Origin: an uncultured Faecalicatena sp.
GTDB lineage: Bacteria; Bacillota; Clostridia; Lachnospirales; Lachnospiraceae
Assembly: GCA_948468385.1 (NCBI GenBank)
Contig: CAOKHZ010000006.1
Location: 93,697 to 157,696 of the forward strand
DNA length: 64,000 nt
Reading direction: 5' to 3'
The first letter of the stretch is position 1. Each line of letters opens with the position of its first letter. The notes beneath the pieces are model-generated. The model made no database searches, had not been told where the DNA came from, and saw nothing but the letters and a program-made list of their open reading frames with translations. Positions 1 through 64,000 of this stretch are shown one piece after another. The position numbers were made by a program, and so were the translations under genes.

Positions 1-2
1 AT

Positions 3-677
3 ATGGGCGGGGAAGGCTCCGAGGCGGAAACGACGTCCCCGGAAGGCTCACCAGAGGCTGCACATGAGTACATGCCACAGTCTTATCAACTGGACGCGGT
101 TCAAATGTTGGTAAACACTGCCGGATTCGAAACGCTTTCCTCCGAATCGCTCGCCATCCTCATGGAAGACGCGGCAAGCTTTCAATTCATTCAGGAAGAA
201 TTGTGCCTTCTTCAAAACAGCCTTACGGAGAAAACGGGTGAATATGACGAATATCTAAGTGTCATCACGGCCAAAAAGGAAGCCGAGGCGGAAGAACGGG
301 CGCGCAAGGAAGCCGTTCGCACGTCGATTGCGGACACGGCCTTGTCTTTCATAGGCGGTCCTTACGTATACGGTGGCAGCAATCCCAATACCGGTACGGA
401 TTGCTCCGGCTTTACAAAATATATTTATGAGCAGGTTACCGGCATCAGTCTGAACCGTACGGCGGCGGCCCAGTCCACGCAAGGCCACCCGGTTTCTGCC
501 GAAACGGCAAAACCGGGAGACTTGGTTTTCTATGGCAGCGGCGGATCTATCACCCATGTGGCGATTTACATCGGAAACGGCCAAATCGTACATGCCGCCA
601 ACAGCCGCAAGGGAATCATCCAATCTGATTTATATTATCAGACACCGGTAAAAATCGTAAGCATATTGGACGATTAA
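3..677 (+). CDS. NlpC/P60 family cell-wall hydrolase, 5' end outside window
   Basis: This is the C-terminal part of a peptidoglycan hydrolase, probably a D,L-endopeptidase acting on cell-wall stem peptides outside the cell. The last ~115 residues form an NlpC/P60 domain with the catalytic Cys in TDCSGF (about residue 134 of the fragment), the first His in ITHVAIYIG and a second polar position in HAANS. The part before it is charged and probably helical (KKEAEAEERARKEA), as in the coiled-coil linkers of such enzymes. The frame is open to the window edge and no ribosome site is visible, so the ATG at 3 is probably internal. A strong hairpin follows the TAA stop by 2 bases. Confidence 0.85.
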   Translation: MGGEGSEAETTSPEGSPEAAHEYMPQSYQLDAVQMLVNTAGFETLSSESLAILMEDAASFQFIQEELCLLQNSLTEKTGEYDEYLSVITAKKEAEAEERARKEAVRTSIADTALSFIGGPYVYGGSNPNTGTDCSGFTKYIYEQVTGISLNRTAAAQSTQGHPVSAETAKPGDLVFYGSGGSITHVAIYIGNGQIVHAANSRKGIIQSDLYYQTPVKIVSILDD

Positions 678-679
678 AC

Positions 680-720
680 GTTACAATTCACACCCTCGTC
701 AGCGTGGGGTGAATTGTAAC
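680..720 (+). terminator. Hairpin directly after NlpC/P60 stop, repeat family copy
   Basis: The arms GTTACAATTC and GAATTGTAAC pair perfectly and the stem extends inward with one bulge to about 14 pairs. There is no U-tract after it, so it may be a structured 3' end rather than a classical terminator. A second member of the same family sits in the same relation to a gene stop at 61651-61691, and both are followed by GGGCAT. Confidence 0.6.
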
Positions 721-832
721 GGGCATCATCCACTTTTTTGGTTGCCAATAACAAAAGGGAGAGGCATCGACCGGATTTATATGCATCTTCCCGTCCAAGA
801 CACGTACCGTTGCAAAGGCATTCCCCGGCAAC

Positions 833-1771
833 TCACTTCATCCTATCTTGTATCCATCCGTAAAAGTCCTCCATCACTTGTTGTCTGTCCGTCTCGTTAA
901 GCAACTCATGGCGGTCGCCCGCATACAATTTAAGCGTCACGTCCTTGATTCCCGCTGCCTTATATTTCTCATATACTTTGCGTACGCCCTTTCCAAATCC
1001 GCCACACGGATCCTCCATGCCCGCCGCGAACAATATCGGCAACGACTTCGGAATCATAAACAAATTTTCCTTCTTTTGCATCTTCAACATGCCGCCCAAC
1101 ATGTGGTAATAAGCATTGACCGTGAACACGAACGAACACAATGGATCCGAAATATACGCATCTAATTTTTCCGAATCGCTCGTCACCCAGTCCGCCCGGG
1201 TGCGCGGCGGCTTGAACGAATTATTAAAAGAACCCGTCACCATGTAATCTACCAACTTGCTGCGGTAATGCCAACCCCTGACCAAGGCAATCATCCTGCA
1301 GAACGCGCGCCCCCCATATAGCACGATTTCCGGCTGCTCCTGCACGACGCCGATAACCAGCGCACCAGCCAGCCCGCTCCCATACATCTGGATATATTGC
1401 CTCAACAAGATGGAGCCCATGCTGTGTCCAAGCATGAAATATGGAACATCTGGATATTTCTTCATGGTACGGACGCGCAGGGTGTGCATGTCGCTTATCA
1501 CGCAAGTATTTCCATACTTTTGATGGAAATACCCATATTCCGACTTACCCTGCACGGATTTCCCATGTCCCAAATGGTCATTGCCGACCACGTAAAACCC
1601 CCGTTCGCAGAGATACCTCGCGAACTCGTCATAACGTTCAATATACTCCACCATGCCATGGCAAAGCTGTACCACGCCCACGAGCTCGCCTTCCGGTTTC
1701 CACTCAACGGTATGAATCTCCGTATTGCCATCTTTTGACGGGAAATAGAATTCGTCCTTCATCTTATCCAC
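833..1771 (-). CDS. Alpha/beta hydrolase, monoacylglycerol lipase / lysophospholipase type
   Basis: A 312-residue serine hydrolase of the Hydrolase_4 (S33-like) group. The nucleophile elbow is GHSMGS (about residue 117), an oxyanion HG pair occurs in LCHGMVEY, and the late acid and base are in AAGMEDPCGG and GDRHELLNE. It has no signal peptide, so it is probably cytoplasmic and acts on lipid esters. I choose the GTG start at 1771 because AAGGA lies about 6 bases upstream; an ATG nine bases further in is the alternative. The GTG shares one base with the TAG stop of citrate synthase, so the two genes are translationally coupled, although no metabolic link is obvious. Confidence 0.85.
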   Translation of the reverse strand: MDKMKDEFYFPSKDGNTEIHTVEWKPEGELVGVVQLCHGMVEYIERYDEFARYLCERGFYVVGNDHLGHGKSVQGKSEYGYFHQKYGNTCVISDMHTLRVRTMKKYPDVPYFMLGHSMGSILLRQYIQMYGSGLAGALVIGVVQEQPEIVLYGGRAFCRMIALVRGWHYRSKLVDYMVTGSFNNSFKPPRTRADWVTSDSEKLDAYISDPLCSFVFTVNAYYHMLGGMLKMQKKENLFMIPKSLPILFAAGMEDPCGGFGKGVRKVYEKYKAAGIKDVTLKLYAGDRHELLNETDRQQVMEDFYGWIQDRMK

Positions 1772-3141
1772 TACCTATCCTTCAATTCAATATAGTCACG
1801 ATACGGGGCCAACGGCTTGTACGCCGGACGGATGATTTTATCCGCGTTTTGCAACTCTTCCAACCGGTGCGCGCTCCACCCCACGATTCTGGCCGCCGCA
1901 AAAATCGGCGTATACAATGCGGGCGGCAAGCCAAGCATGCTGTATACCAGGCCGCTATAAAAATCGACGTTCGCATTGACACCCTTGTAAATCCTGCGCT
2001 TCTCCCCGATAATCTGTGGCGCCATGTGCTCTACCTTCTCATATAGTGCATATTCTTTCTCAAAATGCTTCTCCATCGCAAGCTGTTTGACAAACTTCTT
2101 GAATATCTCCGCCCTGGGGTCGGAAATGGAATAAATCGCGTGCCCCATCCCGTAAATGAGCCCCTTTTGATCGAACGCCTTCTTGTCCAACAAATCCGAC
2201 AAGTACTTGCGAATCTGGTCGTCGTCCGTCCAATCCGTCAGCACGCTCTTCATGTCTTCAAACATCTGTGTCACCTTGACGTTCGCCCCTCCGTGCTTCG
2301 GCCCTTTCAAAGAGGACATGGCCGCCGCAATGGTAGAGTACGTGTCGGTTCCCGAAGAAGTAACCACGTGGGTCGTAAACGTGGAATTGTTACCACCGCC
2401 ATGATCCATGTGAAGCACCAACGCCATGTCAAGAATGCTTGCTTCCAATTCCGTGTACTCCCTATTCTCTCGAAGCATCATGAGAATGTTCTCCGCGGCC
2501 GAAAGTTTCGGGTTCGGGGCATAAATATACAAATCCTGCCCTATTTTATAATTATATGCATGATAGCCGTAAACCATCAGCATCGGAAACTGGCTAATCA
2601 GGTTAATGCACTGACGCAGGACGTTCGGCAGGCTGGTGTCATCTGCCTTGTCATCATACGCATATAGCTGCAAAATGCAACGCGAAATACTGTTCATCAT
2701 GTCCGGGCTCGGAGCCTTCATGATGACGTCCCGCGTAAAGTTCGGCGGCAACATCCTGCGATCAGAAAGCATCTCCTGAAAATCCTGAAGCTCCGGCTCC
2801 GTCGGAAGATCGCCAAACAGCAGCAAGTACGCGGTCTCCTCGAATCCCGGATGTCCCGCTTCCAAAAAACCCTTCACGATGTCCTTGATATTGTATCCTC
2901 GGTAATAAAGATTACCCGGACAAGGCACTTCCTCCCCATCCACGATTTTCTTGGCACAAACGTCGGAAACATTTGTCAATCCGGCAAGCACGCCCTTCCC
3001 GTTCAAGTCGCGCAAGCCCCTCTTCACCTCGTACTGCGTGTACAACTCCTTGTCAATCGCATTGTTCTTCTCGCACTTCGCGGCCAGGTACTGAATCCTC
3101 GGAGTGTTTTCAAAAATAATGTTGTCAATGTTTTTCGCCAT
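1771..3141 (-). CDS. gltA: Citrate synthase
   Basis: A 456-residue citrate synthase that condenses oxaloacetate and acetyl-CoA. Typical blocks are the HMDHGGGNNSTF segment (first active-site His), the GPKHGGANVKV segment, GMGHAIYSISDPRA (second His) and the late NVDFYSGLVY segment with the catalytic Asp and an Arg-containing end. The size fits the longer Firmicutes form that starts with a ~30-residue extension. The ATG has GGGAGG just upstream and a well-formed promoter lies 50-75 bases before it. The neighbour downstream overlaps by one base. In an anaerobe this enzyme would feed glutamate synthesis through a partial TCA branch (inference). Confidence 0.95.
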   Translation of the reverse strand: MAKNIDNIIFENTPRIQYLAAKCEKNNAIDKELYTQYEVKRGLRDLNGKGVLAGLTNVSDVCAKKIVDGEEVPCPGNLYYRGYNIKDIVKGFLEAGHPGFEETAYLLLFGDLPTEPELQDFQEMLSDRRMLPPNFTRDVIMKAPSPDMMNSISRCILQLYAYDDKADDTSLPNVLRQCINLISQFPMLMVYGYHAYNYKIGQDLYIYAPNPKLSAAENILMMLRENREYTELEASILDMALVLHMDHGGGNNSTFTTHVVTSSGTDTYSTIAAAMSSLKGPKHGGANVKVTQMFEDMKSVLTDWTDDDQIRKYLSDLLDKKAFDQKGLIYGMGHAIYSISDPRAEIFKKFVKQLAMEKHFEKEYALYEKVEHMAPQIIGEKRRIYKGVNANVDFYSGLVYSMLGLPPALYTPIFAAARIVGWSAHRLEELQNADKIIRPAYKPLAPYRDYIELKDR

Positions 3142-3187
3142 TGGCCTCCCTCTCTTCTATGTATATTTCGTTCACTTCGACTTTTTT

Positions 3188-3216
3188 ATTATACTAAAAA
3201 CAGTGGATTTATACAA
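3188..3216 (-). promoter_or_regulatory. Sigma-70 type promoter of citrate synthase
   Basis: Read on the minus strand there is TTGTAT at 3211-3216, exactly 17 bases of spacer and TATAAT at 3188-3193, about 45 bases before the gltA start codon. Confidence 0.7.
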
Positions 3217-3373
3217 TGAATTGTGTATTAAATCTTTATGAACTGGAAATATAAGTTACCCATAAAAAATCAGGAAGAAATGAGAAACACGCACCATAAC
3301 GCCACTCATCTCTTCCCAATTATTTTTCTCATCCCAAACCGCATAAAATAACTTTACATTCGCATGACGTTCG

Positions 3374-3970
3374 TCATACAAAATGTCTCACCCTTAACTC
3401 CACCCCTTGTTCCTGCGCCAACCTCCGGCTGGCCTCGATATCCTCCTCGGACAACACGTCAACCACGGTAAATTTCACCGACTTTATTTGTTTGCCGCAC
3501 TCTTTTGCAAATGCCAGCATCCCTTCAAATGCATCCTCGAACTGCGGACGCGTGACATCCATGTAGGCCTCCTTCGTCGGCGCGTTGAGACTGATGGAAA
3601 TCGTATCCACCACCTCGGCCAGCATCGGCACGATATCGTTTTTATGGTAAAGATTACCCAATCCATTCGTATTGACCCGAATCTGCAGTCCATACTTTTC
3701 CTTCGCATATTTTGCGGACTCGACCAAATTCTCAAGCGCGCAGGTCGGCTCGCCATAACCACAGTAAACCAACTCCGTCTTTCCCGTAAAATCATATGCG
3801 TCGATGGCCGCCTTGATTTCGTCCAGCGTGGGATCGACCTTGTGCCAGAGCGTGTCGGCATCCCCCACCCCGTCATGGTGGCTGCGAATGCAAAAACGGC
3901 ACGCACAGTCACACTTGTTTGTCAGATTTACATAAACGTTATCATTGTAAGTATATAAAATATCCGCCAT
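3374..3970 (-). CDS. Radical SAM protein, TatD-associated type
   Basis: A 198-residue radical SAM enzyme. The 4Fe-4S cluster motif is CDCACRFCIR near residue 19-28 (CxxxCxxC), preceded by YVNLTNK, and a GYGEPT segment (SAM contact) and NTNGLGN follow. Short proteins of this form that begin YxYxxxxYVNLTN are known as the family often linked to TatD nucleases. No TatD gene is in view here. The substrate is unknown. AAAGGAG lies upstream of the ATG. It lies downstream of the vitamin B6 genes on the same strand, separated by a hairpin at 3997-4037. Confidence 0.8.
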   Translation of the reverse strand: MADILYTYNDNVYVNLTNKCDCACRFCIRSHHDGVGDADTLWHKVDPTLDEIKAAIDAYDFTGKTELVYCGYGEPTCALENLVESAKYAKEKYGLQIRVNTNGLGNLYHKNDIVPMLAEVVDTISISLNAPTKEAYMDVTRPQFEDAFEGMLAFAKECGKQIKSVKFTVVDVLSEEDIEASRRLAQEQGVELRVRHFV

Positions 3971-3996
3971 GAATAAATCTCCTTTCTCATTTACGC

Positions 3997-4037
3997 CATA
4001 CGGCTTGTTATTCCTTATTTAAGTGACAAGCCGCATG
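3997..4037. terminator. Hairpin between ECF gene and radical SAM gene
   Basis: CGGCTTGT at 4001-4008 pairs with ACAAGCCG at 4026-4033, extended by CAT/ATG outside a one-base mismatch. The loop is about 17 bases. It lies between two minus-strand genes and could end the vitamin B6 transcript or stabilise the next message. Confidence 0.4.
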
Positions 4038-4091
4038 CCTTTTCACCACTTTTCATTTCCACGTTATTCCCTCAGCATGCCGCGGGGCAGT

Positions 4092-4652
4092 TCACTGGTT
4101 CGCCTTTACCTTTCCCGGCACTCTTTCCGTCATTCCAAGTGCCGGCATAATCTTTTGTTTCAAGTGAATCCGGTCAAGTGCCACGGCCAGTGCGAGGAAT
4201 ATAGCCGCGCTGCCGCCGGACTGTACGGCACTGCCTGCAAACGATACCAGCGGGGCAACAAAATTACCAAACAAAAGTCCTTCCGCCAGCCAATAACCCG
4301 TCGCTGAAACAAGGGCCGCGATAAATGGCGCCGCGATATTTCTCGGGCAGAGAATGCGTCCCTCCTTGCTGGTAAATGGCAACGTAATCAACATCTTGAT
4401 AATGATTGTCGCCGGAGCCCACATCGGCGCGGTCAACAAATCCGCCAGTCCGCCGCCGATGGCCGCCGCGGCCAACGCGTAAGGTCTCGGCAATAGCACC
4501 GCCGCCACATAAATCAACGCGTCCCCGAAATGAATGTATCCCCCGTTCGCCCCATAGGGAACGTGGCAGATATACGCCGTCATAATCGTAATCATCGCCG
4601 CCAAAAGTCCCGTCATTACCATCTTCGTAGTCGTTGCCTTTTGATTTCTCAT
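4092..4652 (-). CDS. ECF transporter S component, predicted pyridoxine uptake
   Basis: A 186-residue, very hydrophobic protein with five to six predicted membrane spans (about residues 10-30, 42-60, 64-85, 88-108, 118-140, 145-165). The pattern VPYGANGGYIHFGDALIYVAA is typical of small substrate-binding (S) subunits of energy-coupling factor transporters related to PF07155. The gene lies just downstream of pyridoxamine kinase, which suggests that it takes up a B6 vitamer for phosphorylation; this assignment rests on context. The shared EcfA/T energising genes are not in the window. No riboswitch-like leader is visible in the short gap upstream. Confidence 0.7.
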   Translation of the reverse strand: MRNQKATTTKMVMTGLLAAMITIMTAYICHVPYGANGGYIHFGDALIYVAAVLLPRPYALAAAAIGGGLADLLTAPMWAPATIIIKMLITLPFTSKEGRILCPRNIAAPFIAALVSATGYWLAEGLLFGNFVAPLVSFAGSAVQSGGSAAIFLALAVALDRIHLKQKIMPALGMTERVPGKVKANQ

Positions 4653-4717
4653 CGTTATTTCCTTCCTTCATAAAAAATGTTCATAGTTTCATTTCCCATC
4701 TTCCGATATCAATATCC

Positions 4718-4785
4718 CTGATATTCATCATTCCCAGGTATTCATCATTCCCTGATATTCATCATTCCCTGATATTCAACATTCC
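4718..4785. repeat. Four 17-bp tandem repeats over the pyridoxamine kinase stop
   Basis: The unit CTGATATTCATCATTCC occurs four times head to tail (4718-4734, 4735-4751, 4752-4768, 4769-4785) with two or three changes in total. A weaker copy precedes it. The array runs through the TGA stop of the kinase gene, so the repeat encodes the last residues (NIRE) of the protein. Confidence 0.85.
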
Positions 4786-5823
4786 CAGATATTTTTCGAA
4801 ATTCGCCCCGTCGTTTCGTTCCACGCCTTCCCGAACGGCATCTTCCATCGCCCGGGAGATAAATTCTCCGGCCAGTTCCACGGTTTTGAAAACGTCGTCG
4901 CCCCGCGCCATGCCGCCTGCCAGCACCGACGCGAACAAATCGCCCGTTCCCGAAAAACTACCGCCAACGTAAGGAAACGCCAAGAATCTGCTGGAAATCG
5001 TCCCATCGGTCGAACCATTGGCATCCCTGCCGATTAATATCCCCTCGTCTTCCGACTGCATTCCGTTCTTCACCACCGCCAAATTTCCAATCTTAGCCGC
5101 GCCATTGTCCGGGTCTTCAAATCCAATCCCCGTCACCACCACGATGCGCGGCCCCCTGGCAATCATTTCACGCGCCATTCGCTCGACGGCCTCCAAAAAC
5201 ATGTCATTTCGGGTTGAAAGCTCGCAACACCGAACCCCGTTTCCACTTCTGGACAAGCATTTCAATTCCTGAAAATCATTTCCGGTCAAAAGGCACAACT
5301 CCGTCAAATTCGGCGTAATGATGTCTGCCCGCGCCGCCAGGCGTTTCATCCGCTCCAACAACTTCGGCGTGAACATTTTGTATGTCCGCCCGTCATCCCC
5401 CATGACCGGGTCTACCAACAAGTACGGCCTACGTTTCTTTAGAATCCCTCCTTCCGGCAGGCACTCCGTCAACTTCTCCTGCCCTGACGAATTTTCCGCC
5501 GCATTCCCACGTTTCGGGGAATCCGCCACATGAAACGTATCCAAAAAGCGGAAAATCTGCGTAATTTGCTCCTCGTTTGCCACGTATCCGGTGTAAATTC
5601 CGTCAAACGCGACTCCCATCTTTTCCCACTCGCGACGAAAACACTCCATCTTTTCCGTATAATCATCACAATAAAAACTCGGATACCCCGTCTGAGCACT
5701 CAGTATCGCCGTCGGCAGGGGGCAGGGCTGCGCGCCCATGACGGAAATCACCGGTATCGCCGCCGTCAAGGAACAGCGGCCAAATCCCGACAAGTCATTG
5801 ATTACCGCTATTTTCTTTATCAT
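4762..5823 (-). CDS. pdxY: Pyridoxamine / pyridoxal kinase (PfkB fold)
   Basis: The protein phosphorylates B6 vitamers with ATP. It begins KKIAVINDLSGFGRCSLTAA, the typical start of the Clostridia pyridoxamine kinase group, carries LVDPVMGDDG and TPNLTELCLLTG, and ends with the anion hole/catalytic segment FSGTGDLFASVL (catalytic Asp). I start at 5823, because AGAAGGGAAGAGG lies directly before it; an upstream in-frame ATG at 5880 has no such site. At about 353 residues it is longer than the usual ~290. The excess is in low-complexity inserts near PKRGNAAENSSGQEK, SRSGNGVRCCEL and QSEDEGILIGRDANGS. The ECF S component follows on the same strand. Confidence 0.88.
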   Translation of the reverse strand: MIKKIAVINDLSGFGRCSLTAAIPVISVMGAQPCPLPTAILSAQTGYPSFYCDDYTEKMECFRREWEKMGVAFDGIYTGYVANEEQITQIFRFLDTFHVADSPKRGNAAENSSGQEKLTECLPEGGILKKRRPYLLVDPVMGDDGRTYKMFTPKLLERMKRLAARADIITPNLTELCLLTGNDFQELKCLSRSGNGVRCCELSTRNDMFLEAVERMAREMIARGPRIVVVTGIGFEDPDNGAAKIGNLAVVKNGMQSEDEGILIGRDANGSTDGTISSRFLAFPYVGGSFSGTGDLFASVLAGGMARGDDVFKTVELAGEFISRAMEDAVREGVERNDGANFEKYLGMLNIRE

Positions 5824-6013
5824 CCTCTTCCCTTCTTTCCAAAAAACCGCCATCACTCCAATATAGGGATAATGCATCACCTATATATCATCGCTAAACT
5901 TTTAGAAATAAGATAACACGCATCTGGCTCTATCAAAAGAACCAATTTTGTTATTTTTAACCAGACCAGTTTGTATTTCTATTTTCTTCACGCATATCAA
6001 TATTATGCAGAGC

Positions 6014-6133
6014 AAAGAGTCCGGCTTGCCGGACTCTCGCGCCGGTGCGCTGCTGCGTCAGCAGCCATTTTCTTTATGCGCGAAGTGCGCATCCCCCGGA
6101 GGGTTTTGCTTTATAGGGAACGAAGTTTCCTAT
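6014..6133. repeat. 120-bp dispersed repeat, copy 1
   Basis: The segment starts with the hairpin AGTCCGGCTTGCCGGACT and ends with the hairpin TATAGGGAACGAAGTTTCC-TATA. A second copy in the same orientation lies at 23165-23283. The rest of the 447-bp gap (5824-6270) holds no gene; it should contain the promoter of the kinase on its left side. Confidence 0.85.
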
Positions 6134-6270
6134 AGAAAAAAAGAACCGTCACATTATCCACGCTAGTATAACATGACAGTTCCCTATTGATTCTTCTCTC
6201 GTCGACAGACTCCCTTTGTCAGTGTCGGTACACACATGGGTTGAGGCGTGTTGCCATCTGTACACCAACG

Positions 6271-8229
6271 CTACTTTTTAGACTTTATTTTCTGCACCTC
6301 CCTGTCGAACGTCAGCACCCCGTTCACCTCTTCCTCCACGTCCGACACCTGCGTGTACACGCTGGCACACAACCCCTTTGGAATCAACGCCTGCACCTTC
6401 GCGTCCAATTCTTCGTAGGCCTGGTTCAGCGCGTCCAAATCCGTATACGTCCCGTAACCGTACAATTCCTCGCACGCGCTATGCCCTTGTACTTGCAACG
6501 CGATTCCGCCAAATTCAGAGAGCACCGCCGCCCGCTCCTTCTCCGGCTTCACTTCCAATTTGAAAAAATAATTATGCACGCTCTGCATGTCGCCGCAGCC
6601 CTGGTCAAACCAGCCGCTCGCCGAATCTATCAACCGCGTGTCATCCTCCTGCCTGGCAATGTCCGTCATTTCCCTGGTGGAAAATTGTCCCCATCCCTCG
6701 TTGAAAACGACCCACGCCGCGATGCTTGGATGCCTCTTCAGCAACCGAATGGTCTCCCGCATTTCCCGGACGAATTCCAACCTGCCTTTCTTGTCCTTCC
6801 TTGACAAAAGCCACCGGTAACGGTCCCCGACCTTGATATTTTTACACGAAAGCGCCGTCGCCAAATAAGTCACGTACCAATCCTGATAGGACGACCCGCC
6901 GTTTACCATGTCCTGCCACACGACCATGCCCAGCCGGTCGCAATGGTAATACCAACGCTGCGGCTCAATTTTAATATGCTTGCGAATCATATTAAAGCCC
7001 ACGGACTTCATGGTCTGGATGTCATAAACCAACGCCTCGTCGGCCGGTGCCGTGTAAAGCCCGTCCGGCCAATACCCCTGGTCAAGCACTCCCTTCTGAA
7101 ATTGCGGCTTATGGTTTAAACAAATGCGCGGGATGCCCTTCTCATCCGGCTCCACGGTAAACGTGCGCACCGCGAAATAGCTTCGCACCACGTCGGATCC
7201 CATTTTCACGGTGAAATAATATAAATACGGAGTCTCGCAATTCCATAAGCGCGCCTCGGGAATGTCAATCTCGATCGGCTGATTGGCCTTTCCGAACGCG
7301 GTGGCCACAATCTGCGGATGTGCCGCCTCGTCCGCGCCATCCTCCACAACCGCTCTTTGTTCGTCCGAATAAATCCCGGCCTGCTCCACGGCAACCTCTA
7401 CTGACAGATTCCCCACGGCCTTCACCGTGACGCACGCCTTACCGGATGCCGGCTCTCCATTCTCGCCGACCACAGCCAATTCCGTCCGCACTTCCAAATC
7501 CTCTATATACTGCCGCGGCACGTATTCCATCCACACGGTCTGCCAGATACCGCTCTGCGCCGTGTAATACATACCGCCCCGCTCAAGCTTTTGCTTTCCC
7601 CGCGTATGATAGGACGTGTCGCTCAAATCCTTGACTACGACGGACAACTCGACCCGCCACACGCGCTTCGCGTCTTCCGTGGCGGCCGTGGCGTCCCCCG
7701 AGGCATCTACTGCGGTTCCCTCCGTCCACGTTTTCATCACGGGTTCCGTGACATCCACCGTAAACGGCAAATATCCGCCCGTATGACGCGCCACTTCCCT
7801 GCCGCCCACATACACCCGGCAATGTTGGTCCACCGCCCCGAAATGCAAGAGCAGCCTCATCCCCGTCTCCATTCTTTCCGCATCAATCTCTAACATGCGT
7901 CGATACCAGAGAAATTCGTCCGGCTGCAGCTGGCGATTCACTCCTGACAGCGACGTCTCCGGCGAAAACGGCACGCAAATTTCCCCTATCGCAAGCACAT
8001 CCCCTCCCATGCCAGACGCGCCAACCACTTCGCCCGTATTCCCCGCCTTGCCAAAACAGTCCGGTCTGCGCCCGCTTTTCGTAAACGCGTAGTCCCATGT
8101 TCCGTTCAGGCAAACATAACCGTCACGCCGCATCAATGGGCGGGGATATTCCTCAAGCACGTGCTCCTTGTCAAGCTCCCGCCCCCACTTGGTCTCCAAC
8201 TGTCTGATTGCTTTCGCATGTTTCCTCAT
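6271..8229 (-). CDS. Glycoside hydrolase family 2 protein
   Basis: A 652-residue GH2 enzyme (beta-galactosidase/glucuronidase clan). Order: jelly-roll sugar-binding domain with LNGTWDYAF at ~40, an Ig-like sandwich in the middle, then a TIM barrel. The acid/base Glu is in VFNEGWGQ (about residue 510) and the nucleophile Glu is in LSEFGG (about 571). GFNMIRKHIKIEP and the WQDMVNGGS segment are also typical. No signal peptide, so it acts inside the cell on imported sugars or glycosides. Two insertions, VGASGMGGDVLAIGE and VDASGDATAATEDAKR, look lineage specific. GGAGG precedes the ATG. The substrate cannot be told from the sequence. Confidence 0.88.
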   Translation of the reverse strand: MRKHAKAIRQLETKWGRELDKEHVLEEYPRPLMRRDGYVCLNGTWDYAFTKSGRRPDCFGKAGNTGEVVGASGMGGDVLAIGEICVPFSPETSLSGVNRQLQPDEFLWYRRMLEIDAERMETGMRLLLHFGAVDQHCRVYVGGREVARHTGGYLPFTVDVTEPVMKTWTEGTAVDASGDATAATEDAKRVWRVELSVVVKDLSDTSYHTRGKQKLERGGMYYTAQSGIWQTVWMEYVPRQYIEDLEVRTELAVVGENGEPASGKACVTVKAVGNLSVEVAVEQAGIYSDEQRAVVEDGADEAAHPQIVATAFGKANQPIEIDIPEARLWNCETPYLYYFTVKMGSDVVRSYFAVRTFTVEPDEKGIPRICLNHKPQFQKGVLDQGYWPDGLYTAPADEALVYDIQTMKSVGFNMIRKHIKIEPQRWYYHCDRLGMVVWQDMVNGGSSYQDWYVTYLATALSCKNIKVGDRYRWLLSRKDKKGRLEFVREMRETIRLLKRHPSIAAWVVFNEGWGQFSTREMTDIARQEDDTRLIDSASGWFDQGCGDMQSVHNYFFKLEVKPEKERAAVLSEFGGIALQVQGHSACEELYGYGTYTDLDALNQAYEELDAKVQALIPKGLCASVYTQVSDVEEEVNGVLTFDREVQKIKSKK

Positions 8230-8250
8230 CCTGCCTCCTCACTTTCTTCG

Positions 8251-9222
8251 TCACTTCTCATACACCGCCCGGTTTTGTTCCTCGTCCTCCTTCACGATTA
8301 CATGCTCAAAACTTCGAATATATTGCTTAAATTGAGAATACCCATAATCCCGTACCTTGAAATCCCGAAACTCGCTGCGAATCTTGTTCCCCAACGCGCC
8401 TAACGTGACACCTTGCGGCCCCGCCGCCTTGATTTCTCCCAAAATATACTCTTCCACTTGTTCTTTCCTGCTCTTGTCCTCGTTAAACATCACCGTCACC
8501 TGGGTTCCCACCTGGTTCAATTTCAGCCGGGGCAGCGTCTCCAAAAACTTTGACAACAAGCTGTAACCATAACGGCGAACGTCAAAGTCCGGGTACAGTT
8601 TCACGAGTCGGCTTCCCACTTCGCCCAGCCCCGTCTCCTTATCGTCATTTTTATTCTCGGTTATAATCTTGGCGACCGCCTCCTCAATCTGGCTCTTCGT
8701 CACCGGAACGCTGCTGCCATTCGCCGAAGCGTTGCTGCGCCTGACATTCTTGTTCTCGTCCACGTTACGTACCGCGTTCCCTTGTACGCTGTCCTCCAAA
8801 AGAAGTTCCAGCTCCGTGAAAATGTCGCACGCCTTGCGAAACGGCACCGGCGTCTTGCTCTCGCCCATCCCGATGACCGTGCGCCCGCTCTCCCGCAGCC
8901 TGCTCGCCAGCTTCGTAAAGTCACTGTCGCTCGAAACGAGGCAGAAGCCCTCCAGCTCGCTCGTATAAAGCATGTCCATGGCATCAATAATCATCGCCGA
9001 ATCCGTCGCGTTTTTCCCATGCGTGTAACTAAACTGCTGAATCGGGGTGATGCTGTTCTGCAAAAGCACCTCTTTCCAGCTCGAGCTCTGCGTACTCGTC
9101 CAGTCCCCGTAAATCCTTTTATACGTAACGTTCCCATATTTGGACAATTCATCCAATATCGGCGTGATATATTTTGCCGACACGTTGTCGGAATCAATCA
9201 ATAATGCAAATCGGTTTTCCAT
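8251..9222 (-). CDS. NYN-domain (LabA/DUF88) protein with OST-HTH domains
   Basis: A 323-residue protein. Residues 1-145 are a NYN (PIN-like) nuclease domain: FALLIDSDNVS with the first acidic residue, NATDSAMIIDAMD, and LVSSDSDFTKLASRLRE, which supply the acidic metal site. Two winged-helix OST-HTH/LOTUS-type units follow (about 180-250 and 255-318; the repeats share GSRLVKLYPDFDVRRYGYS and GNKIRSEFRDFKVRDYGYS). This architecture is known in bacteria and is thought to act on RNA. The role here is not known. It lies between metallophosphoesterase genes and a GH2 gene on the same strand. Confidence 0.85.
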   Translation of the reverse strand: MENRFALLIDSDNVSAKYITPILDELSKYGNVTYKRIYGDWTSTQSSSWKEVLLQNSITPIQQFSYTHGKNATDSAMIIDAMDMLYTSELEGFCLVSSDSDFTKLASRLRESGRTVIGMGESKTPVPFRKACDIFTELELLLEDSVQGNAVRNVDENKNVRRSNASANGSSVPVTKSQIEEAVAKIITENKNDDKETGLGEVGSRLVKLYPDFDVRRYGYSLLSKFLETLPRLKLNQVGTQVTVMFNEDKSRKEQVEEYILGEIKAAGPQGVTLGALGNKIRSEFRDFKVRDYGYSQFKQYIRSFEHVIVKEDEEQNRAVYEK

Positions 9223-9259
9223 TTGTTACTATCCTCTTCCTTCCTCTACAATCAAATTC

Positions 9260-9793
9260 TCAAACGGCGGCAAACCCTTTCCATTCAAACGTACCATCAT
9301 GATAAATCATATATCCATGCTTAGAACCCTCCTTGGGAATGGACACCGACCCCGGGTTCATATAGGTACATTTTACTGTCGCTTTTTCAAATTGTTCATT
9401 TGCCGGGACGTGAGTGTGCCCGTTCAACAAGATATCGCCGTTTTTCAGCATCGGTGGATTTTGCGGATTCCACACATGCCCGTGCGTGGCAAATATCGTC
9501 TGGCCGTCCATCTCCAGCAAGCAATACTCCGCCATAATGGGAAACTCCAGCACCATCTGATCCACCTCCGTGTCACAATTTCCCCGTACGCACAGAATAT
9601 GTTCTTTCAGCGAATTCAACATGGCAATGACTTCCTTCGGGGAGTACTCCCTCGGCAGGTCATTTCTCGGTCCATGATATAAGAGATCCCCGAGCAAAAG
9701 CAGGCGGTCGGCTTTCTCCTTTTCAAACGCATCCACCATCTTCCGGCAGTAAAATGCCGAACCGTGGATATCTGAAGCAATCATTAATCTCAT
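9260..9793 (-). CDS. YfcE/MJ0936-type metallophosphoesterase
   Basis: A small calcineurin-like phosphodiesterase. Metal-binding blocks are ASDIHGS (residues 5-11), LLGDLLYHGP, VRGNCDTE, THGH and NGHTHVP, in the order normal for the YfcE family. The start at 9793 gives the usual MRLMIASDIHG beginning, with AAGGA about 10 bases upstream. Longer in-frame starts at 9826 and 9859 run into the end of the previous gene and are less likely. The physiological substrate is unknown for most of the family. Confidence 0.82.
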   Translation of the reverse strand: MRLMIASDIHGSAFYCRKMVDAFEKEKADRLLLLGDLLYHGPRNDLPREYSPKEVIAMLNSLKEHILCVRGNCDTEVDQMVLEFPIMAEYCLLEMDGQTIFATHGHVWNPQNPPMLKNGDILLNGHTHVPANEQFEKATVKCTYMNPGSVSIPKEGSKHGYMIYHDGTFEWKGFAAV

Positions 9794-9815
9794 ATCAGAT
9801 GAATCCTTCCTTTTC

Positions 9816-10718
9816 TTATTCTCCATCTTCCCCACTCCCGACTCCTCCATGACCGGCAACGTAAAACGCCCTATGGTCGTTTAGTCGGTACGCGGCCAGA
9901 TTTCCCCCGAACACGCAGCCACAGTCAATCGCAATGTGCCCGTTTTCCTCATACACCAGCGGCCTCCCGTCCGCACGGATTCCGAACGTCGGCGTGTGCC
10001 CCGTAACCAAAAACGTGTCCTCATCCTCAAAATACCGCCTTTCATAATCCGCCCTATGAAAAATCAAATCCGCCAAATCGTACGAGCGAAGCTCCTCCAC
10101 GATGTCCCCATCCCTCACATACACAAGCGTCTCATCCGACTCATCCAGATCCACCTCGTCCAAGTGCGCCCCACCTACGTCCGGCTCACCCATGTCCCGC
10201 CCGTGCGCATACGCCCCCTCTTGCTCCGCCGATTGTTTTGGATCTGCCAAACGCGCTCCCGCGTCGCGCGGGGGCATGTCCGCATGCACTAAGATGTACC
10301 GTCTTCCCTTCATCTCAATTTCTTCCAACACGGTACACTCTTCCAAATATTCTAAAACGGCCTCCCGTTCCTCCACGTCCAGCCTGGCAAACTGGTTCAC
10401 GGTCGTACTACCGCCATCTTCCATCCAATACATGTAATTCACAAAGTCATCCTGGGACAAATGTGACTCAAAGTTTTCTTCCGTAATCTCCACGTTCAGC
10501 TTTTTTAAAACGGTCAATGCCATATAATCGTGATTCCCCAGCATGGGATACACGTTCGGCCGCGCCATCAAGTCCAACAACAACGGAATCGGGCTAGGCC
10601 CCCGGTCTAACATGTCCCCGACAATGTATAACTCGTCTTGCTCTGAAAATTCAATTAATTTCAACAATTCCAAAAATTCCTGATAACAACCGTGGATGTC
10701 CGACATCACGTAAACCAT
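9816..10718 (-). CDS. Metallophosphoesterase, PPP-like serine/threonine phosphatase type
   Basis: A 300-residue protein with the phosphoprotein-phosphatase signature DIHGC, GDMLDRGP and LGNHDYMA, then LVHADMPP and VTGHTPT as the later metal-binding histidine blocks. Bacterial members act on phosphoproteins or on dinucleotides. A highly acidic insert (GEPDVGGAHLDEVDLDESDE) is unlike the family core, and the tail GVGSGEDGE is also extra. The ATG lies 3 bases after the stop of the YheO-like regulator, so both genes are likely on one transcript. Confidence 0.8.
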   Translation of the reverse strand: MVYVMSDIHGCYQEFLELLKLIEFSEQDELYIVGDMLDRGPSPIPLLLDLMARPNVYPMLGNHDYMALTVLKKLNVEITEENFESHLSQDDFVNYMYWMEDGGSTTVNQFARLDVEEREAVLEYLEECTVLEEIEMKGRRYILVHADMPPRDAGARLADPKQSAEQEGAYAHGRDMGEPDVGGAHLDEVDLDESDETLVYVRDGDIVEELRSYDLADLIFHRADYERRYFEDEDTFLVTGHTPTFGIRADGRPLVYEENGHIAIDCGCVFGGNLAAYRLNDHRAFYVAGHGGVGSGEDGE

Positions 10719-10721
10719 AAA

Positions 10722-11348
10722 CTATTCTTCTTTCTTATTAAGATACCGATAGATAGTAGGCACGGACACTTGTAACTGCTTTGCCAGTTCCGTCACGGCC
10801 CCCTTCATCGAAAGTATGCCTTCCGCCTTCAGCGAATGTACGATATGTACTTTTTCCCGAACACTCATACGTTCCGGCGGAATCGCGCCTTGCGTGATCG
10901 TATCCGTAATCCGCGCGCACATAATCCCGTCCACGGAAACGTCCAGATTTTCACTGACCCCCGTCGTATCCGGCGCGATTAGGTTGAACTGTTCCAACAA
11001 TGCGTGAATTGCCAGTTCCGTCCCTTGCACGTTGCTTACATTTTTGTTTACACAAAGCAGGCCGATGAGCCGGCCTTCATTTTTAATGTAGTAAGTCGAT
11101 GACAAAAAGTCACGCCCCTTGCTGCGCCCGGAATAATTTGCCACATAATCACTGTTATTCGCTTCGTCCAAAGATAAATCCGTCATCGGATCCCCGATAT
11201 TTCTTCCAGACAGATTGTTACAGATGGCAACTACGGAATGCTCCGGATCCGTGATGTCATGAGCAACCACCTCGCAGCCCGTCCCGAGCACCTCCGACAA
11301 AAACGGAACCATGGCGATATGCAGGTTCAAAATTTCTTGATCAGTCAA
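10722..11348 (-). CDS. YheO-like PAS / helix-turn-helix transcriptional regulator
   Basis: A 208-residue regulator. Residues ~8-120 match the YheO-like PAS domain (LHIAMVPFLSEVLGTGCEVVAHD, then GRSKGRDFLSSTYYIKN), and the C-terminus carries a Fis-like helix-turn-helix ending AVTELAKQLQVSVPTIYRYL. I place the start at a TTG (11346-11348), because GGGAGGTG lies 7 bases before it; the upstream ATG at 11453 has no site and encodes a non-homologous lead. The RidA/MalY/MFS set lies just upstream on the same strand, and this family often sits beside such genes, so it may regulate them (inference). Confidence 0.8.
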   Translation of the reverse strand: MTDQEILNLHIAMVPFLSEVLGTGCEVVAHDITDPEHSVVAICNNLSGRNIGDPMTDLSLDEANNSDYVANYSGRSKGRDFLSSTYYIKNEGRLIGLLCVNKNVSNVQGTELAIHALLEQFNLIAPDTTGVSENLDVSVDGIMCARITDTITQGAIPPERMSVREKVHIVHSLKAEGILSMKGAVTELAKQLQVSVPTIYRYLNKKEE

Positions 11349-11424
11349 ACAAACACCTCCCACTCTAAATAGTTTCCCTTTCCCCCGATTTTTAAAACTG
11401 GAACAATTTAATACTACTAAACCT

Positions 11425-11453
11425 ATCATAATACACTCGCGACAATTCCGCAA
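11425..11453 (-). promoter_or_regulatory. Promoter of the YheO-like regulator
   Basis: On the minus strand TTGCGG (11448-11453), 17 bases, then TATGAT (11425-11430). It lies about 80 bases before the TTG start. Confidence 0.5.
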
Positions 11454-11488
11454 GAGATAGCGGTGGTAAAATATTCCCTATTTATGAA

Positions 11489-11657
11489 ATCGAGTAGAGA
11501 AGATTTATCTTCCCTACTCGCGCGCCGGACATCCGTCAGCTCTAGCTGACATACTTCCTTTGGATGCCCGTGTGCAATCGAGTAGGGGGGATTTTTCCCC
11601 TACTCGCGCGCCGGGATAGGCTGCGTAAGCAGCATATACCTTTCTGTCCCGTGTGCA
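11489..11657. repeat. Two tandem ~88-bp hairpin repeats
   Basis: Copy 1 (11489-11576) and copy 2 (11577-11657) both start ATCGAGTAG, fold as CGAGTAGGGG...CCCCTACTCG, continue GCGCGCCGG, carry a second hairpin (GTCAGCT/AGCTGAC in copy 1, GCTGC/GCAGC in copy 2) and end CCCGTGTGCA. They lie in the gap between the RidA stop and the regulator promoter and may end the RidA transcript. The remainder of the gap holds no gene. Confidence 0.85.
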
Positions 11658-11769
11658 TAAAAAGACGCGGCCCACTTATAAGCGGTCCGCGTCCTTTTCC
11701 ATTCAGCAAAATATTTTGACCCATGATACCCACGGATTGCTACGCGCTTCGTGCTCCCACAATCCTAAA

Positions 11770-12138
11770 TCACTTTACGGCAATCGCCTCAATCTCGCAC
11801 AGTACCCCTTTCGGCAAATCCCTCACCGCGACGCAGCTGCGCGCCGGCTTACTTGAGAAATATTTGGCGTACACTTCATTAAAAGCGGCGAAATCATTCA
11901 TATCCGCCAGAAAGCAAGTCGTCTTAAACACCTTGTCAAAGCCGCTTCCGGCCGCCTCCAAAATTGCCCCGACGTTCTTGCAGCTTTGCTCTGCCTGGGC
12001 ACCAATTCCATCCGGCACGTTTCCATTTTCCGGATTTACCGGAATCTGTCCCGAAGTAAAGACAAGGCCGCCCACTTCGTAGCCTTGCGAATATGGGCCG
12101 ATTGCTCCCGGCGCGTTTTGCGTTTCAATCACTTCCAT
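11770..12138 (-). CDS. ridA: RidA family reactive imine/enamine deaminase
   Basis: A RidA (YjgF/YER057c) protein of 122 residues. It begins VIETQNAPGAIGPYSQ, the usual start, and has GGLVFTSGQIPVNP, the Arg-containing CVAVRDLPKGVLCEIEAIA end and a mid CFLADMNDFAAFNEVY block. It hydrolyses the 2-aminoacrylate released by PLP lyases. The start at 12138 has GGAGGG 9 bases upstream. The upstream MalY-type lyase gene ends within this ribosome site, so the two are coupled, which makes sense because that lyase releases exactly such an enamine. Confidence 0.92.
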   Translation of the reverse strand: MEVIETQNAPGAIGPYSQGYEVGGLVFTSGQIPVNPENGNVPDGIGAQAEQSCKNVGAILEAAGSGFDKVFKTTCFLADMNDFAAFNEVYAKYFSSKPARSCVAVRDLPKGVLCEIEAIAVK

Positions 12139-12140
12139 AA

Positions 12141-13316
12141 TCAACATCCCTCCAATGCTTTTTTCAAAATGTCACACGCTTCCACCACGACGCTGCGCGG
12201 GCAGCCCAGGTTCACGCGTCCAAAGCCGGTCGCGTCCGCGACAAAGTTATCGTCGCCGTATTCCAGATACAGCCCCGCGCCGGAAATTTTACGATCCAGC
12301 TCGTCATCCGTCATGCCGTAGGCCCTGAAATCAAGCCAGGCCAAGTAGGTTCCTTCTGCCTTGCGAAATTTTATTTTCGGCAGGTTTTCACTCAGGAACT
12401 TTTCCAAATAGTCAAAGTTTCCGTCCAGATACTCGCACAGTTCATCCACCCAGTCGTCACACGCCCCGCCATAAGCTCCAATCACGGCCTCCATGGACAA
12501 CGGGTTCGGAGAACCGCAATAACGGCTGTCGTCATGTGCCGCTTTAAATTCCGGGTCATAGGTAATCACATACGCATGCGCCAGCCCCGCAATGTTAAAC
12601 GTTTTGGCACAAGACGTCGTCGTAATGATCCTTGGATCCTGCGGATACAAGGTGGTCAGTGAAATCATTTTCTTATCGCGACGAATCAAATCATGGTGAA
12701 TTTCATCCACGAAAATCTTTACATTGTTCGCAAAGCAGATTTCCGCCAGCCTGCGAAGCTCTTCCTCCGTCCACACGCGGCCGCTCGGGTTGTGCGGGCT
12801 GCACAGCACCAGCAAGGTATTTTCCGGCTTCGCGCACTCCGCTTCCAACTGCTCCCAGTTCATTGTATAATAACCGTCATTATTTACCAGGCTCAAGCTT
12901 ATGGCCTTGCGGTCATATTCACTGATCGGATTCCACAAGTAGGTATAACTTGGCGTAAATACCATGATTCCATCTCCGTCTTTGGTCTGGCTTGCCAAAA
13001 CCTCCCTATAAATGTCCACCACGGCGCTGGAAATCGAAATATTATCCGCCATAGTTTCTATTCCATGACGGCGTTTCAGCCAGCCACATACCGCGTCCGT
13101 ATAGCTTTTCGGCAATTCATAGCACGCGTATGCCAGAATGCGCTTGTCCACCCGTGCGCGAATCGCGTCGAGAATCGGTTCCGGGCAGGCAAAGTCCATA
13201 TCCGCCACCCACATCGGAATATATTTTTCCGGCAGGTAAGGGCAGTATGCCTGATCATACTTCAAACTGTTTGTATTTTTACGGTCAATAATTTCATCAA
13301 AATTATATTTACCCAA
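12141..13316 (-). CDS. MalY/PatB-type cystathionine beta-lyase aminotransferase
   Basis: A 391-residue fold-type I PLP enzyme of the MalY/PatB group. Characteristic pieces are MWVADMDFACPEPI near residue 36, SPHNPSGRVW, FVDEIHHDL and the Schiff-base Lys in SCAKTFNIAGL (about residue 237), with GYLEYG-like ending GAGLYLEYGDD. The group cleaves C-S bonds of cystathionine, cysteine or related amino acids, giving pyruvate through 2-aminoacrylate. The start is a TTG with AAGGGG about 10 bases upstream; no ATG is nearby. Flanked by ridA downstream and an MFS gene upstream, all on one strand. Confidence 0.88.
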   Translation of the reverse strand: MGKYNFDEIIDRKNTNSLKYDQAYCPYLPEKYIPMWVADMDFACPEPILDAIRARVDKRILAYACYELPKSYTDAVCGWLKRRHGIETMADNISISSAVVDIYREVLASQTKDGDGIMVFTPSYTYLWNPISEYDRKAISLSLVNNDGYYTMNWEQLEAECAKPENTLLVLCSPHNPSGRVWTEEELRRLAEICFANNVKIFVDEIHHDLIRRDKKMISLTTLYPQDPRIITTTSCAKTFNIAGLAHAYVITYDPEFKAAHDDSRYCGSPNPLSMEAVIGAYGGACDDWVDELCEYLDGNFDYLEKFLSENLPKIKFRKAEGTYLAWLDFRAYGMTDDELDRKISGAGLYLEYGDDNFVADATGFGRVNLGCPRSVVVEACDILKKALEGC

Positions 13317-13357
13317 TTACTTCAACCCCTTTCCATCTCAGGTACTTTTTTGCCAGA

Positions 13358-14653
13358 TTAATTTTCATTCTTTATATGATGGTGCTGCTCCATAAACCAT
13401 GCGGACGTCTTTCCGGCTTTCAGACGGCGATCCACGATGATACAACAAATCAAGCCTGCAACGGCAAATGCCAGGCACATCCCGAACACATAGTAATAAC
13501 CATTGGTGCCGTTTGCCTCTATCATGTTACCGGCGATCGTATAACAGAACGTATCCGGAATCGTCATAATCAGGCTTTCAATCCCTACCGAGGTTCCGAA
13601 CAAAAACAGCGGCGTCTCGATATTCGTCAAAACGGTGCTGGAAATCGCGCTGCGTCCTTTTACGGAGAAAGCCAGTAAAACGGTACACAAAATCGCAATT
13701 GCGAGCAATGCCGGCTGCCATGGCAGGATAATCATGGCCACCATGCTCACCACGTAAAACATCAACCATAACAAGTAGGACCGTACCGCCCCGAAACGAG
13801 TGGCCAATACGCCTGCAATCAGAGGCGCCACCAGGCCGACGCCATGATTTGTCACCGTGGACAATGCCGTGGCAACCGCCTCGGACATGCCGAACGCGTC
13901 TACCATCAACGGAGCGAGATATGTAATGCCAATATATCCCGTATAACCCAACCCGATTGCCAACCAAATCAGCCACTGATCCGGGTCGCGGAAAAGAATC
14001 AGGACGTTCTTCAACGTAAATCCGCCTTCGTTTTCCTTCTTCATTTTAATGAAATCTTCACGGGTCGTCTTATCCACCATCGGCAGCGTGACAACGACAA
14101 GCACGTTCATAACCAGGCATATGACCAGAATCACGCGCACGCCGGCGATGGACGCAAACGACGCGACGGCCGCGGATGCCGCAAAACCGGTAAGCAAGGC
14201 CGACGCGGCTATCACGAAGTCAAGCCATGCGAATATCTGGTTTGATTCCTCGTTCGTCCCCAATCCCGCCAGCAGTTTTGCCATCGGGCTCCACATCGGC
14301 AACAACGCAAATGCGCAGAAACAGATGACGGACGGAATAAATCCCGGGCTCATCAGCAAGATGACTGATAAAATGACACAGACGCTGCAGGAAAACATCA
14401 TCATAATCTTCGGCCGCATCAAATCAGTAACAAACCCATTATAGAAGTAGGCAACTACCGCCGCCACGCCTACGGCGGACAAGATAAGCCCCATCTGACT
14501 GTCCGTCAGTCCGTTCGCCTCTTTGTAAATCACGTAATAGTCGCGGGCAAGATACTGCAGGATTCCTAATGCGTTGTATGCCATGCCGCACACGATTACC
14601 GCCAGCCATTGCTTGCCGTTCAATCTTACTTTTGTCTTTTTGGTTTCTTCCAT
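13358..14653 (-). CDS. Major facilitator superfamily transporter
   Basis: A 431-residue protein with twelve predicted membrane spans. After span 2 there is the MFS loop segment NGFVTDLMRPKIMM and the protein ends in a cytoplasmic HHHIKNEN tail. The substrate cannot be read from the sequence; the downstream MalY-type lyase and RidA suggest uptake of a sulfur-containing or beta-substituted amino acid, or export of a product (inference). GGAG is placed 8 bases before the ATG. It is the first gene after a well-formed promoter and palindrome at 14762-14837. Confidence 0.85.
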   Translation of the reverse strand: MEETKKTKVRLNGKQWLAVIVCGMAYNALGILQYLARDYYVIYKEANGLTDSQMGLILSAVGVAAVVAYFYNGFVTDLMRPKIMMMFSCSVCVILSVILLMSPGFIPSVICFCAFALLPMWSPMAKLLAGLGTNEESNQIFAWLDFVIAASALLTGFAASAAVASFASIAGVRVILVICLVMNVLVVVTLPMVDKTTREDFIKMKKENEGGFTLKNVLILFRDPDQWLIWLAIGLGYTGYIGITYLAPLMVDAFGMSEAVATALSTVTNHGVGLVAPLIAGVLATRFGAVRSYLLWLMFYVVSMVAMIILPWQPALLAIAILCTVLLAFSVKGRSAISSTVLTNIETPLFLFGTSVGIESLIMTIPDTFCYTIAGNMIEANGTNGYYYVFGMCLAFAVAGLICCIIVDRRLKAGKTSAWFMEQHHHIKNEN

Positions 14654-14761
14654 GAGTCTTTCTCCTCTCTAAACTCTCATGCGCCTGACGACGCACCATC
14701 TTGGGGTCAAAATGCTTTTTGCCCTACCCCCCACGCGGGAGATTCCCTTCCTCCTTCGCGT

Positions 14762-14837
14762 GATAAAAACTTTATTTGCGCAATAAAAGTTTTATCATTT
14801 ACACTGTAATTGTATAATATTTTTATCGCTTTGTAAA
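14762..14837 (-). promoter_or_regulatory. Promoter with adjacent palindromic operator candidate for the MFS gene set
   Basis: On the minus strand TTTACA (14832-14837), 17 bases, TACAAT (14809-14814). Just downstream of the -10, 14762-14795 is a near-perfect 34-base palindrome with core TTTATTTGCGCAATAAA. Its position over the transcription start fits a repressor or regulator site. Which protein binds is unknown; the YheO-like regulator is the nearest candidate. Confidence 0.6.
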
Positions 14838-14870
14838 TATTTTTATCATCTACTATTTTCACAAAAAATG
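14822..14870. repeat. Direct repeat, copy A (MFS promoter side)
   Basis: These 49 bases match 17549-17597 at 42 of 49 positions in the same orientation; weaker similarity continues for about 40 bases. It includes the -35 box of the MFS promoter. The two copies bracket the AAA-ATPase segment. Confidence 0.8.
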
Positions 14871-15009
14871 TTTCCTTTTTTTATGTATATTGCACAATTT
14901 CTGTTACAATTCTTTCCATGGTTACAACTTGAAGCCGGGAGAGTCTTGTGATATCATAAGCACATGGACATAACGGTACATTTTCAATGGGAAAGGAGCG
15001 AAAGATCAG

Positions 15010-15492
15010 ATGGGTGTTTATTTGAACGAACCGGGCGCATATGGTCTGTTTCAGGAAGATTATTCCCTCACGTACTATGTAGATAAAACGGAAATCCTGC
15101 CGATTGCCAAGTATTCCAGCGGCTCCGAACTAAATATGTTTTTTGTGTATTCGATGGCTACAAGAGCGAAATACAGTGAATACTTCGGATTTACCGATGA
15201 AGAGGTGGACGATTTATATCAGAAATACCTACGAACAGAGAGCGAACCAAGAATAACCCGCGAGGGGCTGGAACAATGGTATGACGGCTATCAGACGGCG
15301 GGCGGAAAGAAGTTGTATAATCCCCGGTCTGTAATCGGCGCGCTGAGCGATAATCAGTTGGGCAGCTACTGGACAAGTTCGGGGAAAATCCAGAATACAC
15401 CGGACGAATCCTTGCGGTTGGCATTGCCTACAATAAAAAGGATAAGAATAAACGGCATGAGTGTAAAGTTGAAGTGCTGCGTGAGAAATTAG
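15010..15492 (+). pseudogene. AAA-ATPase-like (DUF1703) gene with internal deletion
   Basis: The product would be 160 residues. It begins like family members (GVYLNEPGAYGLFQEDYS...YYVDKTEILPIAKY) but then jumps directly to the middle part of the family (FFVYSMATRAKYSEYFGFTDEEVDDLYQKY, then QWYDGYQTAGGKKLYNPRSVIGAL). The whole P-loop (RPRRFGKT) and Asp-box part is missing, and after ~residue 120 the similarity fades into an unrelated tail. It still has a ribosome site (GGAAAGGAG) so it may be translated, but it cannot be an active ATPase. A full-length paralogue of a different subgroup follows 111 bases later. Confidence 0.75.
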
Positions 15493-15603
15493 GAACTGTA
15501 AGAAAATAACTTGAACAGATTGCGTAGGATATTTAAGTTATTTCCATACAGTTCCTAAGATAGGGCATGCGGGGGCAAGAGTGAAAAAGAAGAGGTGACG
15601 GTT

Positions 15604-17289
15604 ATGGCAAGGACGGTTGCTATTGGCAAACAAGATTTTGAAAAAGTGATTACGGAAGACGTTTTTTACGTGGACAAGACGAAGTTTATCAAGGAATGGT
15701 GGGACGGCAGGGACGACGTAACGTTAATCACCCGCCCCAGGCGGTTCGGCAAGACACTAAACCTTAGCATGGTGGAGAAATTTTTCTCCGTAAAATATGC
15801 GGGACGAAGCGACTTGTTTGAAAATTTGTCCATCTGGGGCGAGGAAGAATACCGCGATCTGCAAGGAACGTACCCTATGATTTTCCTAAGCTTCGCGGAT
15901 GTGAAGGGAACGAACTTTCCTGACACATATGAGAAAATATGCCAGCTCATCACGGACGTGTACAACCAGTGTGACTTTTTGCTTGAAGGGGAATTATTAA
16001 ATGAGAATGAAAAAGCGAACTATCGAAAAGTGTCCAGTGACATGAACATCCCCATGGCTTCAGGTTCCCTAAAGGCATTGTCCAATTATCTTGCACGCTA
16101 TTATGGCAAGAGTGTCATTATTTTGTTGGATGAATATGACACGCCAATGCAGGAAGCCTACGTGTGCGGTTATTGGAAAGAACTCACTTCCTTTATGCGG
16201 AGCTTGTTCAATGCCACATTCAAGACCAACCCGTATCTGGAAAGAGCCCTGATGACCGGCATTACGAGGGTGAGCAAAGAATCCATTTTTTCAGATTTTA
16301 ACAATCCCGAAGTGGTAACCACGACCTCGGAAAAATACGAGGACTCTTTTGGCTTTACGCAAGAAGAAGTCAGGGAGGCGTTAAAGGAATATGGTCTCTA
16401 TGAAGAGCGCGAAAACGTCAGGACGTGGTATGACGGCTTCACCTTTGGCAGGAAACGGGACATTTATAATCCGTGGTCCATCATCGGTTATTTGGATAAA
16501 CGAAAGTTCACCGCATATTGGGCGAACACGAGCAGTAACAGCCTGGTCGGGAAACTGATTCGCGAGGGCAGCGCGGACGTAAAAATCACCATGGAAGACT
16601 TGCTGGCAGGCGGAACGCTCCACACAAAGATTGACGAACAGATTGTGTACAACCAACTGGACAATGGCGAGGACGCGATTTGGAGCCTGCTTTTGGCGAG
16701 CGGATATTTGCGTGTGGAAAGCTACGAGATCAATGAGGACGGAGAGGAAAACTACGAACTAAAACTCACCAATAAGGAAGTTACCCTTATGTTCAAGAGA
16801 ATGATAAACGGCTGGTTTCAAACGCCCGCGTCGGCGTATAACGCATTTATCAGAGCCTTGCTTTCTGGAGACGTGGAGGCCATGAACGCCTATATGAACC
16901 GAATTACTTCCACGACATTTAGTTTCTTCGACACTGGAAACGGTTCGACGGAGGAATCAGAACCGGAACGCTTCTATCACGGCTTCGTGCTGGGACTGAT
17001 GGTCGATTTATCAAAACGTTACAAAATCACTTCAAACCGGGAAAGCGGTTACGGGCGGTACGACGTGATGCTGGAACCGCGAAGCAAAGAAGACGATGCC
17101 ATCATCATCGAATTCAAGGTCTGCCGGACGGCGAAAAAACAGACGCTTGAAGAAGCCGTGAATGAGGCCTTGAAGCAGATAGAGGAAAAGAATTACACGG
17201 CAAATCTGGAAGATGCAGGGATAGAATCAGAAAGGATTCGGAAATACGGATTCGCGTTCGAGGGAAAAAAGGTCTTGATTGGAGAATAA
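15604..17289 (+). CDS. AAA-ATPase-like / PD-(D/E)XK nuclease protein
   Basis: A 561-residue member of the AAA-ATPase_like (PF09820) plus C-terminal PDDEXK_9 (PF08011) family, which is highly expanded in gut anaerobes and of unknown function. The P-loop is the family form RPRRFGKTLNLSM (about 43-55), the Walker B region is IILLDEYDTPMQEAY (about 178-192), QWYDGF-like TWYDGFTFGRK follows, and the nuclease-like core is GRYDVMLEP...IIIEFKV. Start at 15604 with AGAGG 8 bases upstream, preferred over GTG at 15595. A close paralogue is at 28302-29978. A hairpin with a T-rich tail follows the stop. Confidence 0.88.
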   Translation: MARTVAIGKQDFEKVITEDVFYVDKTKFIKEWWDGRDDVTLITRPRRFGKTLNLSMVEKFFSVKYAGRSDLFENLSIWGEEEYRDLQGTYPMIFLSFADVKGTNFPDTYEKICQLITDVYNQCDFLLEGELLNENEKANYRKVSSDMNIPMASGSLKALSNYLARYYGKSVIILLDEYDTPMQEAYVCGYWKELTSFMRSLFNATFKTNPYLERALMTGITRVSKESIFSDFNNPEVVTTTSEKYEDSFGFTQEEVREALKEYGLYEERENVRTWYDGFTFGRKRDIYNPWSIIGYLDKRKFTAYWANTSSNSLVGKLIREGSADVKITMEDLLAGGTLHTKIDEQIVYNQLDNGEDAIWSLLLASGYLRVESYEINEDGEENYELKLTNKEVTLMFKRMINGWFQTPASAYNAFIRALLSGDVEAMNAYMNRITSTTFSFFDTGNGSTEESEPERFYHGFVLGLMVDLSKRYKITSNRESGYGRYDVMLEPRSKEDDAIIIEFKVCRTAKKQTLEEAVNEALKQIEEKNYTANLEDAGIESERIRKYGFAFEGKKVLIGE

Positions 17290-17306
17290 TAAGAAACAAT
17301 CATAAG

Positions 17307-17345
17307 GGGGGAGCGGCCACGCAGATTGAGTGGACACGCTCCCCC
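17307..17345 (+). terminator. Terminator hairpin, duplicated at 19430-19467
   Basis: GGGGGAGCG and CGCTCCCCC pair, followed by CTCTTTCCTTTTCATTTT. It ends the AAA-ATPase gene on this strand. The same hairpin sits behind the SGNH gene, and in both places it is joined to the 3' end of P-type ATPase sequence on the other strand. Confidence 0.65.
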
Positions 17346-17360
17346 TCTTTCCTTTTCATT

Positions 17361-17542
17361 TTACCCTTGTTTACCCAACATCCGATGCGACATCACCAAT
17401 ATTTCATGCGCCAGCACCTGCAAGGCCTGCGAGGACATCTCGCCAAGCACCGCGTTAATCCGCACCCGCGTAAAAATTACAACGGGATTTCCGCCTATTC
17501 CTGAATATAATCCAAAGAAATGGGTACGACCTTCTCATTGAT
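17361..17542 (-). pseudogene. Deletion remnant of a second Ca2+ P-type ATPase gene
   Basis: Three blocks match the intact P-type ATPase gene downstream in the same order and strand: 17361-17418 equals 19485-19542 base for base (last 18 codons and TAA), 17418-17463 matches about 20715-20760 with one change, and about 17464-17542 matches 21176-21253 with some ten percent changes. The first joint falls in GCCAGCACC, which is present at both deletion ends in the intact gene; the second falls in CCCGC. So a duplicate of the ATPase lost two internal stretches by recombination between short repeats, then lost its 5' end. Confidence 0.9.
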
Positions 17543-17548
17543 AATACT

Positions 17549-17597
17549 CTTATCACTTTGTAAACCTTTTTATCACCTGCTATTTTCACAAAATATG
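17549..17597. repeat. Direct repeat, copy B
   Basis: Second copy of 14822-14870 (42 of 49 identical). It abuts the broken end of the ATPase remnant. The -35 like TTTACA is kept, but no matching -10 remains. The rest of this 482-bp gap (17598-17772) should carry the SGNH gene promoter; a TATAAT is seen at 17677-17682 without a good -35. Confidence 0.75.
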
Positions 17598-17772
17598 TAC
17601 CACGTTTTTGTGCAAATCACACAATTCCAAGAACAAAAAAACAATTATTTACACACATTATCTACGTTGGTCATAGTATAATGCATTTGAAATATGGAAG
17701 TTAATCTGCCATCAGACTTGTAAATCATGGTAATTCTTGTGGCAGATATAAGGAAAAAGGAGGGATTCAGTT

Positions 17773-19248
17773 ATGATTAATCTAAAATCGAGAACCCTTG
17801 GCGTAACTCTCGCACTCACGCTGTCATTGACCACTTTTGCCGCGACCGGCTGCGCCAAGACGGAAGACGGCGGCAAAGAAGAATTGCCAAAAGCCGACAA
17901 GCAAGAGACAACATTCGTTACAGAAGATGAGGTGACCCCCATCGAAGAAAACCGCCTGACCGGCCTCAACATCGCTTATCTCGGTTCTTCCGTCATGGAA
18001 GGGACGGGAAACGACGGGGTTTCCTTTGTCGAATTCATTGCCAAGAGAAATAATGGCACTTACGTTAAGGACACCAAGGCAGACAGTACAATGGCCGACA
18101 CCGGCGAAGATTCCTATGTGCAGCGCGTCCAAAAGATGGACAAGGAAGCAAAGATTGACGCCTTCATCTGCGAAATCCCGTTCGCGGACGTGGACAAGAA
18201 CGTCCCAATTGGTGAAATCAAGGACGCGGCGACTCTCGATGACCTAGAGGCGTTGGAGGACTTCGATACCACCACGACAGCGGGGGCGATGGAATACATT
18301 TTCAACTATGCGAAACAGACCTGGAACTGCCCGGTCATGTTCTACACCAACGTAAAGACCGATAACGAGGATTACCAGAAACTGGTGGAACTTGGCTGGA
18401 AAATGCGGACGAAGTGGAAAACCGGCATGCTGGACGCATGGTATCAATTAAGCACCGACACGGACAGCTTTGACGAATACATGGCAGATGAGACGCATCC
18501 CAGCGGAAAAGGTTATTTGGAATGGATTACGCCATTCATCGAAAGCAAAATCCCCGGCATAATACATGATTATGACATATCCCTTATCAATGCCAGACCA
18601 GAATACGCGCTGAACGCGGTCGCCACAAACGAGCCGAACATCCTGACCGGCAAACATATAATTTACCTCGGCTCCTCCGTGACCTACGGCGCGTCCAGCG
18701 ACCAGCTTTCCTTCGTGGAATACATTGCCAAGAGAAATGACACGACGTACACGAAAGAAGCCATGTCCGGCACGACACTGGTGGACAACAACGGCGGCTC
18801 CTACATCCAGCGCATGCTGAACAATATCGACACGAACGAAAAAGCCGACTTGTTCGTGTGCCAGCTTTCCACCAATGACGCAACGACGAATCAGCCGATG
18901 GGCGAAATTAGCGATTCCACCAACTTGGACGACTTTGACACGACGACGGTTATGGGTGCCATGGAATACGTCATTTGCTACGCCAAACAGACTTGGAACT
19001 GTCCGGTCATGTTCTACACCGGAACAAAATATGACAGCGACCAGTATGCGAAAATGGTCGAGGCATTAAAGCAGCTTCAGGCCAAGTACGGCATCGGCGT
19101 GATTAACATGTGGGACAATTTAGACACCAACATCCCGCAGTACGACGAGTACATGGCCGACGAAATTCACCCGAACCGCGCAGGATATTTGAACTGGTGG
19201 ACGCCATACATGGAACAATGCATGATAGAATACCTTTCACAACAATAA
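17773..19248 (+). CDS. Lipoprotein with two tandem SGNH-hydrolase domains
   Basis: A 491-residue surface lipoprotein. The signal peptide ends in the lipobox TFAATGC (Cys27). Two halves follow that are clear repeats of each other (about 65-275 and 293-491): each starts YLGSSV, has SFVE(F/Y)IAKRN, VMFYTNVK or VMFYTGTK and ends DETHPSGKGY or DEIHPNRAGY. This is the SGNH/GDSL esterase fold with block I Ser and block V Asp-x-x-His. The block III Asn is present in the second half (LSTNDATT) but replaced in the first (IPFADVD), so only the second half is likely fully active. Strong AGGAGGG site before the ATG. Substrate unknown, probably acylated or acetylated glycans. Confidence 0.88.
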   Translation: MINLKSRTLGVTLALTLSLTTFAATGCAKTEDGGKEELPKADKQETTFVTEDEVTPIEENRLTGLNIAYLGSSVMEGTGNDGVSFVEFIAKRNNGTYVKDTKADSTMADTGEDSYVQRVQKMDKEAKIDAFICEIPFADVDKNVPIGEIKDAATLDDLEALEDFDTTTTAGAMEYIFNYAKQTWNCPVMFYTNVKTDNEDYQKLVELGWKMRTKWKTGMLDAWYQLSTDTDSFDEYMADETHPSGKGYLEWITPFIESKIPGIIHDYDISLINARPEYALNAVATNEPNILTGKHIIYLGSSVTYGASSDQLSFVEYIAKRNDTTYTKEAMSGTTLVDNNGGSYIQRMLNNIDTNEKADLFVCQLSTNDATTNQPMGEISDSTNLDDFDTTTVMGAMEYVICYAKQTWNCPVMFYTGTKYDSDQYAKMVEALKQLQAKYGIGVINMWDNLDTNIPQYDEYMADEIHPNRAGYLNWWTPYMEQCMIEYLSQQ

Positions 19249-19280
19249 ATATTTGACAAGCATTCAATGGGGTCGTCTAA

Positions 19281-19298
19281 AAACGGACGGCTCCGTTT
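19281..19298 (+). terminator. Small hairpin after the SGNH gene
   Basis: AAACGGA and TCCGTTT pair around a four-base loop, followed by CCATTTTC, 33 bases after the SGNH stop. Confidence 0.5.
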
Positions 19299-19429
19299 CC
19301 ATTTTCAAATGATTTTCCAATCCCCACCCGTTCCGAATTATAAGAGAAAGACAGTTGACTTTATTCTTCAGCCACTTTAAGGAAAAGCATTTTAATTGGA
19401 GATATAGTAAGAAGAAATCGTCACAAGAA

Positions 19430-19467
19430 GGGGAGCGGCCACGCAGATTGTGAGCGGCTCGCTCCCC
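19430..19467. terminator. Terminator hairpin between convergent SGNH and P-type ATPase genes
   Basis: GGGGAGCG pairs with CGCTCCCC and is followed by CCTCTTTCCTTTTCATTTT. It lies 18 bases beyond the P-type ATPase stop. It is the intact-locus version of the hairpin at 17307-17345. Confidence 0.6.
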
Positions 19468-19484
19468 CCTCTTTCCTTTTCATT

Positions 19485-22277
19485 TTACCCTTGTTTACCC
19501 AACATCCGATGCGACATCACCAATATTTCATGCGCCAGCACCGGAAACGCCGCCAGGATCATCAACACGAACCATTCTTCCATGGACAGCATGGTCGTCC
19601 CGAACCATTGTACCAGGACGGGAACCTCCGTCACCGCCAGTTGCAATGAAAATCCCGCCACGAACGCCACCGCCATCAGGGAGTTGAACGTGCGCCGTTT
19701 TGAAAACACCGAGCTTCTCACGTCCTGCATCCCGAGCGCGTGGAACAGCTGCGACATTCCCAGTACGGTAAACGCGTAAGTCTGCGAACGCGCCAGTATC
19801 TGCGGGTCGCCAAATATTCCCCGGATGTTTTCCAAAGACAGCTGCATCTGTCCCTCCGTCATGATTTCCCACGGTAGCTTCAAAAACGCGGTCAGGCTGA
19901 TGGCCGCAATCAAAAGACCGTAAAACACCGTGCACTCCCATCCACCGTCGTCAAACATCCCCTCCTCTGCCGGCCTGGGCGGGCAATCCATCAATGCGTC
20001 ATTATCGTTTTTATCCACTCCCAGAGCCAGCGCGGGCAGGGAATCGGTAATCAGGTTAATCCATAAAATGTGGCTTGCCTTAAGCGGCGAGGCCAATCCG
20101 GCCAGCACCGCCACGAACATGGTGATGATTTCGCCAAAATTGGAGGACAACAAGAACAATACCGTCTTCTTAATGTTTTCATATATGCCGCGCCCCTCTT
20201 CTATCGCCTTTTCTATCGTGGCAAAATTGTCATCCGTCAATACCATGTCGGCTGCCTGCGCCGCCACGTCCGTCCCGCACATTCCCATGGCAATACCGAT
20301 GTCGGCCATGCTAAGCGACGGCGCGTCGTTGACCCCGTCGCCGGTCATGGCGACAATGTTTCCGGACGACTTTAGCATTCGCACGATTTGCACCTTGTGC
20401 TCGGGCGACACGCGGGCAAATACGGATATTTCCGGCAACCTTTCCTGCAACCGTTCTTCTCCCAACCGGTCCATTTCCTCCCCGGTCATGCATTGCGAGG
20501 CTTCCCTGGCTATCCCCAGTTCCTTGGCGATGGCTAACGCGGTGTCCGCATGGTCGCCGGTAATCATGACCGTGCGCACCCCTGCCTTGCGAAACTTCAG
20601 AACCGCCTCCGCCGCCTCGGGACGAACCGGATCCTTCATCGCCGCCAGCCCGACAAAAATCATGTCTTTTTCATTCATCAGGTTCGTGCCCTTCTTCATG
20701 GCCAACGCCAGCACCCGCAAGGCCTGCGAGGACATCTCGCCAAGCACCGCGTTAATCCGCGCCCGCTTCGCATCCGTCAGCGGCTGAACCGAACCGTTCA
20801 AATATATTTTCGTGCAACGCCTCAGTACCACGTCCGGCGCGCCCTTCGTATACGAGATGTCACCCCCGCCCGCCGCGTTTGCCACGCCACCGTCCTTTTG
20901 CTCCGTGCCATCTTCCCACGCGCCGTCCTTTTGCTCCGCGCCTTTCTCCCACGCTTCCGCGTTCGCCAGCTTGCCGCAATGATGCAGCGTCGTCATCATT
21001 TTTCTCGCGGAATCAAACGCCTTCTCGTCAATCCGCGGGAAATCTATCATCTCCCGCTCCTTTCGTATTCCGCAACCCGCCGCCATTTTCAGCAGGGCGA
21101 TTTCCGTCGGGTCGCCAATTTCCGCCGCCACGCGCTCTTCCTGCGAGGGCAGGGCCGCGTCATTGCAGAGCGCGAACCCGCGCAAAAATTCCAACGGGAT
21201 TTCCGCTTGTTCCTGGATATAATCCAAAGAAATGGGTACTACTTTCTCATTGACATAACATTGCGTCACCGTCATCTTGTTCTGCGTGAGCGTCCCCGTC
21301 TTGTCCGAACAGACCACGTTGACCGAACCAAGCGTCTCCACCGAGGGAAGCTTCCTAATAATCGTATGTACCTTCACCATCCGCGACACGCTCATCGCCA
21401 GCACGATGGTCACGATGGCCGGAAGTCCCTCCGGCACCGCCGCCACCGCCAGCGAGATGGCCGTGATCAACATTTCCAGGATATTGCGATGCTGCAAGAC
21501 CGCGATGACGAACAGCAGAACGCACAAGCCGACCGAAAGAATGCTGAGGATTTTCCCCAGTTCGGCCAAACGCTTTTGCAGCGGCGTAAGCTCGCGCGGC
21601 GTCGCCTTAATAAAGGAAGCGATTTTTCCAATTTCCGTGTCCATTCCGGTGGCAATGACCACGCCCTCCCCGCGCCCCGCCGTCACCATCGTGGACATGA
21701 ACGCTTCGTTCTTTCGCTCGGCCGGCTGCAGTTTTTTCTCTGCCTGAAAGTTCGCGTCCTTTAAGGACGGATACGGCTCCCCCGTCAACGCCGCCTCCTC
21801 CACCTTCAAATTCCAACTGCGAACGAGGCGAACGTCCGCCGGAACCTGCGCCCCCGTTTCCAATACCACGATGTCGCCCGTCACGAGCGTGTCCGCCGCC
21901 ACCTTGCAGACCTTCCCGCTCCTACGCACGAGCGCGTGCGGGCTTGTCATCTTTTTGAGCGAATCCAGTGCCTTCTGCGCCTTTCCCTCCTGAATCACCC
22001 CGACCGTCGCGTTGACCAGAACCACCACGACGATAATCAACGCATCGCTGATTTCCCGTAATAAAAATGAGACGAACGCCGCTACCAAGAGCACGCAAAT
22101 CAACGGATCGTTTAACTGCTCAAAAAACGCTTCCGGCGCGCTCTTTTTATGCCCTTGCTCCAATTCGTTCGGCCCGTTCGCCTTAAGCCTCTTTTCCGCC
22201 TCCAGCGTGCCAAGTCCCCTCTTTATGTCCGTGCGGAAATGCGCCGCGACCTCCTGCGCCGATTTTTCCTCAAACAA
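19485..22277 (-). CDS. Calcium-type P-type ATPase (P2, cation exporting)
   Basis: A ~930-residue P2-type ATPase with N-terminal cation-ATPase domain, TGEPYPS actuator loop, membrane motif VAAVPEGLPAIVT, phosphorylation site CSDKTGTLTQNKMT (Asp about residue 323), KGAPDVVLRRC nucleotide site, MITGDHADTALAIAKELG, TGDGVNDAPSLSMADIGIAMG and the C-terminal membrane domain. It likely exports Ca2+ from the cytoplasm. A lineage-specific insert in the N domain (about 439-472) is built from a 33-bp tandem repeat (KGAEQKDGAWEDGTEQKDG). I start at TTG 22277, since AAGGGGGAG lies 5 bases upstream; the longer GTG start at 22295 lacks a site. A partial second copy lies at 17361-17542. Confidence 0.9.
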   Translation of the reverse strand: MFEEKSAQEVAAHFRTDIKRGLGTLEAEKRLKANGPNELEQGHKKSAPEAFFEQLNDPLICVLLVAAFVSFLLREISDALIIVVVVLVNATVGVIQEGKAQKALDSLKKMTSPHALVRRSGKVCKVAADTLVTGDIVVLETGAQVPADVRLVRSWNLKVEEAALTGEPYPSLKDANFQAEKKLQPAERKNEAFMSTMVTAGRGEGVVIATGMDTEIGKIASFIKATPRELTPLQKRLAELGKILSILSVGLCVLLFVIAVLQHRNILEMLITAISLAVAAVPEGLPAIVTIVLAMSVSRMVKVHTIIRKLPSVETLGSVNVVCSDKTGTLTQNKMTVTQCYVNEKVVPISLDYIQEQAEIPLEFLRGFALCNDAALPSQEERVAAEIGDPTEIALLKMAAGCGIRKEREMIDFPRIDEKAFDSARKMMTTLHHCGKLANAEAWEKGAEQKDGAWEDGTEQKDGGVANAAGGGDISYTKGAPDVVLRRCTKIYLNGSVQPLTDAKRARINAVLGEMSSQALRVLALAMKKGTNLMNEKDMIFVGLAAMKDPVRPEAAEAVLKFRKAGVRTVMITGDHADTALAIAKELGIAREASQCMTGEEMDRLGEERLQERLPEISVFARVSPEHKVQIVRMLKSSGNIVAMTGDGVNDAPSLSMADIGIAMGMCGTDVAAQAADMVLTDDNFATIEKAIEEGRGIYENIKKTVLFLLSSNFGEIITMFVAVLAGLASPLKASHILWINLITDSLPALALGVDKNDNDALMDCPPRPAEEGMFDDGGWECTVFYGLLIAAISLTAFLKLPWEIMTEGQMQLSLENIRGIFGDPQILARSQTYAFTVLGMSQLFHALGMQDVRSSVFSKRRTFNSLMAVAFVAGFSLQLAVTEVPVLVQWFGTTMLSMEEWFVLMILAAFPVLAHEILVMSHRMLGKQG

Positions 22278-22323
22278 AATCACTCCCCCTTCCACTGCCG
22301 CTCATGTGGCTTGTACCGATATA

Positions 22324-22447
22324 CCGTTACGGTCAGTCAAGGCTGAACCGTAACGGCATATGGCCATTAAAATCGCTTCGCGATGGGCCATAGCCTTGTC
22401 CCCATCACGTTTTCGTCAGGTCAGCGCAGTAAATGCGCAGACCTGAC
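22324..22447. repeat. Cluster of three hairpins
   Basis: Hairpin 1, 22324-22356: CCGTTACGGTCAG against CTGAACCGTAACGG. Hairpin 2, 22359-22392: TATGGCC/GGGCCATA with an inner ATCGC/GCGAT stem. Hairpin 3, 22415-22447: GTCAGGTC plus AGCGCA against TGCGCAGACCTGAC. They fill the gap between the stop of the ABC ATPase gene and the start of the P-type ATPase gene. Confidence 0.75.
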
Positions 22448-22508
22448 TGAAATGTATCGACATATCACATCATATGCCGCGGCGGGGGAGGATATGACGG
22501 AAAAAATA

Positions 22509-23132
22509 TCACTGCAACTCTCCTTTTTTCAGTCGGAGGATTACGTCAGCCTGCCTCGCAAGTTCGTTCGAATGTGTCACGATGATGACACATTTCTTCA
22601 TCTGATGCGCACATTCCTTCAAAATGTCTGCAATCGGGGCCGCCGTGTCTTCATCAAGGTTTCCCGTCGGCTCGTCCGCAAGAATGACGCTCGCGTCAGA
22701 GGCCAGCGCACGGGCGATTGCCACCCGTTGCTGCTGCCCGCCGGAAAGCTTCAGCACGTTTCTCCTCGCCTCCTCCCTCGTAATCCCCAAACGCTCCAAG
22801 AGCGGCAACGGCGGCAGTTTGGATGTCAAGGCCACGTTCTCGATAGGCGTCATATAATCTATCAAATTATAGTTTTGAAAAATAAATGCCACATTGTTCT
22901 TACGATGCCATGCAAGCCCCCTTTTCTGGATATCTTCTCCCTGAAACAACACTTGTCCCCGGGACGGGTGGTCCAATCCTCCAAGCAGGGAAAGCAGGGT
23001 CGTTTTCCCGCATCCGGACGGGCCGAGGATGGCATAAATTTTTTCCGCCTCAAATTCGGCGGATATGTTTTTAAGCACTTTCTTATTTCCGTCATAAGAA
23101 TATTGAACATTACAAATTTTCATGATACACAT
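22509..23132 (-). CDS. ABC transporter ATP-binding protein (MacB/LolD type)
   Basis: A 207-residue ATPase of the MacB/LolD/FtsE class. Walker [10 protein letters not shown] at ~36-44, Q-loop [16 protein letters not shown], signature [16 protein letters not shown], Walker [14 protein letters not shown]-loop IIVTHS. It should power the two FtsX-type permeases encoded upstream on the same strand. AAGGAGGG lies 7 bases before the ATG. A 119-bp dispersed repeat separates it from the permease gene before it. With the divergent RR/HK pair it resembles self-protection systems against membrane-active compounds (inference). Confidence 0.92.
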
Positions 23133-23164
23133 TTTGGCACCCTCCTTAACTCATCATTGAAACA

Positions 23165-23283
23165 AAAAGTCCGGCTTGCCGGACTCTCGCGCCGGAGCGC
23201 GGCTGCGGCAGCAACCATTTTCCTTAGGCGCGAAGTGTGCATCCCTCGAAGGGTTTTGTATTATAGGGAACGAAGTTTCCTAT
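23165..23283. repeat. 120-bp dispersed repeat, copy 2
   Basis: Matches 6014-6133 along its full length in the same orientation, with the same end hairpins. It lies within the ABC operon and its right end supplies the TAG stop codon of the permease gene at 23280-23282. Confidence 0.85.
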
Positions 23284-24581
23284 GATACAAAAATGTCCCT
23301 CGGTCGTAATCGAACGACCGTCCACGAGGAAGCAAGAACCGACACGGCAATCAGTAAAATTCCCACCAAATAGAGCGGGACTAAATAAGCCGCCGAAATC
23401 CGCACGTCAAGCCCCGCGGTTCCCGCCGCCACTCTGGATAACAAAAACACACTCACCCTTTTTGCAACCAGGCCGCCAAACGGCATGGACACCGCAAATG
23501 AAACGACGGCCACGACAAAAGTCTCTGTAAAAAGCTGTAAAATAATATTTACTTTGCTTTTGCCAATGGAAAGCAAGATTCCGATTTCTCTTTTACGTCC
23601 CCTGATCCAAATGGTCAAAAGCAGCGTCAAAATACCGGCACTGACAACGGAAATCAGAATCATCGCCGTGTTCACCAGGCTTTGCAGGGACTCTAAAGGA
23701 GTGGAAATCGCGTCGATTTCCTCCGTGTCAATGGTCAGCTTCAAGGTCTTGCCCTCCAACTCTGGCAATGCAGATATTTGGTCGTAAACACTCTGGACGC
23801 AGGCGGGGTCTTCCACATAAATCGTCAACTGATAATAGCCTTCCTCGTCGAAGATGCCTTTGAAAATGTCCTTTACCGCCGCATAATCGACATAGCCGCA
23901 ATTTGCCGGAATTTCGTCAACCGTCAGGGCGTTTCCTGCCACCCCTTTTGTGCCGTCAAAAATTCCCACGATTTCAAACGTGGCTTTCGAGTCCGAGTCC
24001 AAACAATACATCGTCACGTCATCCCCGACGGACAGTTGATTGTAATCCGCAAGCTCTTTTGAAATCAGGCAGGTGTAAATGTCGTCGGGCGTGATGTGCC
24101 TGCCATCCACCAGTCTATATTTGCCGCTTTGGAACGCCTTGCATTTTTTCGACGACAACGTCGCGGTATAGCTCGACGCCTCGCCGTACGGCGTATAGCT
24201 TAACCCCAAGGCGGCGGGCAGGTATTTGAAGTCAACGCCCGCGCCATAATAGCTTTTTGCTTCCTCGCAATTGTAATCCACAACACCGTCGACCTTTTTT
24301 ATCGCGTCCACGATTTCCTCCGTAATCAGGTCCCCATCATAGTAGTAGGCCGTTCCCCACTCATTTTGCCGGCCGCCTCCCATGTGGCCTTCCGTGTCCG
24401 TCTCAAGCAAAATTTTTCCTCCAACCGTCGTCCGAACCCTCGCCGCCGCTTCCTTAAACGCGTCATGGATGGCAATCCCGGTGAGCATGAACGTCGCAAT
24501 CAGCGTCAGCAGCAAAAATAATACAAGCATCTTAAATCGTTGTCTCAGGCAGTATAGGCCCGCCCTTTTTACAAAACTCAT
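23280..24581 (-). CDS. ABC transporter permease, FtsX/MacB-like
   Basis: A 433-residue permease with one N-terminal span (residues ~15-37), a large extracytoplasmic MacB-type domain (~40-275) and three C-terminal spans (~300-325, 340-375, 395-425) with the FtsX core. The cytoplasmic end RLRPRDI is the usual family ending. The last codon and TAG lie in the inserted repeat at 23165-23283, so the native end may have been slightly longer. AGGAGGAGAGCG precedes the ATG, 11 bases after the stop of the other permease. Works with the ATPase at 22509 and the permease at 24592. Confidence 0.88.
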   Translation of the reverse strand: MSFVKRAGLYCLRQRFKMLVLFLLLTLIATFMLTGIAIHDAFKEAAARVRTTVGGKILLETDTEGHMGGGRQNEWGTAYYYDGDLITEEIVDAIKKVDGVVDYNCEEAKSYYGAGVDFKYLPAALGLSYTPYGEASSYTATLSSKKCKAFQSGKYRLVDGRHITPDDIYTCLISKELADYNQLSVGDDVTMYCLDSDSKATFEIVGIFDGTKGVAGNALTVDEIPANCGYVDYAAVKDIFKGIFDEEGYYQLTIYVEDPACVQSVYDQISALPELEGKTLKLTIDTEEIDAISTPLESLQSLVNTAMILISVVSAGILTLLLTIWIRGRKREIGILLSIGKSKVNIILQLFTETFVVAVVSFAVSMPFGGLVAKRVSVFLLSRVAAGTAGLDVRISAAYLVPLYLVGILLIAVSVLASSWTVVRLRPRDIFVS

Positions 24582-24591
24582 CGCTCTCCTC

Positions 24592-25953
24592 CTAACTCAT
24601 TTTCGATAAAATGTCTTTGGGTTTCAACCGCACGACCGCGATGGACGACACAAACGTGGAAACCGCCACCACGACGCACTGGCACGCGTAAATAAACAGC
24701 GTTTCGATTCCCCCTAACTTCAAATACTGTTCCATTTGAATGCCGCCGTCCATGCCCGCCCTCAATATTTCATCATTTAGCAGGTTCGGCTGCAGGCCGC
24801 CGAACAAGCTCCGGCCCAAAAAACTTGTAACGCCAAGCGAAACGATATGGGACAACGCCCATGCAAGCGCCGCCACCGACAACACTTCCAAAAGAAATCC
24901 CGCCACAATCTCCCTTTTTGATATGCCGACGCTGAGCAAAATGCCCGCCTCCTGCATCCTGCCACGCATCCGCATCATTAAGAACAAGGTCAAAACCGCC
25001 GAACTGACGACCGACACAAGGAGGAGTAATATTTTCATCAAGTCACCGAGCGAAGATAACCTATCGGCCATTCGGGAATATTGAAAATCATTGGTGCGGA
25101 TAAAATGCGTCGTCCAGTCAATGGAATCCATTTGCCTCACATTTCGCGTGACACTTTCAAGCCTGGCGGGATCCGTAATATAAAAATCAACCTCTCCCGT
25201 ATAAACGCCCACTTCACTCTCGTGCAATGTATTCAAGACATCAAGGCTCGCATAAATCTCGTTTTCGGCGACACCTGCCGTCGGTTTGATGGCGGCATCC
25301 TTCTTGTTCAGCTTATATATTCCACATACTTCGACTTGAACATAGGCCGTTTTAACAGATATTTCATCAATATACGCGCCATCGGATTCCTTAAACCTTG
25401 CATGGGTCAATGTCAAGGTATCGCCAACCGATAGCTGGTTGGCCTTTGCCAACTGCTCGCTGATGAGAATTTTTCCGCCGTCCGTCTCGGTGATATGCGC
25501 CCCTTCCGTCAAAACGGCCGTTTCGTCCGTAAAACCTGGGGCAAGCGCGGAAAACCGCAACGCCGTCACCTTTCCCATGTCACTTTCTTCGGTATGCTTT
25601 TCACCGGGAATGAAGTGAATGGCATCACTTTTGGCAAATCCATAGTTCATGGGGTTACAATATTTGATTTCCCCTATCCGCATAATCTCGTCCACTATTT
25701 TCTGAGTAATGTGAACCTTGTTTTTCTTCACCTCCGTTTCACCGTTTTCATTCATTGACACCTCGGTGTTTGCCCGGATATAGAAAGCCGCCCCAATGGA
25801 AGTCCGAATGTCTTCCACCAGCCTTTCCGACGCGTGCAAAACGCTAAAACACGAGACGAGGAAAACCGCCACGATGAAGATTATCAAAAACAAGCTTATG
25901 GTTTTCCCCCTCTTCCGTGATATATAAAGAAAAACCCTTCGTGTAAAATGCAT
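24592..25953 (-). CDS. ABC transporter permease, FtsX/MacB-like
   Basis: A 453-residue permease with the same build as its downstream partner: N-terminal span (~18-40), large periplasm-like outer domain with a MacB core, three C-terminal spans and the ending VRLKPKDILSKMS. Both permeases are related but clearly diverged, suggesting a heterodimer. It is the first gene of the three-gene ABC operon and faces the response regulator gene across a 250-bp divergent promoter region. The ribosome site (GGAG) is 13 bases before the ATG, which is far. Confidence 0.88.
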   Translation of the reverse strand: MHFTRRVFLYISRKRGKTISLFLIIFIVAVFLVSCFSVLHASERLVEDIRTSIGAAFYIRANTEVSMNENGETEVKKNKVHITQKIVDEIMRIGEIKYCNPMNYGFAKSDAIHFIPGEKHTEESDMGKVTALRFSALAPGFTDETAVLTEGAHITETDGGKILISEQLAKANQLSVGDTLTLTHARFKESDGAYIDEISVKTAYVQVEVCGIYKLNKKDAAIKPTAGVAENEIYASLDVLNTLHESEVGVYTGEVDFYITDPARLESVTRNVRQMDSIDWTTHFIRTNDFQYSRMADRLSSLGDLMKILLLLVSVVSSAVLTLFLMMRMRGRMQEAGILLSVGISKREIVAGFLLEVLSVAALAWALSHIVSLGVTSFLGRSLFGGLQPNLLNDEILRAGMDGGIQMEQYLKLGGIETLFIYACQCVVVAVSTFVSSIAVVRLKPKDILSKMS

Positions 25954-26061
25954 CCGATTTTTTCAACTCCTTTCCATTTTCGTGCGTCGACACCATGAAA
26001 ATCATATGACTCTTTGATTTGTTTTTGATTTGCTTTTTGTGAGAAATACATTTGATTGAAA

Positions 26062-26090
26062 GTTACTTTTCACGGAGCGGGGAAAGTAAT
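26062..26090. repeat. Palindromic repeat family GTTACTTTTCACGG, copy 1
   Basis: GTTACTTTTCACGGAGCG then GGGAAAGTAAT; the ends pair. Three further copies in the same orientation are at 31524-31555, 63398-63421 and 63947-63970. This copy lies in the divergent promoter region between the ABC operon and the two-component genes. Confidence 0.8.
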
Positions 26091-26140
26091 GATTGAAAAA
26101 ATAAATTGAAAAAACTAACCAAAAACCAATAAAAATATTT

Positions 26141-26146
26141 TATAAT
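26141..26146 (+). promoter_or_regulatory. -10 box of the response regulator gene
   Basis: TATAAT 58 bases before the regulator ATG. No good -35 is found at the right distance, which would suit a promoter that needs an activator such as the regulator itself. Confidence 0.4.
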
Positions 26147-26203
26147 GACATCGGTATACGAATGGCAACACGCATCGTCATCAGATTCGGAGGAGGTTTT
26201 CGA

Positions 26204-26884
26204 ATGGACAAGAAAATTTTAATCGTCGAGGATGAAGCAGCGATACAAAAAATACTGGCGGAACCGCTCACGTTCGCGGGATACGAAGTTACCACCGCGT
26301 CGGATGGATTAGAAGGTATCAATACATTTCACAAACAAGCGTTTGACCTTGTTTTGTTGGACATCATGCTGCCCAAGATTGACGGATATACCGTATGTGA
26401 GATGATACGTCAGAAGTCGCAAATCCCGATTATTCTTTTAACCGCACTTGACACGGAAGAGGCGCAAATAGAAGGCTTTGACAAATTGGCGGATGATTAT
26501 ATTACAAAGCCGTTTTCCATAAAGCTCGTCTTAAAGCGCGTGGAAGCCCTTTTGCGGCGCGCGGCATCGGATACGACATCGGATATGGCATCGGACATGA
26601 TTCATTATAAAGAAATTACGGTAAACGAAACGGAACGAACGGTTACCGTTTCTGGAAGCGAGGTAGCACTTACCCACTTGGAATTTGAAATCCTATTGCT
26701 GTTTCTCAAAAACAACGGCCGTGTTTTTACAAGGGACGACCTTCTCAACCTTGTCTGGGGCTATGACTTCGTGGGCGATGAAAAAGGCGTAAACTTCCAT
26801 ATCATGAACCTGCGTAAAAAATTGCATGTAGATTATATTGAAACGGTCAGAGGGGTGGGATATAAAATTGCGAAGGAAAATTAA
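26204..26884 (+). CDS. OmpR/PhoB-family response regulator
   Basis: A 226-residue regulator: receiver domain 1-118 with phospho-acceptor Asp53 (LLDIMLP), acidic pair at VEDE, Thr/Lys in LLTA and TKPFS; winged-helix DNA-binding domain ~130-226 ending VDYIETVRGVGYKIA. The start at 26204 has GGAGGAGG 7 bases upstream; an ATG at 26162 does not. It overlaps the histidine kinase gene downstream and lies divergent from a MacB-type ABC exporter, which it probably controls. Confidence 0.93.
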   Translation: MDKKILIVEDEAAIQKILAEPLTFAGYEVTTASDGLEGINTFHKQAFDLVLLDIMLPKIDGYTVCEMIRQKSQIPIILLTALDTEEAQIEGFDKLADDYITKPFSIKLVLKRVEALLRRAASDTTSDMASDMIHYKEITVNETERTVTVSGSEVALTHLEFEILLLFLKNNGRVFTRDDLLNLVWGYDFVGDEKGVNFHIMNLRKKLHVDYIETVRGVGYKIAKEN

Positions 26885-28283
26885 GAACAGTTTAAACGCG
26901 AAGGTATTTTTGTGGGTCTTTTCGGCTCTGACGGTTTGCAGCATACTGATTTATGGAATCGTGTTGACCGTCCTTCCCAAACAATACCTGATTACGTCGG
27001 ACAAGCAATTGGAAGAAAATACCGAACTCCTCGTTTCCAGGTTGCGCGATATGCCTTATGAGGATGCCATCAATGAAATTTATAATTTCTGTATCCGAAA
27101 TAGTGTCGCGATATTGCTTGATGATGAAAAAGGTGTTTTGAACTTTGGCGAAGTAAAGACGGAGGAATTGACGTCCACGACGTCAAGCATTGCAACCACG
27201 GTTACTTTTTTAGATGATGGGACAGAACATGCTCTCGTGGTATCTTCCATATCGCAAACGGCGGATCTGATTTCAAGCCTTATGCTGCGCTTCCTTCCCG
27301 CCGTCCTTGCAATGATTCTTCTGTTGTCAACCTTAAGTGCCTTGATTTGCAGCAAAGTCATCGTTAGCCCGATTGCCAGAATCAGCCAGATTTCCAAGCG
27401 AATGACCTCCCTTGACATGACCTGGAAATGTGACGTTGAAAGTGATGACGAGATTGGCGTGCTCGCATCCAGCTTAAATACGATGGCTGACCGGTTGCGG
27501 GAAACCATGGACGAATTAAAAAATGCCAACCGGCAGCTTACGGACGACGTGGAAAAATTCAAGGCATTGGAAGAACAACGAAAGAACTTTTTCGCGGCGG
27601 TATCCCACGAATTAAAAACGCCGCTGACCATATTAAAGGGACAAATTGAAAATATGATACTGGGGTACGGGGATTATCAGGACCACGAAAAATATTTACC
27701 CGAAGCACTGAAAGCGACCGAAGATATAGCGCATCTCGTCAGGGAAATCATAGCAATCTCCAAAATGGAAAGCATGGATTTACAAGACACGTTACAAGAG
27801 GTATCCTTACGAACGTCCATTCAGGACGCGGTAGAAGCCATTTTACCGCTTACACGGGACAAGGATATTCAAATACACCAGAACGTCGGTACGGATACTG
27901 TTTTGTCCGTCCATCCGAATCTTTGGAACAAGGCATTATCGAACATCATTGGAAACGCGGTTCTGCATTCCCCTTGCGGCCAGCATGTTTTCATTACCGA
28001 ATATCCAGCGGAAGATGCCGGCAACGCAGCCTGCCAAAATTCCTTGAAGCCTTGCGAAAAGGAAAGAATCCTCGTCATTGAAAACACCGGAACGTTTATT
28101 TTGGAGGACGACCTTTCGCATCTGTTCACGCCTTTTTACCGGACGGACAAGTCAAGGAACAAGGCCACCGGCGGAAGCGGCCTGGGGCTATATATCGTCA
28201 AGACCATACTTGACTTGCATGGCATGGCCTATTGTATAAAAAATACGCAGAACGGCGTGGCATTTATCCTTTATTTACCTTGA
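26868..28283 (+). CDS. Sensor histidine kinase
   Basis: A 471-residue membrane kinase: span at ~12-35, an outer sensor part of about 120 residues, second span ~145-170, HAMP linker (SPIARISQISKRMTSLDM), HisKA with the phosphorylated His in AVSHELKTPLT (about 247), HATPase with N-box NIIGNAVLHS and G-box GGSGLGLYIVKTI. Start: a TTG at 26868 with GGGGTGGG about 8-10 bases upstream, overlapping the regulator gene by 17 bases; an ATG at 26838 lies deeper in the regulator gene and has no site. Partner of the regulator at 26204. Confidence 0.9.
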   Translation: MRRKIKNSLNAKVFLWVFSALTVCSILIYGIVLTVLPKQYLITSDKQLEENTELLVSRLRDMPYEDAINEIYNFCIRNSVAILLDDEKGVLNFGEVKTEELTSTTSSIATTVTFLDDGTEHALVVSSISQTADLISSLMLRFLPAVLAMILLLSTLSALICSKVIVSPIARISQISKRMTSLDMTWKCDVESDDEIGVLASSLNTMADRLRETMDELKNANRQLTDDVEKFKALEEQRKNFFAAVSHELKTPLTILKGQIENMILGYGDYQDHEKYLPEALKATEDIAHLVREIIAISKMESMDLQDTLQEVSLRTSIQDAVEAILPLTRDKDIQIHQNVGTDTVLSVHPNLWNKALSNIIGNAVLHSPCGQHVFITEYPAEDAGNAACQNSLKPCEKERILVIENTGTFILEDDLSHLFTPFYRTDKSRNKATGGSGLGLYIVKTILDLHGMAYCIKNTQNGVAFILYLP

Positions 28284-28301
28284 CGGACTCGTAAGAGTCA
28301 T

Positions 28302-29978
28302 TTATCCAATCAAAACATTTTTTCCCTCGAACGCGAACCCGTATTTTTTTATGCGTTCCGGCGCGATTCCTGCCTCGTTAAGGCTCGCCGCATAAGCCTT
28401 CTCCTCAATCTGCCCCAACGCCTCGCAAACGGCCTCCTCAAGCGTTTGTTTTTTCGCCTTCCTGCATACCTTGAACTCGATGATGATGGCATCGTCCTCC
28501 GCCCTTCGCGGTTTCAGCATCACGTCATACCTGCCAAAGCCGCTCTCGCGGTTGGAAGTGACCTCGTACCGATCTGCCAAATCCACCATCAGCCCAAGCA
28601 CGAAACCATGGTAAAAGCGTTCCGGCTCCTCCGAGGAACCATCCCCCGTGTCAAAATAACTGAACGTCGTAAATATAATCTTGCCCATATATTCGTTCAT
28701 GGCCTCCACGTCTCCCAGAAGCAGTGCCTTGATAAAGGGATTGTATGCCGAAACGGACGCTTTGAACCAACCATTTATCATTTTTTTGAACATGATAAGG
28801 ACTTCCTTGTTGGTAAGCCGAAGTCCGTACTCCCAGTCCCCGTCTTCCGTGAATTTGCACCATTCCACGCGTAAATAGCCACTCGCCAATAACAGACTCC
28901 AAATCGCGTCTTCGTCGCCGTCCAGTTGATTGTACACGATTTGCTCGTCAATCCGCGCGTGAAGCATTCCTCCCGCCAGCAAGTCCTCCATCGTAACCTT
29001 CACATCCGCACTTCCCTCGCGAATCAATTTCCCCGCCAGACTATTGCTGCTCGTGTTCGTCCAATATGGGGCAAGCTTTCTCTCTTTCATATAATTGATG
29101 ATGGACCACGGGTTGTAAATGTCCCGTTTTTCTCCAAAGGTAAACCCGTCATACCAATCTCTTACATTTTCCCGCTCCCCATACAATCCATACTCCTTCA
29201 ACGCCTCCCAGACCTCCTCCTGCGTAAAGCCGAAGGAATCCGCATAACGTTCCGATGTCGTGGTCACTACCGTCAGATTGTTCAAATCAGAAAACATAGA
29301 TTCCCTGCTGACCCTCGTAATCCCGGTCATCAGCGCCCTTTCCAGATAAGGGTTCGTCTTAAACGTGGCATTGAACAAATTTCTCGTAAAGGCAACCAAC
29401 TCGTCCCAATAGCCGCCCACGTAAGCCTCCTGCATAGGCGTGTCATATTCGTCGAGCAGGATGATGACCCTTTTCCCATAATAACGCGTCAAAAAATTGG
29501 ACAACATGTTCAGGGAATCCGCCGCCAGATAATCCTCCATGTCAACGGATATCTCCCGATAGGCCGCCTTTTCGTTCTCATTCAGCAAATCCCCGTCCAG
29601 CAAAAAGTCATACTGGTTATACAAGTCCGTAATAAGCTGGCAAATTCTCTTTCGTGTGTTTAAAAACGAAGTCTCCTTCACCTTCGCAAAGCTTAAAAAG
29701 AGCACCGGATACGTCCCCTGCAATTCCTGGTATTCCCGCTCGTTCCAAACAAGCAGATTTTCAAACAAGTCGCCCCTACCCGCATATTCGACGGAAAAAA
29801 ACTTCTCCACCATGCTGAGGTTCAACGTTTTACCAAATCTCCTGGGGCGATTGATCAGGGTCACCTCGTCTCCCCCGTCCCACCATTCCTTTATAAAGGA
29901 CGTTTTGTCCACGTAAAAATACTGCTTTGTTCTTATTTTTTCAAAATCTTGTTGTCCAATACCTATCGTCCTCGCCAT
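28302..29978 (-). CDS. AAA-ATPase-like / PD-(D/E)XK nuclease protein, paralogue of 15604
   Basis: A 558-residue paralogue of the protein at 15604-17289, collinear over the whole length and alike at most positions. P-loop RPRRFGKTLNLSM, Walker B IILLDEYDTPMQEAY, DWYDGFTFGEK and C-terminal GRYDVMLKP...IIIEFKV are all intact. Starts ATG at 29978 after GAGGTGAGG, the same leader as in the paralogue, so the duplication included the ribosome site. Convergent with the histidine kinase gene, 18 bases apart. Function unknown for the family; it has been viewed as a selfish or defence-like mobile gene (inference). Confidence 0.88.
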   Translation of the reverse strand: MARTIGIGQQDFEKIRTKQYFYVDKTSFIKEWWDGGDEVTLINRPRRFGKTLNLSMVEKFFSVEYAGRGDLFENLLVWNEREYQELQGTYPVLFLSFAKVKETSFLNTRKRICQLITDLYNQYDFLLDGDLLNENEKAAYREISVDMEDYLAADSLNMLSNFLTRYYGKRVIILLDEYDTPMQEAYVGGYWDELVAFTRNLFNATFKTNPYLERALMTGITRVSRESMFSDLNNLTVVTTTSERYADSFGFTQEEVWEALKEYGLYGERENVRDWYDGFTFGEKRDIYNPWSIINYMKERKLAPYWTNTSSNSLAGKLIREGSADVKVTMEDLLAGGMLHARIDEQIVYNQLDGDEDAIWSLLLASGYLRVEWCKFTEDGDWEYGLRLTNKEVLIMFKKMINGWFKASVSAYNPFIKALLLGDVEAMNEYMGKIIFTTFSYFDTGDGSSEEPERFYHGFVLGLMVDLADRYEVTSNRESGFGRYDVMLKPRRAEDDAIIIEFKVCRKAKKQTLEEAVCEALGQIEEKAYAASLNEAGIAPERIKKYGFAFEGKNVLIG

Positions 29979-30040
29979 GCCCCTCACCTCGCAATTAACC
30001 AAAATGTCCTACATCTGCCCATTACACCACTTCTATCATC

Positions 30041-30070
30041 AGTATATACACATCTGCCGTTGAAAGTCAA
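30041..30070 (-). promoter_or_regulatory. Promoter of the AAA-ATPase gene at 28302
   Basis: On the minus strand TTGACT (30065-30070), 18 bases, TATACT (30041-30046), about 60 bases before the ATG. Confidence 0.5.
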
Positions 30071-30121
30071 GACGGTTTCAATACGCCTTCTGCCATCCAT
30101 ATTTCGGTGTCATTTACTCCT

Positions 30122-31382
30122 TCACGTACTCTTAAGAAGCCCCTCCGAGCGGCTCAGTGCCTGCGCAAGCCCATTCCAACCGTCATCGTCCACGACGTTC
30201 AAAAATTCTTCCGCAATCTCTTGGTTTGGAATAAACGCCTCCCCCGTGCCCTCATCATAAGCCAAATATCCCAAATGGACAAGGAGCGTGAGCACATCGT
30301 CCCTTGTCTTGAACGTCGTCATGTCATTCTGAAATTTCCGGGTATTTATCTTACACCGCACATTACTAAGCATCTCTATAATGGCTTCTTTCAGCCCGTT
30401 AAAATTCATGTCAATATATACCTTCAGTGCTTCATACGTCTCCGTCCCCGTCCAATAGCTTCTAAATTTCCCCCGCCTCATCACGTCAACAACCGACTTC
30501 GGATTATAAATATGGCACCCGTTTAAAAAATACCCGTCATACCATTTCTGCACCTCGGAAAATGACACGTTATTCTGCCCGCAGAGTTCCCTGACCTCGT
30601 CCTCGTCAAACCCGAAATACGGTGTCAGTTCCCCGGAATCAATCATGGAATATTCGTCAAAAATATTAAGTGCCGAGTGTTCGCCGTATTTCTTGATTGG
30701 CAAAATACCCGTCATGTATGCCATGTCCACATACTCGGCCCCTTTAAAAAGTCCGCGAAGGAAATCCAAATACTCTTTCTGCGCCTCCTTGTGCTCTTTT
30801 GCAACCCGAAAGACGCAGTCCCACTCATCAATGATAAAAATAAAGCCCTTGCCCGTCTGACTGAATATTTGTTCCAATACCATTTTCAATCTACTATTCA
30901 AACTAAAATCATTACATTCTGGAAACATCTTTTTTAATTCTGCCACTACCCCGTTCTCTATTTTACCGATAAACGTATCAAGCTCTCTCTCACTTTCTAA
31001 AAACCGTTGCATATCCAGCCGGATTACGTTATGCTGGTTCAAATGTTCCTGAAATAATTCCCCCTTCTCCGCCGCACGCCCCGCAAACAATTCTGCCGAA
31101 TCGCAACCACTGCTATAATAAGCCACAAGCATGTCAGCCGCCATCGACTTTCCAAAACGGCGCGGACGGCTGACACTGACAAACTTCTGCAAGGTGTTCA
31201 AAACGCTGTTCGTGTACGAAATCAACCCCGTCTTATCCACATATATCTTAGAATTTACAGCTTCGTAAAATGCCCTGTTTCCCGGATTCAGGTGAACTCC
31301 CCGAGTTCACCCTCGCGACAGTCGCCAAATGTGCATGCAAGCATGCCCGCTTGGCTCGTTGCTCGCGGAAATAAATTCCCAT
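30122..31382 (-). pseudogene. AAA-ATPase-like gene disrupted by a 79-bp element and truncated
   Basis: The original start is the ATG at 31382 with GGAGGTG before it, encoding MGIY. A 79-bp structured element (31291-31369) then interrupts the reading frame; removing it restores MGIYLNPGNRAFYEAVNSKIYVDKTGLI, the family start. With the element, the frame from that ATG stops soon after. The main frame goes on with VSRPRRFGKSMAADML, FIIDEWDCVFR and KWYDGYFLNGCHIYNPKSVV, but ends at 30122 right after the middle domain, without the PD-(D/E)XK part seen in paralogues. Re-initiation at GTG 31240 is possible but has no ribosome site. Belongs to a different subgroup than 15604/28302. Confidence 0.82.
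31291..31369. mobile_element. 79-bp structured repeat inserted in an AAA-ATPase gene
   Basis: The segment begins with the palindrome GGTGAACTCCCCGAGTTCACC, contains GCATGCAAGCATGC and ends near GGCTCGTTGCTCGCGG. Cutting it out rejoins a gene exactly in frame, which marks its borders to within one base. It has no coding capacity, so it would be a non-autonomous or MITE-like/REP-like element. Confidence 0.75.
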
Positions 31383-31523
31383 GACACACCTCCGATTTCT
31401 CTAATTTCACTAATACCATGGATTGCCCAGCACTTCGTACCCCTGGTATCACCAAATCATTTTCATGTTTTCATTTATCTTAACCCCAAAACGGCAGTTT
31501 GGCAACTTTTATTTCCACCTGAA

Positions 31524-31555
31524 GGTTACTTTTCACGGGGTAGGGAAAAGTAACC
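31524..31555. repeat. Palindromic repeat family GTTACTTTTCACGG, copy 2
   Basis: The best copy: GGTTACTTTT, CACGGGGTAGGG, AAAAGTAACC. The ten-base arms pair perfectly. It lies upstream of the nucleotidyltransferase promoter. Confidence 0.85.
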
Positions 31556-31593
31556 CTGGATTTATACCTCGGGAAATGAAAGCATAAAAGATA

Positions 31594-31622
31594 TTGACGT
31601 ACAGAAAACCTTACGATACAAT
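31594..31622 (+). promoter_or_regulatory. Promoter of the nucleotidyltransferase gene
   Basis: TTGACG (31594-31599), 17 bases, TACAAT (31617-31622), about 40 bases before the ATG. Confidence 0.65.
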
Positions 31623-31663
31623 GCAAGTATGAAAGTTATTCTTTATTAGAGAGGTATTATATT

Positions 31664-32095
31664 ATGTTAGCGGCAAGCCACACGAATCTTCGCGATAATA
31701 TGAAAAAATACAATAACTTCGATTTGCATTTCTTATTTGATTTAAAGAGTGAACGGATTCAGTTTCTGCACGCAAATTACGTCCATCCGCTGAAACAAAA
31801 TTTAGTACAAGAACTGCAGCAGGATTTCCAACGGGATTCCAACGTGAAAACCGCCATCGTATTTGGAAGCGGCGTGAAATTTCGTTGCAACAGCTACAGC
31901 GATTTGGACATTTGTATCGAACGATACAGTCTCGACAAACCGTTCCACTATCAAGCCGGTGACGACGGAAGCGCAATCGACGTACTCTATGCGGACCAAA
32001 TCGGCGAAAGGCTGCGTCGTGAAATAGAAGAAAAGGGAATCGTGGTTTATGACAAGGAGGGAGCCTATGTGCGACATTCGACTGTGTCGGCGTGA
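31664..32095 (+). CDS. Minimal nucleotidyltransferase (MNT) domain protein
   Basis: A 143-residue protein with the nucleotidyltransferase motif GSGVKFRCNSYSDLDIC (GS...DxD, about residues 65-83) and the later catalytic-site segment AIDVLY. Such MNT proteins are usually the antitoxin partner of a HEPN RNase and act by adding AMP to it. It has its own promoter and GAGAGGT site 8 bases before the ATG. Inside its 3' end a second gene starts at ATG 32067 behind a strong AAGGAGGG, but that gene is broken (next entry). Without an intact toxin this may be a solitary relic. Confidence 0.82.
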   Translation: MLAASHTNLRDNMKKYNNFDLHFLFDLKSERIQFLHANYVHPLKQNLVQELQQDFQRDSNVKTAIVFGSGVKFRCNSYSDLDICIERYSLDKPFHYQAGDDGSAIDVLYADQIGERLRREIEEKGIVVYDKEGAYVRHSTVSA

Positions 32096-32214
32096 CCGTC
32101 CCGAACACACATGACATTGACAAACTTGTCCGCATGTCAAAAAACAACGGCTCAAATGACATCCGCACGCATCTGCTCCCAACTATAACTGGTCTTGCTG
32201 CCTCTATTTATTAA
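32067..32214 (+). pseudogene. Probable remnant of a HEPN partner gene
   Basis: ATG 32067 follows AAGGAGGG by 5 bases and encodes MCDIRL, but the frame stops after 15 codons. One frame over, from 32101, there is a 37-codon stretch THDIDKLVRMSKNNG...THLLPTITGLAASIY ending in TAA. The THDIDKL pattern resembles the C-terminal helix start (tHdl..L) of HEPN domains. Gene start and end with the middle missing suggest a deletion. The HEPN assignment rests on this short pattern and on the MNT neighbour. Confidence 0.5.
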
Positions 32215-32271
32215 ATGTACGGATGGCAACACACTCCATCCGTACGCCGATCCTATTACTCTTTTACATAA

Positions 32272-34713
32272 TTACAACACCTCGTGAATACGCTCAATCT
32301 TGCCCAGTCCCTCGTTTATCCGCCTTGCGATTTCATCCTGCTTTTCCTTGTCGTCCGTAATTTTTTCAATCACGCCGGTCAAATATTTCTCCAACGGCGT
32401 TCCGACAAAATAAGTCGCCTGACTTCTAAACGATGCCATGTCAAACGCCGGCCCAAGCACGTCTTGACATACCTCCAGCGCCATCGGTTCCGCCAGAATG
32501 GAGCCGATGGATGACTTCATGGACAAGGCATATGGATTTATGCCCGTCAGCATGATTCGTATGCTTTTCACTATATTCGCGGCAGAATTACCGGCCAGCA
32601 ACTCGTACACGCCCGGCTCCGCCGTCCACTCATGCAGGGACACGTCATATGAGGCGAATGACTTCGGCACGAGTTTCAGTTCCACACATTTTTCCTCGCC
32701 CGGCGAAAGCTCCACCTTGGCAAACGCCTTCAACTCCTTCTCCGGCTTGTCGAGCGTGGACTTTTCATCCCGCACGTACAGCTGCACAACTTCCTTGCCC
32801 GCCATCGTCCCCGTATTTTTTACCTTTACGATGACCAAAAGCGGCTCTTCCGACCGGTTGTCATACTCCTTGCCCGACACGGAAATGTCCGTCAATTCAA
32901 AATTCGTATAGCTTAAACCATATCCGAACGGGTACAACGGTTCAATCCCCTTGTAGTCATAATAACGATATCCGACATAAATTCCTTCACCATAAGCAAC
33001 CTCACCAAACTCACCCGGAAAGTTCTTGCTGGTCGGACAGTCACGATAATGCTTCGGGAACGTCAGCGGCAGCTTCCCACTCGGGTTCGCGTCACCAAAT
33101 AAAATGTCGGCCGTTGCCCTCGCGCCCTCCATGCCCGGGAAGAACAAACAAATAATCGCATTCACGTCATCGACATAATCCATCAAATCTACCGGCCCGG
33201 CCACGTTTAATAACAAGATGATTCGCTTACCCGCCGCCTTTGCTTTCGCAATCGCCCCGACAAGCATCTCCTTGTCCTCCGGGTCAAAGTCCATGCTTAC
33301 GCGGTCGCTTCCTTCCTGCCCCGCGGAACCCGCAGTGATAATCACGGTGTCCGTGCCCGCCCCAATTTCCTCGTACAGCACTTCGGCCGTCTTCGTCGCC
33401 ACTTCCTTTAACAAACTGGTGGTTTTACTCGTATCCACCTGCGCGCTTCCGGCTCCCGAATCCATGAAGCGCTCGCAGAGCCTCCCGAACAAGGCCACCT
33501 TCGTATCCTTTGCAAGAGGAAGGATTCCGTCATTTTTTAAAAGCGTGATGCCCTCCACCGCCGCGTTATAAGCGGCATCGCGCGACAACTTGTTATCAAT
33601 GGCCGTATATTTCCTGCCATTGAATTTCGGGGTCCGCAAAATCATGCGAAGCGTTCTTGCAACCGCGTCATCGAGGCGTTCCCTGCTAATTTCCCCCGAC
33701 TCCACCGCCTGATATAGCCGCTCTTTTCCACGAGGCCCCGGCATGTCCATGTCGTTTCCCGCTTTCAGCGCTTCTACCTGGTCATACACCGCGCCCCAGT
33801 CGGACACCACCTGGCCTTCAAATCCCCACTCCTCTTTCAGCACCTGCGTCAATAACCAGTCATTTTGCGCGCAGGGCTTTCCATTAATGGAATTGTAGGC
33901 ACTCATGACCGTTCCCACTTTTCCTTCCTTTACTGCCGCCTCAAACCCCGGCAGGTAAATTTCGCGCAACGCGCGTTCGGAAATGTGCTCGTTAATGCCC
34001 TGGCGCAATGTTTCCTGGTTGTTCGCCGCAAAATGCTTCACATCAGCCACCATGCCCTGGTCTTGCACTCCTTTGGAAAATTCCGGTGCCATTTTGCTGC
34101 TAAGGAACGGGTCTTCCGAAAACGACTCGAAAAGCCGTCCATTCTTCGGATCCCTATGGATGTTCGTGTTCGGTGTTCCCAAAAGCACGTCCACGCCATA
34201 GGCCTGCGCTTCCCGTCCCACGGCTTCGCCAATTTTATAAATCAATTCCGGCTTCCACGTCGCGCCCAAAAGCATGCCCGGCGGGAAACATCCCGGTTCC
34301 TCGCCGTTTGGACGCACACCGTCAATCAACGAACGAACATATAAAATCATCTTTTTTTCCCGCTCTGGCATGTCCTCTGGCAACGGCCTGGAATTAGTGG
34401 CGTAAGCGACCATGCCCATGAATGCCGCCCCACTCTCGTTGTTGGACTCGCTACTTTCTTCCTTCTCTTCCGGCAACTTCTGCATCTTTTCTCCATCCAT
34501 CTCGATGCTCATGCGAAGCCCGACCAATTCCCCCATATACTGCATCAAATTCACCCCTGTCGCGCCGTCCAGGTACAAAATGGACGGAATGCCGTACTGC
34601 GGCATCTCGAGGGAAGAAAACGAACTCTTTCCGGTCAATAAGTCCACCTTCTCCCTCACGGACATCTCCGCAAGTAATGCGGGAATTGAATCTTCATTCA
34701 CTAACTTGCCCAT
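32272..34713 (-). CDS. Glycoside hydrolase family 3 beta-glucosidase type
   Basis: An 813-residue GH3 enzyme: N-terminal barrel (~20-350) with KHFAANNQET and the nucleophile Asp in VVSDWGAVYD (about residue 304), alpha/beta sandwich domain (~375-600) with ITAGSAGQEGSDR carrying the usual acid/base region, and a fibronectin-III-like domain (~650-725, KNTGTMAGKEVVQLYV). An insert near residue 75-110 (EEKEESSESNNESG) is low complexity. No signal peptide, so it is cytoplasmic and cleaves imported beta-glucosides or xylosides. Start at 34713 with GGGAG 7 bases upstream, preferred over a TTG six bases earlier. Confidence 0.92.
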   Translation of the reverse strand: MGKLVNEDSIPALLAEMSVREKVDLLTGKSSFSSLEMPQYGIPSILYLDGATGVNLMQYMGELVGLRMSIEMDGEKMQKLPEEKEESSESNNESGAAFMGMVAYATNSRPLPEDMPEREKKMILYVRSLIDGVRPNGEEPGCFPPGMLLGATWKPELIYKIGEAVGREAQAYGVDVLLGTPNTNIHRDPKNGRLFESFSEDPFLSSKMAPEFSKGVQDQGMVADVKHFAANNQETLRQGINEHISERALREIYLPGFEAAVKEGKVGTVMSAYNSINGKPCAQNDWLLTQVLKEEWGFEGQVVSDWGAVYDQVEALKAGNDMDMPGPRGKERLYQAVESGEISRERLDDAVARTLRMILRTPKFNGRKYTAIDNKLSRDAAYNAAVEGITLLKNDGILPLAKDTKVALFGRLCERFMDSGAGSAQVDTSKTTSLLKEVATKTAEVLYEEIGAGTDTVIITAGSAGQEGSDRVSMDFDPEDKEMLVGAIAKAKAAGKRIILLLNVAGPVDLMDYVDDVNAIICLFFPGMEGARATADILFGDANPSGKLPLTFPKHYRDCPTSKNFPGEFGEVAYGEGIYVGYRYYDYKGIEPLYPFGYGLSYTNFELTDISVSGKEYDNRSEEPLLVIVKVKNTGTMAGKEVVQLYVRDEKSTLDKPEKELKAFAKVELSPGEEKCVELKLVPKSFASYDVSLHEWTAEPGVYELLAGNSAANIVKSIRIMLTGINPYALSMKSSIGSILAEPMALEVCQDVLGPAFDMASFRSQATYFVGTPLEKYLTGVIEKITDDKEKQDEIARRINEGLGKIERIHEVL

Positions 34714-34954
34714 AACCAATCTCCCTTCTTTCTCGTCGCGGCTCCCTGCACGAACATTTCCAAGACTGCCACGCGCCCGGCCTTCGCCGCCCTCTTGTCA
34801 TTATCAATACCAACTATACCAGACCCACGTCCTCCAAAAATAACAATATTGCGATTTTTAACATACAATGTTGTGATTTACTCCTTGCATGCGCACGGAA
34901 AATCAGGAAATCTCATGTTCTGAAAAAAAGACTCCCACATCTCTATAACATGTG

Positions 34955-35168
34955 GTATAATATGAACACTTGGCGAGGTGTTTTCGAGCCTAGTGAGAAT
35001 ATATACCTGGCCACTTAGCGAGGTTTTCCACGAGCTTAGTGGACATAGTATAATATGAGCACTTGGCGAGGCTTTCCGAGCCTAGTGAGAATATATACCT
35101 GGCCACTTAGCGAGGTTTTCCACGAGCTTAGTGGACATGGTATAATATGAACACTTGGCGAGGTTTTT
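34955..35168. repeat. Tandem 92-93 bp hairpin repeats with promoter-like ends
   Basis: Two full units (34955-35047, 35048-35139) and the start of a third (35140-35168). Each unit begins GTATAATATGA, then carries two related hairpins: CACTTGGCGAGG...CGAGCCTAGTG and CCACTTAGCGAGG...GAGCTTAGTGG, joined by AGAATATATACCTGG. Every unit therefore has a TATAAT in front of a hairpin. The array fills most of the 496-bp gap between the GH3 gene and the GGDEF-like gene; the rest of the gap shows no gene. An inverted single copy is at 36890-36919. Confidence 0.88.
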
Positions 35169-35209
35169 CAAAACACCGCGCCCATATCATACCAGGAGGA
35201 ACGTTAGCG

Positions 35210-35881
35210 ATGAAAAAATTTAACATATACAAGAGCGTGCAATTCATTTTATTGGCCGTCATCATGGCCGTCGGCCTATACATGGTCTTGATCAACCCGG
35301 AAATTTCTGCCAACGCGTCGATTCGCATGACGTGCACCTTGCTTTTGGGCTCGGTCGGGCTTTCCCTCTTGTTCACGGTGATAGATTTCATCTTTTTTAC
35401 CTCTCCCCAAAATCGGCGGAAGTTGGGACTGTCCATATTTTTCGACCCGGTGGCGGGCATCGCGAACCGCCACGGTTGTGACGTTTTAATTGAAAAATAT
35501 TGGGATAAGCCGTTGCCAAAGAACATCGGATGCATCATGTTCGAATTGACGAACCTAAAGGAAATAAACCAGACATACGGACATCTGCAAGGAAACAAGC
35601 TGATACATGACTTTTCAAGCTTTTTGCAGGAAGCCTCCCTTGACCTTTGTTTCGTCGGACGCAATGGCGGGAACAAGTTCCTTGCCGTTTTTGAAATTTG
35701 TGATTATGAAAAAATTAAAACCTTTCTGGACCATCTTGACAATAACGTAAGCAAGCATAACAAGATGCCGGACATCCATCCGATTCGCTTTCATTTCGGC
35801 ATCGCGTTTGACGAAGGTTCAAAAGTCCGCACGATTACAGAATTAATCGCCCTTGCGGATAAACGAATTTACAATACATAA
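35210..35881 (+). CDS. Membrane protein with degenerate GGDEF domain
   Basis: A 223-residue protein. Two N-terminal spans (about 10-28 and 40-60), then a GGDEF-fold domain: DPVAGIANRHGCD matches the D(x)LTGLxNR start and LALADKRIY the end (ALYxAK). The active site loop reads GRNGGNKFL in place of GGDEF/GGEEF, so the metal-binding and catalytic acids are lost and no diguanylate cyclase activity is expected. It could bind a nucleotide or act as a scaffold. Start at 35210 with AGGAGG 10 bases upstream. It is the first gene of the locus with PilT- and GspF-like proteins. Confidence 0.78.
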   Translation: MKKFNIYKSVQFILLAVIMAVGLYMVLINPEISANASIRMTCTLLLGSVGLSLLFTVIDFIFFTSPQNRRKLGLSIFFDPVAGIANRHGCDVLIEKYWDKPLPKNIGCIMFELTNLKEINQTYGHLQGNKLIHDFSSFLQEASLDLCFVGRNGGNKFLAVFEICDYEKIKTFLDHLDNNVSKHNKMPDIHPIRFHFGIAFDEGSKVRTITELIALADKRIYNT

Positions 35882-35919
35882 CGACAATACCAAAACCTGA
35901 CAGAAAGGAGACCTCGGAA

Positions 35920-36873
35920 ATGCGCAAAAATCCACTTTTTTGTGGTATTTTTCTCATGATATTCCTGATGGCCTTTTTATCCATCGGCTGCACGGGGAAC
36001 GCCAAGGATTCCTCGTCCCCTTCCAATGGCAAAAACACCAAAAACCATACGGAGGAAAGAAGGGTTACCTCGCAGGACTGCCTGCTTCCCGTGGCTTCGG
36101 GCAGCATCGTTTATGGAAATGACGCGGTTTCCATCGACGCGTCAAACACGTCGGAAGGATACGTCATGGTATGCTACCAGGGTGCCGTCGATAAAGTAAA
36201 GCTGCAAATTACCACGCCAGACCAGACGACTTACACCTACAATCTGGCAATTGGCTCCTACGAGACTTTCCCTTTGCAAGGCGGGAACGGAACTTATGGC
36301 ATGAAGATACTGGAGCACGCCTATGACGACAAATACTCCGTTTTGTTTACCCAGGACATCGACGTCACAATAACCGACGAATTCAAGCCATTCTTATACC
36401 CGAACCAGTACGTTTGGTTCGAGCAGGATTATAGCACCGTCAATTTTGCCAGGACGCTTTCCGAAGATTCCTCGAACGATTTGGATTACGTGGAGCAGGT
36501 ATACCTTTATGTAATCGGAAACATTAAATATGACGAGGAGCTTGCCGAGACCGTGACCTCCGGGTATCTTCCAAACATTGACGATACCATGCGCACGAAA
36601 AAGGGAATCTGTTTTGACTATGCCTCCTTGATGGCGGCAATGTTGCGTTCCCAGGACGTGCCGACCAAGCTCGTGGTCGGTTACTCCGGGGATGCCTACC
36701 ATGCATGGATCAGCGTCTATCTGGACGAGATCGGCTGGGTTGACGACATCATCCAGTTTGACGGCAAAAGCTGGTCACTGATGGATCCGACGCTCGGCGC
36801 GAACAACAGTAGCTCTTCCGTGAAAAAATATGTCGGCGACGGGAGCAACTATACGGTGAAGTATTTTTATTAA
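35920..36873 (+). CDS. Transglutaminase-like lipoprotein
   Basis: A 317-residue lipoprotein with lipobox LSIGC (Cys about 24). The C-terminal half is a transglutaminase-core domain: KKGICFDYASLMAAMLRS (nucleophile Cys), GDAYHAWISVY (His) and WSLMDPTLGA (Asp), the full papain-like triad. The part before it (~45-150) is beta rich. Such enzymes can crosslink, cleave or modify proteins outside the cell. It lies 38 bases after the GGDEF-like gene and before the GspF-like gene, so it may process or anchor filament or surface proteins made by the same locus (inference). AAAGGAG lies before the ATG. Confidence 0.85.
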   Translation: MRKNPLFCGIFLMIFLMAFLSIGCTGNAKDSSSPSNGKNTKNHTEERRVTSQDCLLPVASGSIVYGNDAVSIDASNTSEGYVMVCYQGAVDKVKLQITTPDQTTYTYNLAIGSYETFPLQGGNGTYGMKILEHAYDDKYSVLFTQDIDVTITDEFKPFLYPNQYVWFEQDYSTVNFARTLSEDSSNDLDYVEQVYLYVIGNIKYDEELAETVTSGYLPNIDDTMRTKKGICFDYASLMAAMLRSQDVPTKLVVGYSGDAYHAWISVYLDEIGWVDDIIQFDGKSWSLMDPTLGANNSSSSVKKYVGDGSNYTVKYFY

Positions 36874-36879
36874 TAAGGA

Positions 36880-36929
36880 AGTTGTGCTGCCACCAGGCTT
36901 GAAACCACCTCGCCAAGTGCCACACAACT
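36880..36929. repeat. Hairpin holding an inverted copy of the 34955 repeat
   Basis: AGTTGTG and CACAACT form the outer stem. The inside, 36890-36919, is the reverse complement of the CACTTGGCGAGG...AGCCTGGTGG hairpin unit of the upstream array. It starts 7 bases after the lipoprotein stop. Confidence 0.7.
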
Positions 36930-36990
36930 ACATTCGCACCTAAGCACCTAAATGACAAGTGCCAAGTGCTCATAGTAAGGGAGGACAATC

Positions 36991-38025
36991 ATGAAACCAT
37001 TTTCCAACATAGAACTTTCTTCATTCTGCGGCCAGACCGCCCTGATTTTAAAATCAGGCATTTCCGTCACGGAGGGACTTTCCATCATGCTGGAGGATGC
37101 CGCCTCCCCGGAAGAAAAAGAAGTATTGGAACGCCTTCTCGAAGGCATGCAAGAAACGGGACAATTGTACCAGGCCATGGAAAGGACGGAAATTTATCCT
37201 TCCTACATGATCCACATGGTACAGATTGGCGAAGAAACCGGCACGCTAGACGAAGTCATGGAATCCCTGCAAAACCATTATGAACGCGAAGATTCCATCA
37301 GCAAGAGCATTCGTAATTCGATTACATATCCCATGATCATGACCGGGATGATGGCCGTCGTCATCGTCGTCCTCCTCGTGAAGGTCATGCCCATTTTCAA
37401 CCAGGTATTTATCCAGCTCGGCACGGAAATGACGGGATTCTCCCGCGTGCTGATGGACATGGGAACCATTATCAACCGTTATGCCATCGTGTTCATCGTC
37501 ATTCTCGCGGCCATTGCCTGCCTCGCCCTTTTCGGCACGCGCACGGCCGGCGGACGGGCGATGGTGCAAAAGCTTGGATACAAACTTCGTTTTACGCGCG
37601 TCATCTATGAAGAGCTGGCCGCCTGCCGATTTGCCAGCGGCATGGCGCTCACCCTTAGCAGCGGGCTCAATCCGGATCGAAGCATGGAACTGGTACACTC
37701 CTTAAACGACGACCCTGTTTTCCAGAAAAAGCTTGACCGCTGCCAGAATGAAATCAACGATGGAAAAGATTTGTCACAAGCACTTTTCACCTCCGGGATG
37801 TTTACGGGGATTTACGCCCGCATGGCCTCCATCGGTTCCAAGACTGGCTCCATGGACCAGGTCATGGAGCAGATTGCCGAGCTTTATCAGGATGACATCG
37901 ACACCCGCATGAACAACGTCCTCGCGGTGTTGGAACCCACCCTGGTCATCTTGCTCTCCTTGATCGTGGGTGTAATCCTCTTGTCGGTAATGTTGCCCCT
38001 GATGGGAATCATGTCAAGCCTGTGA
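36991..38025 (+). CDS. GspF/PilC-type platform membrane protein
   Basis: A 344-residue type II secretion F-family protein. Two homologous cytoplasmic T2SSF domains (about 8-125 and 205-335), with spans at ~112-135, ~160-182 and ~315-340. Typical signatures are LKSGISVTEGLSIM and GEETGTLDEVMESL in the first and LTLSSGLNPDRSMELV and GSKTGSMDQVMEQI in the second. The protein forms the inner-membrane platform on which the motor ATPase acts during filament assembly. GGGAGG precedes the ATG. The matching ATPase is PilT-like at 40144. Confidence 0.9.
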   Translation: MKPFSNIELSSFCGQTALILKSGISVTEGLSIMLEDAASPEEKEVLERLLEGMQETGQLYQAMERTEIYPSYMIHMVQIGEETGTLDEVMESLQNHYEREDSISKSIRNSITYPMIMTGMMAVVIVVLLVKVMPIFNQVFIQLGTEMTGFSRVLMDMGTIINRYAIVFIVILAAIACLALFGTRTAGGRAMVQKLGYKLRFTRVIYEELAACRFASGMALTLSSGLNPDRSMELVHSLNDDPVFQKKLDRCQNEINDGKDLSQALFTSGMFTGIYARMASIGSKTGSMDQVMEQIAELYQDDIDTRMNNVLAVLEPTLVILLSLIVGVILLSVMLPLMGIMSSL

Positions 38026-38047
38026 CGGAGGCGGAAAGGAGCTTTTC

Positions 38048-38380
38048 ATGAGTCGATTTACATACAAGAAGCAACCGCGCACCGTGCACAAATTTTTGCT
38101 TTCCGTCTGCTTGTTTTTCGCCATCCTCTTCCTTTTCGTAGGAGGCATCTCGTCGTTGTCCTCCGGCACGAGGCAACGGCAAAAGGAAAGCCTTGAAAAT
38201 GCCATCATGCGCGGCATCACTTATTGCTATGCCGTGGAGGGGGCCTATCCCGAAAGCCTTGATTATCTTCGGGAAAACTATGGACTTACTTATGATGAGA
38301 ATTTATTTTTTGTAGACTATCGCGTTACCGGTTCGAACATTTTGCCGGACGTGACAATCATTGAAAGGAAGGAACAGTAA
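38048..38380 (+). CDS. Small pseudopilin-like protein
   Basis: 110 residues: a short basic N-terminus, one span (~15-35), then AIMRGITYCYAVEGAYPESLDYLRENYG, which resembles the helix-to-loop part of GspG-type pseudopilins (A..Y...G.YP.sL..L). There is no G-F-x-x-x-E prepilin peptidase site. It would be a single-span minor pilin or pilin-like subunit, C-terminus outside. AAAGGAG lies before the ATG; its stop overlaps the next start by one base (TAATG). Confidence 0.65.
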   Translation: MSRFTYKKQPRTVHKFLLSVCLFFAILFLFVGGISSLSSGTRQRQKESLENAIMRGITYCYAVEGAYPESLDYLRENYGLTYDENLFFVDYRVTGSNILPDVTIIERKEQ

Positions 38381-38862
38381 TGCGGTTTCGTACAAAGCAT
38401 AAGCACATGATCGATTTCTTGTTTCCCGTCGCGCTATTTTTTGTATTTGCCTTGTCCGCGCTTACGGTCATTCTCCTTGCGGCCAGAATTTACCAGTCTA
38501 CCACCGAACATTCTTCGTTTAATTATACGTCGCGGACGTGCTTGTCCTACATCGCGGAAAAGATTCATCAAAACGATGTGGGGGGAACTGCCTCCATCGG
38601 GACTTTTGACGGATGCGACGCGTTAGTTTTAGGGCAGGCTCACGGGGAAGACACCTATTATACATACATTTATGTTCATGAAAATGAATTGAAAGAACTC
38701 TTTGTTAAAGAAGGTGCCGAAGTAAAAGCCGCAGACGGGAAAATGATTCTCAAGGTGACGGATTTTTCCATGGAACAGCTTTCCGACGACTTATTGCGTT
38801 TTTACTGCATTGACGAAAACGGCCAGGAAAGTTCCTCCGTTTTATGTATAAGAAGCCATTAA
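38380..38862 (+). CDS. DUF4860-like single-span membrane protein
   Basis: 160 residues: basic N-terminus (RFRTKHKH), one span (~12-35), then an outside domain with beta-strand character (YTYIYVHENELKELF, DGKMILKVTDFSM). The pattern resembles proteins annotated DUF4860, which are found in such gene sets in Clostridia (from memory of the family, moderate certainty). Likely a minor-pilin-like part of the filament system. Coupled by TAATG overlap to the gene before it. Confidence 0.6.
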   Translation: MRFRTKHKHMIDFLFPVALFFVFALSALTVILLAARIYQSTTEHSSFNYTSRTCLSYIAEKIHQNDVGGTASIGTFDGCDALVLGQAHGEDTYYTYIYVHENELKELFVKEGAEVKAADGKMILKVTDFSMEQLSDDLLRFYCIDENGQESSSVLCIRSH

Positions 38863-38960
38863 GACACGAGAATCCTTTACACAAGCCGTGCACGGCCCGC
38901 CCATGCAGTCCACGCATGATGACGTTTCATTTCAAACAGTAACAGAAAGGACGCACTTTT

Positions 38961-39482
38961 ATGGTACGTAAAAGCAGAGCCAGATCATCCAGTTTGTTTT
39001 TGATAGAATTGATACTTGCCATCCTCTTTTTCTCGGTTGCAAGTGCCGTTTGCGTGCAATTGTTCGTAAAGTCGCATCTCCTAAGCACGGATTCCAACGC
39101 CTTGAACCATGCCGTGAACGAATGCGCCAACGTCGCGGAAATCATCGCGTCGGCAAGCGGGGCGGACGATGCCCTGGACAAATTAGAAGCCGTGTACCCT
39201 GACGTTTCCCATGCAGAAACTGCTCCGAACTCGCAAGACGATTTTTTTGACACGACGGTTTTCGTTTTTTACGATGACGAATTCGCCGCCTGCAAGGAAG
39301 GGGAAGAGGCAGAGTATTTTCTTGCCATTCACCTTACGGAAGAACAAAACATGTTGCAAGCCCTCATGCAAGTGACAAAAACGAAAAACCCGCAAGACCT
39401 CGAACGGGCTGACAAGCAAATCATCTACGAATTAGAGACCACACACCACGTGGCAAGGAGGACGGATTATGCGCAAAGATAA
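38961..39482 (+). CDS. Prepilin-like protein with non-canonical cleavage region
   Basis: 173 residues: short basic start, then SSLFLIELILAILFFSVASAV. This matches the type IV prepilin hydrophobic helix with Glu at the place of the conserved Glu5 (x-F-L-I-E), but the residue at the expected cleavage position is Ser, not Gly. The C-terminal part is acidic and hydrophilic. It is the best pilin candidate in the locus. AGAAAGGA lies before the ATG; the 98-bp gap upstream holds nothing clear. Confidence 0.65.
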   Translation: MVRKSRARSSSLFLIELILAILFFSVASAVCVQLFVKSHLLSTDSNALNHAVNECANVAEIIASASGADDALDKLEAVYPDVSHAETAPNSQDDFFDTTVFVFYDDEFAACKEGEEAEYFLAIHLTEEQNMLQALMQVTKTKNPQDLERADKQIIYELETTHHVARRTDYAQR

Positions 39483-40029
39483 ACAACAATCCTCTTTTGT
39501 AAATATCGGCTCCTCCTCGTTATTGGTCATATTTTTGATACTATGCCTTGTCACTTTTGCCATCTTGTCCGTTTCCAGTGCCAAGAGCGACTATTCTTTC
39601 AGCGAGCGGCTGGCAGAGCATAAAACAAAGTATTACGAGGCATCCGCAAGGGCAGAACGCATTGCCGGAGAAATCGATGATGTTTTGTACGAACTGGCAC
39701 AAGAGAGCGATACAAAAAGCGACGGCAAAAACGGTATGACAGAAAATGCTACGGCACGAAACGGCAATACGGCCAGCTACGTTGCCGCCGTGACGAAAGC
39801 TTTTGACGGCATGCAGATTGACAACGTCATGCTCTTTTGCACCACCGAAGACGACCTTTTTATTTCTTACGAAATCCCGATAGGGGAAAAACAGAAATTA
39901 GAAGTGCGCCTTCTGGTCACCGATTACACAAAAGAAGATACCTATTATAAAACCGTGGCATGGCAAGTCGTGCCTTCTGGAACGTGGCAAGGGGACGAAA
40001 GCCTAAACCTCATGCCCGTCACACAATAA
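39469..40029 (+). CDS. Single-span membrane protein of the filament-like locus
   Basis: 186 residues: hydrophilic start, span at ~17-38 (SSSLLVIFLILCLVTFAIL), then a helical segment (YSFSERLAEHKTKYYEASARAERIAGEIDDVL) and a beta-rich C-terminal domain. The shape is that of a minor pilin, without Glu5 and without a Gly cleavage site at the right place (an NIG precedes the span). It overlaps the gene before it by 14 bases, with AAGGAGG inside that gene, so the two are coupled. No better assignment. Confidence 0.6.
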   Translation: MRKDKQQSSFVNIGSSSLLVIFLILCLVTFAILSVSSAKSDYSFSERLAEHKTKYYEASARAERIAGEIDDVLYELAQESDTKSDGKNGMTENATARNGNTASYVAAVTKAFDGMQIDNVMLFCTTEDDLFISYEIPIGEKQKLEVRLLVTDYTKEDTYYKTVAWQVVPSGTWQGDESLNLMPVTQ

Positions 40030-40035
40030 TGTGAT

Positions 40036-40062
40036 GATACCAGGGTCAAAAGGTCACGTATG
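40036..40062. repeat. 27-bp repeat before pilT, with adjoining hairpin
   Basis: Contains ACCAGGGTCAAAAGGTCA and matches 41198-41224 with one change. The hairpin GACATGC-TTGCAT-GCATGTC (40062-40081) follows at once. The pair of repeats brackets the pilT gene. Confidence 0.8.
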
Positions 40063-40143
40063 ACATGCTTGCATGCATGTCAATACATGGTCTTGGAATC
40101 CGCAAAACACCTCAATATACTCACAGTAAGGAGTTGATTTTTC

Positions 40144-41199
40144 ATGAATTTAAAAGAAATATTGGAGCAGGCAATCAAGGAGCAGGCATCCGACGTGTTC
40201 ATCGTCGCCGGACTTCCCGTATCCTTTCGAAAAAACAACGTCATACACCAGATTAACGAAGAAAAGCTTTTCCCAACGGACACGGAAAGCTTGCTAGCCG
40301 AAATATACGGGCAGGCCGGAGGACGCAGCCTGAAAATCCTTCACGACATGGGAGACGACGATTTTTCCTTCGCCATTCCCGGTTTGTCACGTTTCCGTGT
40401 CAGCGCCTATAAGCAAAGGGGGGCGCTGTCGGCTGTCATCCGCATCATTTCCTTCAACCTTCCCGATTTTAAAGATTTGGGAATTCCCGAGCACGTCATC
40501 CACCTCGGCGACGGCGGGAAGGGAATGGTGCTCGTCACTGGTCCGGCCGGAAGTGGAAAATCGACCACCCTCGCGTGCATTATTGATCAAATTAACAAAA
40601 AATCGCACAAGCACATCATCACGCTGGAGGATCCGCTGGAATACCTTCACCGGCACGACCAGAGCATCGTGAGCCAACGTGAAATCAACGTGGACACGGA
40701 AAATTACGTGACCGCCCTGCGAGCCGCGCTGCGCCAGAGTCCGGACGTAATCCTTCTCGGCGAAATGCGCGACTACGAGACGATTAACGTCGCCATGACG
40801 GCCGCCGAAACCGGACATTTGCTGCTCTCCACGCTCCACACCATCGGCGCGGCCAACACGATAGACCGTATCATCGACGTATTTCCGGCCAACCAGCAAC
40901 GGCAGATTGCCATACAGCTTTCGACGGTGCTGACCGCGGTCGTGTCACAGCAGCTTGTCCCGACGGTGGATGACAAGATCGTTCCGGCTCTGGAAATCAT
41001 GACCGTGACCCCGGCCATCCGCAACATGATTCGGGACAACAAGGTACACCAGATTGACGGGTTGATTTATTCCTCCATGAAGGAAGACATGATATCCATG
41101 GACGGAAGCCTGCAAAACTTGTGCAAACAAGGGAAAATCAGCAAAGATACCGCATTAAAATATGCAACGAACCCAGAAATGCTGAGCAAGAAACTGTGA
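40144..41199 (+). CDS. pilT: PilT-type twitching / retraction ATPase
   Basis: 351 residues. N-terminal PAS-like domain (SDVFIVAGLPVSFRKNNVI), then RecA-type core: Walker A GPAGSGKST (133-141), Asp box TLEDPLEY (160-167), Walker B DVILLGEMRD (201-210), His box HLLLSTLHT (225-233). The segment PAIRNMIRDNK matches the AIRNLIRE motif typical of PilT rather than of the extension ATPase PilB. No PilB or GspE lies nearby, so this would be the only motor of the locus. AAGGAG lies upstream of the ATG. A second copy of a 27-bp repeat covers its stop codon. Confidence 0.9.
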   Translation: MNLKEILEQAIKEQASDVFIVAGLPVSFRKNNVIHQINEEKLFPTDTESLLAEIYGQAGGRSLKILHDMGDDDFSFAIPGLSRFRVSAYKQRGALSAVIRIISFNLPDFKDLGIPEHVIHLGDGGKGMVLVTGPAGSGKSTTLACIIDQINKKSHKHIITLEDPLEYLHRHDQSIVSQREINVDTENYVTALRAALRQSPDVILLGEMRDYETINVAMTAAETGHLLLSTLHTIGAANTIDRIIDVFPANQQRQIAIQLSTVLTAVVSQQLVPTVDDKIVPALEIMTVTPAIRNMIRDNKVHQIDGLIYSSMKEDMISMDGSLQNLCKQGKISKDTALKYATNPEMLSKKL

Positions 41200-41224
41200 T
41201 ACCAGGGTCAAAAGGTCATGTATG
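41198..41224. repeat. 27-bp repeat over the pilT stop codon
   Basis: Second copy of 40036-40062 (one base different). The first two bases are part of the TGA stop of pilT. Confidence 0.8.
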
Positions 41225-41242
41225 CTTGCATGAAACACATCC

Positions 41243-41280
41243 TTATATTGCGGGGCAAATGTTTCTGCCCCGCAGTATAA
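41243..41280. terminator. Bidirectional terminator-like hairpin, GGGGCA family
   Basis: TTATATTGCGGGGCA pairs with TGCCCCGCAGTATAA over 15 pairs (one G-U), loop of 8. It lies between the convergent pilT and TPR-like genes. A relative is at 45227-45261. Confidence 0.7.
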
Positions 41281-41284
41281 TTAC

Positions 41285-42055
41285 TTATGAAAACGGGAAT
41301 TCCTCATCGTCCTCGTCATCCCACTCATCATTAAAGTCCCAGTCATCCCCGTCATCACCAAACAAATCCCCGAAATCGGCAAATTCCTTTTCCATCATTT
41401 TGTCAACTTCGTCCTCATATTTCTCCAGGGACTTCCGCATGCGTTTGGTCTTTTCCTTCTCGCCCATCGCCTCGTATAACCGCACGGCGGCCCGCCATAT
41501 AATTTCGTTTTCTTCACAGCATTTCGCGTCATCCGACAAATATTCCTTCACGGTCTTTTCCGCCCCGGCGAGTTCTCCCGCGTCGGTCTGCGCGTAAACA
41601 AGTGCCGCCGCCGACACTTGTCCGGCCTCCTCCGACTGGTTCTTGGCCGCTTCCAGATGCCACTTCTCGCAAAACGCCACCGCCTCTCCAATCTTACCCT
41701 GCCCTTTCAACGCCTTGGACAATATGAAGCGAATGTCTGTCGGCTCGTCTTCTACCCAATGGAACATTCCCAACAATGTCTTACAAACCTCGTAAAGACG
41801 TTCGTACATCTTATACATGTCCAGTTCGTCCATGTAATCCTCCAAAAAGCCCGACACGTCATGCTCGAACTCCGTCTCGTCGTCCACCTGGTACAACTCG
41901 CCGGCAAAATCCGGATTTACTTTTCTCTCGCTTTCAATGACTGCGACCAATTCGTCAAACGCCTCGTCCCATACGGACTTGTCCGGCGTTGACGATATCA
42001 TGTTCGAATAACAATCTCCCGACAGCTTATCAAACTTTTTCCATATCCTATCCAT
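41285..42055 (-). CDS. Hypothetical TPR-like protein with acidic C-terminus
   Basis: About 256 residues with no signal peptide or span. It is predicted to be all helical, with TPR-like pairs such as DIRFILSKALKGQGKIGEAVAFCEKW and NEIIWRAAVRLYEAMGEKEKTKRMRKSLEKYE. The tail from ~225 is almost all Asp/Glu with aromatic residues (DWDFNDEWDDEDDEE). Start: ATG 42055 giving MDRIWKKFDKLSGD; the ribosome site (AGGA) is weak and longer in-frame starts exist up to 42193. I do not recognise a function. Confidence 0.6.
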   Translation of the reverse strand: MDRIWKKFDKLSGDCYSNMISSTPDKSVWDEAFDELVAVIESERKVNPDFAGELYQVDDETEFEHDVSGFLEDYMDELDMYKMYERLYEVCKTLLGMFHWVEDEPTDIRFILSKALKGQGKIGEAVAFCEKWHLEAAKNQSEEAGQVSAAALVYAQTDAGELAGAEKTVKEYLSDDAKCCEENEIIWRAAVRLYEAMGEKEKTKRMRKSLEKYEDEVDKMMEKEFADFGDLFGDDGDDWDFNDEWDDEDDEEFPFS

Positions 42056-42192
42056 AATAAGATTCCTAACCCTTTCTTTGTTTTTATTTTTTGTAACACG
42101 GCAGGACAAAGGCCTTCCCTTCAAAACGCTTGTCACTCGCCGCCATGTGCCTCGCTCTCCAACTCCTTGGCCACTTTTACTACTCTGACCCA

Positions 42193-42732
42193 TTAAAAAA
42201 ACCTGGCAATTTCCGTATCCTTTTTCCTTGGCGGCATCTCTGGTTCCACCATCCCATATCCAAAGGCAATGACCGAAACAATTTTCTGATCTTTTGGTAC
42301 TTCCAGCATCTCTCGTAGCCTCGCCTCGTCGCGAATACCCATGATGAGGCTGTCGATTCCCAAATCCTTTGCCTTCAATACCATGTTTTCATTCTGCAAC
42401 GCCAAGTCATAAATGCCCCAGCCGTTTCCCAGTTCGTTGACCGCCCGGCCGTCCCGTTCAAAACCGGAACGGTTCATTACGAACGCCGTCACCACAAGGA
42501 CGCTCGCACCTTGGCAACTATTCGCGTTAAACTCAGGCAGACATTCGCGGCGCACCTTCTCAAGCAAGTCCGACGACACCACACAATAATATCTCGCCGT
42601 CTGGCTGTTCTTCCACGACGGTGCCAGTATGGCGGCCTCCAAAATCTCCCTCATCTGGTTTCCGCTCACTTTCTCAAGCGGGTTGAAAGCACGCACGCTC
42701 CTTCTCGTCTCCACTACCTTCTGAAACTCCAT
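42193..42732 (-). CDS. Nitroreductase family protein
   Basis: A 179-residue FMN-binding oxidoreductase. It starts MEFQKVVETRRSVRAFNPLEKVS with the phosphate-binding Arg/Ser motif RRSVR, has PSWKNSQTARY and ends GYGMVEPEMPPRKKDTEIARFF, typical of the small nitroreductase group in anaerobes. It reduces quinones, nitro compounds or flavins with NAD(P)H. Start at 42732 with AAGGAG 7 bases before; an in-frame extension to 42816 has no site. Confidence 0.88.
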   Translation of the reverse strand: MEFQKVVETRRSVRAFNPLEKVSGNQMREILEAAILAPSWKNSQTARYYCVVSSDLLEKVRRECLPEFNANSCQGASVLVVTAFVMNRSGFERDGRAVNELGNGWGIYDLALQNENMVLKAKDLGIDSLIMGIRDEARLREMLEVPKDQKIVSVIAFGYGMVEPEMPPRKKDTEIARFF

Positions 42733-42863
42733 GATGCTTCTCCTTCCGTTCACCATCTTACCACATTCTAACATATACATAGCCAGTGTACCACAAAACA
42801 TATAAAAAAGCATCAAAAAAATTCCGGCTGTGCGGTTGGATGCTCCGATGGTGCCTCCAACCT

Positions 42864-44174
42864 TTACGACATTCTTCTATAGCAAGCATCCACCTTTATG
42901 TAAAGTTCCCTCTCTCCTCCAGTTTTCAAAAGCTCCTTTAGCACCGACATCCACTCTCTACAGAAATAGTGTATCGAATATTTTTCATCATACTCGTCAA
43001 ACGTCTTTATCCCTTCGTTCTCCACCTTTTCAGAAAATTTCAAAAACGCCTCGCTCAAATATGCCCGCTGCCTTTTCCGCTCATCCGCCACCTTTTCCCT
43101 TTCCCATAGAGGAATCGAGCGATGCATCAGGGCAAGGTAAAGCACCTTGTCAATCTCAATGCTTTCCGCGTCATAAAAATCTTCCAGATATACACGTCCC
43201 TCCTCCCTCTCCTTTGCCAAAGACGGGTACTCCTCAAGCCACTTCGCCCTCTCCCTTGCACTCTCAATCGCATCCAATGGCGATATCGGCTTGTTTAGGC
43301 AACAATGCTTATATTTTTTCCCGCTCCCGCAGGGACAAGGTTCGTTCCTCCCGATTTTGGCGCTCTTAACCTCCGGTTTTTTATATGACTTCATCAATTT
43401 CTTCCATGCCTTTTCCCTCTCCTTTTCGCCCATCCGCGGCTCTTCGTCCTCGTGCGAAAACATCGCCCATCCACGCAACGTTTTCGCCGCGTTGAGCGGG
43501 GTTTTGCAAAAGCCTTCCCTATATTTCGAATATTCAAACATCAAGTCCACACACTTGTCATAATCCCCCAAGATTGACGGATCCACCATGTCGTTTTCAT
43601 ATAAAAAGCGAATCTCCGGAAGCATTTCAACAAAATGGCACTGGCAGATGACATCCGCCACTTCCGCATAAAAATAATCCCCAAGCCCGTCGCTTTCATG
43701 TATCATCTCGCGAATAAATGCCTGCCACTCGTCCTTCCCCAGCGAGCCGTCCAGATATAACTCGCCCATCACTTCCAGCATCGCATTCCGCACGTACTCG
43801 TCAATGTCCTAATTCAGGATGGCACGCTTCAAAAGCTCCAAATCCCCATTATACGTATTGTACAAAACATTGTTCATGCCTGACGTGACAGCGTCACCGA
43901 TTAAGTAGTCCAACACTTCCGGCGGCAGGGACACGAACTCCATAATCTTCGGAAAAAACGCCTTGTCTTGAAATTGTGCAAGCAGATAAAACGCATAAAA
44001 ATGTAATTGATACTCCTCTTCCAGATCGTCCTGCTCTTCCAAGGCCTTTTCAATCGCCGTACGCAAATACGGCATCGCTTCCTCCGGGTTCTCGCTCAAA
44101 ACCCGAAACTCCTCCTCTGGAAATATTTTACTTCGATATGTAATGTTTTCAATTGCACTTTGTACCGACATCAT
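42864..44174 (-). pseudogene. DUF1186 / SEC-C protein split by one in-frame amber codon
   Basis: Two open frames in the same phase are separated by a single TAG (43809-43811): ...LELLKRAILN stop [15 protein letters not shown].... Read through, they make one ~436-residue protein with an all-helical DUF1186-like N-terminal part and the SEC-C metal motif [19 protein letters not shown] in the C-terminal half. A GAG or GAA to TAG change would explain it. The second part could only start at a GTG (43793) without ribosome site. Start at 44174 with AAGGAG 9 bases upstream. Either a fresh null allele or a sequencing error. Confidence 0.8.
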
Positions 44175-44316
44175 ATTCATTTTCTCCTTTTTCAATATTT
44201 TTATCTTTTACCTTCCTTACATCTTAGGAAATGTAATTGCATAAATAGCCTCACAAATTTTTAATACTAAGACTGGTTGCATAAGGAACAAGCTAATTCT
44301 CTTCCTTCGCGTCTTC

Positions 44317-45003
44317 CTATCCCCAAATCTTCCGCCATTTTTTATCCCGCCTATTAAACTCTTGTAGCATGTCATAAAACTTACAAACATATATGCCGTT
44401 TCTTTATTCTTGATTGGATAACAACGTTCCTCCCTTATTCAAATTTGCAAATATCTGCCTCAATATTTTAGAGCGTTGTTTTTTATCGTCAATCTTGATT
44501 TCTATTATAGCAATCGTTGTATAATCAACACGCCTTTTTACTTCCGGCGAAAGTGCCTCATAATCCACGTTTATTCCCCTTTTTCCGTCTCCTTCCAACT
44601 GAATATGTAGTTCTTCCAAATCATACTGACTCATCAGGGCTTCCTTAAACGAACAATTCTCAATTATAAGCTCCGAAAAATTAACGGATGTATTCTTCTT
44701 CGTCTTTAAATAATACCCTATGTAATAGAAAAAAAGACTCATAATTCGTTGTTGCCCATCCAATATTTCTAGCTGTCCCTCTTTATTACGACACGCATAA
44801 ATCGGAGGAATGGGAAGCCCTAAAAGCAAAGATTCCACCAATGATTCGACTTGTTCTCTTGTCCAGCGATATTTTCTTTGATATTTGGGTATGACGTATA
44901 AATTTTCATTGACTCCCTCCACAAGTGTACGAAATCCCACATCTGTCTTATACTGCTGGATGCCGAGACCACCTAATTCATTCACCAATTCATTCTGACT
45001 CAA
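44317..45003 (-). pseudogene. DUF262 (GmrSD-type) gene with in-frame stop and truncation
   Basis: Starts at TTG 45003 (AAGGAGG 8 bases upstream). The protein has the DUF262 signature: YVIPKYQRKYRWTREQVESLVESLLLGLPIPPIY (I/VPxYQRxYxW), EILDGQQRIMSL (DGQQR) and FANLNKGGTLLSNQE. There it meets TAA (44404-44406). The same frame goes on with RNGIYVCKFYDMLQEFNRRDKKW, exactly what follows in relatives after QEL, so a Leu TTA has become TAA. A TAG at 44317 ends it for good, so the C-terminal effector part is also missing. DUF262 proteins are often restriction enzymes against modified phage DNA. Confidence 0.8.
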
Positions 45004-45226
45004 AGCAAAGTCCTCCTTCGACAATTATATTTTCTGCAATCTATAAATTTTACCATTTTAACTTAAGCTAATGATGTTGGGAGCCAAATATTTTTTGGCA
45101 TTGTTATCATAACACCCTCGCGAAACGGGCGCAAGCACGTAAAACTCGATTGCAGATTTTTGTGAATATTGACGGCGCGATGCTGAATTGCAACCGGATT
45201 TCCTTGCAAATGCGTCACGCCCATGT

Positions 45227-45403
45227 TATACTGAGGGGCAATGTTTTTGCCCCTCAGTATACGAGGATGCACACAGCCGCATAAGGAAATATGCCGCCTC
45301 GCGGCTGCGGCTGGCGCAATACTCACGGCAGATTTCATCGACCGTGAGTATATATTACAATTAACATTGGCATACGCATGGCCACCATCCATGCGTTAAT
45401 GCC
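45227..45403. repeat. Three hairpins before the FecR/beta-helix lipoprotein gene
   Basis: 45227-45261: TATACTGAGGGGCA pairs perfectly with TGCCCCTCAGTATA, a relative of 41243-41280. 45319-45351: ATACTCACGG against CCGTGAGTAT. 45369-45403: GGCAT and ACGCATGG against CCATGCGT and ATGCC. They occupy the gap of about 450 bp between the DUF262 remnant and the next gene; the left part of that gap (45004-45226) holds nothing I can name. They may form a structured leader. Confidence 0.7.
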
Positions 45404-45452
45404 ATCCTTTATACCGATATGGGAAAATGAAACGAAGAGGAGGGAAAAAATT

Positions 45453-46856
45453 TTGAAAAAGACAAGTATCATTTTATCCGTACTGGCCATGGCCGCCCTG
45501 CTTGTGACGGGTTGCGGCAAGGACTCCAAAGAAGCGACCACGATGCGCTTCCTAAGGGCTGACGGCGAGGCGTGGATAACCGATGATGAGCAAAAAAACC
45601 TTGATGCGACCGAAGGCCTGAGCCTTTATTCAGGCTACGGCGTGGGCACGTCAGCGCACGCCAACGCGTGGCTTACGCTGGACGAGGCGACGCTGGCCAA
45701 AATGGATTACTCAAGCGAGATTGGAATCGAGAAAAGTGCCGACGGGAAGCACCTCGAGGTGGACGTGAAATCCGGCAAGATGTATTTCAACGTGTCAGAG
45801 CCCCTCAAGGATGACGAGAGCCTCGACATCGAAACAAGCACGATGACCGTGGGCATCAGGGGAACCGCGGGTTGGGTCGAAAGCTACGACGATTATTCAA
45901 GAGTTGCCCTTTTAGAGGGCGATGTAACGCTCACCGCCAAGAAGGGGAACGACTCCATTATACTGGGCGAGGGATATATGGCCACCCTTTTTAATGGCAG
46001 CGGATTCGAGGTCGAACAATTTTCCACAAAGGACGTTCCAGAATTCGTAATGGACGAGGAAGACGCGCTCCATATGTTGGAGACACTGGGGATGAACCTT
46101 GACGCGTCCGCAGACGACACCGGAACAAACGGTAATTCCCCCAGCTCCACACTCCCCTATGACCCGAAAGCCGGCCTGGAGTTGCCCGAAATACCGGATG
46201 ACGGCATAGAGCGGGAAGTGATTGAAGTGGCGGATAATGATGCCCTTCAGGCACTCTTTTCAGGAGGACGTGATTTATCCAATACTGAAATACGGCTCGG
46301 TGATGGCGAATACGCGTTTGACTACGGACTGAGTATTGGCACTTGCGATAATTTATCCATCATCGGCACCGGCAAGACGCAGATTGTCGTCAACAATGGG
46401 GGAGCCACCGTACTGGATTCCTACGGAGCGAAAAACCTGCTTCTATACGGACTGGTACTGGGACACGACATCCCACCCATGGACGAGTGCTCGATGGGCG
46501 TCCTATCATTTTTCGGATGTGAAAACGTGTCCGTGATAGGCTGCGACATCTACGGCTGTGGACTCGTCGGCATAGAAGCTTCCGGCGATGTCACCGTCAC
46601 GGCTTCCGTGATACGGGAATGCAGTTATTCAGCCGTGCAAACGTACTCGGACTGCACGGTTCATTTCGTCAATTCCATCATTCAAGACAACAACGGACCA
46701 TACTTGTTTGTCGGTTCCGAGGGTACCAAATTTATCTTTGACAACTGCACCATACAAGGAAACCACTCTACTGCGGAATTTGCCCCAACGAGTGATGGCA
46801 TGGAACCCGACGTGACCATGAACAACACCACGGAAAAAGATAACGCCTGGCAATAA
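45453..46856 (+). CDS. Lipoprotein with FecR-like domain and right-handed beta-helix
   Basis: A 467-residue lipoprotein, lipobox LLVTGC at about residue 22. Residues ~30-185 match the FecR domain (GYGVGTSAHANAWLTL, GKMYFNVSEPL, TSTMTVGIRGTAG), which in other proteins reads surface or sensor signals. Residues ~260-460 form parallel beta-helix coils (NLSIIGTGKTQIVV, NLLLYGLVLG, NVSVIGCDIYGCGLVGI, SIIQDNNGP), usual for carbohydrate binding or lyases. Start: a TTG at 45453 with GGAGGG 9 bases upstream; ATG codons further up lack a site. Function unknown; outer-surface glycan binding is likely. Confidence 0.75.
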   Translation: MKKTSIILSVLAMAALLVTGCGKDSKEATTMRFLRADGEAWITDDEQKNLDATEGLSLYSGYGVGTSAHANAWLTLDEATLAKMDYSSEIGIEKSADGKHLEVDVKSGKMYFNVSEPLKDDESLDIETSTMTVGIRGTAGWVESYDDYSRVALLEGDVTLTAKKGNDSIILGEGYMATLFNGSGFEVEQFSTKDVPEFVMDEEDALHMLETLGMNLDASADDTGTNGNSPSSTLPYDPKAGLELPEIPDDGIEREVIEVADNDALQALFSGGRDLSNTEIRLGDGEYAFDYGLSIGTCDNLSIIGTGKTQIVVNNGGATVLDSYGAKNLLLYGLVLGHDIPPMDECSMGVLSFFGCENVSVIGCDIYGCGLVGIEASGDVTVTASVIRECSYSAVQTYSDCTVHFVNSIIQDNNGPYLFVGSEGTKFIFDNCTIQGNHSTAEFAPTSDGMEPDVTMNNTTEKDNAWQ

Positions 46857-46867
46857 GAGACTGATTC

Positions 46868-46915
46868 CGGTCGGATGAAATCTGAAGAGCCAGTTCTTCA
46901 AATTTCATCCGACCG
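46868..46915. terminator. Bidirectional terminator between convergent genes
   Basis: CGGTCGGATGAAAT pairs with ATTTCATCCGACCG over 14 bases, and the loop contains a further TGAAGA/TCTTCA stem. It sits between the lipoprotein gene and the VanY-like gene. Confidence 0.75.
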
Positions 46916-46928
46916 CGGACAATAACGA

Positions 46929-47759
46929 TTAATCAGCAAGGTACTCCTCCAAGCAAACACCCAAGGCGTGAATCTGTTTTGCATCCTCCCGTCCCACATA
47001 GCGATAGTGCCAGGGCTCATAGATGATACCGGTAATCTCGCTCTTCCCGGTAGGGTAACGGAGAATGAAGCCATATTCCCAGCTATGCGCCATCAGCCAT
47101 TTTTGAACCTCCGTGTTCTCTTGTGATTCGTCCAAAATCTGGTGATCAATGTCCACGATGTCCACCGCCAGACCCAACTGGTGCTCACTGGTTCCCGGCA
47201 ATGCCACGGACGTTCCCGCCTCGGCTTCAGCGGCATCCTGGCCATATCCTTCATCCAGATACCGCCCTACCTCTTGTTGATACAGACTCTCCTGAACTTC
47301 CCGGGTGCGGTAGGCAGAACAAATAACCGGGTTCAGCCCATCCGCCCGGCAGGCGTCCATCATCGCCTGAAGGTCGGGATAACACCGCTCGTCCACCTGA
47401 AGGCCATTTTGGAGCGTTACCGTCCAAACCGTATAATCTTCAGGCAAAGGATTCCACGGGTTGACCAGCAACAGCTTCCATGTACCTGCCGCAATAGGCT
47501 TTGACGCAATGGAAGGGTCAGACTCCGATTGCGGCGGACTATTTTGTATGGACTCATTCGACGCGGGCACGTCCGCCGTCGAATGGTCAACCGGCTTGTC
47601 CCCACTCTGCAGGAAGGCCGCCATGCAAACAATAGCCGCAAATAGAAAAGCGGATACAGGAAACAAGCGCCGGGCCAGTCGGCGAAGTCGGCTTTTCCTG
47701 CGTCTATATTTGCGATGGTATATGTACCTTTTATGTACTATGTTCTCGGTTTGTCTCAT
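46929..47759 (-). CDS. VanY-like D-alanyl-D-alanine carboxypeptidase (M15)
   Basis: A ~276-residue membrane-anchored peptidase. Basic cytoplasmic start (HRKYRRRKSRLRRLARR), one span (~30-50), a linker, then the M15B domain with Zn ligands His/Asp in GTSEHQLGLAVDI and the Glu-x-x-His in YEPWHYRYVG. It removes the terminal D-Ala from cell-wall stem peptides. Start at 47759, with GAGG 8 bases upstream. It is the last gene of a run RR-HK-unknown membrane protein-VanY on one strand, an arrangement like VanR/S-controlled accessory genes of glycopeptide resistance. Confidence 0.88.
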   Translation of the reverse strand: MRQTENIVHKRYIYHRKYRRRKSRLRRLARRLFPVSAFLFAAIVCMAAFLQSGDKPVDHSTADVPASNESIQNSPPQSESDPSIASKPIAAGTWKLLLVNPWNPLPEDYTVWTVTLQNGLQVDERCYPDLQAMMDACRADGLNPVICSAYRTREVQESLYQQEVGRYLDEGYGQDAAEAEAGTSVALPGTSEHQLGLAVDIVDIDHQILDESQENTEVQKWLMAHSWEYGFILRYPTGKSEITGIIYEPWHYRYVGREDAKQIHALGVCLEEYLAD

Positions 47760-47866
47760 AAAACTCACCTCGCCATGATTGGAATATCCTCATCATAGCA
47801 AGGTGTTTCTTAGAATCATTATCGGTCTGCCATCACTTTGGCATCTTCATCATTACAATTCACCAC

Positions 47867-48625
47867 TCATTGATAGTTGAAAAAAACGTAATCACTTGTT
47901 ATTTCCAGATTCAAGTCATAAATTGTCGCGCCGTCTTTTGAGGAAAAGCATATGCTAAACCAAGAGGGCTGGTCAGTTGTCATAGTACGGTCATCCGCTA
48001 CTTTCATATCCATCCGATTAAAGTCATAGTAGTCTTGCAAAAACACGATCCACTTATCCACCCAAAAAGCAGCATCTTCTACCGCGCCGCCATCTGTCGG
48101 GACATTCCTTACCATTATCCGTACGGCTTTTCCCGTGGCATCGTCTACCGTTATAAAAGTTCCAAGATCCGTTATAAAAGTTCCAGGAATCCCAGGGTCA
48201 TAATCCCATATACATGCCCAAATCAAAGCCGAGCTCCCATCTTTCCCCACCAACAACCGCGGTTCCGCATATCCGTCGCCTTGTGCCGCGTATTCCAACA
48301 CACCTTCCGGAAGCAGGTCGTAATCATCTAACATCTCCATCACGTTCAGTGCCGCATGACTGGCATCCTCTTTGGCCAGTACCGTTTTTCCCTCCCAGAC
48401 GCTCTCCATGTTTTCCATTGACATCAACTGTAAAGTCGCCCCCACGTCACCCTCCTGCCGTAAGGTAAGATTAATGCCGCTCAGCTCCATTTTCTTTTGG
48501 AACTTACTGATTTGAGCGTCCTGCATTTGTGAAGCCAGATAAGGCAAAGTCGCCCCCAGAATGACAAAGAGCAAGGTTAAGAACAAAGTGAAGAATGGTA
48601 AAATATATTTCTTCTTGCACTTCAT
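47867..48625 (-). CDS. Hypothetical membrane-anchored protein of the VanRS-like operon
   Basis: 252 residues, N-terminal span (~8-30), remainder outside. No domain recognised. The sequence has alternating strands in the second half (SALIWACIWDYDPGIPG, DATGKAVRIMV, GATIYDLNLEIT) as in small beta-sandwich proteins. Its ATG overlaps the stop of the histidine kinase gene (ATGA), with GGAGG upstream, so it is coupled to it and may help sensing. Confidence 0.65.
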   Translation of the reverse strand: MKCKKKYILPFFTLFLTLLFVILGATLPYLASQMQDAQISKFQKKMELSGINLTLRQEGDVGATLQLMSMENMESVWEGKTVLAKEDASHAALNVMEMLDDYDLLPEGVLEYAAQGDGYAEPRLLVGKDGSSALIWACIWDYDPGIPGTFITDLGTFITVDDATGKAVRIMVRNVPTDGGAVEDAAFWVDKWIVFLQDYYDFNRMDMKVADDRTMTTDQPSWFSICFSSKDGATIYDLNLEITSDYVFFNYQ

Positions 48626-50055
48626 GGACGTCCTCCTCTCAGTTCCACGGTAACACAAGCACCGCCTTTTTTTCTATTTGCAAACCGAAGGCTTCCGTTA
48701 TGGAGCAATACAATTTCCTGGCACAAAGCCAGGCCCAGTCCAAAACCACCTTGTTTCCGGGAACGAGCCTTGTCAACACGATAAAACGGCTCGGTCAGAT
48801 GCTTCAACGCCTGGGGCGGAATGCCCCGACCACCATCTAAAACACGAATCCGACAGCCCGTCTCCGTCATTTCCTGACAAAACCGCAATTTCCCTCCGTC
48901 CTCCATCGACTTTTGGGCATTGTCCGCCAGGTTCAAAAAGAGCGACCACACCAGATCGGGCTCCATCAAACAAATTCCTTCCTCGCAGTCATAAGAGAGA
49001 TGAATGCCTTTCTCTCGGTAAACCGGCTCCAGTCGCCGAACCAATTGCTCCACTAACGCACCTGGGCTGATCGGAACCAAAGGTATGTCCCGCCGCCTAA
49101 GCACCAGCAGTTCCAACAACTTGCGGGACAAGCTTTCCAGCCGCTTGCCCTCCGAATAAATGTAACCTGCCGCCTCGGCTTGTTCCTCCTGGGTCAACGT
49201 GCCGCTCCCAATCAAATCAGCATAACCAACAAGGGAAGTCATCGGGGTTTTCATTTCATGGGCAAAGCTACCGACAAACCGTTCCTGCCGCTCTACGGAT
49301 TGGCGCAACTGCTCAATATGGCGTTCCTTCTGTTTTGCATCGGTTTCCAATTGTCTCGCCATCGTGTTAAAATCCTTAGAAAGCTCTCCAATCTCGTCCC
49401 GTGACCGAACCCTGACACGGGTGGTATAATGACCGGACGCAATCATCCGGGAGGCTCGAGACAAGTCTTTAAGCGGAGATGTAAGGATCCTGGAAACGGT
49501 ATAGGACAGTATGCCGCACAGCAAGAACATGACGAGAAAGACTTGAAAATAGGTATGCCGTTGGGCATCCCTCGCGATATAGAGTTCACTGATGTCATGG
49601 CTGGTTGAAAGATAGAGAGTGTTCCCATTTGTTTCTATCGCTCCGACCAATACCAGATATTGCTCGCCTTTTCCATCCTCCAAAATATGAAACAAGCACT
49701 CTCCCGATGCCGGCATCTCGACACTTTCGCTCATTCGGAATATTGAGGTTTGAACACTCCCGCCCTCATAAATCACTTCCTCGGCTGTGGACAACCGAAG
49801 ATTTGACCAAAAGGCACTATTTTGCTGGTAAAGCTGCTCCATCGTCCGCGAGAGCACCTCCCGATTCAAATACGTTTCCAGACCGTTGACGATTTGCAGC
49901 GTGCCCCAGACCATGCGATAATCACCAAACGCCACGGCTTCCTCCCGTTCCAGGGATTCCTTGAATGAAGCGGAAATCAGCACGCTTCCTCCGATTCCAA
50001 AAAGAAAGGACAATAGTGCCAACATGGAACACGTTATTTTCAGATGAATTTTCAA
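48622..50055 (-). CDS. Sensor histidine kinase, VanS-like context
   Basis: A 477-residue kinase: span ~8-30, outer sensor region of ~130 residues, span ~165-187, HAMP (LTSPLKDLSRASRMIASG), HisKA with His in GSFAHEMKTPMTSLVGY (about 266), HATPase with NLADNAQKSM, GRGIPP and GGFGLGLALC. Start at a TTG that overlaps the regulator stop as TTGA, with GGAGGTG close upstream. It pairs with the regulator at 50052. Signal unknown; the VanY-like gene suggests cell-wall stress. Confidence 0.88.
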   Translation of the reverse strand: MKIHLKITCSMLALLSFLFGIGGSVLISASFKESLEREEAVAFGDYRMVWGTLQIVNGLETYLNREVLSRTMEQLYQQNSAFWSNLRLSTAEEVIYEGGSVQTSIFRMSESVEMPASGECLFHILEDGKGEQYLVLVGAIETNGNTLYLSTSHDISELYIARDAQRHTYFQVFLVMFLLCGILSYTVSRILTSPLKDLSRASRMIASGHYTTRVRVRSRDEIGELSKDFNTMARQLETDAKQKERHIEQLRQSVERQERFVGSFAHEMKTPMTSLVGYADLIGSGTLTQEEQAEAAGYIYSEGKRLESLSRKLLELLVLRRRDIPLVPISPGALVEQLVRRLEPVYREKGIHLSYDCEEGICLMEPDLVWSLFLNLADNAQKSMEDGGKLRFCQEMTETGCRIRVLDGGRGIPPQALKHLTEPFYRVDKARSRKQGGFGLGLALCQEIVLLHNGSLRFANRKKGGACVTVELRGGRP

Positions 50056-50711
50056 TTCTCCACCTCCAACCGGTAGCCCACCTTGTTAATCGCCCGAAGG
50101 CAATTTTCCCACCCCACCTTTTTCCGCAACCGCTGAATATGAAGGTCCACCGCCTTGCTACCGAAAGGATATTCTTCGCCCCACACTTGTTCATAGATTG
50201 TTTCCCGGTACATGGCGCGCCTTGGATTCCTGACAAATAGTAGAAGCAAATCATACTCCGTCTTGGTCAAACTGATTTCTTGCCCGTCCCGCCACACCTG
50301 CATGGAAGCGGTGTCAATTTTCAAATCTCCGATTTCCAGCATCATGTCACCCTTTTTGTACCGGCGCAAAACCACGTCAATGCGAGCCAGTAGTTCAATC
50401 ACTTCAAAGGGTTTCACAATATAATCCTCCGCCCCCAGCTTGAGTCCCTTTACCCGATCCTGGACGGAGCTTTTTGCCGTCAGAAAAATCACCGGAATTT
50501 CTAGCGGACGAATGTATTCCATCAGTTCAAAGCCATCGATTTCAGGGAGCATTACGTCCAGCACGATTAAGTCATATTGGTTCTTCTCTAAATAATCTGC
50601 CGCCTCCAGTCCATCAAAAGCACAAGTACAATGGTATCCTTCCTTGGCCAGGCTAAGACGAATCAGGTTGGAAATTGGTGCTTCATCTTCTACAATCAAA
50701 ATATTAATCAA
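50052..50711 (-). CDS. OmpR/PhoB-family response regulator, VanR-like context
   Basis: 219 residues. Receiver domain with VEDEAPI, phospho-acceptor Asp in LIVLDVMLPE (about residue 51), FLTAKS and VKPFEV; winged-helix output domain ending LRAINKVGYRLE. The start is a TTG at 50711 with GGAGG 7 bases upstream; the longer ATG at 50744 has no site. Upstream, 50720-50760 contains several ATGAT/ATCAT direct and inverted repeats that could be its own binding site (inference). Confidence 0.9.
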   Translation of the reverse strand: MINILIVEDEAPISNLIRLSLAKEGYHCTCAFDGLEAADYLEKNQYDLIVLDVMLPEIDGFELMEYIRPLEIPVIFLTAKSSVQDRVKGLKLGAEDYIVKPFEVIELLARIDVVLRRYKKGDMMLEIGDLKIDTASMQVWRDGQEISLTKTEYDLLLLFVRNPRRAMYRETIYEQVWGEEYPFGSKAVDLHIQRLRKKVGWENCLRAINKVGYRLEVEN

Positions 50712-50765
50712 GACAAATCCTCCCAGCACAAAATCATGATACATTCATCATACATCATTCAGGCA

Positions 50766-51272
50766 TCAAAACGGCAACAGTGCGGTGTAAACGTTTGCTC
50801 CCTTGAAGATACGGTATTCTAAAATTCTATTGCTTGCATAATGAAAATCGTCTAAAACAAGAACCTTTTCATATTCACGAAAATATTTAAGTACCTTGTC
50901 CTTCGTCGCAAAGTAATCTTTTGTAACGACAGTGGATTTTTGCTCATTTCCAGAAAATGCCGCTGTCTCTTCACTGATTTTTGCCGTCATAGAGATACCA
51001 ATCTTTTTCCCGATACCAGACCAAAAATCATGTTCTTTTGAAAAATCATTACCTGACATGGAAATCATATTTTCCAAACCAATTACATTTTCACATAATA
51101 CCGTTTTTCCAATTTTAGAAGATCCCACAATATAAGTTAAGTATCCTTCTATTGAGAGACTTTGCTTTTAACGTTCTTCATATGTATATTTCGTTTCTTT
51201 CGAATTACGTGATACATATGTCCTTTGCGGATATGTGCCTGGTTTAAAAACATCAGAAAAATATTTATTCAT
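50766..51272 (-). pseudogene. P-loop ATPase gene with in-frame stop and lost 3' end
   Basis: An ATG at 51272 with AAGGGGTG before it starts MNKYFSDVFKPGTYPQRTYVSR; codon 35 is TAA (51168-51170); the same frame then continues QSLSIEGYLTYIVGSSKIGKTVLCENVIG, a P-loop in the usual place after such a start. A Leu TTA to TAA change fits. The frame goes on to a Walker-B-like VLVLDDFHYAS and then into unrelated sequence ending at 50766, so the 3' part has been replaced. The family (ATPases with YVSR...G.SK.GKTVL) is seen near mobile and defence genes, but I cannot name it firmly. Confidence 0.7.
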
Positions 51273-51370
51273 AAAAACACCCCTTTACCCACTTATATAT
51301 CTAACATACCACATTTATCCCCCTTTTCATACCTTTATATACTATTTTCTAAAAAATAAAAGCGAAGGAC

Positions 51371-52006
51371 TCATATCCTTCGCTTCCCATCCATCACTTT
51401 ACAAAACACGATTGCCACCGCCGTGCTCACCGCCGTCGCCATAATTGCCGGCCCCACGATGGCCGTCGGGTTCACACTACCGTACTGGCTCCGATAGGCA
51501 ATGATGTTCACCGGGATTAACTGCAGCGATGAAATATTCAAAATCAAGAACGTGCACATTTCATTACTCGCCACTCCCCCAGGCATTGCCATCCGGCGGG
51601 TGCCCATATTCCCTCGCAGCCCCTCCGCATTTCGCCGCTCCTCCTCCAGTTTGGAAAGCGCCTCCATCGCCTTAAGCCCCGCCGGCGTAGCCGCCCAGCC
51701 TAGCCCCAGAACGTTGGCAATGCAGTTCGTCGCGATGTGCTCGTATGCCGCATGCCCTTCGGGAATTCGCGGAAACAAGAATCGCAAAAACGGGTACATT
51801 TTTTTTGATGCCGTCTCCACAATCCCTGCCTCCGTGGCGATTTCCATCATTCCCACCCAAAACGACATCACTCCCGTCATCGTAATACAAAGCGTCACCG
51901 CTTCCTTTGCGGAATCTAACGCCGCGTTCGTCATCTGCGGCATCCTCCCGTTAAACGCCCCGAAAATAATGCCGACAATAATCATCCCCGCCCACAACCA
52001 GTTCAT
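51371..52006 (-). CDS. spmA: Spore maturation protein A (nucleoside-recognition domain)
   Basis: A 211-residue membrane protein of the SpmA type: NWLWAGMIIVGIIFGAFNGRM at the N-terminus, Gate/nucleoside-recognition core with FWVGMMEIATEAGIV, NCIANVLGLGWAATPAGLKAM, and GGVASNEMCTFLILNISSLQLIPVNIIAYR. Needed for spore core dehydration in Bacillus. AGGGG lies before the ATG. SpmB is encoded upstream on the same strand, with a DUF885 gene between them, an unusual split of a pair normally adjacent. Confidence 0.9.
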   Translation of the reverse strand: MNWLWAGMIIVGIIFGAFNGRMPQMTNAALDSAKEAVTLCITMTGVMSFWVGMMEIATEAGIVETASKKMYPFLRFLFPRIPEGHAAYEHIATNCIANVLGLGWAATPAGLKAMEALSKLEEERRNAEGLRGNMGTRRMAMPGGVASNEMCTFLILNISSLQLIPVNIIAYRSQYGSVNPTAIVGPAIMATAVSTAVAIVFCKVMDGKRRI

Positions 52007-52120
52007 ACTAGCCCCTCCTGACTTCCATCCTTCCTAACTGCTGTCCTTTTAGTCCTCATGCCTCTCCCTTATCGACATTTCATTAAAATACAATCTCTTT
52101 GGCACTTCCCATATACCAGA

Positions 52121-54010
52121 TCACCCTTTCTCCTTTCCGTCTTCCCCCTCCTCGCTTCCTGCATATTTTCTCACGATTTCAAATGGCGCCGGGCCGACAT
52201 CCAGCACTGCCTCGTGAAATTCCTTCTGGGAAAACGCCTCGCCTTTCTGTGCCGCCCATTCCTTTTTCATTTCCAAAAATTCCAAATATCCGATATAATA
52301 TCTCAGATAATTTCCCGGCGAACCGATAATCAATTCATACACCTTTTCAATCGTCTCCACGTCCCCGATTCCATAGGAAGAGAAAAACGCAACCGTGTCC
52401 ATCCGGCTCCATCCGTCATAATGGATACCGATATCGGCCAGCGTATATAACCCAAGCATGATGGAGGCGTTCTTCTGCAACAACGTCGCCTGCGCCTTGG
52501 AAAGCGGGGTCAAATAGTAACTGCACATTTCCGCATATGTCGCCCACCCCTCGACGTAGCCGCCGAAATTAAAGACGCTCCTCACCGGATCCGGATTTTT
52601 CCCCGCAAAATACACCGTCTGGTACAAATGTCCCGGATATCCTTCGTGCGCCAACGTCGTAAACAACGTCAGTTCGCTCCCCATGTGCGCCTGATTGACG
52701 TATATCACGTTGTCTTTATAATCATCAATTGCAGGAATCATGTAATACGCGGGACTTAAATGCTCCTCCATCGCCTTCGGCACATATTTCACGGTATACG
52801 TAGCCTCCGACAACGTTGGAAACGTTTTTTCAATTCCTACCTGCAAATCCTTGAGGATTACGAGCGGGTCCGTCGAAAACTCCGAGGACACCGTCGCCGA
52901 CGCCTGCACGGCTTCCCGCACCCGCATATTGACGCTGCCGCTTTCTACGCTGTGGTCTTTGTCATCCGCGGCCGGACTCCCGCCGCTGCCGCTCTGGTCG
53001 TCACTCTGCCGTTGTATCTCCCCCAGCACGGATTCCATCGCCTCAAGATCCGTCAAAATTTGCTGCTTCGTCAAAAGCTTCATGTCCTCCACCGACCGTT
53101 CGGATCCTGTTCCGACCCGCACCACGTACTCGTAATACTCCTTCCCCTCCGGCAAATAACACAGTCCCTTTTCATTCGTCCCTTTTCCTTTCATTTCTTG
53201 CAACGCGGCCGTCAGTTTTCGATATGCGGGCATCACGTAAGTCCTAAGCATCAACGCGTTTTTCTCCATATAATCACTTTTTTCCTCATCTGTCAGCTCG
53301 TCAATTGACTTGACCCTCTCGACAAACGTGGAAATCAAATAATTATTTTCCCCCATGTCCAAAAACGCGTTACATTGCCGCATGACCTCGTCTACCGCAT
53401 AATCGGCCATGAACAAGCCCGCCTCCGCCTTCTTTTGCTCAAACTCAATCAACGAGTCAAAATATTCCGGCATCGTTTTAAGGAGAGCCAAATATGTATT
53501 TACGTCTTGTTCGGTTCGAAGAGGATATTCTGACAGTACGACGGGAATCTGCGTCTGTACGCCGCTGACCACGCCCAACGGCTCTTCGTATAACAAATAT
53601 TCGGCCCCTTCTTGCGTCATTTCCACACAATATTGCAAAACATCGTAAGTTAATTGATTTTCGGTCGTCAGGCTATCATAGGAAAATTTCTCCAACGCCT
53701 TTTTTAAATTTTCCCCTGAAGCCAATATGGCGCTTTTATCCGTAGAAAATTTCCCAAACGTGATATTGTTTTCCTCAATCCCGTACTTTTGCGGATCCTT
53801 GAGCGTATAGTGAAGGCTTACGGTATTGGCCGCCGCCTCCTGACAAAAGATTTCGGAAGTAAACTCGCGAAACTTTTCGTTTTGCCTTTCCTCCGTCTGG
53901 CTCCCACACCCCACGCAGGTTATGGCAAGGGCAATGGACAGCCCCGCGAGCAATCCCCGAAATCGCCTCTTTGGGAATTCATGTTGCATGTTGAATACTT
54001 GCGAGAACAT
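52121..54010 (-). CDS. DUF885 family lipoprotein, probable metallopeptidase
   Basis: A ~629-residue lipoprotein (lipobox ITCVGC, near residue 35). The DUF885 domain carries the gluzincin-like site TLAHEGYPGHLYQTVY (HEGYPGH, about residue 452), followed by YVEGWATYAEM with the third ligand, as in the family. An insert with Ser/Gly/Asp repeats (QSDDQSGSGGSPAADDKDHS) lies at ~345-370. It probably hydrolyses peptides outside the membrane. Start at 54010 with AGGAG 5 bases upstream; ATG 54034 is less likely. Placed between spmB and spmA, so it may act in spore formation (inference). Confidence 0.85.
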   Translation of the reverse strand: MFSQVFNMQHEFPKRRFRGLLAGLSIALAITCVGCGSQTEERQNEKFREFTSEIFCQEAAANTVSLHYTLKDPQKYGIEENNITFGKFSTDKSAILASGENLKKALEKFSYDSLTTENQLTYDVLQYCVEMTQEGAEYLLYEEPLGVVSGVQTQIPVVLSEYPLRTEQDVNTYLALLKTMPEYFDSLIEFEQKKAEAGLFMADYAVDEVMRQCNAFLDMGENNYLISTFVERVKSIDELTDEEKSDYMEKNALMLRTYVMPAYRKLTAALQEMKGKGTNEKGLCYLPEGKEYYEYVVRVGTGSERSVEDMKLLTKQQILTDLEAMESVLGEIQRQSDDQSGSGGSPAADDKDHSVESGSVNMRVREAVQASATVSSEFSTDPLVILKDLQVGIEKTFPTLSEATYTVKYVPKAMEEHLSPAYYMIPAIDDYKDNVIYVNQAHMGSELTLFTTLAHEGYPGHLYQTVYFAGKNPDPVRSVFNFGGYVEGWATYAEMCSYYLTPLSKAQATLLQKNASIMLGLYTLADIGIHYDGWSRMDTVAFFSSYGIGDVETIEKVYELIIGSPGNYLRYYIGYLEFLEMKKEWAAQKGEAFSQKEFHEAVLDVGPAPFEIVRKYAGSEEGEDGKEKG

Positions 54011-54088
54011 AGAAACTCCTAAGACTCTTTTCATTTATTCTATGAATGAACAAAAATGGTTATTCCTCATTTCCATGCATCCCCGCCC

Positions 54089-54613
54089 TCATAGCATCCC
54101 CGCCAACACGACGCTGGCAATGAGTCCCGCAGCCGTGGCAAGCAACGCGCCCGTAAGGGTATAGCGGGTCTTCGTCACCTTGGCCGTCATAAAATAAACG
54201 CTCATCGTATAAAAAATGGTTTCCGTACACGACATGGAAATGGAACCGATAAGACCAATATAAGAATCCGTACCATGCTCCTTGAAAATATCCAGCAAAA
54301 GGCCCGTGGCGGCTGAAGAAGAAAACATTTTCACGATGGTAAGGGGGACAAGGTCTCCCGGAAACCCGACATGGGCGGTAAATTGCCCGATTATTCCGGA
54401 CACAAAATCCAGAAAGCCCGAAGCCCGCAAAATGCCGACCGCGACCATCAGCCCGACCAACGTGGGCATGATTTTAATCACGGTAAGAAAACCGTCATGT
54501 GCCCCCTTTATAAAAGTGTCATAGACGTCCGTTCCCCTTAACAGCGCATAGACTATGATGGACAGTATCAAAAAAGGAACGATAAAATCAGAAATATAAA
54601 GAAAAATTTGCAT
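54089..54613 (-). CDS. spmB: Spore maturation protein B
   Basis: A 174-residue membrane protein. It starts MQIFLYISDFIVPFLILSII and has the SpmB pieces DTFIKGAHDGFLTVIKIMPTLVGL, VPLTIVKMFSSSAATGLLLDIFKEHGTDSYIG and SCTETIFYTMSVYF, with about five spans. Start at 54613 with AGGAGG 4 bases upstream; an upstream in-frame ATG lacks a site. Together with SpmA it is used in dehydrating the forespore. Confidence 0.9.
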   Translation of the reverse strand: MQIFLYISDFIVPFLILSIIVYALLRGTDVYDTFIKGAHDGFLTVIKIMPTLVGLMVAVGILRASGFLDFVSGIIGQFTAHVGFPGDLVPLTIVKMFSSSAATGLLLDIFKEHGTDSYIGLIGSISMSCTETIFYTMSVYFMTAKVTKTRYTLTGALLATAAGLIASVVLAGML

Positions 54614-54835
54614 ACGGCCTCCTGAAATGGTTTGCGATTTGCAAACATTTAGGCAAACAAACTTGATTATATATATGAAAGAAATGAAATCCACATGCAT
54701 CGACCGCATTCGTTTTTAGTTGTATAATGTTACTTTTTATGGTAAACTTACTACTATGAATAAAATTACTGTAGCGGCTGGTGGCCGTACGGCGGAGCAC
54801 ACGGCTCCGTAAAAAGAATCTTGGGAGGTACGAAG

Positions 54836-55513
54836 ATGTCCAGCTTGACATTGCATAATTTAACCAAAACATACCCGAACGGATATCATTCCGTGAAAAA
54901 CATCTCCCTCGAAATCAAGGACGGGGAGCTTATCGTCCTGCAAGGGCCAAGCGGCTGCGGCAAGTCCACCATCCTGCGCATGATCGGCGGCCTCGAGGAC
55001 ATTACCTCCGGCGACATTTATCTTGGAAACACGTTGCTCAACGACGTTTCGCCATGCGACCGCCCCCTGGCCATGCTGTTCCAAAACTACGCGATGTACC
55101 CTCACTTAAACGTTTATGAAAATATGTCGTTGGGACTGAAATTGCGCAACATGCCCAGAAGCATCATCGACTCCCGTGTCAAGTCAACCGCGGACTTTTT
55201 AGACATCGGCAAACTGTTGGACAAAAAAAACCGCTCCGTCTCCGAAACGGACAAGCAGAAAATCGCCCTCGGACGAGCCATCGTCTGCAAGCCAAAGGTC
55301 ATGCTCGTGGACGAGGATTTTGCACACGGCAATTCCCATCTGCGCCGCGAGTTGCTGCATTATCTTCAAAAAATAAACCAGGACTACCATACGACCATCC
55401 TATATGCCACGAGAACCCCGGAAGAGTCGCGCGACCTTGGCGGAAGAACCATAATCTTGAAAAACGGGGAAATCGACGAAATCATCCCGGCACCATCTCA
55501 CATGGCGCGTTAA
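54836..55513 (+). CDS. Orphan ABC ATPase with degraded motifs
   Basis: 225 residues, N-terminal half close to sugar-importer ATPases (MsmK/UgpC type): Walker A GPSGCGKSTIL at ~36-46 and Q-loop LFQNYAMYPHLNVYENM are intact. The signature LSGGQ is replaced by SVSETDKQK, Walker B reads VMLVDEDFAH in place of LxDEPLSNLD, and the switch His is lost (ATRTPEES for VTHDQ.EA). The C-terminal regulatory domain of importers is absent. No permease gene is near. It may bind ATP but should hydrolyse it poorly if at all. GGGAGG 7 bases before the ATG. Its end overlaps the convergent rsmI gene. Confidence 0.8.
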   Translation: MSSLTLHNLTKTYPNGYHSVKNISLEIKDGELIVLQGPSGCGKSTILRMIGGLEDITSGDIYLGNTLLNDVSPCDRPLAMLFQNYAMYPHLNVYENMSLGLKLRNMPRSIIDSRVKSTADFLDIGKLLDKKNRSVSETDKQKIALGRAIVCKPKVMLVDEDFAHGNSHLRRELLHYLQKINQDYHTTILYATRTPEESRDLGGRTIILKNGEIDEIIPAPSHMAR

Positions 55514-55522
55514 CGCGCCATG
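55501..55522. repeat. Perfect 22-bp palindrome at convergent gene ends
   Basis: The half site is CATGGCGCGTT and the other half is its exact reverse complement. Both genes that meet here end with the codons for Met-Ala-Arg and TAA, and the stops overlap (55510-55513). Confidence 0.9.
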
Positions 55523-56358
55523 ATGAATTCCTGATAAATCTCCCGCTTTGCCACGCCGCGATCCTTGGCGACTTTTTTCATTGCCTCTTTTTTGTCCATT
55601 CCTTGTGACAAATACACTTCCATGTGTTCTTCTATCGACAATTCCTCCCAACGCGCCCGCTCCTCACGTCGCTCTTGTTCCCTGCTTTTGCCCTCGATTA
55701 CCAGCACGCACTCCCCCTTTGGTTCGTGTTCCCCATAATATGACACGGCTTCCCCCAGCGTGGAGCGAAATACCGTCTCATGACGCTTTGTCAATTCCCG
55801 GCAGACACTGACCGCGCGCTCTTCTCCCAAATGATGTTTCAAAAGCTCCAGCGTCTTTAACAATCTATGCGGGGCCTCGTATAAAACCATCGTGCGCGTT
55901 TCCCGCGCAAGTTCCTCCAATACGTTCGCACGTTCCTTTTTATCATTTGGCAAAAATGCCTCAAACGCAAAACGCCTTGTCGGTAAGCCGGACAGCGTCA
56001 GGGCCGTGACGCAGGCCGCCGCGCCCGGAAGCGACGTGACCTTGATTCCCGCCTCATAACACATTTTCACCAATTCCTCGCCCGGATCGGAAATGCCCGG
56101 CGTCCCCGCGTCGGTAATCAACGCAACGTTCTCGCCCGCCAACAGCCTTTCCACTATCTTCCGTCCTTTTTCATACTTATTGTGCTCATGGTAACTCGTC
56201 ATCGGCGTCCGGATTTCAAAATGATTCAAAAGCTTGATGCTATTGCGCGTGTCCTCCGCCGCAATGAAATCCACTTCCTTCAACGTCCGAATAACCCGAA
56301 ACGTCATGTCCTCCAAATTTCCAATCGGGGTCGCGCACAAATATAACGTCCCGGACAT
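55510..56358 (-). CDS. rsmI: 16S rRNA (cytidine-1402-2'-O)-methyltransferase
   Basis: A 282-residue RsmI. Starts SGTLYLCATPIGNLEDMTFR, then AEDTRNSIKLLNHF, LITDAGTPGISDPGEELV (SAM site), LPGAAACVTALTLSGLP and GECVLVIEG. Modifies the ribosomal decoding site with RsmH. GGAGGTGAGGAGC leads to ATG 56358; an in-frame start at 56406 is less likely. It follows the TrmN6-like gene by about 50 bases in a conserved housekeeping run. Confidence 0.93.
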   Translation of the reverse strand: MSGTLYLCATPIGNLEDMTFRVIRTLKEVDFIAAEDTRNSIKLLNHFEIRTPMTSYHEHNKYEKGRKIVERLLAGENVALITDAGTPGISDPGEELVKMCYEAGIKVTSLPGAAACVTALTLSGLPTRRFAFEAFLPNDKKERANVLEELARETRTMVLYEAPHRLLKTLELLKHHLGEERAVSVCRELTKRHETVFRSTLGEAVSYYGEHEPKGECVLVIEGKSREQERREERARWEELSIEEHMEVYLSQGMDKKEAMKKVAKDRGVAKREIYQEFIMAR

Positions 56359-56412
56359 GCTCCTCACCTCCCTTTTACTCATGGTACCGTCGCCGTCAGG
56401 CGACATGCACGT

Positions 56413-57150
56413 TTACTTATTATGCAAAATTATCGGCGGCTCCACCCTTACCCTGGACTTGCCGCCCTTCATCCCCTCTATCAACACCATCGTCGGCTCT
56501 TTGTCCACGTAAGGGTGCACGAACCTGATCCGTTTCGGCTCAATTTTGTACTCACACATTTTTGTCATGATTTCGGCCAATCGAAACGGCTTGTGAACCA
56601 TGTAAAACCGCCCCTTGCTCTCCGGCAAAAGCTTCGCGCTCTCACGCAAAATATCATCTAAGGAGCATAATACCTCGTGTCTGGCAATCGTCCTTGCATC
56701 CCCTATGTTTTTCAGGCCGTGTTCATTTATCATATAAGGAGGATTTGTCGTAATCACGTCAAAAAAGGCCGGCTTAAAAATTGCCGCCGCCTCCTTGACA
56801 TCCCCTTGTATGATTGAAACTCTCTCTTCCAAAGCGTTGACCTTCACGCTACGCCGTGCCATGTCAACGCTTTCCGCCTGAATTTCCAGCCCCGTAAACT
56901 TTTCGCCCCTGCTTTTGCCCGCCAACAAAATGGGAATCACGCCTGTTCCGGTTCCCAAATCCAACACCGTCTCTCCCGGCTTCACCTTGATAAAATCCGA
57001 CAGCAACACCGAGTCAACGCCAAAACAAAACCTGCTCGGGTCTTGGATAATCCAATACCCGCTCAGTTGCAAATCGTCCAAACGCTCGCCCGGACGCAGG
57101 ATTTTTGCGGCAAACTCTTCCGCTTCCCTATCATTCATGTTCCCGACCAT
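56413..57150 (-). CDS. TrmN6-type tRNA (adenine-N6)-methyltransferase
   Basis: A ~245-residue SAM methyltransferase with LDLGTGTGVIPILLAGK (motif I), FTGLEIQAESVDMARRS, IQGDVKE and the amino-methylase motif TTNPPYMI (NPPY), matching the tRNA1(Val) A37 N6 group. The start is uncertain: ATG 57150 or 57138; neither has a strong ribosome site. It is placed 22 bases after the PSP1 gene and very likely co-transcribed with it. Confidence 0.87.
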   Translation of the reverse strand: MVGNMNDREAEEFAAKILRPGERLDDLQLSGYWIIQDPSRFCFGVDSVLLSDFIKVKPGETVLDLGTGTGVIPILLAGKSRGEKFTGLEIQAESVDMARRSVKVNALEERVSIIQGDVKEAAAIFKPAFFDVITTNPPYMINEHGLKNIGDARTIARHEVLCSLDDILRESAKLLPESKGRFYMVHKPFRLAEIMTKMCEYKIEPKRIRFVHPYVDKEPTMVLIEGMKGGKSRVRVEPPIILHNK

Positions 57151-57172
57151 CTTTTCCAACTTTTTACGTCCA

Positions 57173-58051
57173 TCAGTCTTTTTCCAGCTTCGCCAATTCT
57201 TTCATTTCTTCTTTGGAAATTTTGGATTTCTTACGTCTCGGTTTAAACTTCAACTCACTTGCATGATACTCGCGAATTTCCTTTTCATCACTGTCCAACG
57301 TCACGATGACCTTGACAAGCCCCCGCAAGACGCTCAAGGAATGCACATTCCCACTCAACCCTTCCGGCGTCGTGACCGTGTCGCCCACGGACGGCAGGTG
57401 GCTGTTCAACTCCTCGTACGTTTCCTCCTCGTTCGTCAGGCAGCACATTAAACGGCCGCAGACACCGGATATCTTGGTCGGATTCAATGACAAATTCTGC
57501 TCCTTCGCCATCTTAATCGACACCGCGGCAAACTCTGACAAATAGGTGTTGCAACATAAAGGCCGCCCACAAATGCCGATGCCGCCGCGAAACTTCGTCT
57601 CGTCCCTCACTCCAATCTGGCGTAATTCGATTCTCGTGCGAAATACGGAGGCCAAGTCCTTGACCAGCTCACGAAAGTCAATCCGTCCGTCCGCCGTAAA
57701 ATAAAACAACACCTTGTTATTGTCAAACGTATATTCCGCGTCAATCAGCTTCATTTCAAGCTCATGCTTGCGAATCTTCTCCAAACAAACACGAAACGCC
57801 GCCTTTTCCTTTTCCCGGTTTTTCTCCACCGTCTTCTCGTCCTGCTCGGTCGCGATTCTAAGAACCGGCTTCAAAGGCTGCACCACTTCCTCGTCATCCA
57901 CGTCCCTCGGCCCGCTCACGACGCGCCCGTACTCCACGCCGCGCGCCGTCTCCACGATGACATGGTCGCCCTGCCGGATATCCAGCTTTCCCGGCGCAAA
58001 AAAATATACCTTCCCTGCCGTTCTAAACCTCACTCCGATTACCTTCGTCAT
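57173..58051 (-). CDS. ricT: PSP1-domain protein (RicT/YaaT)
   Basis: A 292-residue protein. Starts TKVIGVRFRTAGKVYFFAPG, contains the PSP1 C-terminal domain with RTRIELRQIGVRDETKFRGGIGICGRPLCC and ISGVCGRLMCCL, the Cys-rich segments that bind Fe-S in the Bacillus RicAFT complex. In Bacillus it is needed for RNA maturation by RNase Y, sporulation and competence. The C-terminus is basic then acidic (KPRRKKSKISKEEMKE). AAGGAG 10 bases before ATG 58051. It overlaps the holB end closely. Confidence 0.92.
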   Translation of the reverse strand: MTKVIGVRFRTAGKVYFFAPGKLDIRQGDHVIVETARGVEYGRVVSGPRDVDDEEVVQPLKPVLRIATEQDEKTVEKNREKEKAAFRVCLEKIRKHELEMKLIDAEYTFDNNKVLFYFTADGRIDFRELVKDLASVFRTRIELRQIGVRDETKFRGGIGICGRPLCCNTYLSEFAAVSIKMAKEQNLSLNPTKISGVCGRLMCCLTNEEETYEELNSHLPSVGDTVTTPEGLSGNVHSLSVLRGLVKVIVTLDSDEKEIREYHASELKFKPRRKKSKISKEEMKELAKLEKD

Positions 58052-58068
58052 ATTCCATAATCTCCTTG

Positions 58069-59064
58069 TCAATTCTCCTTGATTGCCTGTAACAGCAAGT
58101 CCATCGTCAACTCGAGGTTCACGTTCGCGTTCAACCTAGACTTCGCCTTTTCCAGCGCGTCCAATATATTTTCAATTCCCTCGTAGGAACTTCTGCTTGC
58201 CCACTCCTTGATATATTTCAGTTGGTCGGCAAAAATGACCCTGTCCACGTTTCGCGTGGCCTTGTACATCAAAACGTCCCGAACCCAGACCGCAATCATG
58301 TCCAAATAGTCGTTAAGCTCCACCTTGTACGTCATGCACCGCTTGACCGCCTCCACGAGTTCTTCCGTACTCATGTCCTTAATCTCTCGCATCAAACGTA
58401 CGACATCTTCTTTTATTTCATTAAAATGCTCCGAATTGGCCAGCATGACCGCCTTTCCGATGCTTCCCTGGGCAAAAGCCACGCACACGTCTGCCTTGTA
58501 GTCCGGAACCAAAAGCTGTTCCATCAAATACTTTTTCACCAGCTGGTCCTTCGTGTTCCGCAGACGTAGCATCACGCATCGTGAGCAAACGGTCGGCAGC
58601 AAGGCACGCGCGTTCTCCGTCAACAACATGATTACCGCATATTCCGGCGGCTCCTCAATCGTCTTGAGAAGCGCGTTCTGCGCCTGCTCCGTCATCAAGT
58701 CCGCCTCCGGGATGATATAAATCTTGTACGGGCTGCCATATGGCTTTATGACAATGTCATTGTTCACCTGCGTGCGAATGTCGTCCACGCTGATCGAGTT
58801 CGGTTTTTCATGCGTCACGTAAACAATGTCCGGCTGGTTGCCATGCACGGCCTGTTTGCAGGACTGGCACTGGCCGCAGGGGTCGCCGTCCTCCCTCCGG
58901 TTTTGACACTGCAGGCTCATGGCAAACAATTTCGCCATGAGCTTCTTGCCCGAACCCCGATTGCCGTTCAAAATATACGCGTGGGAGATTTTCCCCGTCG
59001 TTACGGCACTGCTGATATATTGTATAATGTTCTTGTGTCCTACCACGTTTATGAAACTACTCAT
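58069..59064 (-). CDS. holB: DNA polymerase III delta' subunit
   Basis: A 331-residue clamp-loader subunit: VVGHKNIIQYISSAVTTGKISHAYILNGNRGSGKKLMAKLFA (P-loop), the zinc-binding Cys set CQNRREDGDPCGQCQSCKQ, and the SRC-like segment PTVCSRCVMLRL. Loads the sliding clamp together with DnaX. Lies between the guanylate-kinase-like and ricT genes, the usual order in Clostridia. Confidence 0.92.
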   Translation of the reverse strand: MSSFINVVGHKNIIQYISSAVTTGKISHAYILNGNRGSGKKLMAKLFAMSLQCQNRREDGDPCGQCQSCKQAVHGNQPDIVYVTHEKPNSISVDDIRTQVNNDIVIKPYGSPYKIYIIPEADLMTEQAQNALLKTIEEPPEYAVIMLLTENARALLPTVCSRCVMLRLRNTKDQLVKKYLMEQLLVPDYKADVCVAFAQGSIGKAVMLANSEHFNEIKEDVVRLMREIKDMSTEELVEAVKRCMTYKVELNDYLDMIAVWVRDVLMYKATRNVDRVIFADQLKYIKEWASRSSYEGIENILDALEKAKSRLNANVNLELTMDLLLQAIKEN

Positions 59065-59174
59065 TTTATCACTCTTCTCTCTGTCCGCATGACTTCTTGT
59101 AGTGTTTTAAGGACGCGATTGGCAAAGCCGCATCATGAAACAAAGGTTCGCCAACCAAGTCCACACTAAGTATA

Positions 59175-59765
59175 TCACATTTCCTCTTGAAGATACACCC
59201 CGATTTCATTAATACATTCCATTAAATTCATATTTTGAAATTTTTTATCAATTCCCGCCCGTTTTAGGTTTTCCTCCGAAAAATCAGTCTCATCCGCTAA
59301 GAACCTACGGCACATCTCCGCATATTTCGGCTCTTTCTGCATGCGCTCACGCACAAGCGCCCTTTTAAGCCTTTCGCCGTCCTCCACCTCCACGTACACC
59401 GGAACCATCACGTCCTTCCCAAAATAATTCCGCATCTTCTCGTAGGACTCCAGCGTACCAATCATCAAATAATTATTTCCCTGCAAGTCAATCTGCCCGT
59501 CATCCACCGTGAAATACCGCCAAATGCCATGCCTTGTCTGATACGCCCGCTGCTCAATCACGCGGCCTTCCTGCTCCAATTCGCACAACCGGTCTTCCTC
59601 TACGAAATGGTACTCCACGCCGTCCGTCTCTCCTTCCCGTATCGGACGAGTCGTGTACAGCACGACCCCCTTATACTCTGAAAAGCGGCACTTTAATTCC
59701 TTAAAAATCGAATCTTTTCCCGACGCGCTCTTTCCCATGATATAACAAATCTTTCCCACTTTCAT
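59175..59765 (-). CDS. Guanylate-kinase-like protein
   Basis: A 196-residue P-loop kinase of the guanylate kinase fold: P-loop MGKSASGKDS (canonical Gmk has G-x-S-G-x-G-K-S/T), then VVLYTTRPIREGETDGVEYHFVEE, which matches the GMP-binding TTR.xRxGE.dGxdYhFv pattern. The P-loop ends in Asp rather than Ser/Thr, which is unusual. Lachnospiraceae normally also have a canonical Gmk elsewhere, so this may be a paralogue with another task (inference). GGGGGGAC before ATG 59765. Confidence 0.8.
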   Translation of the reverse strand: MKVGKICYIMGKSASGKDSIFKELKCRFSEYKGVVLYTTRPIREGETDGVEYHFVEEDRLCELEQEGRVIEQRAYQTRHGIWRYFTVDDGQIDLQGNNYLMIGTLESYEKMRNYFGKDVMVPVYVEVEDGERLKRALVRERMQKEPKYAEMCRRFLADETDFSEENLKRAGIDKKFQNMNLMECINEIGVYLQEEM

Positions 59766-59876
59766 GTCCCCCCTCGCTTCGCGCATATACGACCGCCCTT
59801 GCCGAATGCACTTGCAATTTACGGCTCATTTCGCCACACATGAGTCCCCGTCGTACCTCGCGGCACGCCGCTTTTG

Positions 59877-61538
59877 CTACAAAACTTTGATTTTTCCTTC
59901 CTGCTCCAACCCCTCAATCTCAAAATGCAACGCCTGATATCGTTCCAAAATGTCTATCACTTCTCGTGAAACCCGCTCTCCTGGCACGAGCAAAGGTATC
60001 CCCGGCGGGTAGAGGTAGGCATATTCTGCCGAAACACGTCCCTCGCACGCTCCCCATGGAAGGCACGTATCCATCCTCCGCATTACCATCATCCGGCAGT
60101 CTTCCGGCCACTGATTTCCCGGTCGGATTCTCCGCTTGTCCCTCACCATCCGCACCGCCTCCGCGCTCGTATACACTTGCTCCGTCCGCGGCAATTCAAA
60201 AACTCGCCCCTTCTCCAATCCGTTCGCGGCTTCTTGATTTACCAACTTTATATTTTCTAAATTCGCGTCCTTCCCTCGCTCCTTTGCGTTTCTATTTTGC
60301 CACAATTGCCCGTCAATTTCAAGCATGGCTTTCACAAAACGTTCCAGGCCTTCTTTCGTGTCTCCCACGGAGGTCATGGCAATGACATGGCTCCCCGCCG
60401 CCATCTCCATTTGTAAGTGATACCTCTCCAAAAGCACCCGATACAACCATTTCCCCGATTTGCCGGTTCCCTTCGTGGAGATCACGATTTTAGAAAAATC
60501 AAACCACGTGCCCGTAAGTTCCACGAGCCGCAAACATCGCATTTTTCCCAATTCCACCCTCGTCCATTTCAACAATCCCACATAATTTTCAAACAATGCC
60601 ATCCCTTCCGATTCCAACAAATGAATGCATTCATCCATCCCTGCCATTAAAACATACGACGGGCTGCTGCTTTGGAAAATATGCAAATACCTTCTGACTT
60701 CCTCCCTGGCCACGATATTGCCGTTCATATGAAGCAAGGCGGTCTGTGTCAACGACGGCAACGTCTTGTGCAGACTGTGTATCACGACGTCCGCCCCCAG
60801 TGCATTCGCATTTTCAGGAAAATATTCATGAAATCCGAAATGCGCCCCATGTGCCTCGTCCACGATGAGGGGGATGCCATACGCATGAACCACTTCGGCA
60901 ATCGCCCTTACGTCCGAGACCACGCCGTCATACGTGGGAGAGGTGATTACCACGGCGCGAATCCGGCCGCGGCGAGCCTGACTCTCTCTCATCCCCCCAC
61001 ACTCCTCCGACATCCGCATCTCTCCCGGCATTCGTCTCTCTCTCGATACACGCACTTCCTCCGGCACACACTCTTCTTCCACCGCACACGCGTCCTCGCT
61101 GAGAATCCGCCTCACGTCCTCCACGTCAATTTCCCCGTTCAAATCGTATTCCCCAAGATACCGAGGATATACGTACTCCGCGCGCAGTTCGTTTAAAAAC
61201 GCCGCATGGTACGCCGACTTATGGCAGTTTCTCGCCATCAAGATTCGGTCACCCTTTCGTGTGCAGCCCATGATGGCACTCAAAATCCCGCAAGTACTGC
61301 CGTTCACCAGATAATGTGTCTCTTCCGCCCCATATAGTCTCGCCGCCCGCTCCTGCGCCTCCTGCAAAATTCCCCTCGCATGATGCAGGTCGTCAAATCC
61401 CTCTATCTCCGTGATGTCAATACCATATGGAAGCTCCGCTCCCATCAATTCCGGATTTCTCTTATGGCCGGGCATATGAAACCCATAATAATCCGAATCT
61501 CTATATGAAATTAATTTCTCATATAACGTTTCTCGCAT
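59877..61538 (-). CDS. Orn/Lys/Arg decarboxylase family protein
   Basis: A 553-residue PLP enzyme of the short Firmicutes form. Early DSDYYGFHMPGHKRNP, NGSTCGILSAIMG, TSPTYDGVVSDV, VDEAHGAHFGF and the Schiff-base Lys in HSLHKTLPSLTQT (about 257); C-terminal domain with RMDTCLPWGACEGRVSAEYAYLYPPGIPLLVPGE. It decarboxylates a basic amino acid to a polyamine precursor. A stretch at ~155-190 (VPEEVRVSRERRMPGEMRM) is an insert of repeated sequence. GGGGAG before ATG 61538. Confidence 0.9.
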   Translation of the reverse strand: MRETLYEKLISYRDSDYYGFHMPGHKRNPELMGAELPYGIDITEIEGFDDLHHARGILQEAQERAARLYGAEETHYLVNGSTCGILSAIMGCTRKGDRILMARNCHKSAYHAAFLNELRAEYVYPRYLGEYDLNGEIDVEDVRRILSEDACAVEEECVPEEVRVSRERRMPGEMRMSEECGGMRESQARRGRIRAVVITSPTYDGVVSDVRAIAEVVHAYGIPLIVDEAHGAHFGFHEYFPENANALGADVVIHSLHKTLPSLTQTALLHMNGNIVAREEVRRYLHIFQSSSPSYVLMAGMDECIHLLESEGMALFENYVGLLKWTRVELGKMRCLRLVELTGTWFDFSKIVISTKGTGKSGKWLYRVLLERYHLQMEMAAGSHVIAMTSVGDTKEGLERFVKAMLEIDGQLWQNRNAKERGKDANLENIKLVNQEAANGLEKGRVFELPRTEQVYTSAEAVRMVRDKRRIRPGNQWPEDCRMMVMRRMDTCLPWGACEGRVSAEYAYLYPPGIPLLVPGERVSREVIDILERYQALHFEIEGLEQEGKIKVL

Positions 61539-61650
61539 CTTTCTCCCCGTCAAATCCCGACTTTTTGTAATTTTCCGATAAATTCAAGAACGCCACCCAG
61601 CCTTCAACCTCCGCTTTGCCAAAGGCAAATTAAACATGCGTGTAATGCCC

Positions 61651-61691
61651 GTTACAATCCAGCCCGCGCTGGCGCGGTGCCAAATTGTAAC
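61651..61691 (-). terminator. Hairpin directly after the MBL hydrolase stop, repeat family copy
   Basis: GTTACAAT (61651-61658) and ATTGTAAC (61684-61691) pair, with a GC-rich inner part. Read in the gene's direction it equals the 680-720 element: stop codon, GTTACAATT, variable middle, ATTGTAACGGGCAT. Confidence 0.6.
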
Positions 61692-63292
61692 TACCGAATC
61701 CATTTTTGATACAAAGACAGAATCTGGTCGGTGAATTTTGCCAGATCTTTATTGGCTCCGTTCTGGTTTGCCTTGACTGCTGCCAGCAGTTTGTTGTAAG
61801 CCGCCAATAGTTGGTCATAAGCAGTTTTCTTCTGCACGCGTGCCGGCTTCTCGGTCTTCACTGTCGGAACAAGAGACGTAACCAAGGTCCACTGATTCGT
61901 TGCCAGATTAAAAATTGAACCGGAACAAGGAAGTTCCGTCGCAAATCCGGTTTGTTCCTGAATCAAACCGGACAAGGTTTCCATAGATTCATCATTTCCG
62001 TGAACGAGAAATACGCGTGAAGGTTCGGAAAAAGCGGAAATCCAGTTCAACAAGCCGGACTGATCGGCATGGGAGGACATGGCGGCCATCGTTTCAATAT
62101 GTGCCTGTATATGGATTTCCTCGCCGAATAATTTAACGGTTTTCGCACCATCCAAAAGCACGCGCCCGAGCGTCCCCGCCGCCTGATAGCCGGCAAAAAC
62201 AACACTGCATTCACGCCGCCAGAGATTGTGCTTGAGATGATGACGGATACGCCCGGCATCGCACATTCCCGACGCGGAGATGATAATCTTGGGAGCCGCG
62301 TCAAAGTTGATGGCTTTCGATTCTTCCGATGTGATGGATAAATGTAGCCCCGGGAAGCTAATCGGATTGACACCGCGTTCTACCAGCTTCTTGGTTTTTT
62401 CGTCATAACAGTCGGTCATATTTTTGTGAAACACATCAGTTGCTTCCACCGCCAACGGACTGTCTACATAGACCGGGAATCCATCGTGTCCGTGGATCAG
62501 TCCGGCTTCTTTTATATTACGGATGAGGTATAAAAGCTCTTGCGTCCTTCCCACCGCAAATGCCGGAAATACGACATTGCCGCCGCGATCCAATGTCTCT
62601 TGGATGATGCGTACCATGTCCTCCATATGGTCGATGCCGGTCTTATGCAGACGGTTTCCATAGGTGGATTCCATGATGACATAGTCGGCCTCGTGAATAT
62701 ATTCCGGATTACGGATCAACGGTTTGCCGAAATTTCCGATGTCACCGGAGAATACCAGTTTTTTAGAAATCCCGCTTTCGGAGATAAATAGTTCGATGGA
62801 TGCGGAGCCAAGCAAATGTCCGGCATCAATAAATCGAGCGGAGACTCCGTCGCCTAACTCCACCAATTCATGATAATCCACACTACGGAAATGTTTCATG
62901 ACTCCGTCCGCGTCGAATACATCGTAAATCGGCTCGATCGTTTTTTGACCCGCCCGTCTGGCTTTGCGGTTATGGTATTCCGCGTCGCTCATCTGAATGT
63001 GGGCACTGTCACGCAGCATGATGTCCGCCAACTCGGCGGTGGCTTTCGTGCAGAGTACCGTGCCGTTGAATCCGTTTTTATAGGCAAACGGAATCATGCC
63101 CGCATGGTCAATGTGGGAGTGCGTCAGAAGAATATAGTCGATGTCGGCATATTTGACCGGCAGTTCCGCATTTTGATAAAGATTCTCACCTTGTTCCATT
63201 CCCATGTCAACGGCAATCTTCAGACCACAGACATCCAATAAATGCAGGGAACCGGTTACTTCGTGGTCGGCACCGATAAAATGTAGTTTCAT
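61691..63292 (-). CDS. Beta-CASP metallo-beta-lactamase fold RNA-processing type hydrolase
   Basis: A 533-residue enzyme. Metallo-beta-lactamase domain with LTHSHIDHAGMIP (HxHxDH), DAGHLLGSA, SGDIGN; beta-CASP insert with PAFAVGRTQELLYL; C-terminal IISASGMCDAGRIRHHLKHNLWR and SSHADQSGLL, HGNDES. This is the CPSF-73/YsgA-like group without KH domains, distinct from RNase J. Likely an RNA endonuclease or exonuclease. The last ~60 residues (AAYNKLLAAVKANQNGANKDL) are a lineage-specific helical tail. GAGAGGAG lies upstream of the ATG. Confidence 0.88.
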   Translation of the reverse strand: MKLHFIGADHEVTGSLHLLDVCGLKIAVDMGMEQGENLYQNAELPVKYADIDYILLTHSHIDHAGMIPFAYKNGFNGTVLCTKATAELADIMLRDSAHIQMSDAEYHNRKARRAGQKTIEPIYDVFDADGVMKHFRSVDYHELVELGDGVSARFIDAGHLLGSASIELFISESGISKKLVFSGDIGNFGKPLIRNPEYIHEADYVIMESTYGNRLHKTGIDHMEDMVRIIQETLDRGGNVVFPAFAVGRTQELLYLIRNIKEAGLIHGHDGFPVYVDSPLAVEATDVFHKNMTDCYDEKTKKLVERGVNPISFPGLHLSITSEESKAINFDAAPKIIISASGMCDAGRIRHHLKHNLWRRECSVVFAGYQAAGTLGRVLLDGAKTVKLFGEEIHIQAHIETMAAMSSHADQSGLLNWISAFSEPSRVFLVHGNDESMETLSGLIQEQTGFATELPCSGSIFNLATNQWTLVTSLVPTVKTEKPARVQKKTAYDQLLAAYNKLLAAVKANQNGANKDLAKFTDQILSLYQKWIR

Positions 63293-63397
63293 AACATCCG
63301 CTCCTCTCTAAATTTTGTTCTTATTAAGAATTGTACCAAATTATTTGTATGTTGGCTAGTACCTGAGCATGAAACGAAGAGGAAATGTGCGAAAAAT

Positions 63398-63421
63398 GTT
63401 ACTTTTCACGGGGTAGGGAAA
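63398..63421. repeat. Palindromic repeat family GTTACTTTTCACGG, copy 3
   Basis: GTTACTTTTCACGGGGTAGG then GAAAC; the right arm is shortened compared with 31524-31555. Confidence 0.75.
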
Positions 63422-63451
63422 CACCCCTTCCATGCAAAAAGCACCAGCCTT

Positions 63452-63934
63452 TTATGACCGATGCCTTATCAGCATGTTCTCCGCCTCAAAACAATCCCTC
63501 CATCCACAATTCATATGGTAAGAGTCATCCGCCGACCACATTCTCGGGATGTCCTCGTCCTTAATCCAATTCAGTTCTTCTATGATTTCTAAAATCCTTT
63601 TCTCTTCTTTCAGCGGCCCATTTTCACGATCCCAATAAGTCTGTTGCATGTTCCGCATGACTTTATGCGCTCGAATCGGACGCTCTGGCTTCTGCTCCAC
63701 ATAGCGGTACGCCTTGTCAAGAATCCTTTCAATCTCCTCCTGCGAGACGGCCGCCGCATTGGTTCGCGATGCCAGTTTCACCGCCCCGTTGGCCGCAATC
63801 CCAATTTCTCCGTCCGTAGCTCCCTCCCCAAGCTCCATCCGGTTCTCGGCCAACTGCCTCTCCCTGGTGATAGTTCTTCGTCTTCCACCCAAGTCTGCGC
63901 CGTTCCCTCCGATGCTGAGCTCGTCATGCACCAT
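63452..63934 (-). CDS. Hypothetical protein near window end
   Basis: About 160 residues, no signal peptide. The first 55 are Gly/Arg rich and low in structure. From ~60 on it is helical (SQEEIERILDKAYRYVEQ, EKRILEIIEELNWIKDEDIPRMW) and ends DCFEAENMLIRHRS. I do not recognise it. The start is unclear: ATG 63934 has no good ribosome site, and a GTG at 63958 lies inside repeat copy 4, so the repeat may have cut the original 5' end. Confidence 0.5.
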   Translation of the reverse strand: MVHDELSIGGNGADLGGRRRTITRERQLAENRMELGEGATDGEIGIAANGAVKLASRTNAAAVSQEEIERILDKAYRYVEQKPERPIRAHKVMRNMQQTYWDRENGPLKEEKRILEIIEELNWIKDEDIPRMWSADDSYHMNCGWRDCFEAENMLIRHRS

Positions 63935-63946
63935 TTGGAAATTATA

Positions 63947-63970
63947 GTTACTTTTCACGGGGTGGGGAAA
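63947..63970. repeat. Palindromic repeat family GTTACTTTTCACGG, copy 4
   Basis: GTTACTTTTCACGGGGTGG then GGAAA. Same orientation as the other three. It brackets, with copy 3, the hypothetical gene at 63452. Confidence 0.75.
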
Positions 63971-64000
63971 TAAGACACGATAATAAGGGACTCTTGTGGG

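Follow-up and report, generated by a model that had tools for sequence, protein, structure and literature searches.

A conserved seven-gene block with a PilT ATPase and a PilC platform, a candidate reduced type IV filament machine

Introduction

Only four proteins, the pilins, the prepilin peptidase, the extension ATPase and the platform protein, are reported to be universal to every type IV filament system (PMC10191384, in excerpt). A survey model for the type IVa pilus makes PilD mandatory and requires eight genes (PMC6668835, in excerpt). As for the motors, a single ATPase, CpaF/TadA, drives both directions in the Tad pilus (PMC12019362, in excerpt), and PilT of the Vibrio cholerae MSHA pilus is required both to extend and to retract the filament (PMC9815625, in excerpt).

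Here we describe a block of genes from the window, that is, the whole stretch of 64,000 nucleotides that was analysed, which lacks two of these four proteins, the peptidase and the extension ATPase; the draft assemblies of three species contain neither of them anywhere. Rule-based surveys would overlook such a block, because the type IVa pilus model needs PilD and eight genes. No match to this system was found in open-licence PMC papers, and we class the locus as a previously undescribed, reduced form of such machinery.

Results

Layout of the locus

The locus is a seven-gene block at positions 35920–41199, with all genes on the plus strand. The transglutaminase-like lipoprotein, TG (35920–36873; Transglut_core, 75.4 bits), has a lipobox-like SIGC in its sequence and is followed by the PilC/GspF platform protein, F (36991–38025, 344 aa). 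Four small proteins with one hydrophobic segment each come next: s1 (38048–38380) with a conserved CYA-EG-YP core, s2 (38380–38862; DUF4860, 106.1 bits), and the minor-pilin-like s3 (38961–39482) and s4 (39469–40029). The block ends with the PilT ATPase, T (40144–41199). A terminator-like hairpin of 15 pairs (41243–41280, plus strand) lies downstream of T, and a 92-bp tandem repeat of 2.3 copies with promoter-like boxes (34955–35167, plus strand) is included upstream of the operon by position alone. The G+C content of the block, 0.494 compared with 0.492 for the window, gives no sign of recent import.

The first-pass annotation had described eight genes in a row on one strand, and all eight were confirmed, on the plus strand. 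The additional gene encodes a membrane protein (35210–35881, plus strand; PF00990, 60.6 bits) with the degenerate GGDEF motif RNGGNKF; its start is indeed best placed at 35210, where it is preceded by AGGAGG. Its linkage is partial, with 41 matching ORFs (E ≤ 1e-15, the window's own excluded) in 158 scanned loci that include copies of one contig, and one of these matches is a 1607-aa protein. The GGDEF gene was therefore rejected as a core part, and the conserved unit comprises the seven genes from TG to T instead of the eight proposed earlier.

Motor and platform

T scores 422.1 bits against TIGR01420 (cut-off 319.1), which places it in the PilT family of retraction ATPases, and matches PilT structures with an E value of 1e-90. 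It carries the Walker motifs and AIRNxIR (as AIRNMIR); among 126 homologues, GE[ML]RD was found in 125, Walker A in 111 and AIRNxIR in 90. Against the ComGA family of NCBIfam it reaches 136.9 bits, below the cut-off of 300. F is assigned as a platform protein by T2SSF (159.2 bits) and by Myxococcus PilC in the PDB (E 1.7e-35), and its score for ComGB, 122.7 bits, is below the cut-off of 240. It lacks about 55–60 N-terminal residues that are present in the 399-aa basal forms.

The PilT tree, built from 92 of 142 sequences with the window T represented by a 97% identical congener (L032), did not firmly join the core and basal PilTs; its row L207_T4PpilT is a PilB fragment, and the PilT of G285 was left out. 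Where T is unlinked from the block, PilT was found elsewhere in all seven genomes searched, three of which have no PilB-class ATPase among the matches listed.

Ancestry and cleavage sites of the small proteins

A relative (genome G049, locus L047) has a complete type IVa pilus operon in the order PilD-PilB-PilT-PilC-two pilins-s2-PilM-N-O-s3-s4. Because homologues of s2 (E 4e-16), s3 (E 1.5e-11) and s4 (E 1.2e-11) sit inside this operon, these three proteins can be taken as descendants of type IV minor pilins. Pattern and position suggest that s1 is a pilin too. Profiles of s1 and s2 searched against PDB sequences returned no pilin and only weak matches (s1, papain, E 2.5; s2, a dynein regulatory subunit, E 0.015), and a loose class III signal motif scan matched 3 of 145 s1 proteins. 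Pfam and NCBIfam named no window gene as any of ComGC-GG.

The G-F-x-x-x-E prepilin site, reported missing by the first-pass annotation, is absent from all four small proteins in the window, although s3 has a degenerate prepilin-like site, S/LFLIE (the slash separates residues -1 and +1), with Glu at +5. This Glu occurs in 143 of 143 s3 homologues, 135 of them core members. Residue -1 of these 135 is Ser in 65, Gly in 24, Arg in 13, Asn in 13, Pro in 6 and others in the rest, while the canonical site, a -1 Gly followed by a Phe, is present in all eight basal blocks. Of the 135 core s3 proteins, 27 have Gly or Ala at -1, the window's not among them (it is Ala in the peptidase-less genome G054), and 32 have Arg, Asn or Pro, with Pro seen in G166, G169 and G172. 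In s2, Asp or Glu is at +5 and the core lineage is without the Gly at -1; the canonical site is seen in two of eight basal blocks, and the basal form G/SSLIE occurs in no core s2. The s4 protein (G/SSSLL in the window) has no Glu at +5, and the Gly before its hydrophobic segment is kept in most members. Leader peptides are stated to end in Gly or Ala (PMC10191384, in excerpt). Given the 27 core s3 proteins and the Gly in most s4 proteins, cleavage is possible where a peptidase exists.

TG is missing from seven of the eight basal blocks. In the core lineage the cleavage sites have eroded, the acidic residue at +5 has been kept, and a transglutaminase-like lipoprotein gene has joined the operon. 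The catalytic motifs of TG are well kept among 129 homologues (Cys region in 127, His in 125, Asp in 123); that it crosslinks anything is speculation. In one family (locus L038) a sortase gene stands between TG and F.

Conservation and distribution

The first-pass annotation had made a functional unit depend on co-occurrence in other genomes, and this was observed. The order TG-F-s1-s4-T was seen again in 53 of the 77 loci that were mapped, and in 60 of 80 in a second set that partly overlaps the first. Many gut Lachnospiraceae carry the block: its marker s2 (DUF4860) was found as a single copy per genome in 142 of the order's 395 genomes, and the block in 64 of 177 genera, including the gut commensals Coprococcus comes, Eubacterium ramulus, Faecalicatena contorta and Oliverpabstia intestinalis. 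We conclude that this is a genuine, conserved locus: its gene content and order recur beyond chance, and purifying selection acts on each of the seven genes (dN/dS 0.02–0.18 against two congeners).

Peptidase and extension ATPase in the host and its relatives

In the host genome (94.4% complete) no PilB or GspE was found; its T2SSE-type ATPases are two of Tad type and the PilT of the block. Three A24 peptidases are encoded, none inside the block, so a prepilin peptidase supplied in trans is possible in this host. As for a complete pilus set elsewhere in the host, the three peptidases are the part that was found, PilB/GspE being absent and the best PilM_2 match (21.2 bits) falling below the cut-off of 27. 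PilN and PilO are absent between s2 and s3 of the block. PilM gave no match in G054, G169, G172, G068, G044 and G391, and exceeded the cut-off in 8 of 20 genomes (G049, G061, G020, G161, G332, G393, G186 and G246), where some of the matches are long frames unlike PilM.

An A24 match over the cut-off was obtained in 137 of the 142 block-bearing genomes, all of which were searched (G034, 60% complete and with no A24 match, was left out of the counts). T2SSE ATPases were searched in 80 chosen block-bearing genomes, five more and the host, and the best 21 first-look candidates per genome of the 80 were scored; a PilB-class match was present in at least 40 of the 80, with none among the matches listed in the other 40. 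Three genomes with an intact block, G054, G169 and G172, have no A24 peptidase and, with all candidates scored, no T2SSE ATPase besides PilT; these assemblies are drafts, 96–100% complete and 2–3% contaminated, in 90, 130 and 360 contigs. PilT is likewise the only T2SSE ATPase among all candidates scored in G068, which is one contig. No A24 peptidase was found in G166, a genome outside the T2SSE set. G078 has an A24 match below the cut-off only and two PilB-class matches, and in G114, where the block marker is 1.3 kb from the contig start, the single T2SSE match is PilB.

Of the two readings offered by the first-pass annotation, supply from elsewhere does not account for the system in general, given G054, G169 and G172, though it is possible in the host; in these three relatives the peptidase-independent reading is favoured.

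Discussion

We consider it probable (roughly 0.6) that the block is a reduced type IV filament machine whose ancestor was an operon resembling the complete type IVa one of G049. Homology and gene order support a history in which such an ancestor lost its prepilin peptidase and extension ATPase, PilM-N-O and every recognisable major pilin, and retained PilT, PilC and the minor-pilin set. The small proteins may stay largely uncleaved and membrane-embedded, resting on PilC as a complex of the tip or priming type with s4, which lacks Glu5, as its cap. The PilT hexamer would be the dedicated motor, shifting the complex over a small distance through the wall and back, so that the complex would be a stub or piston rather than a long pilus, and TG may have the wall, or the outward-facing portion of the complex, as its target. 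Weak hints point to DNA uptake or surface contact as the likeliest job. A more radical version, to which we give limited credence, is that a filament is no longer built at all: the uncleaved former minor pilins would form a permanent membrane complex on PilC, and the PilT hexamer, as sole ATPase, would operate this complex like a short piston or a rotor that acts against the cell wall, the transglutaminase-like enzyme lying outside.

Could the block instead be a DNA-uptake filament, the counterpart of ComGA-GG with PilT replacing its motor? This is conceivable, if on balance doubtful. The set of parts matches that of the Com pilus, in which a platform, a small ATPase and a handful of pilins come without PilM-O (PMC10191384, Table 1, in excerpt), and an unlinked PilT adjoins a ComM-type gene in L204 according to Pfam and in L202, L203 and L206 by sequence inspection; a ComM gene in the flanks of the block, in contrast, had 0 matches in 158 loci. 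ComEC was present in 20 of 20 block-bearing genomes, the peptidase-less included, a count made without a block-less control that does not discriminate. Furthermore, ComGA and ComC of the Com pilus are absent or replaced here, and the ATPase falls well short of the ComGA cut-off. An ordinary split type IV pilus, with the peptidase and perhaps the extension ATPase provided in trans by, for example, Tad systems or a lone A24 protein, is unlikely. The host does have three A24 peptidases and two Tad-type ATPases, A24 peptidases and PilB-class ATPases are common among block-bearing genomes, a fifth of core s3 proteins still have Gly or Ala before the cleavage point, and MSH loci without a peptidase may borrow one (PMC6668835, in excerpt). 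However, there is nothing to borrow in G054, G169 and G172, the Arg, Asn or Pro at -1 of 32 core s3 proteins differs from the reported Gly or Ala leader ends, and the basal s2 site has disappeared from the core.

A type II-like secretion piston, serving to release or place TG or some other enzyme of the envelope, is improbable. Minor-pilin-type subunits with a platform, an ATPase and no recognisable major pilin would suit it, as would TG being usually the first gene (53 of 77 loci) and the sortase gene of one family; yet no GspE or secretin is known at the locus, TG as a lipoprotein has its own export route, and most basal blocks are without TG. Many parts are gone, and the block of L150 (genome G108) is visibly damaged, with F in two pieces and s1 and T not found. 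That the block in general is what is left of a type IV pilus operon in decay, with no function, is nevertheless very improbable, since the dN/dS values disfavour it, the catalytic motifs are kept and the block persists in 64 genera.

If the reduced-machine reading is true, the block is a natural test of what PilT is capable of when PilB is missing, and of the need for pilin cleavage. If no filament is built, it would be a type IV filament descendant that does without two of the four reportedly universal proteins.

Comparison with known systems

The MSHA pilus typically has a dedicated extension motor as well, and for this reason is not a case of PilT acting alone. The Tad pilus differs in ATPase and platform family, and the host has separate Tad-type loci. 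With the type II secretion pseudopilus (GspG-K, GspE, GspF) the block has the platform in common, and its small subunits presumably resemble GspI/J/K by pattern; unlike that system it has no GspE and no recognised major pseudopilin. The Com pilus has the same minimal parts, namely a platform, a small ATPase and several small pilins with no PilM-O, but the ATPase of the block is PilT by score, not ComGA, and a ComC-type peptidase is lacking. Compared with the type IVa pilus operon of G049, the block is without PilD, PilB, PilM and a recognisable major pilin, its core form has mostly lost the cleavage sites, and TG has been added; the two share PilT, PilC and the homologues of s2, s3 and s4.

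Gene block and its distribution

Eight genes run on the same strand at 35210–41199 of the window, followed by a terminator-like hairpin (41243–41280). Pfam and NCBIfam identified a membrane protein with a degenerate GGDEF domain, a transglutaminase-like lipoprotein (TG), the PilC/GspF platform (F), the PilT ATPase (T) and, among the single-span proteins, s2 as a DUF4860 protein; neither assigned a family to s1, s3 or s4. This annotation agrees with the eight genes listed in the first-pass annotation. Ahead of the operon lies a 92-bp unit in 2.3 copies (34955–35167), each with boxes resembling a promoter and a pair of near-palindromes around ACTTRGCGAGG. This pattern occurs 6 times in the window versus 0.11 expected, and 3 of 304 other loci have it.

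The first-pass annotation had described a reduced type IV filament-like locus in this one genome. The observation holds and proved larger than stated: DUF4860 was present in 21 of 61 genomes of a first sample and, across the order, in 142 of 395 (64 of 177 genera), with a single match per genome; the genomes added to the first sample are at least 95% complete. Profile mapping of 77 loci gave the order TG-F-s1-s2-s3-s4-T in 53 and T-F-s1-s2-s3-s4 in seven, with one more having TG behind; s1–s4 lacked a linked T in eight, and TG was absent in four and moved in two. One block (L035) is truncated where its contig stops, and one damaged block (L150, genome G108) has F split over two reading frames, with s1 and T not found by the mapping. 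Full gene order was also observed in 60 of 80 loci taken from named genomes, a set overlapping the first (judging by length, L225 and L031 represent one and the same contig). Against two congeners, dN/dS was 0.02–0.18 for all seven genes from TG to T. A sortase gene (113 bits) lies between TG and F in one locus (L038, 5250–5933, genome G037), and ECF-type sigma factor genes, each beside a gene of unknown family, stand directly upstream of TG in two others (L030, 2187–2777; L037, 10521–11147).

Ancestry of the small proteins

A relative in the same order (G049, locus L047) has a complete type IVa pilus operon, in which PilD, PilB, PilT, PilC and a pair of pilins are followed by an s2 homologue whose N-methylation motif is intact, then by PilM, putative PilN and PilO (two proteins assigned by place and size), and homologues of s3 and s4. 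In eight basal blocks (families f9, f16 and f22) PilT comes first; a G|F-type site that includes Glu at +5 is kept by s3 in 8/8 and by s2 in 2/8. Profiles built from the core lineage only retrieved each of s1, s2, s3 and s4 from all eight basal blocks (E 8e-5 to 2e-30). In core s3 (n=135), residue −1 is Ser (65), Gly (24), Arg (13), Asn (13), Pro (6) or others and Glu at +5 is invariant (135/135); Asp or Glu occupies +5 in 115/135 core s2 proteins. Profile searches linked neither s1 nor s2 to any solved pilin. For s1, with no convincing prepilin motif (a loose scan matched 3/145), we infer a pilin from the core pattern and its position between F and s2. In G054, s4 has no ATG, GTG or TTG ahead of the hydrophobic segment (L040, 8250–8350), and another start codon may be used.

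ATPases and prepilin peptidases

The window's own genome (94.4% complete) has over cut-off two Tad-type ATPases and the block's PilT as type II/IV (T2SSE) ATPases; PilM_2 was under cut-off. Of its three A24 prepilin peptidases, one is a small gene apart from pilus genes (171 aa; L048, contig C21, 7825–8340), surrounded by genes that include ABC transporter and CAAX-type protease-like ones, with no pilus genes seen nearby. A search of all 142 block-bearing genomes gave at least one A24 match over cut-off in 137, a single match under cut-off in G078, and none below E 0.1 in G054, G166, G169 and G172. Since most carriers have A24, Gly or Ala remains at −1 in 27/135 core s3 proteins (Ala in G054), and Gly precedes the segment in most s4 (loose scan, 139/142), pilin cleavage by a peptidase acting in trans is possible in many hosts.

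When the 21 top-ranked candidates of each genome were scored, 40 of 80 block-bearing genomes chosen for diversity had an ATPase of PilB class (best E under 1e-100) and the other 40 had none. In G054, G169 and G172, drafts 100, 99 and 96% complete in 90, 130 and 360 contigs, the gene block is full and its PilT is the sole T2SSE ATPase over cut-off. The same is true of PilT in G068, a one-contig genome in which the sites of s2 and s3 are canonical and which has one A24 peptidase and no PilM match. The seven genomes examined for the lack of a linked T in their block all have PilT elsewhere; three (G186, G313, G335) have no PilB-class ATPase, and in G285 PilT adjoins PilB. The companion of the block is thus a PilT, not a PilB.

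In the PilT tree, core-block (67 rows, support 100/100), basal-block (8 rows, 100/99) and six unlinked PilTs (100/99) form three clades joined by weak forks. Off-block PilT genes in four loci (L202, L203, L204, L206) adjoin a ComM-type (Mg chelatase) gene, some also an HD-domain gene; these neighbors were Pfam-checked in L204, the HD gene weakly in L203, and the rest judged by the look of the sequence.

Discussion

The block's own locus is without two proteins regarded as common to all type IV filaments, the PilB-class ATPase and the prepilin peptidase, and in three species both are missing from the whole draft genome. The system recurs across the order and is not confined to one genome. Sequence comparison establishes its architecture, the ancestry of s2–s4, the loss of parts and selection. 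TG, whose catalytic-triad motifs are kept in 123–127 of 129 homologues, is probably an active enzyme; crosslinking, as proposed in the first-pass annotation, is a speculative role for it. DNA uptake is the candidate function of the system with the most hints. The AIRNxIR motif of PilT, which has a role in retraction, is kept in 90/126 T proteins.

Uncleaved subunits would stay anchored in the membrane, and s2–s4 would be the counterpart of the tip complex of other filaments. That complex is capped by a subunit without Glu5, according to PMC10191384, and Glu5 is likewise missing in s4. PilT would cycle a short stub. Against this model count the A24 peptidases of most carriers, the Gly or Ala at −1 in 27/135 core s3 proteins, the Gly retained in most s4, the draft state of the peptidase-less genomes and the lack of a solved-pilin match for s1 and s2. 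In the MSHA pilus PilT can aid extension, as shown in PMC9815625; however, that pilus possesses its own extension motor, so PilT is not alone there.
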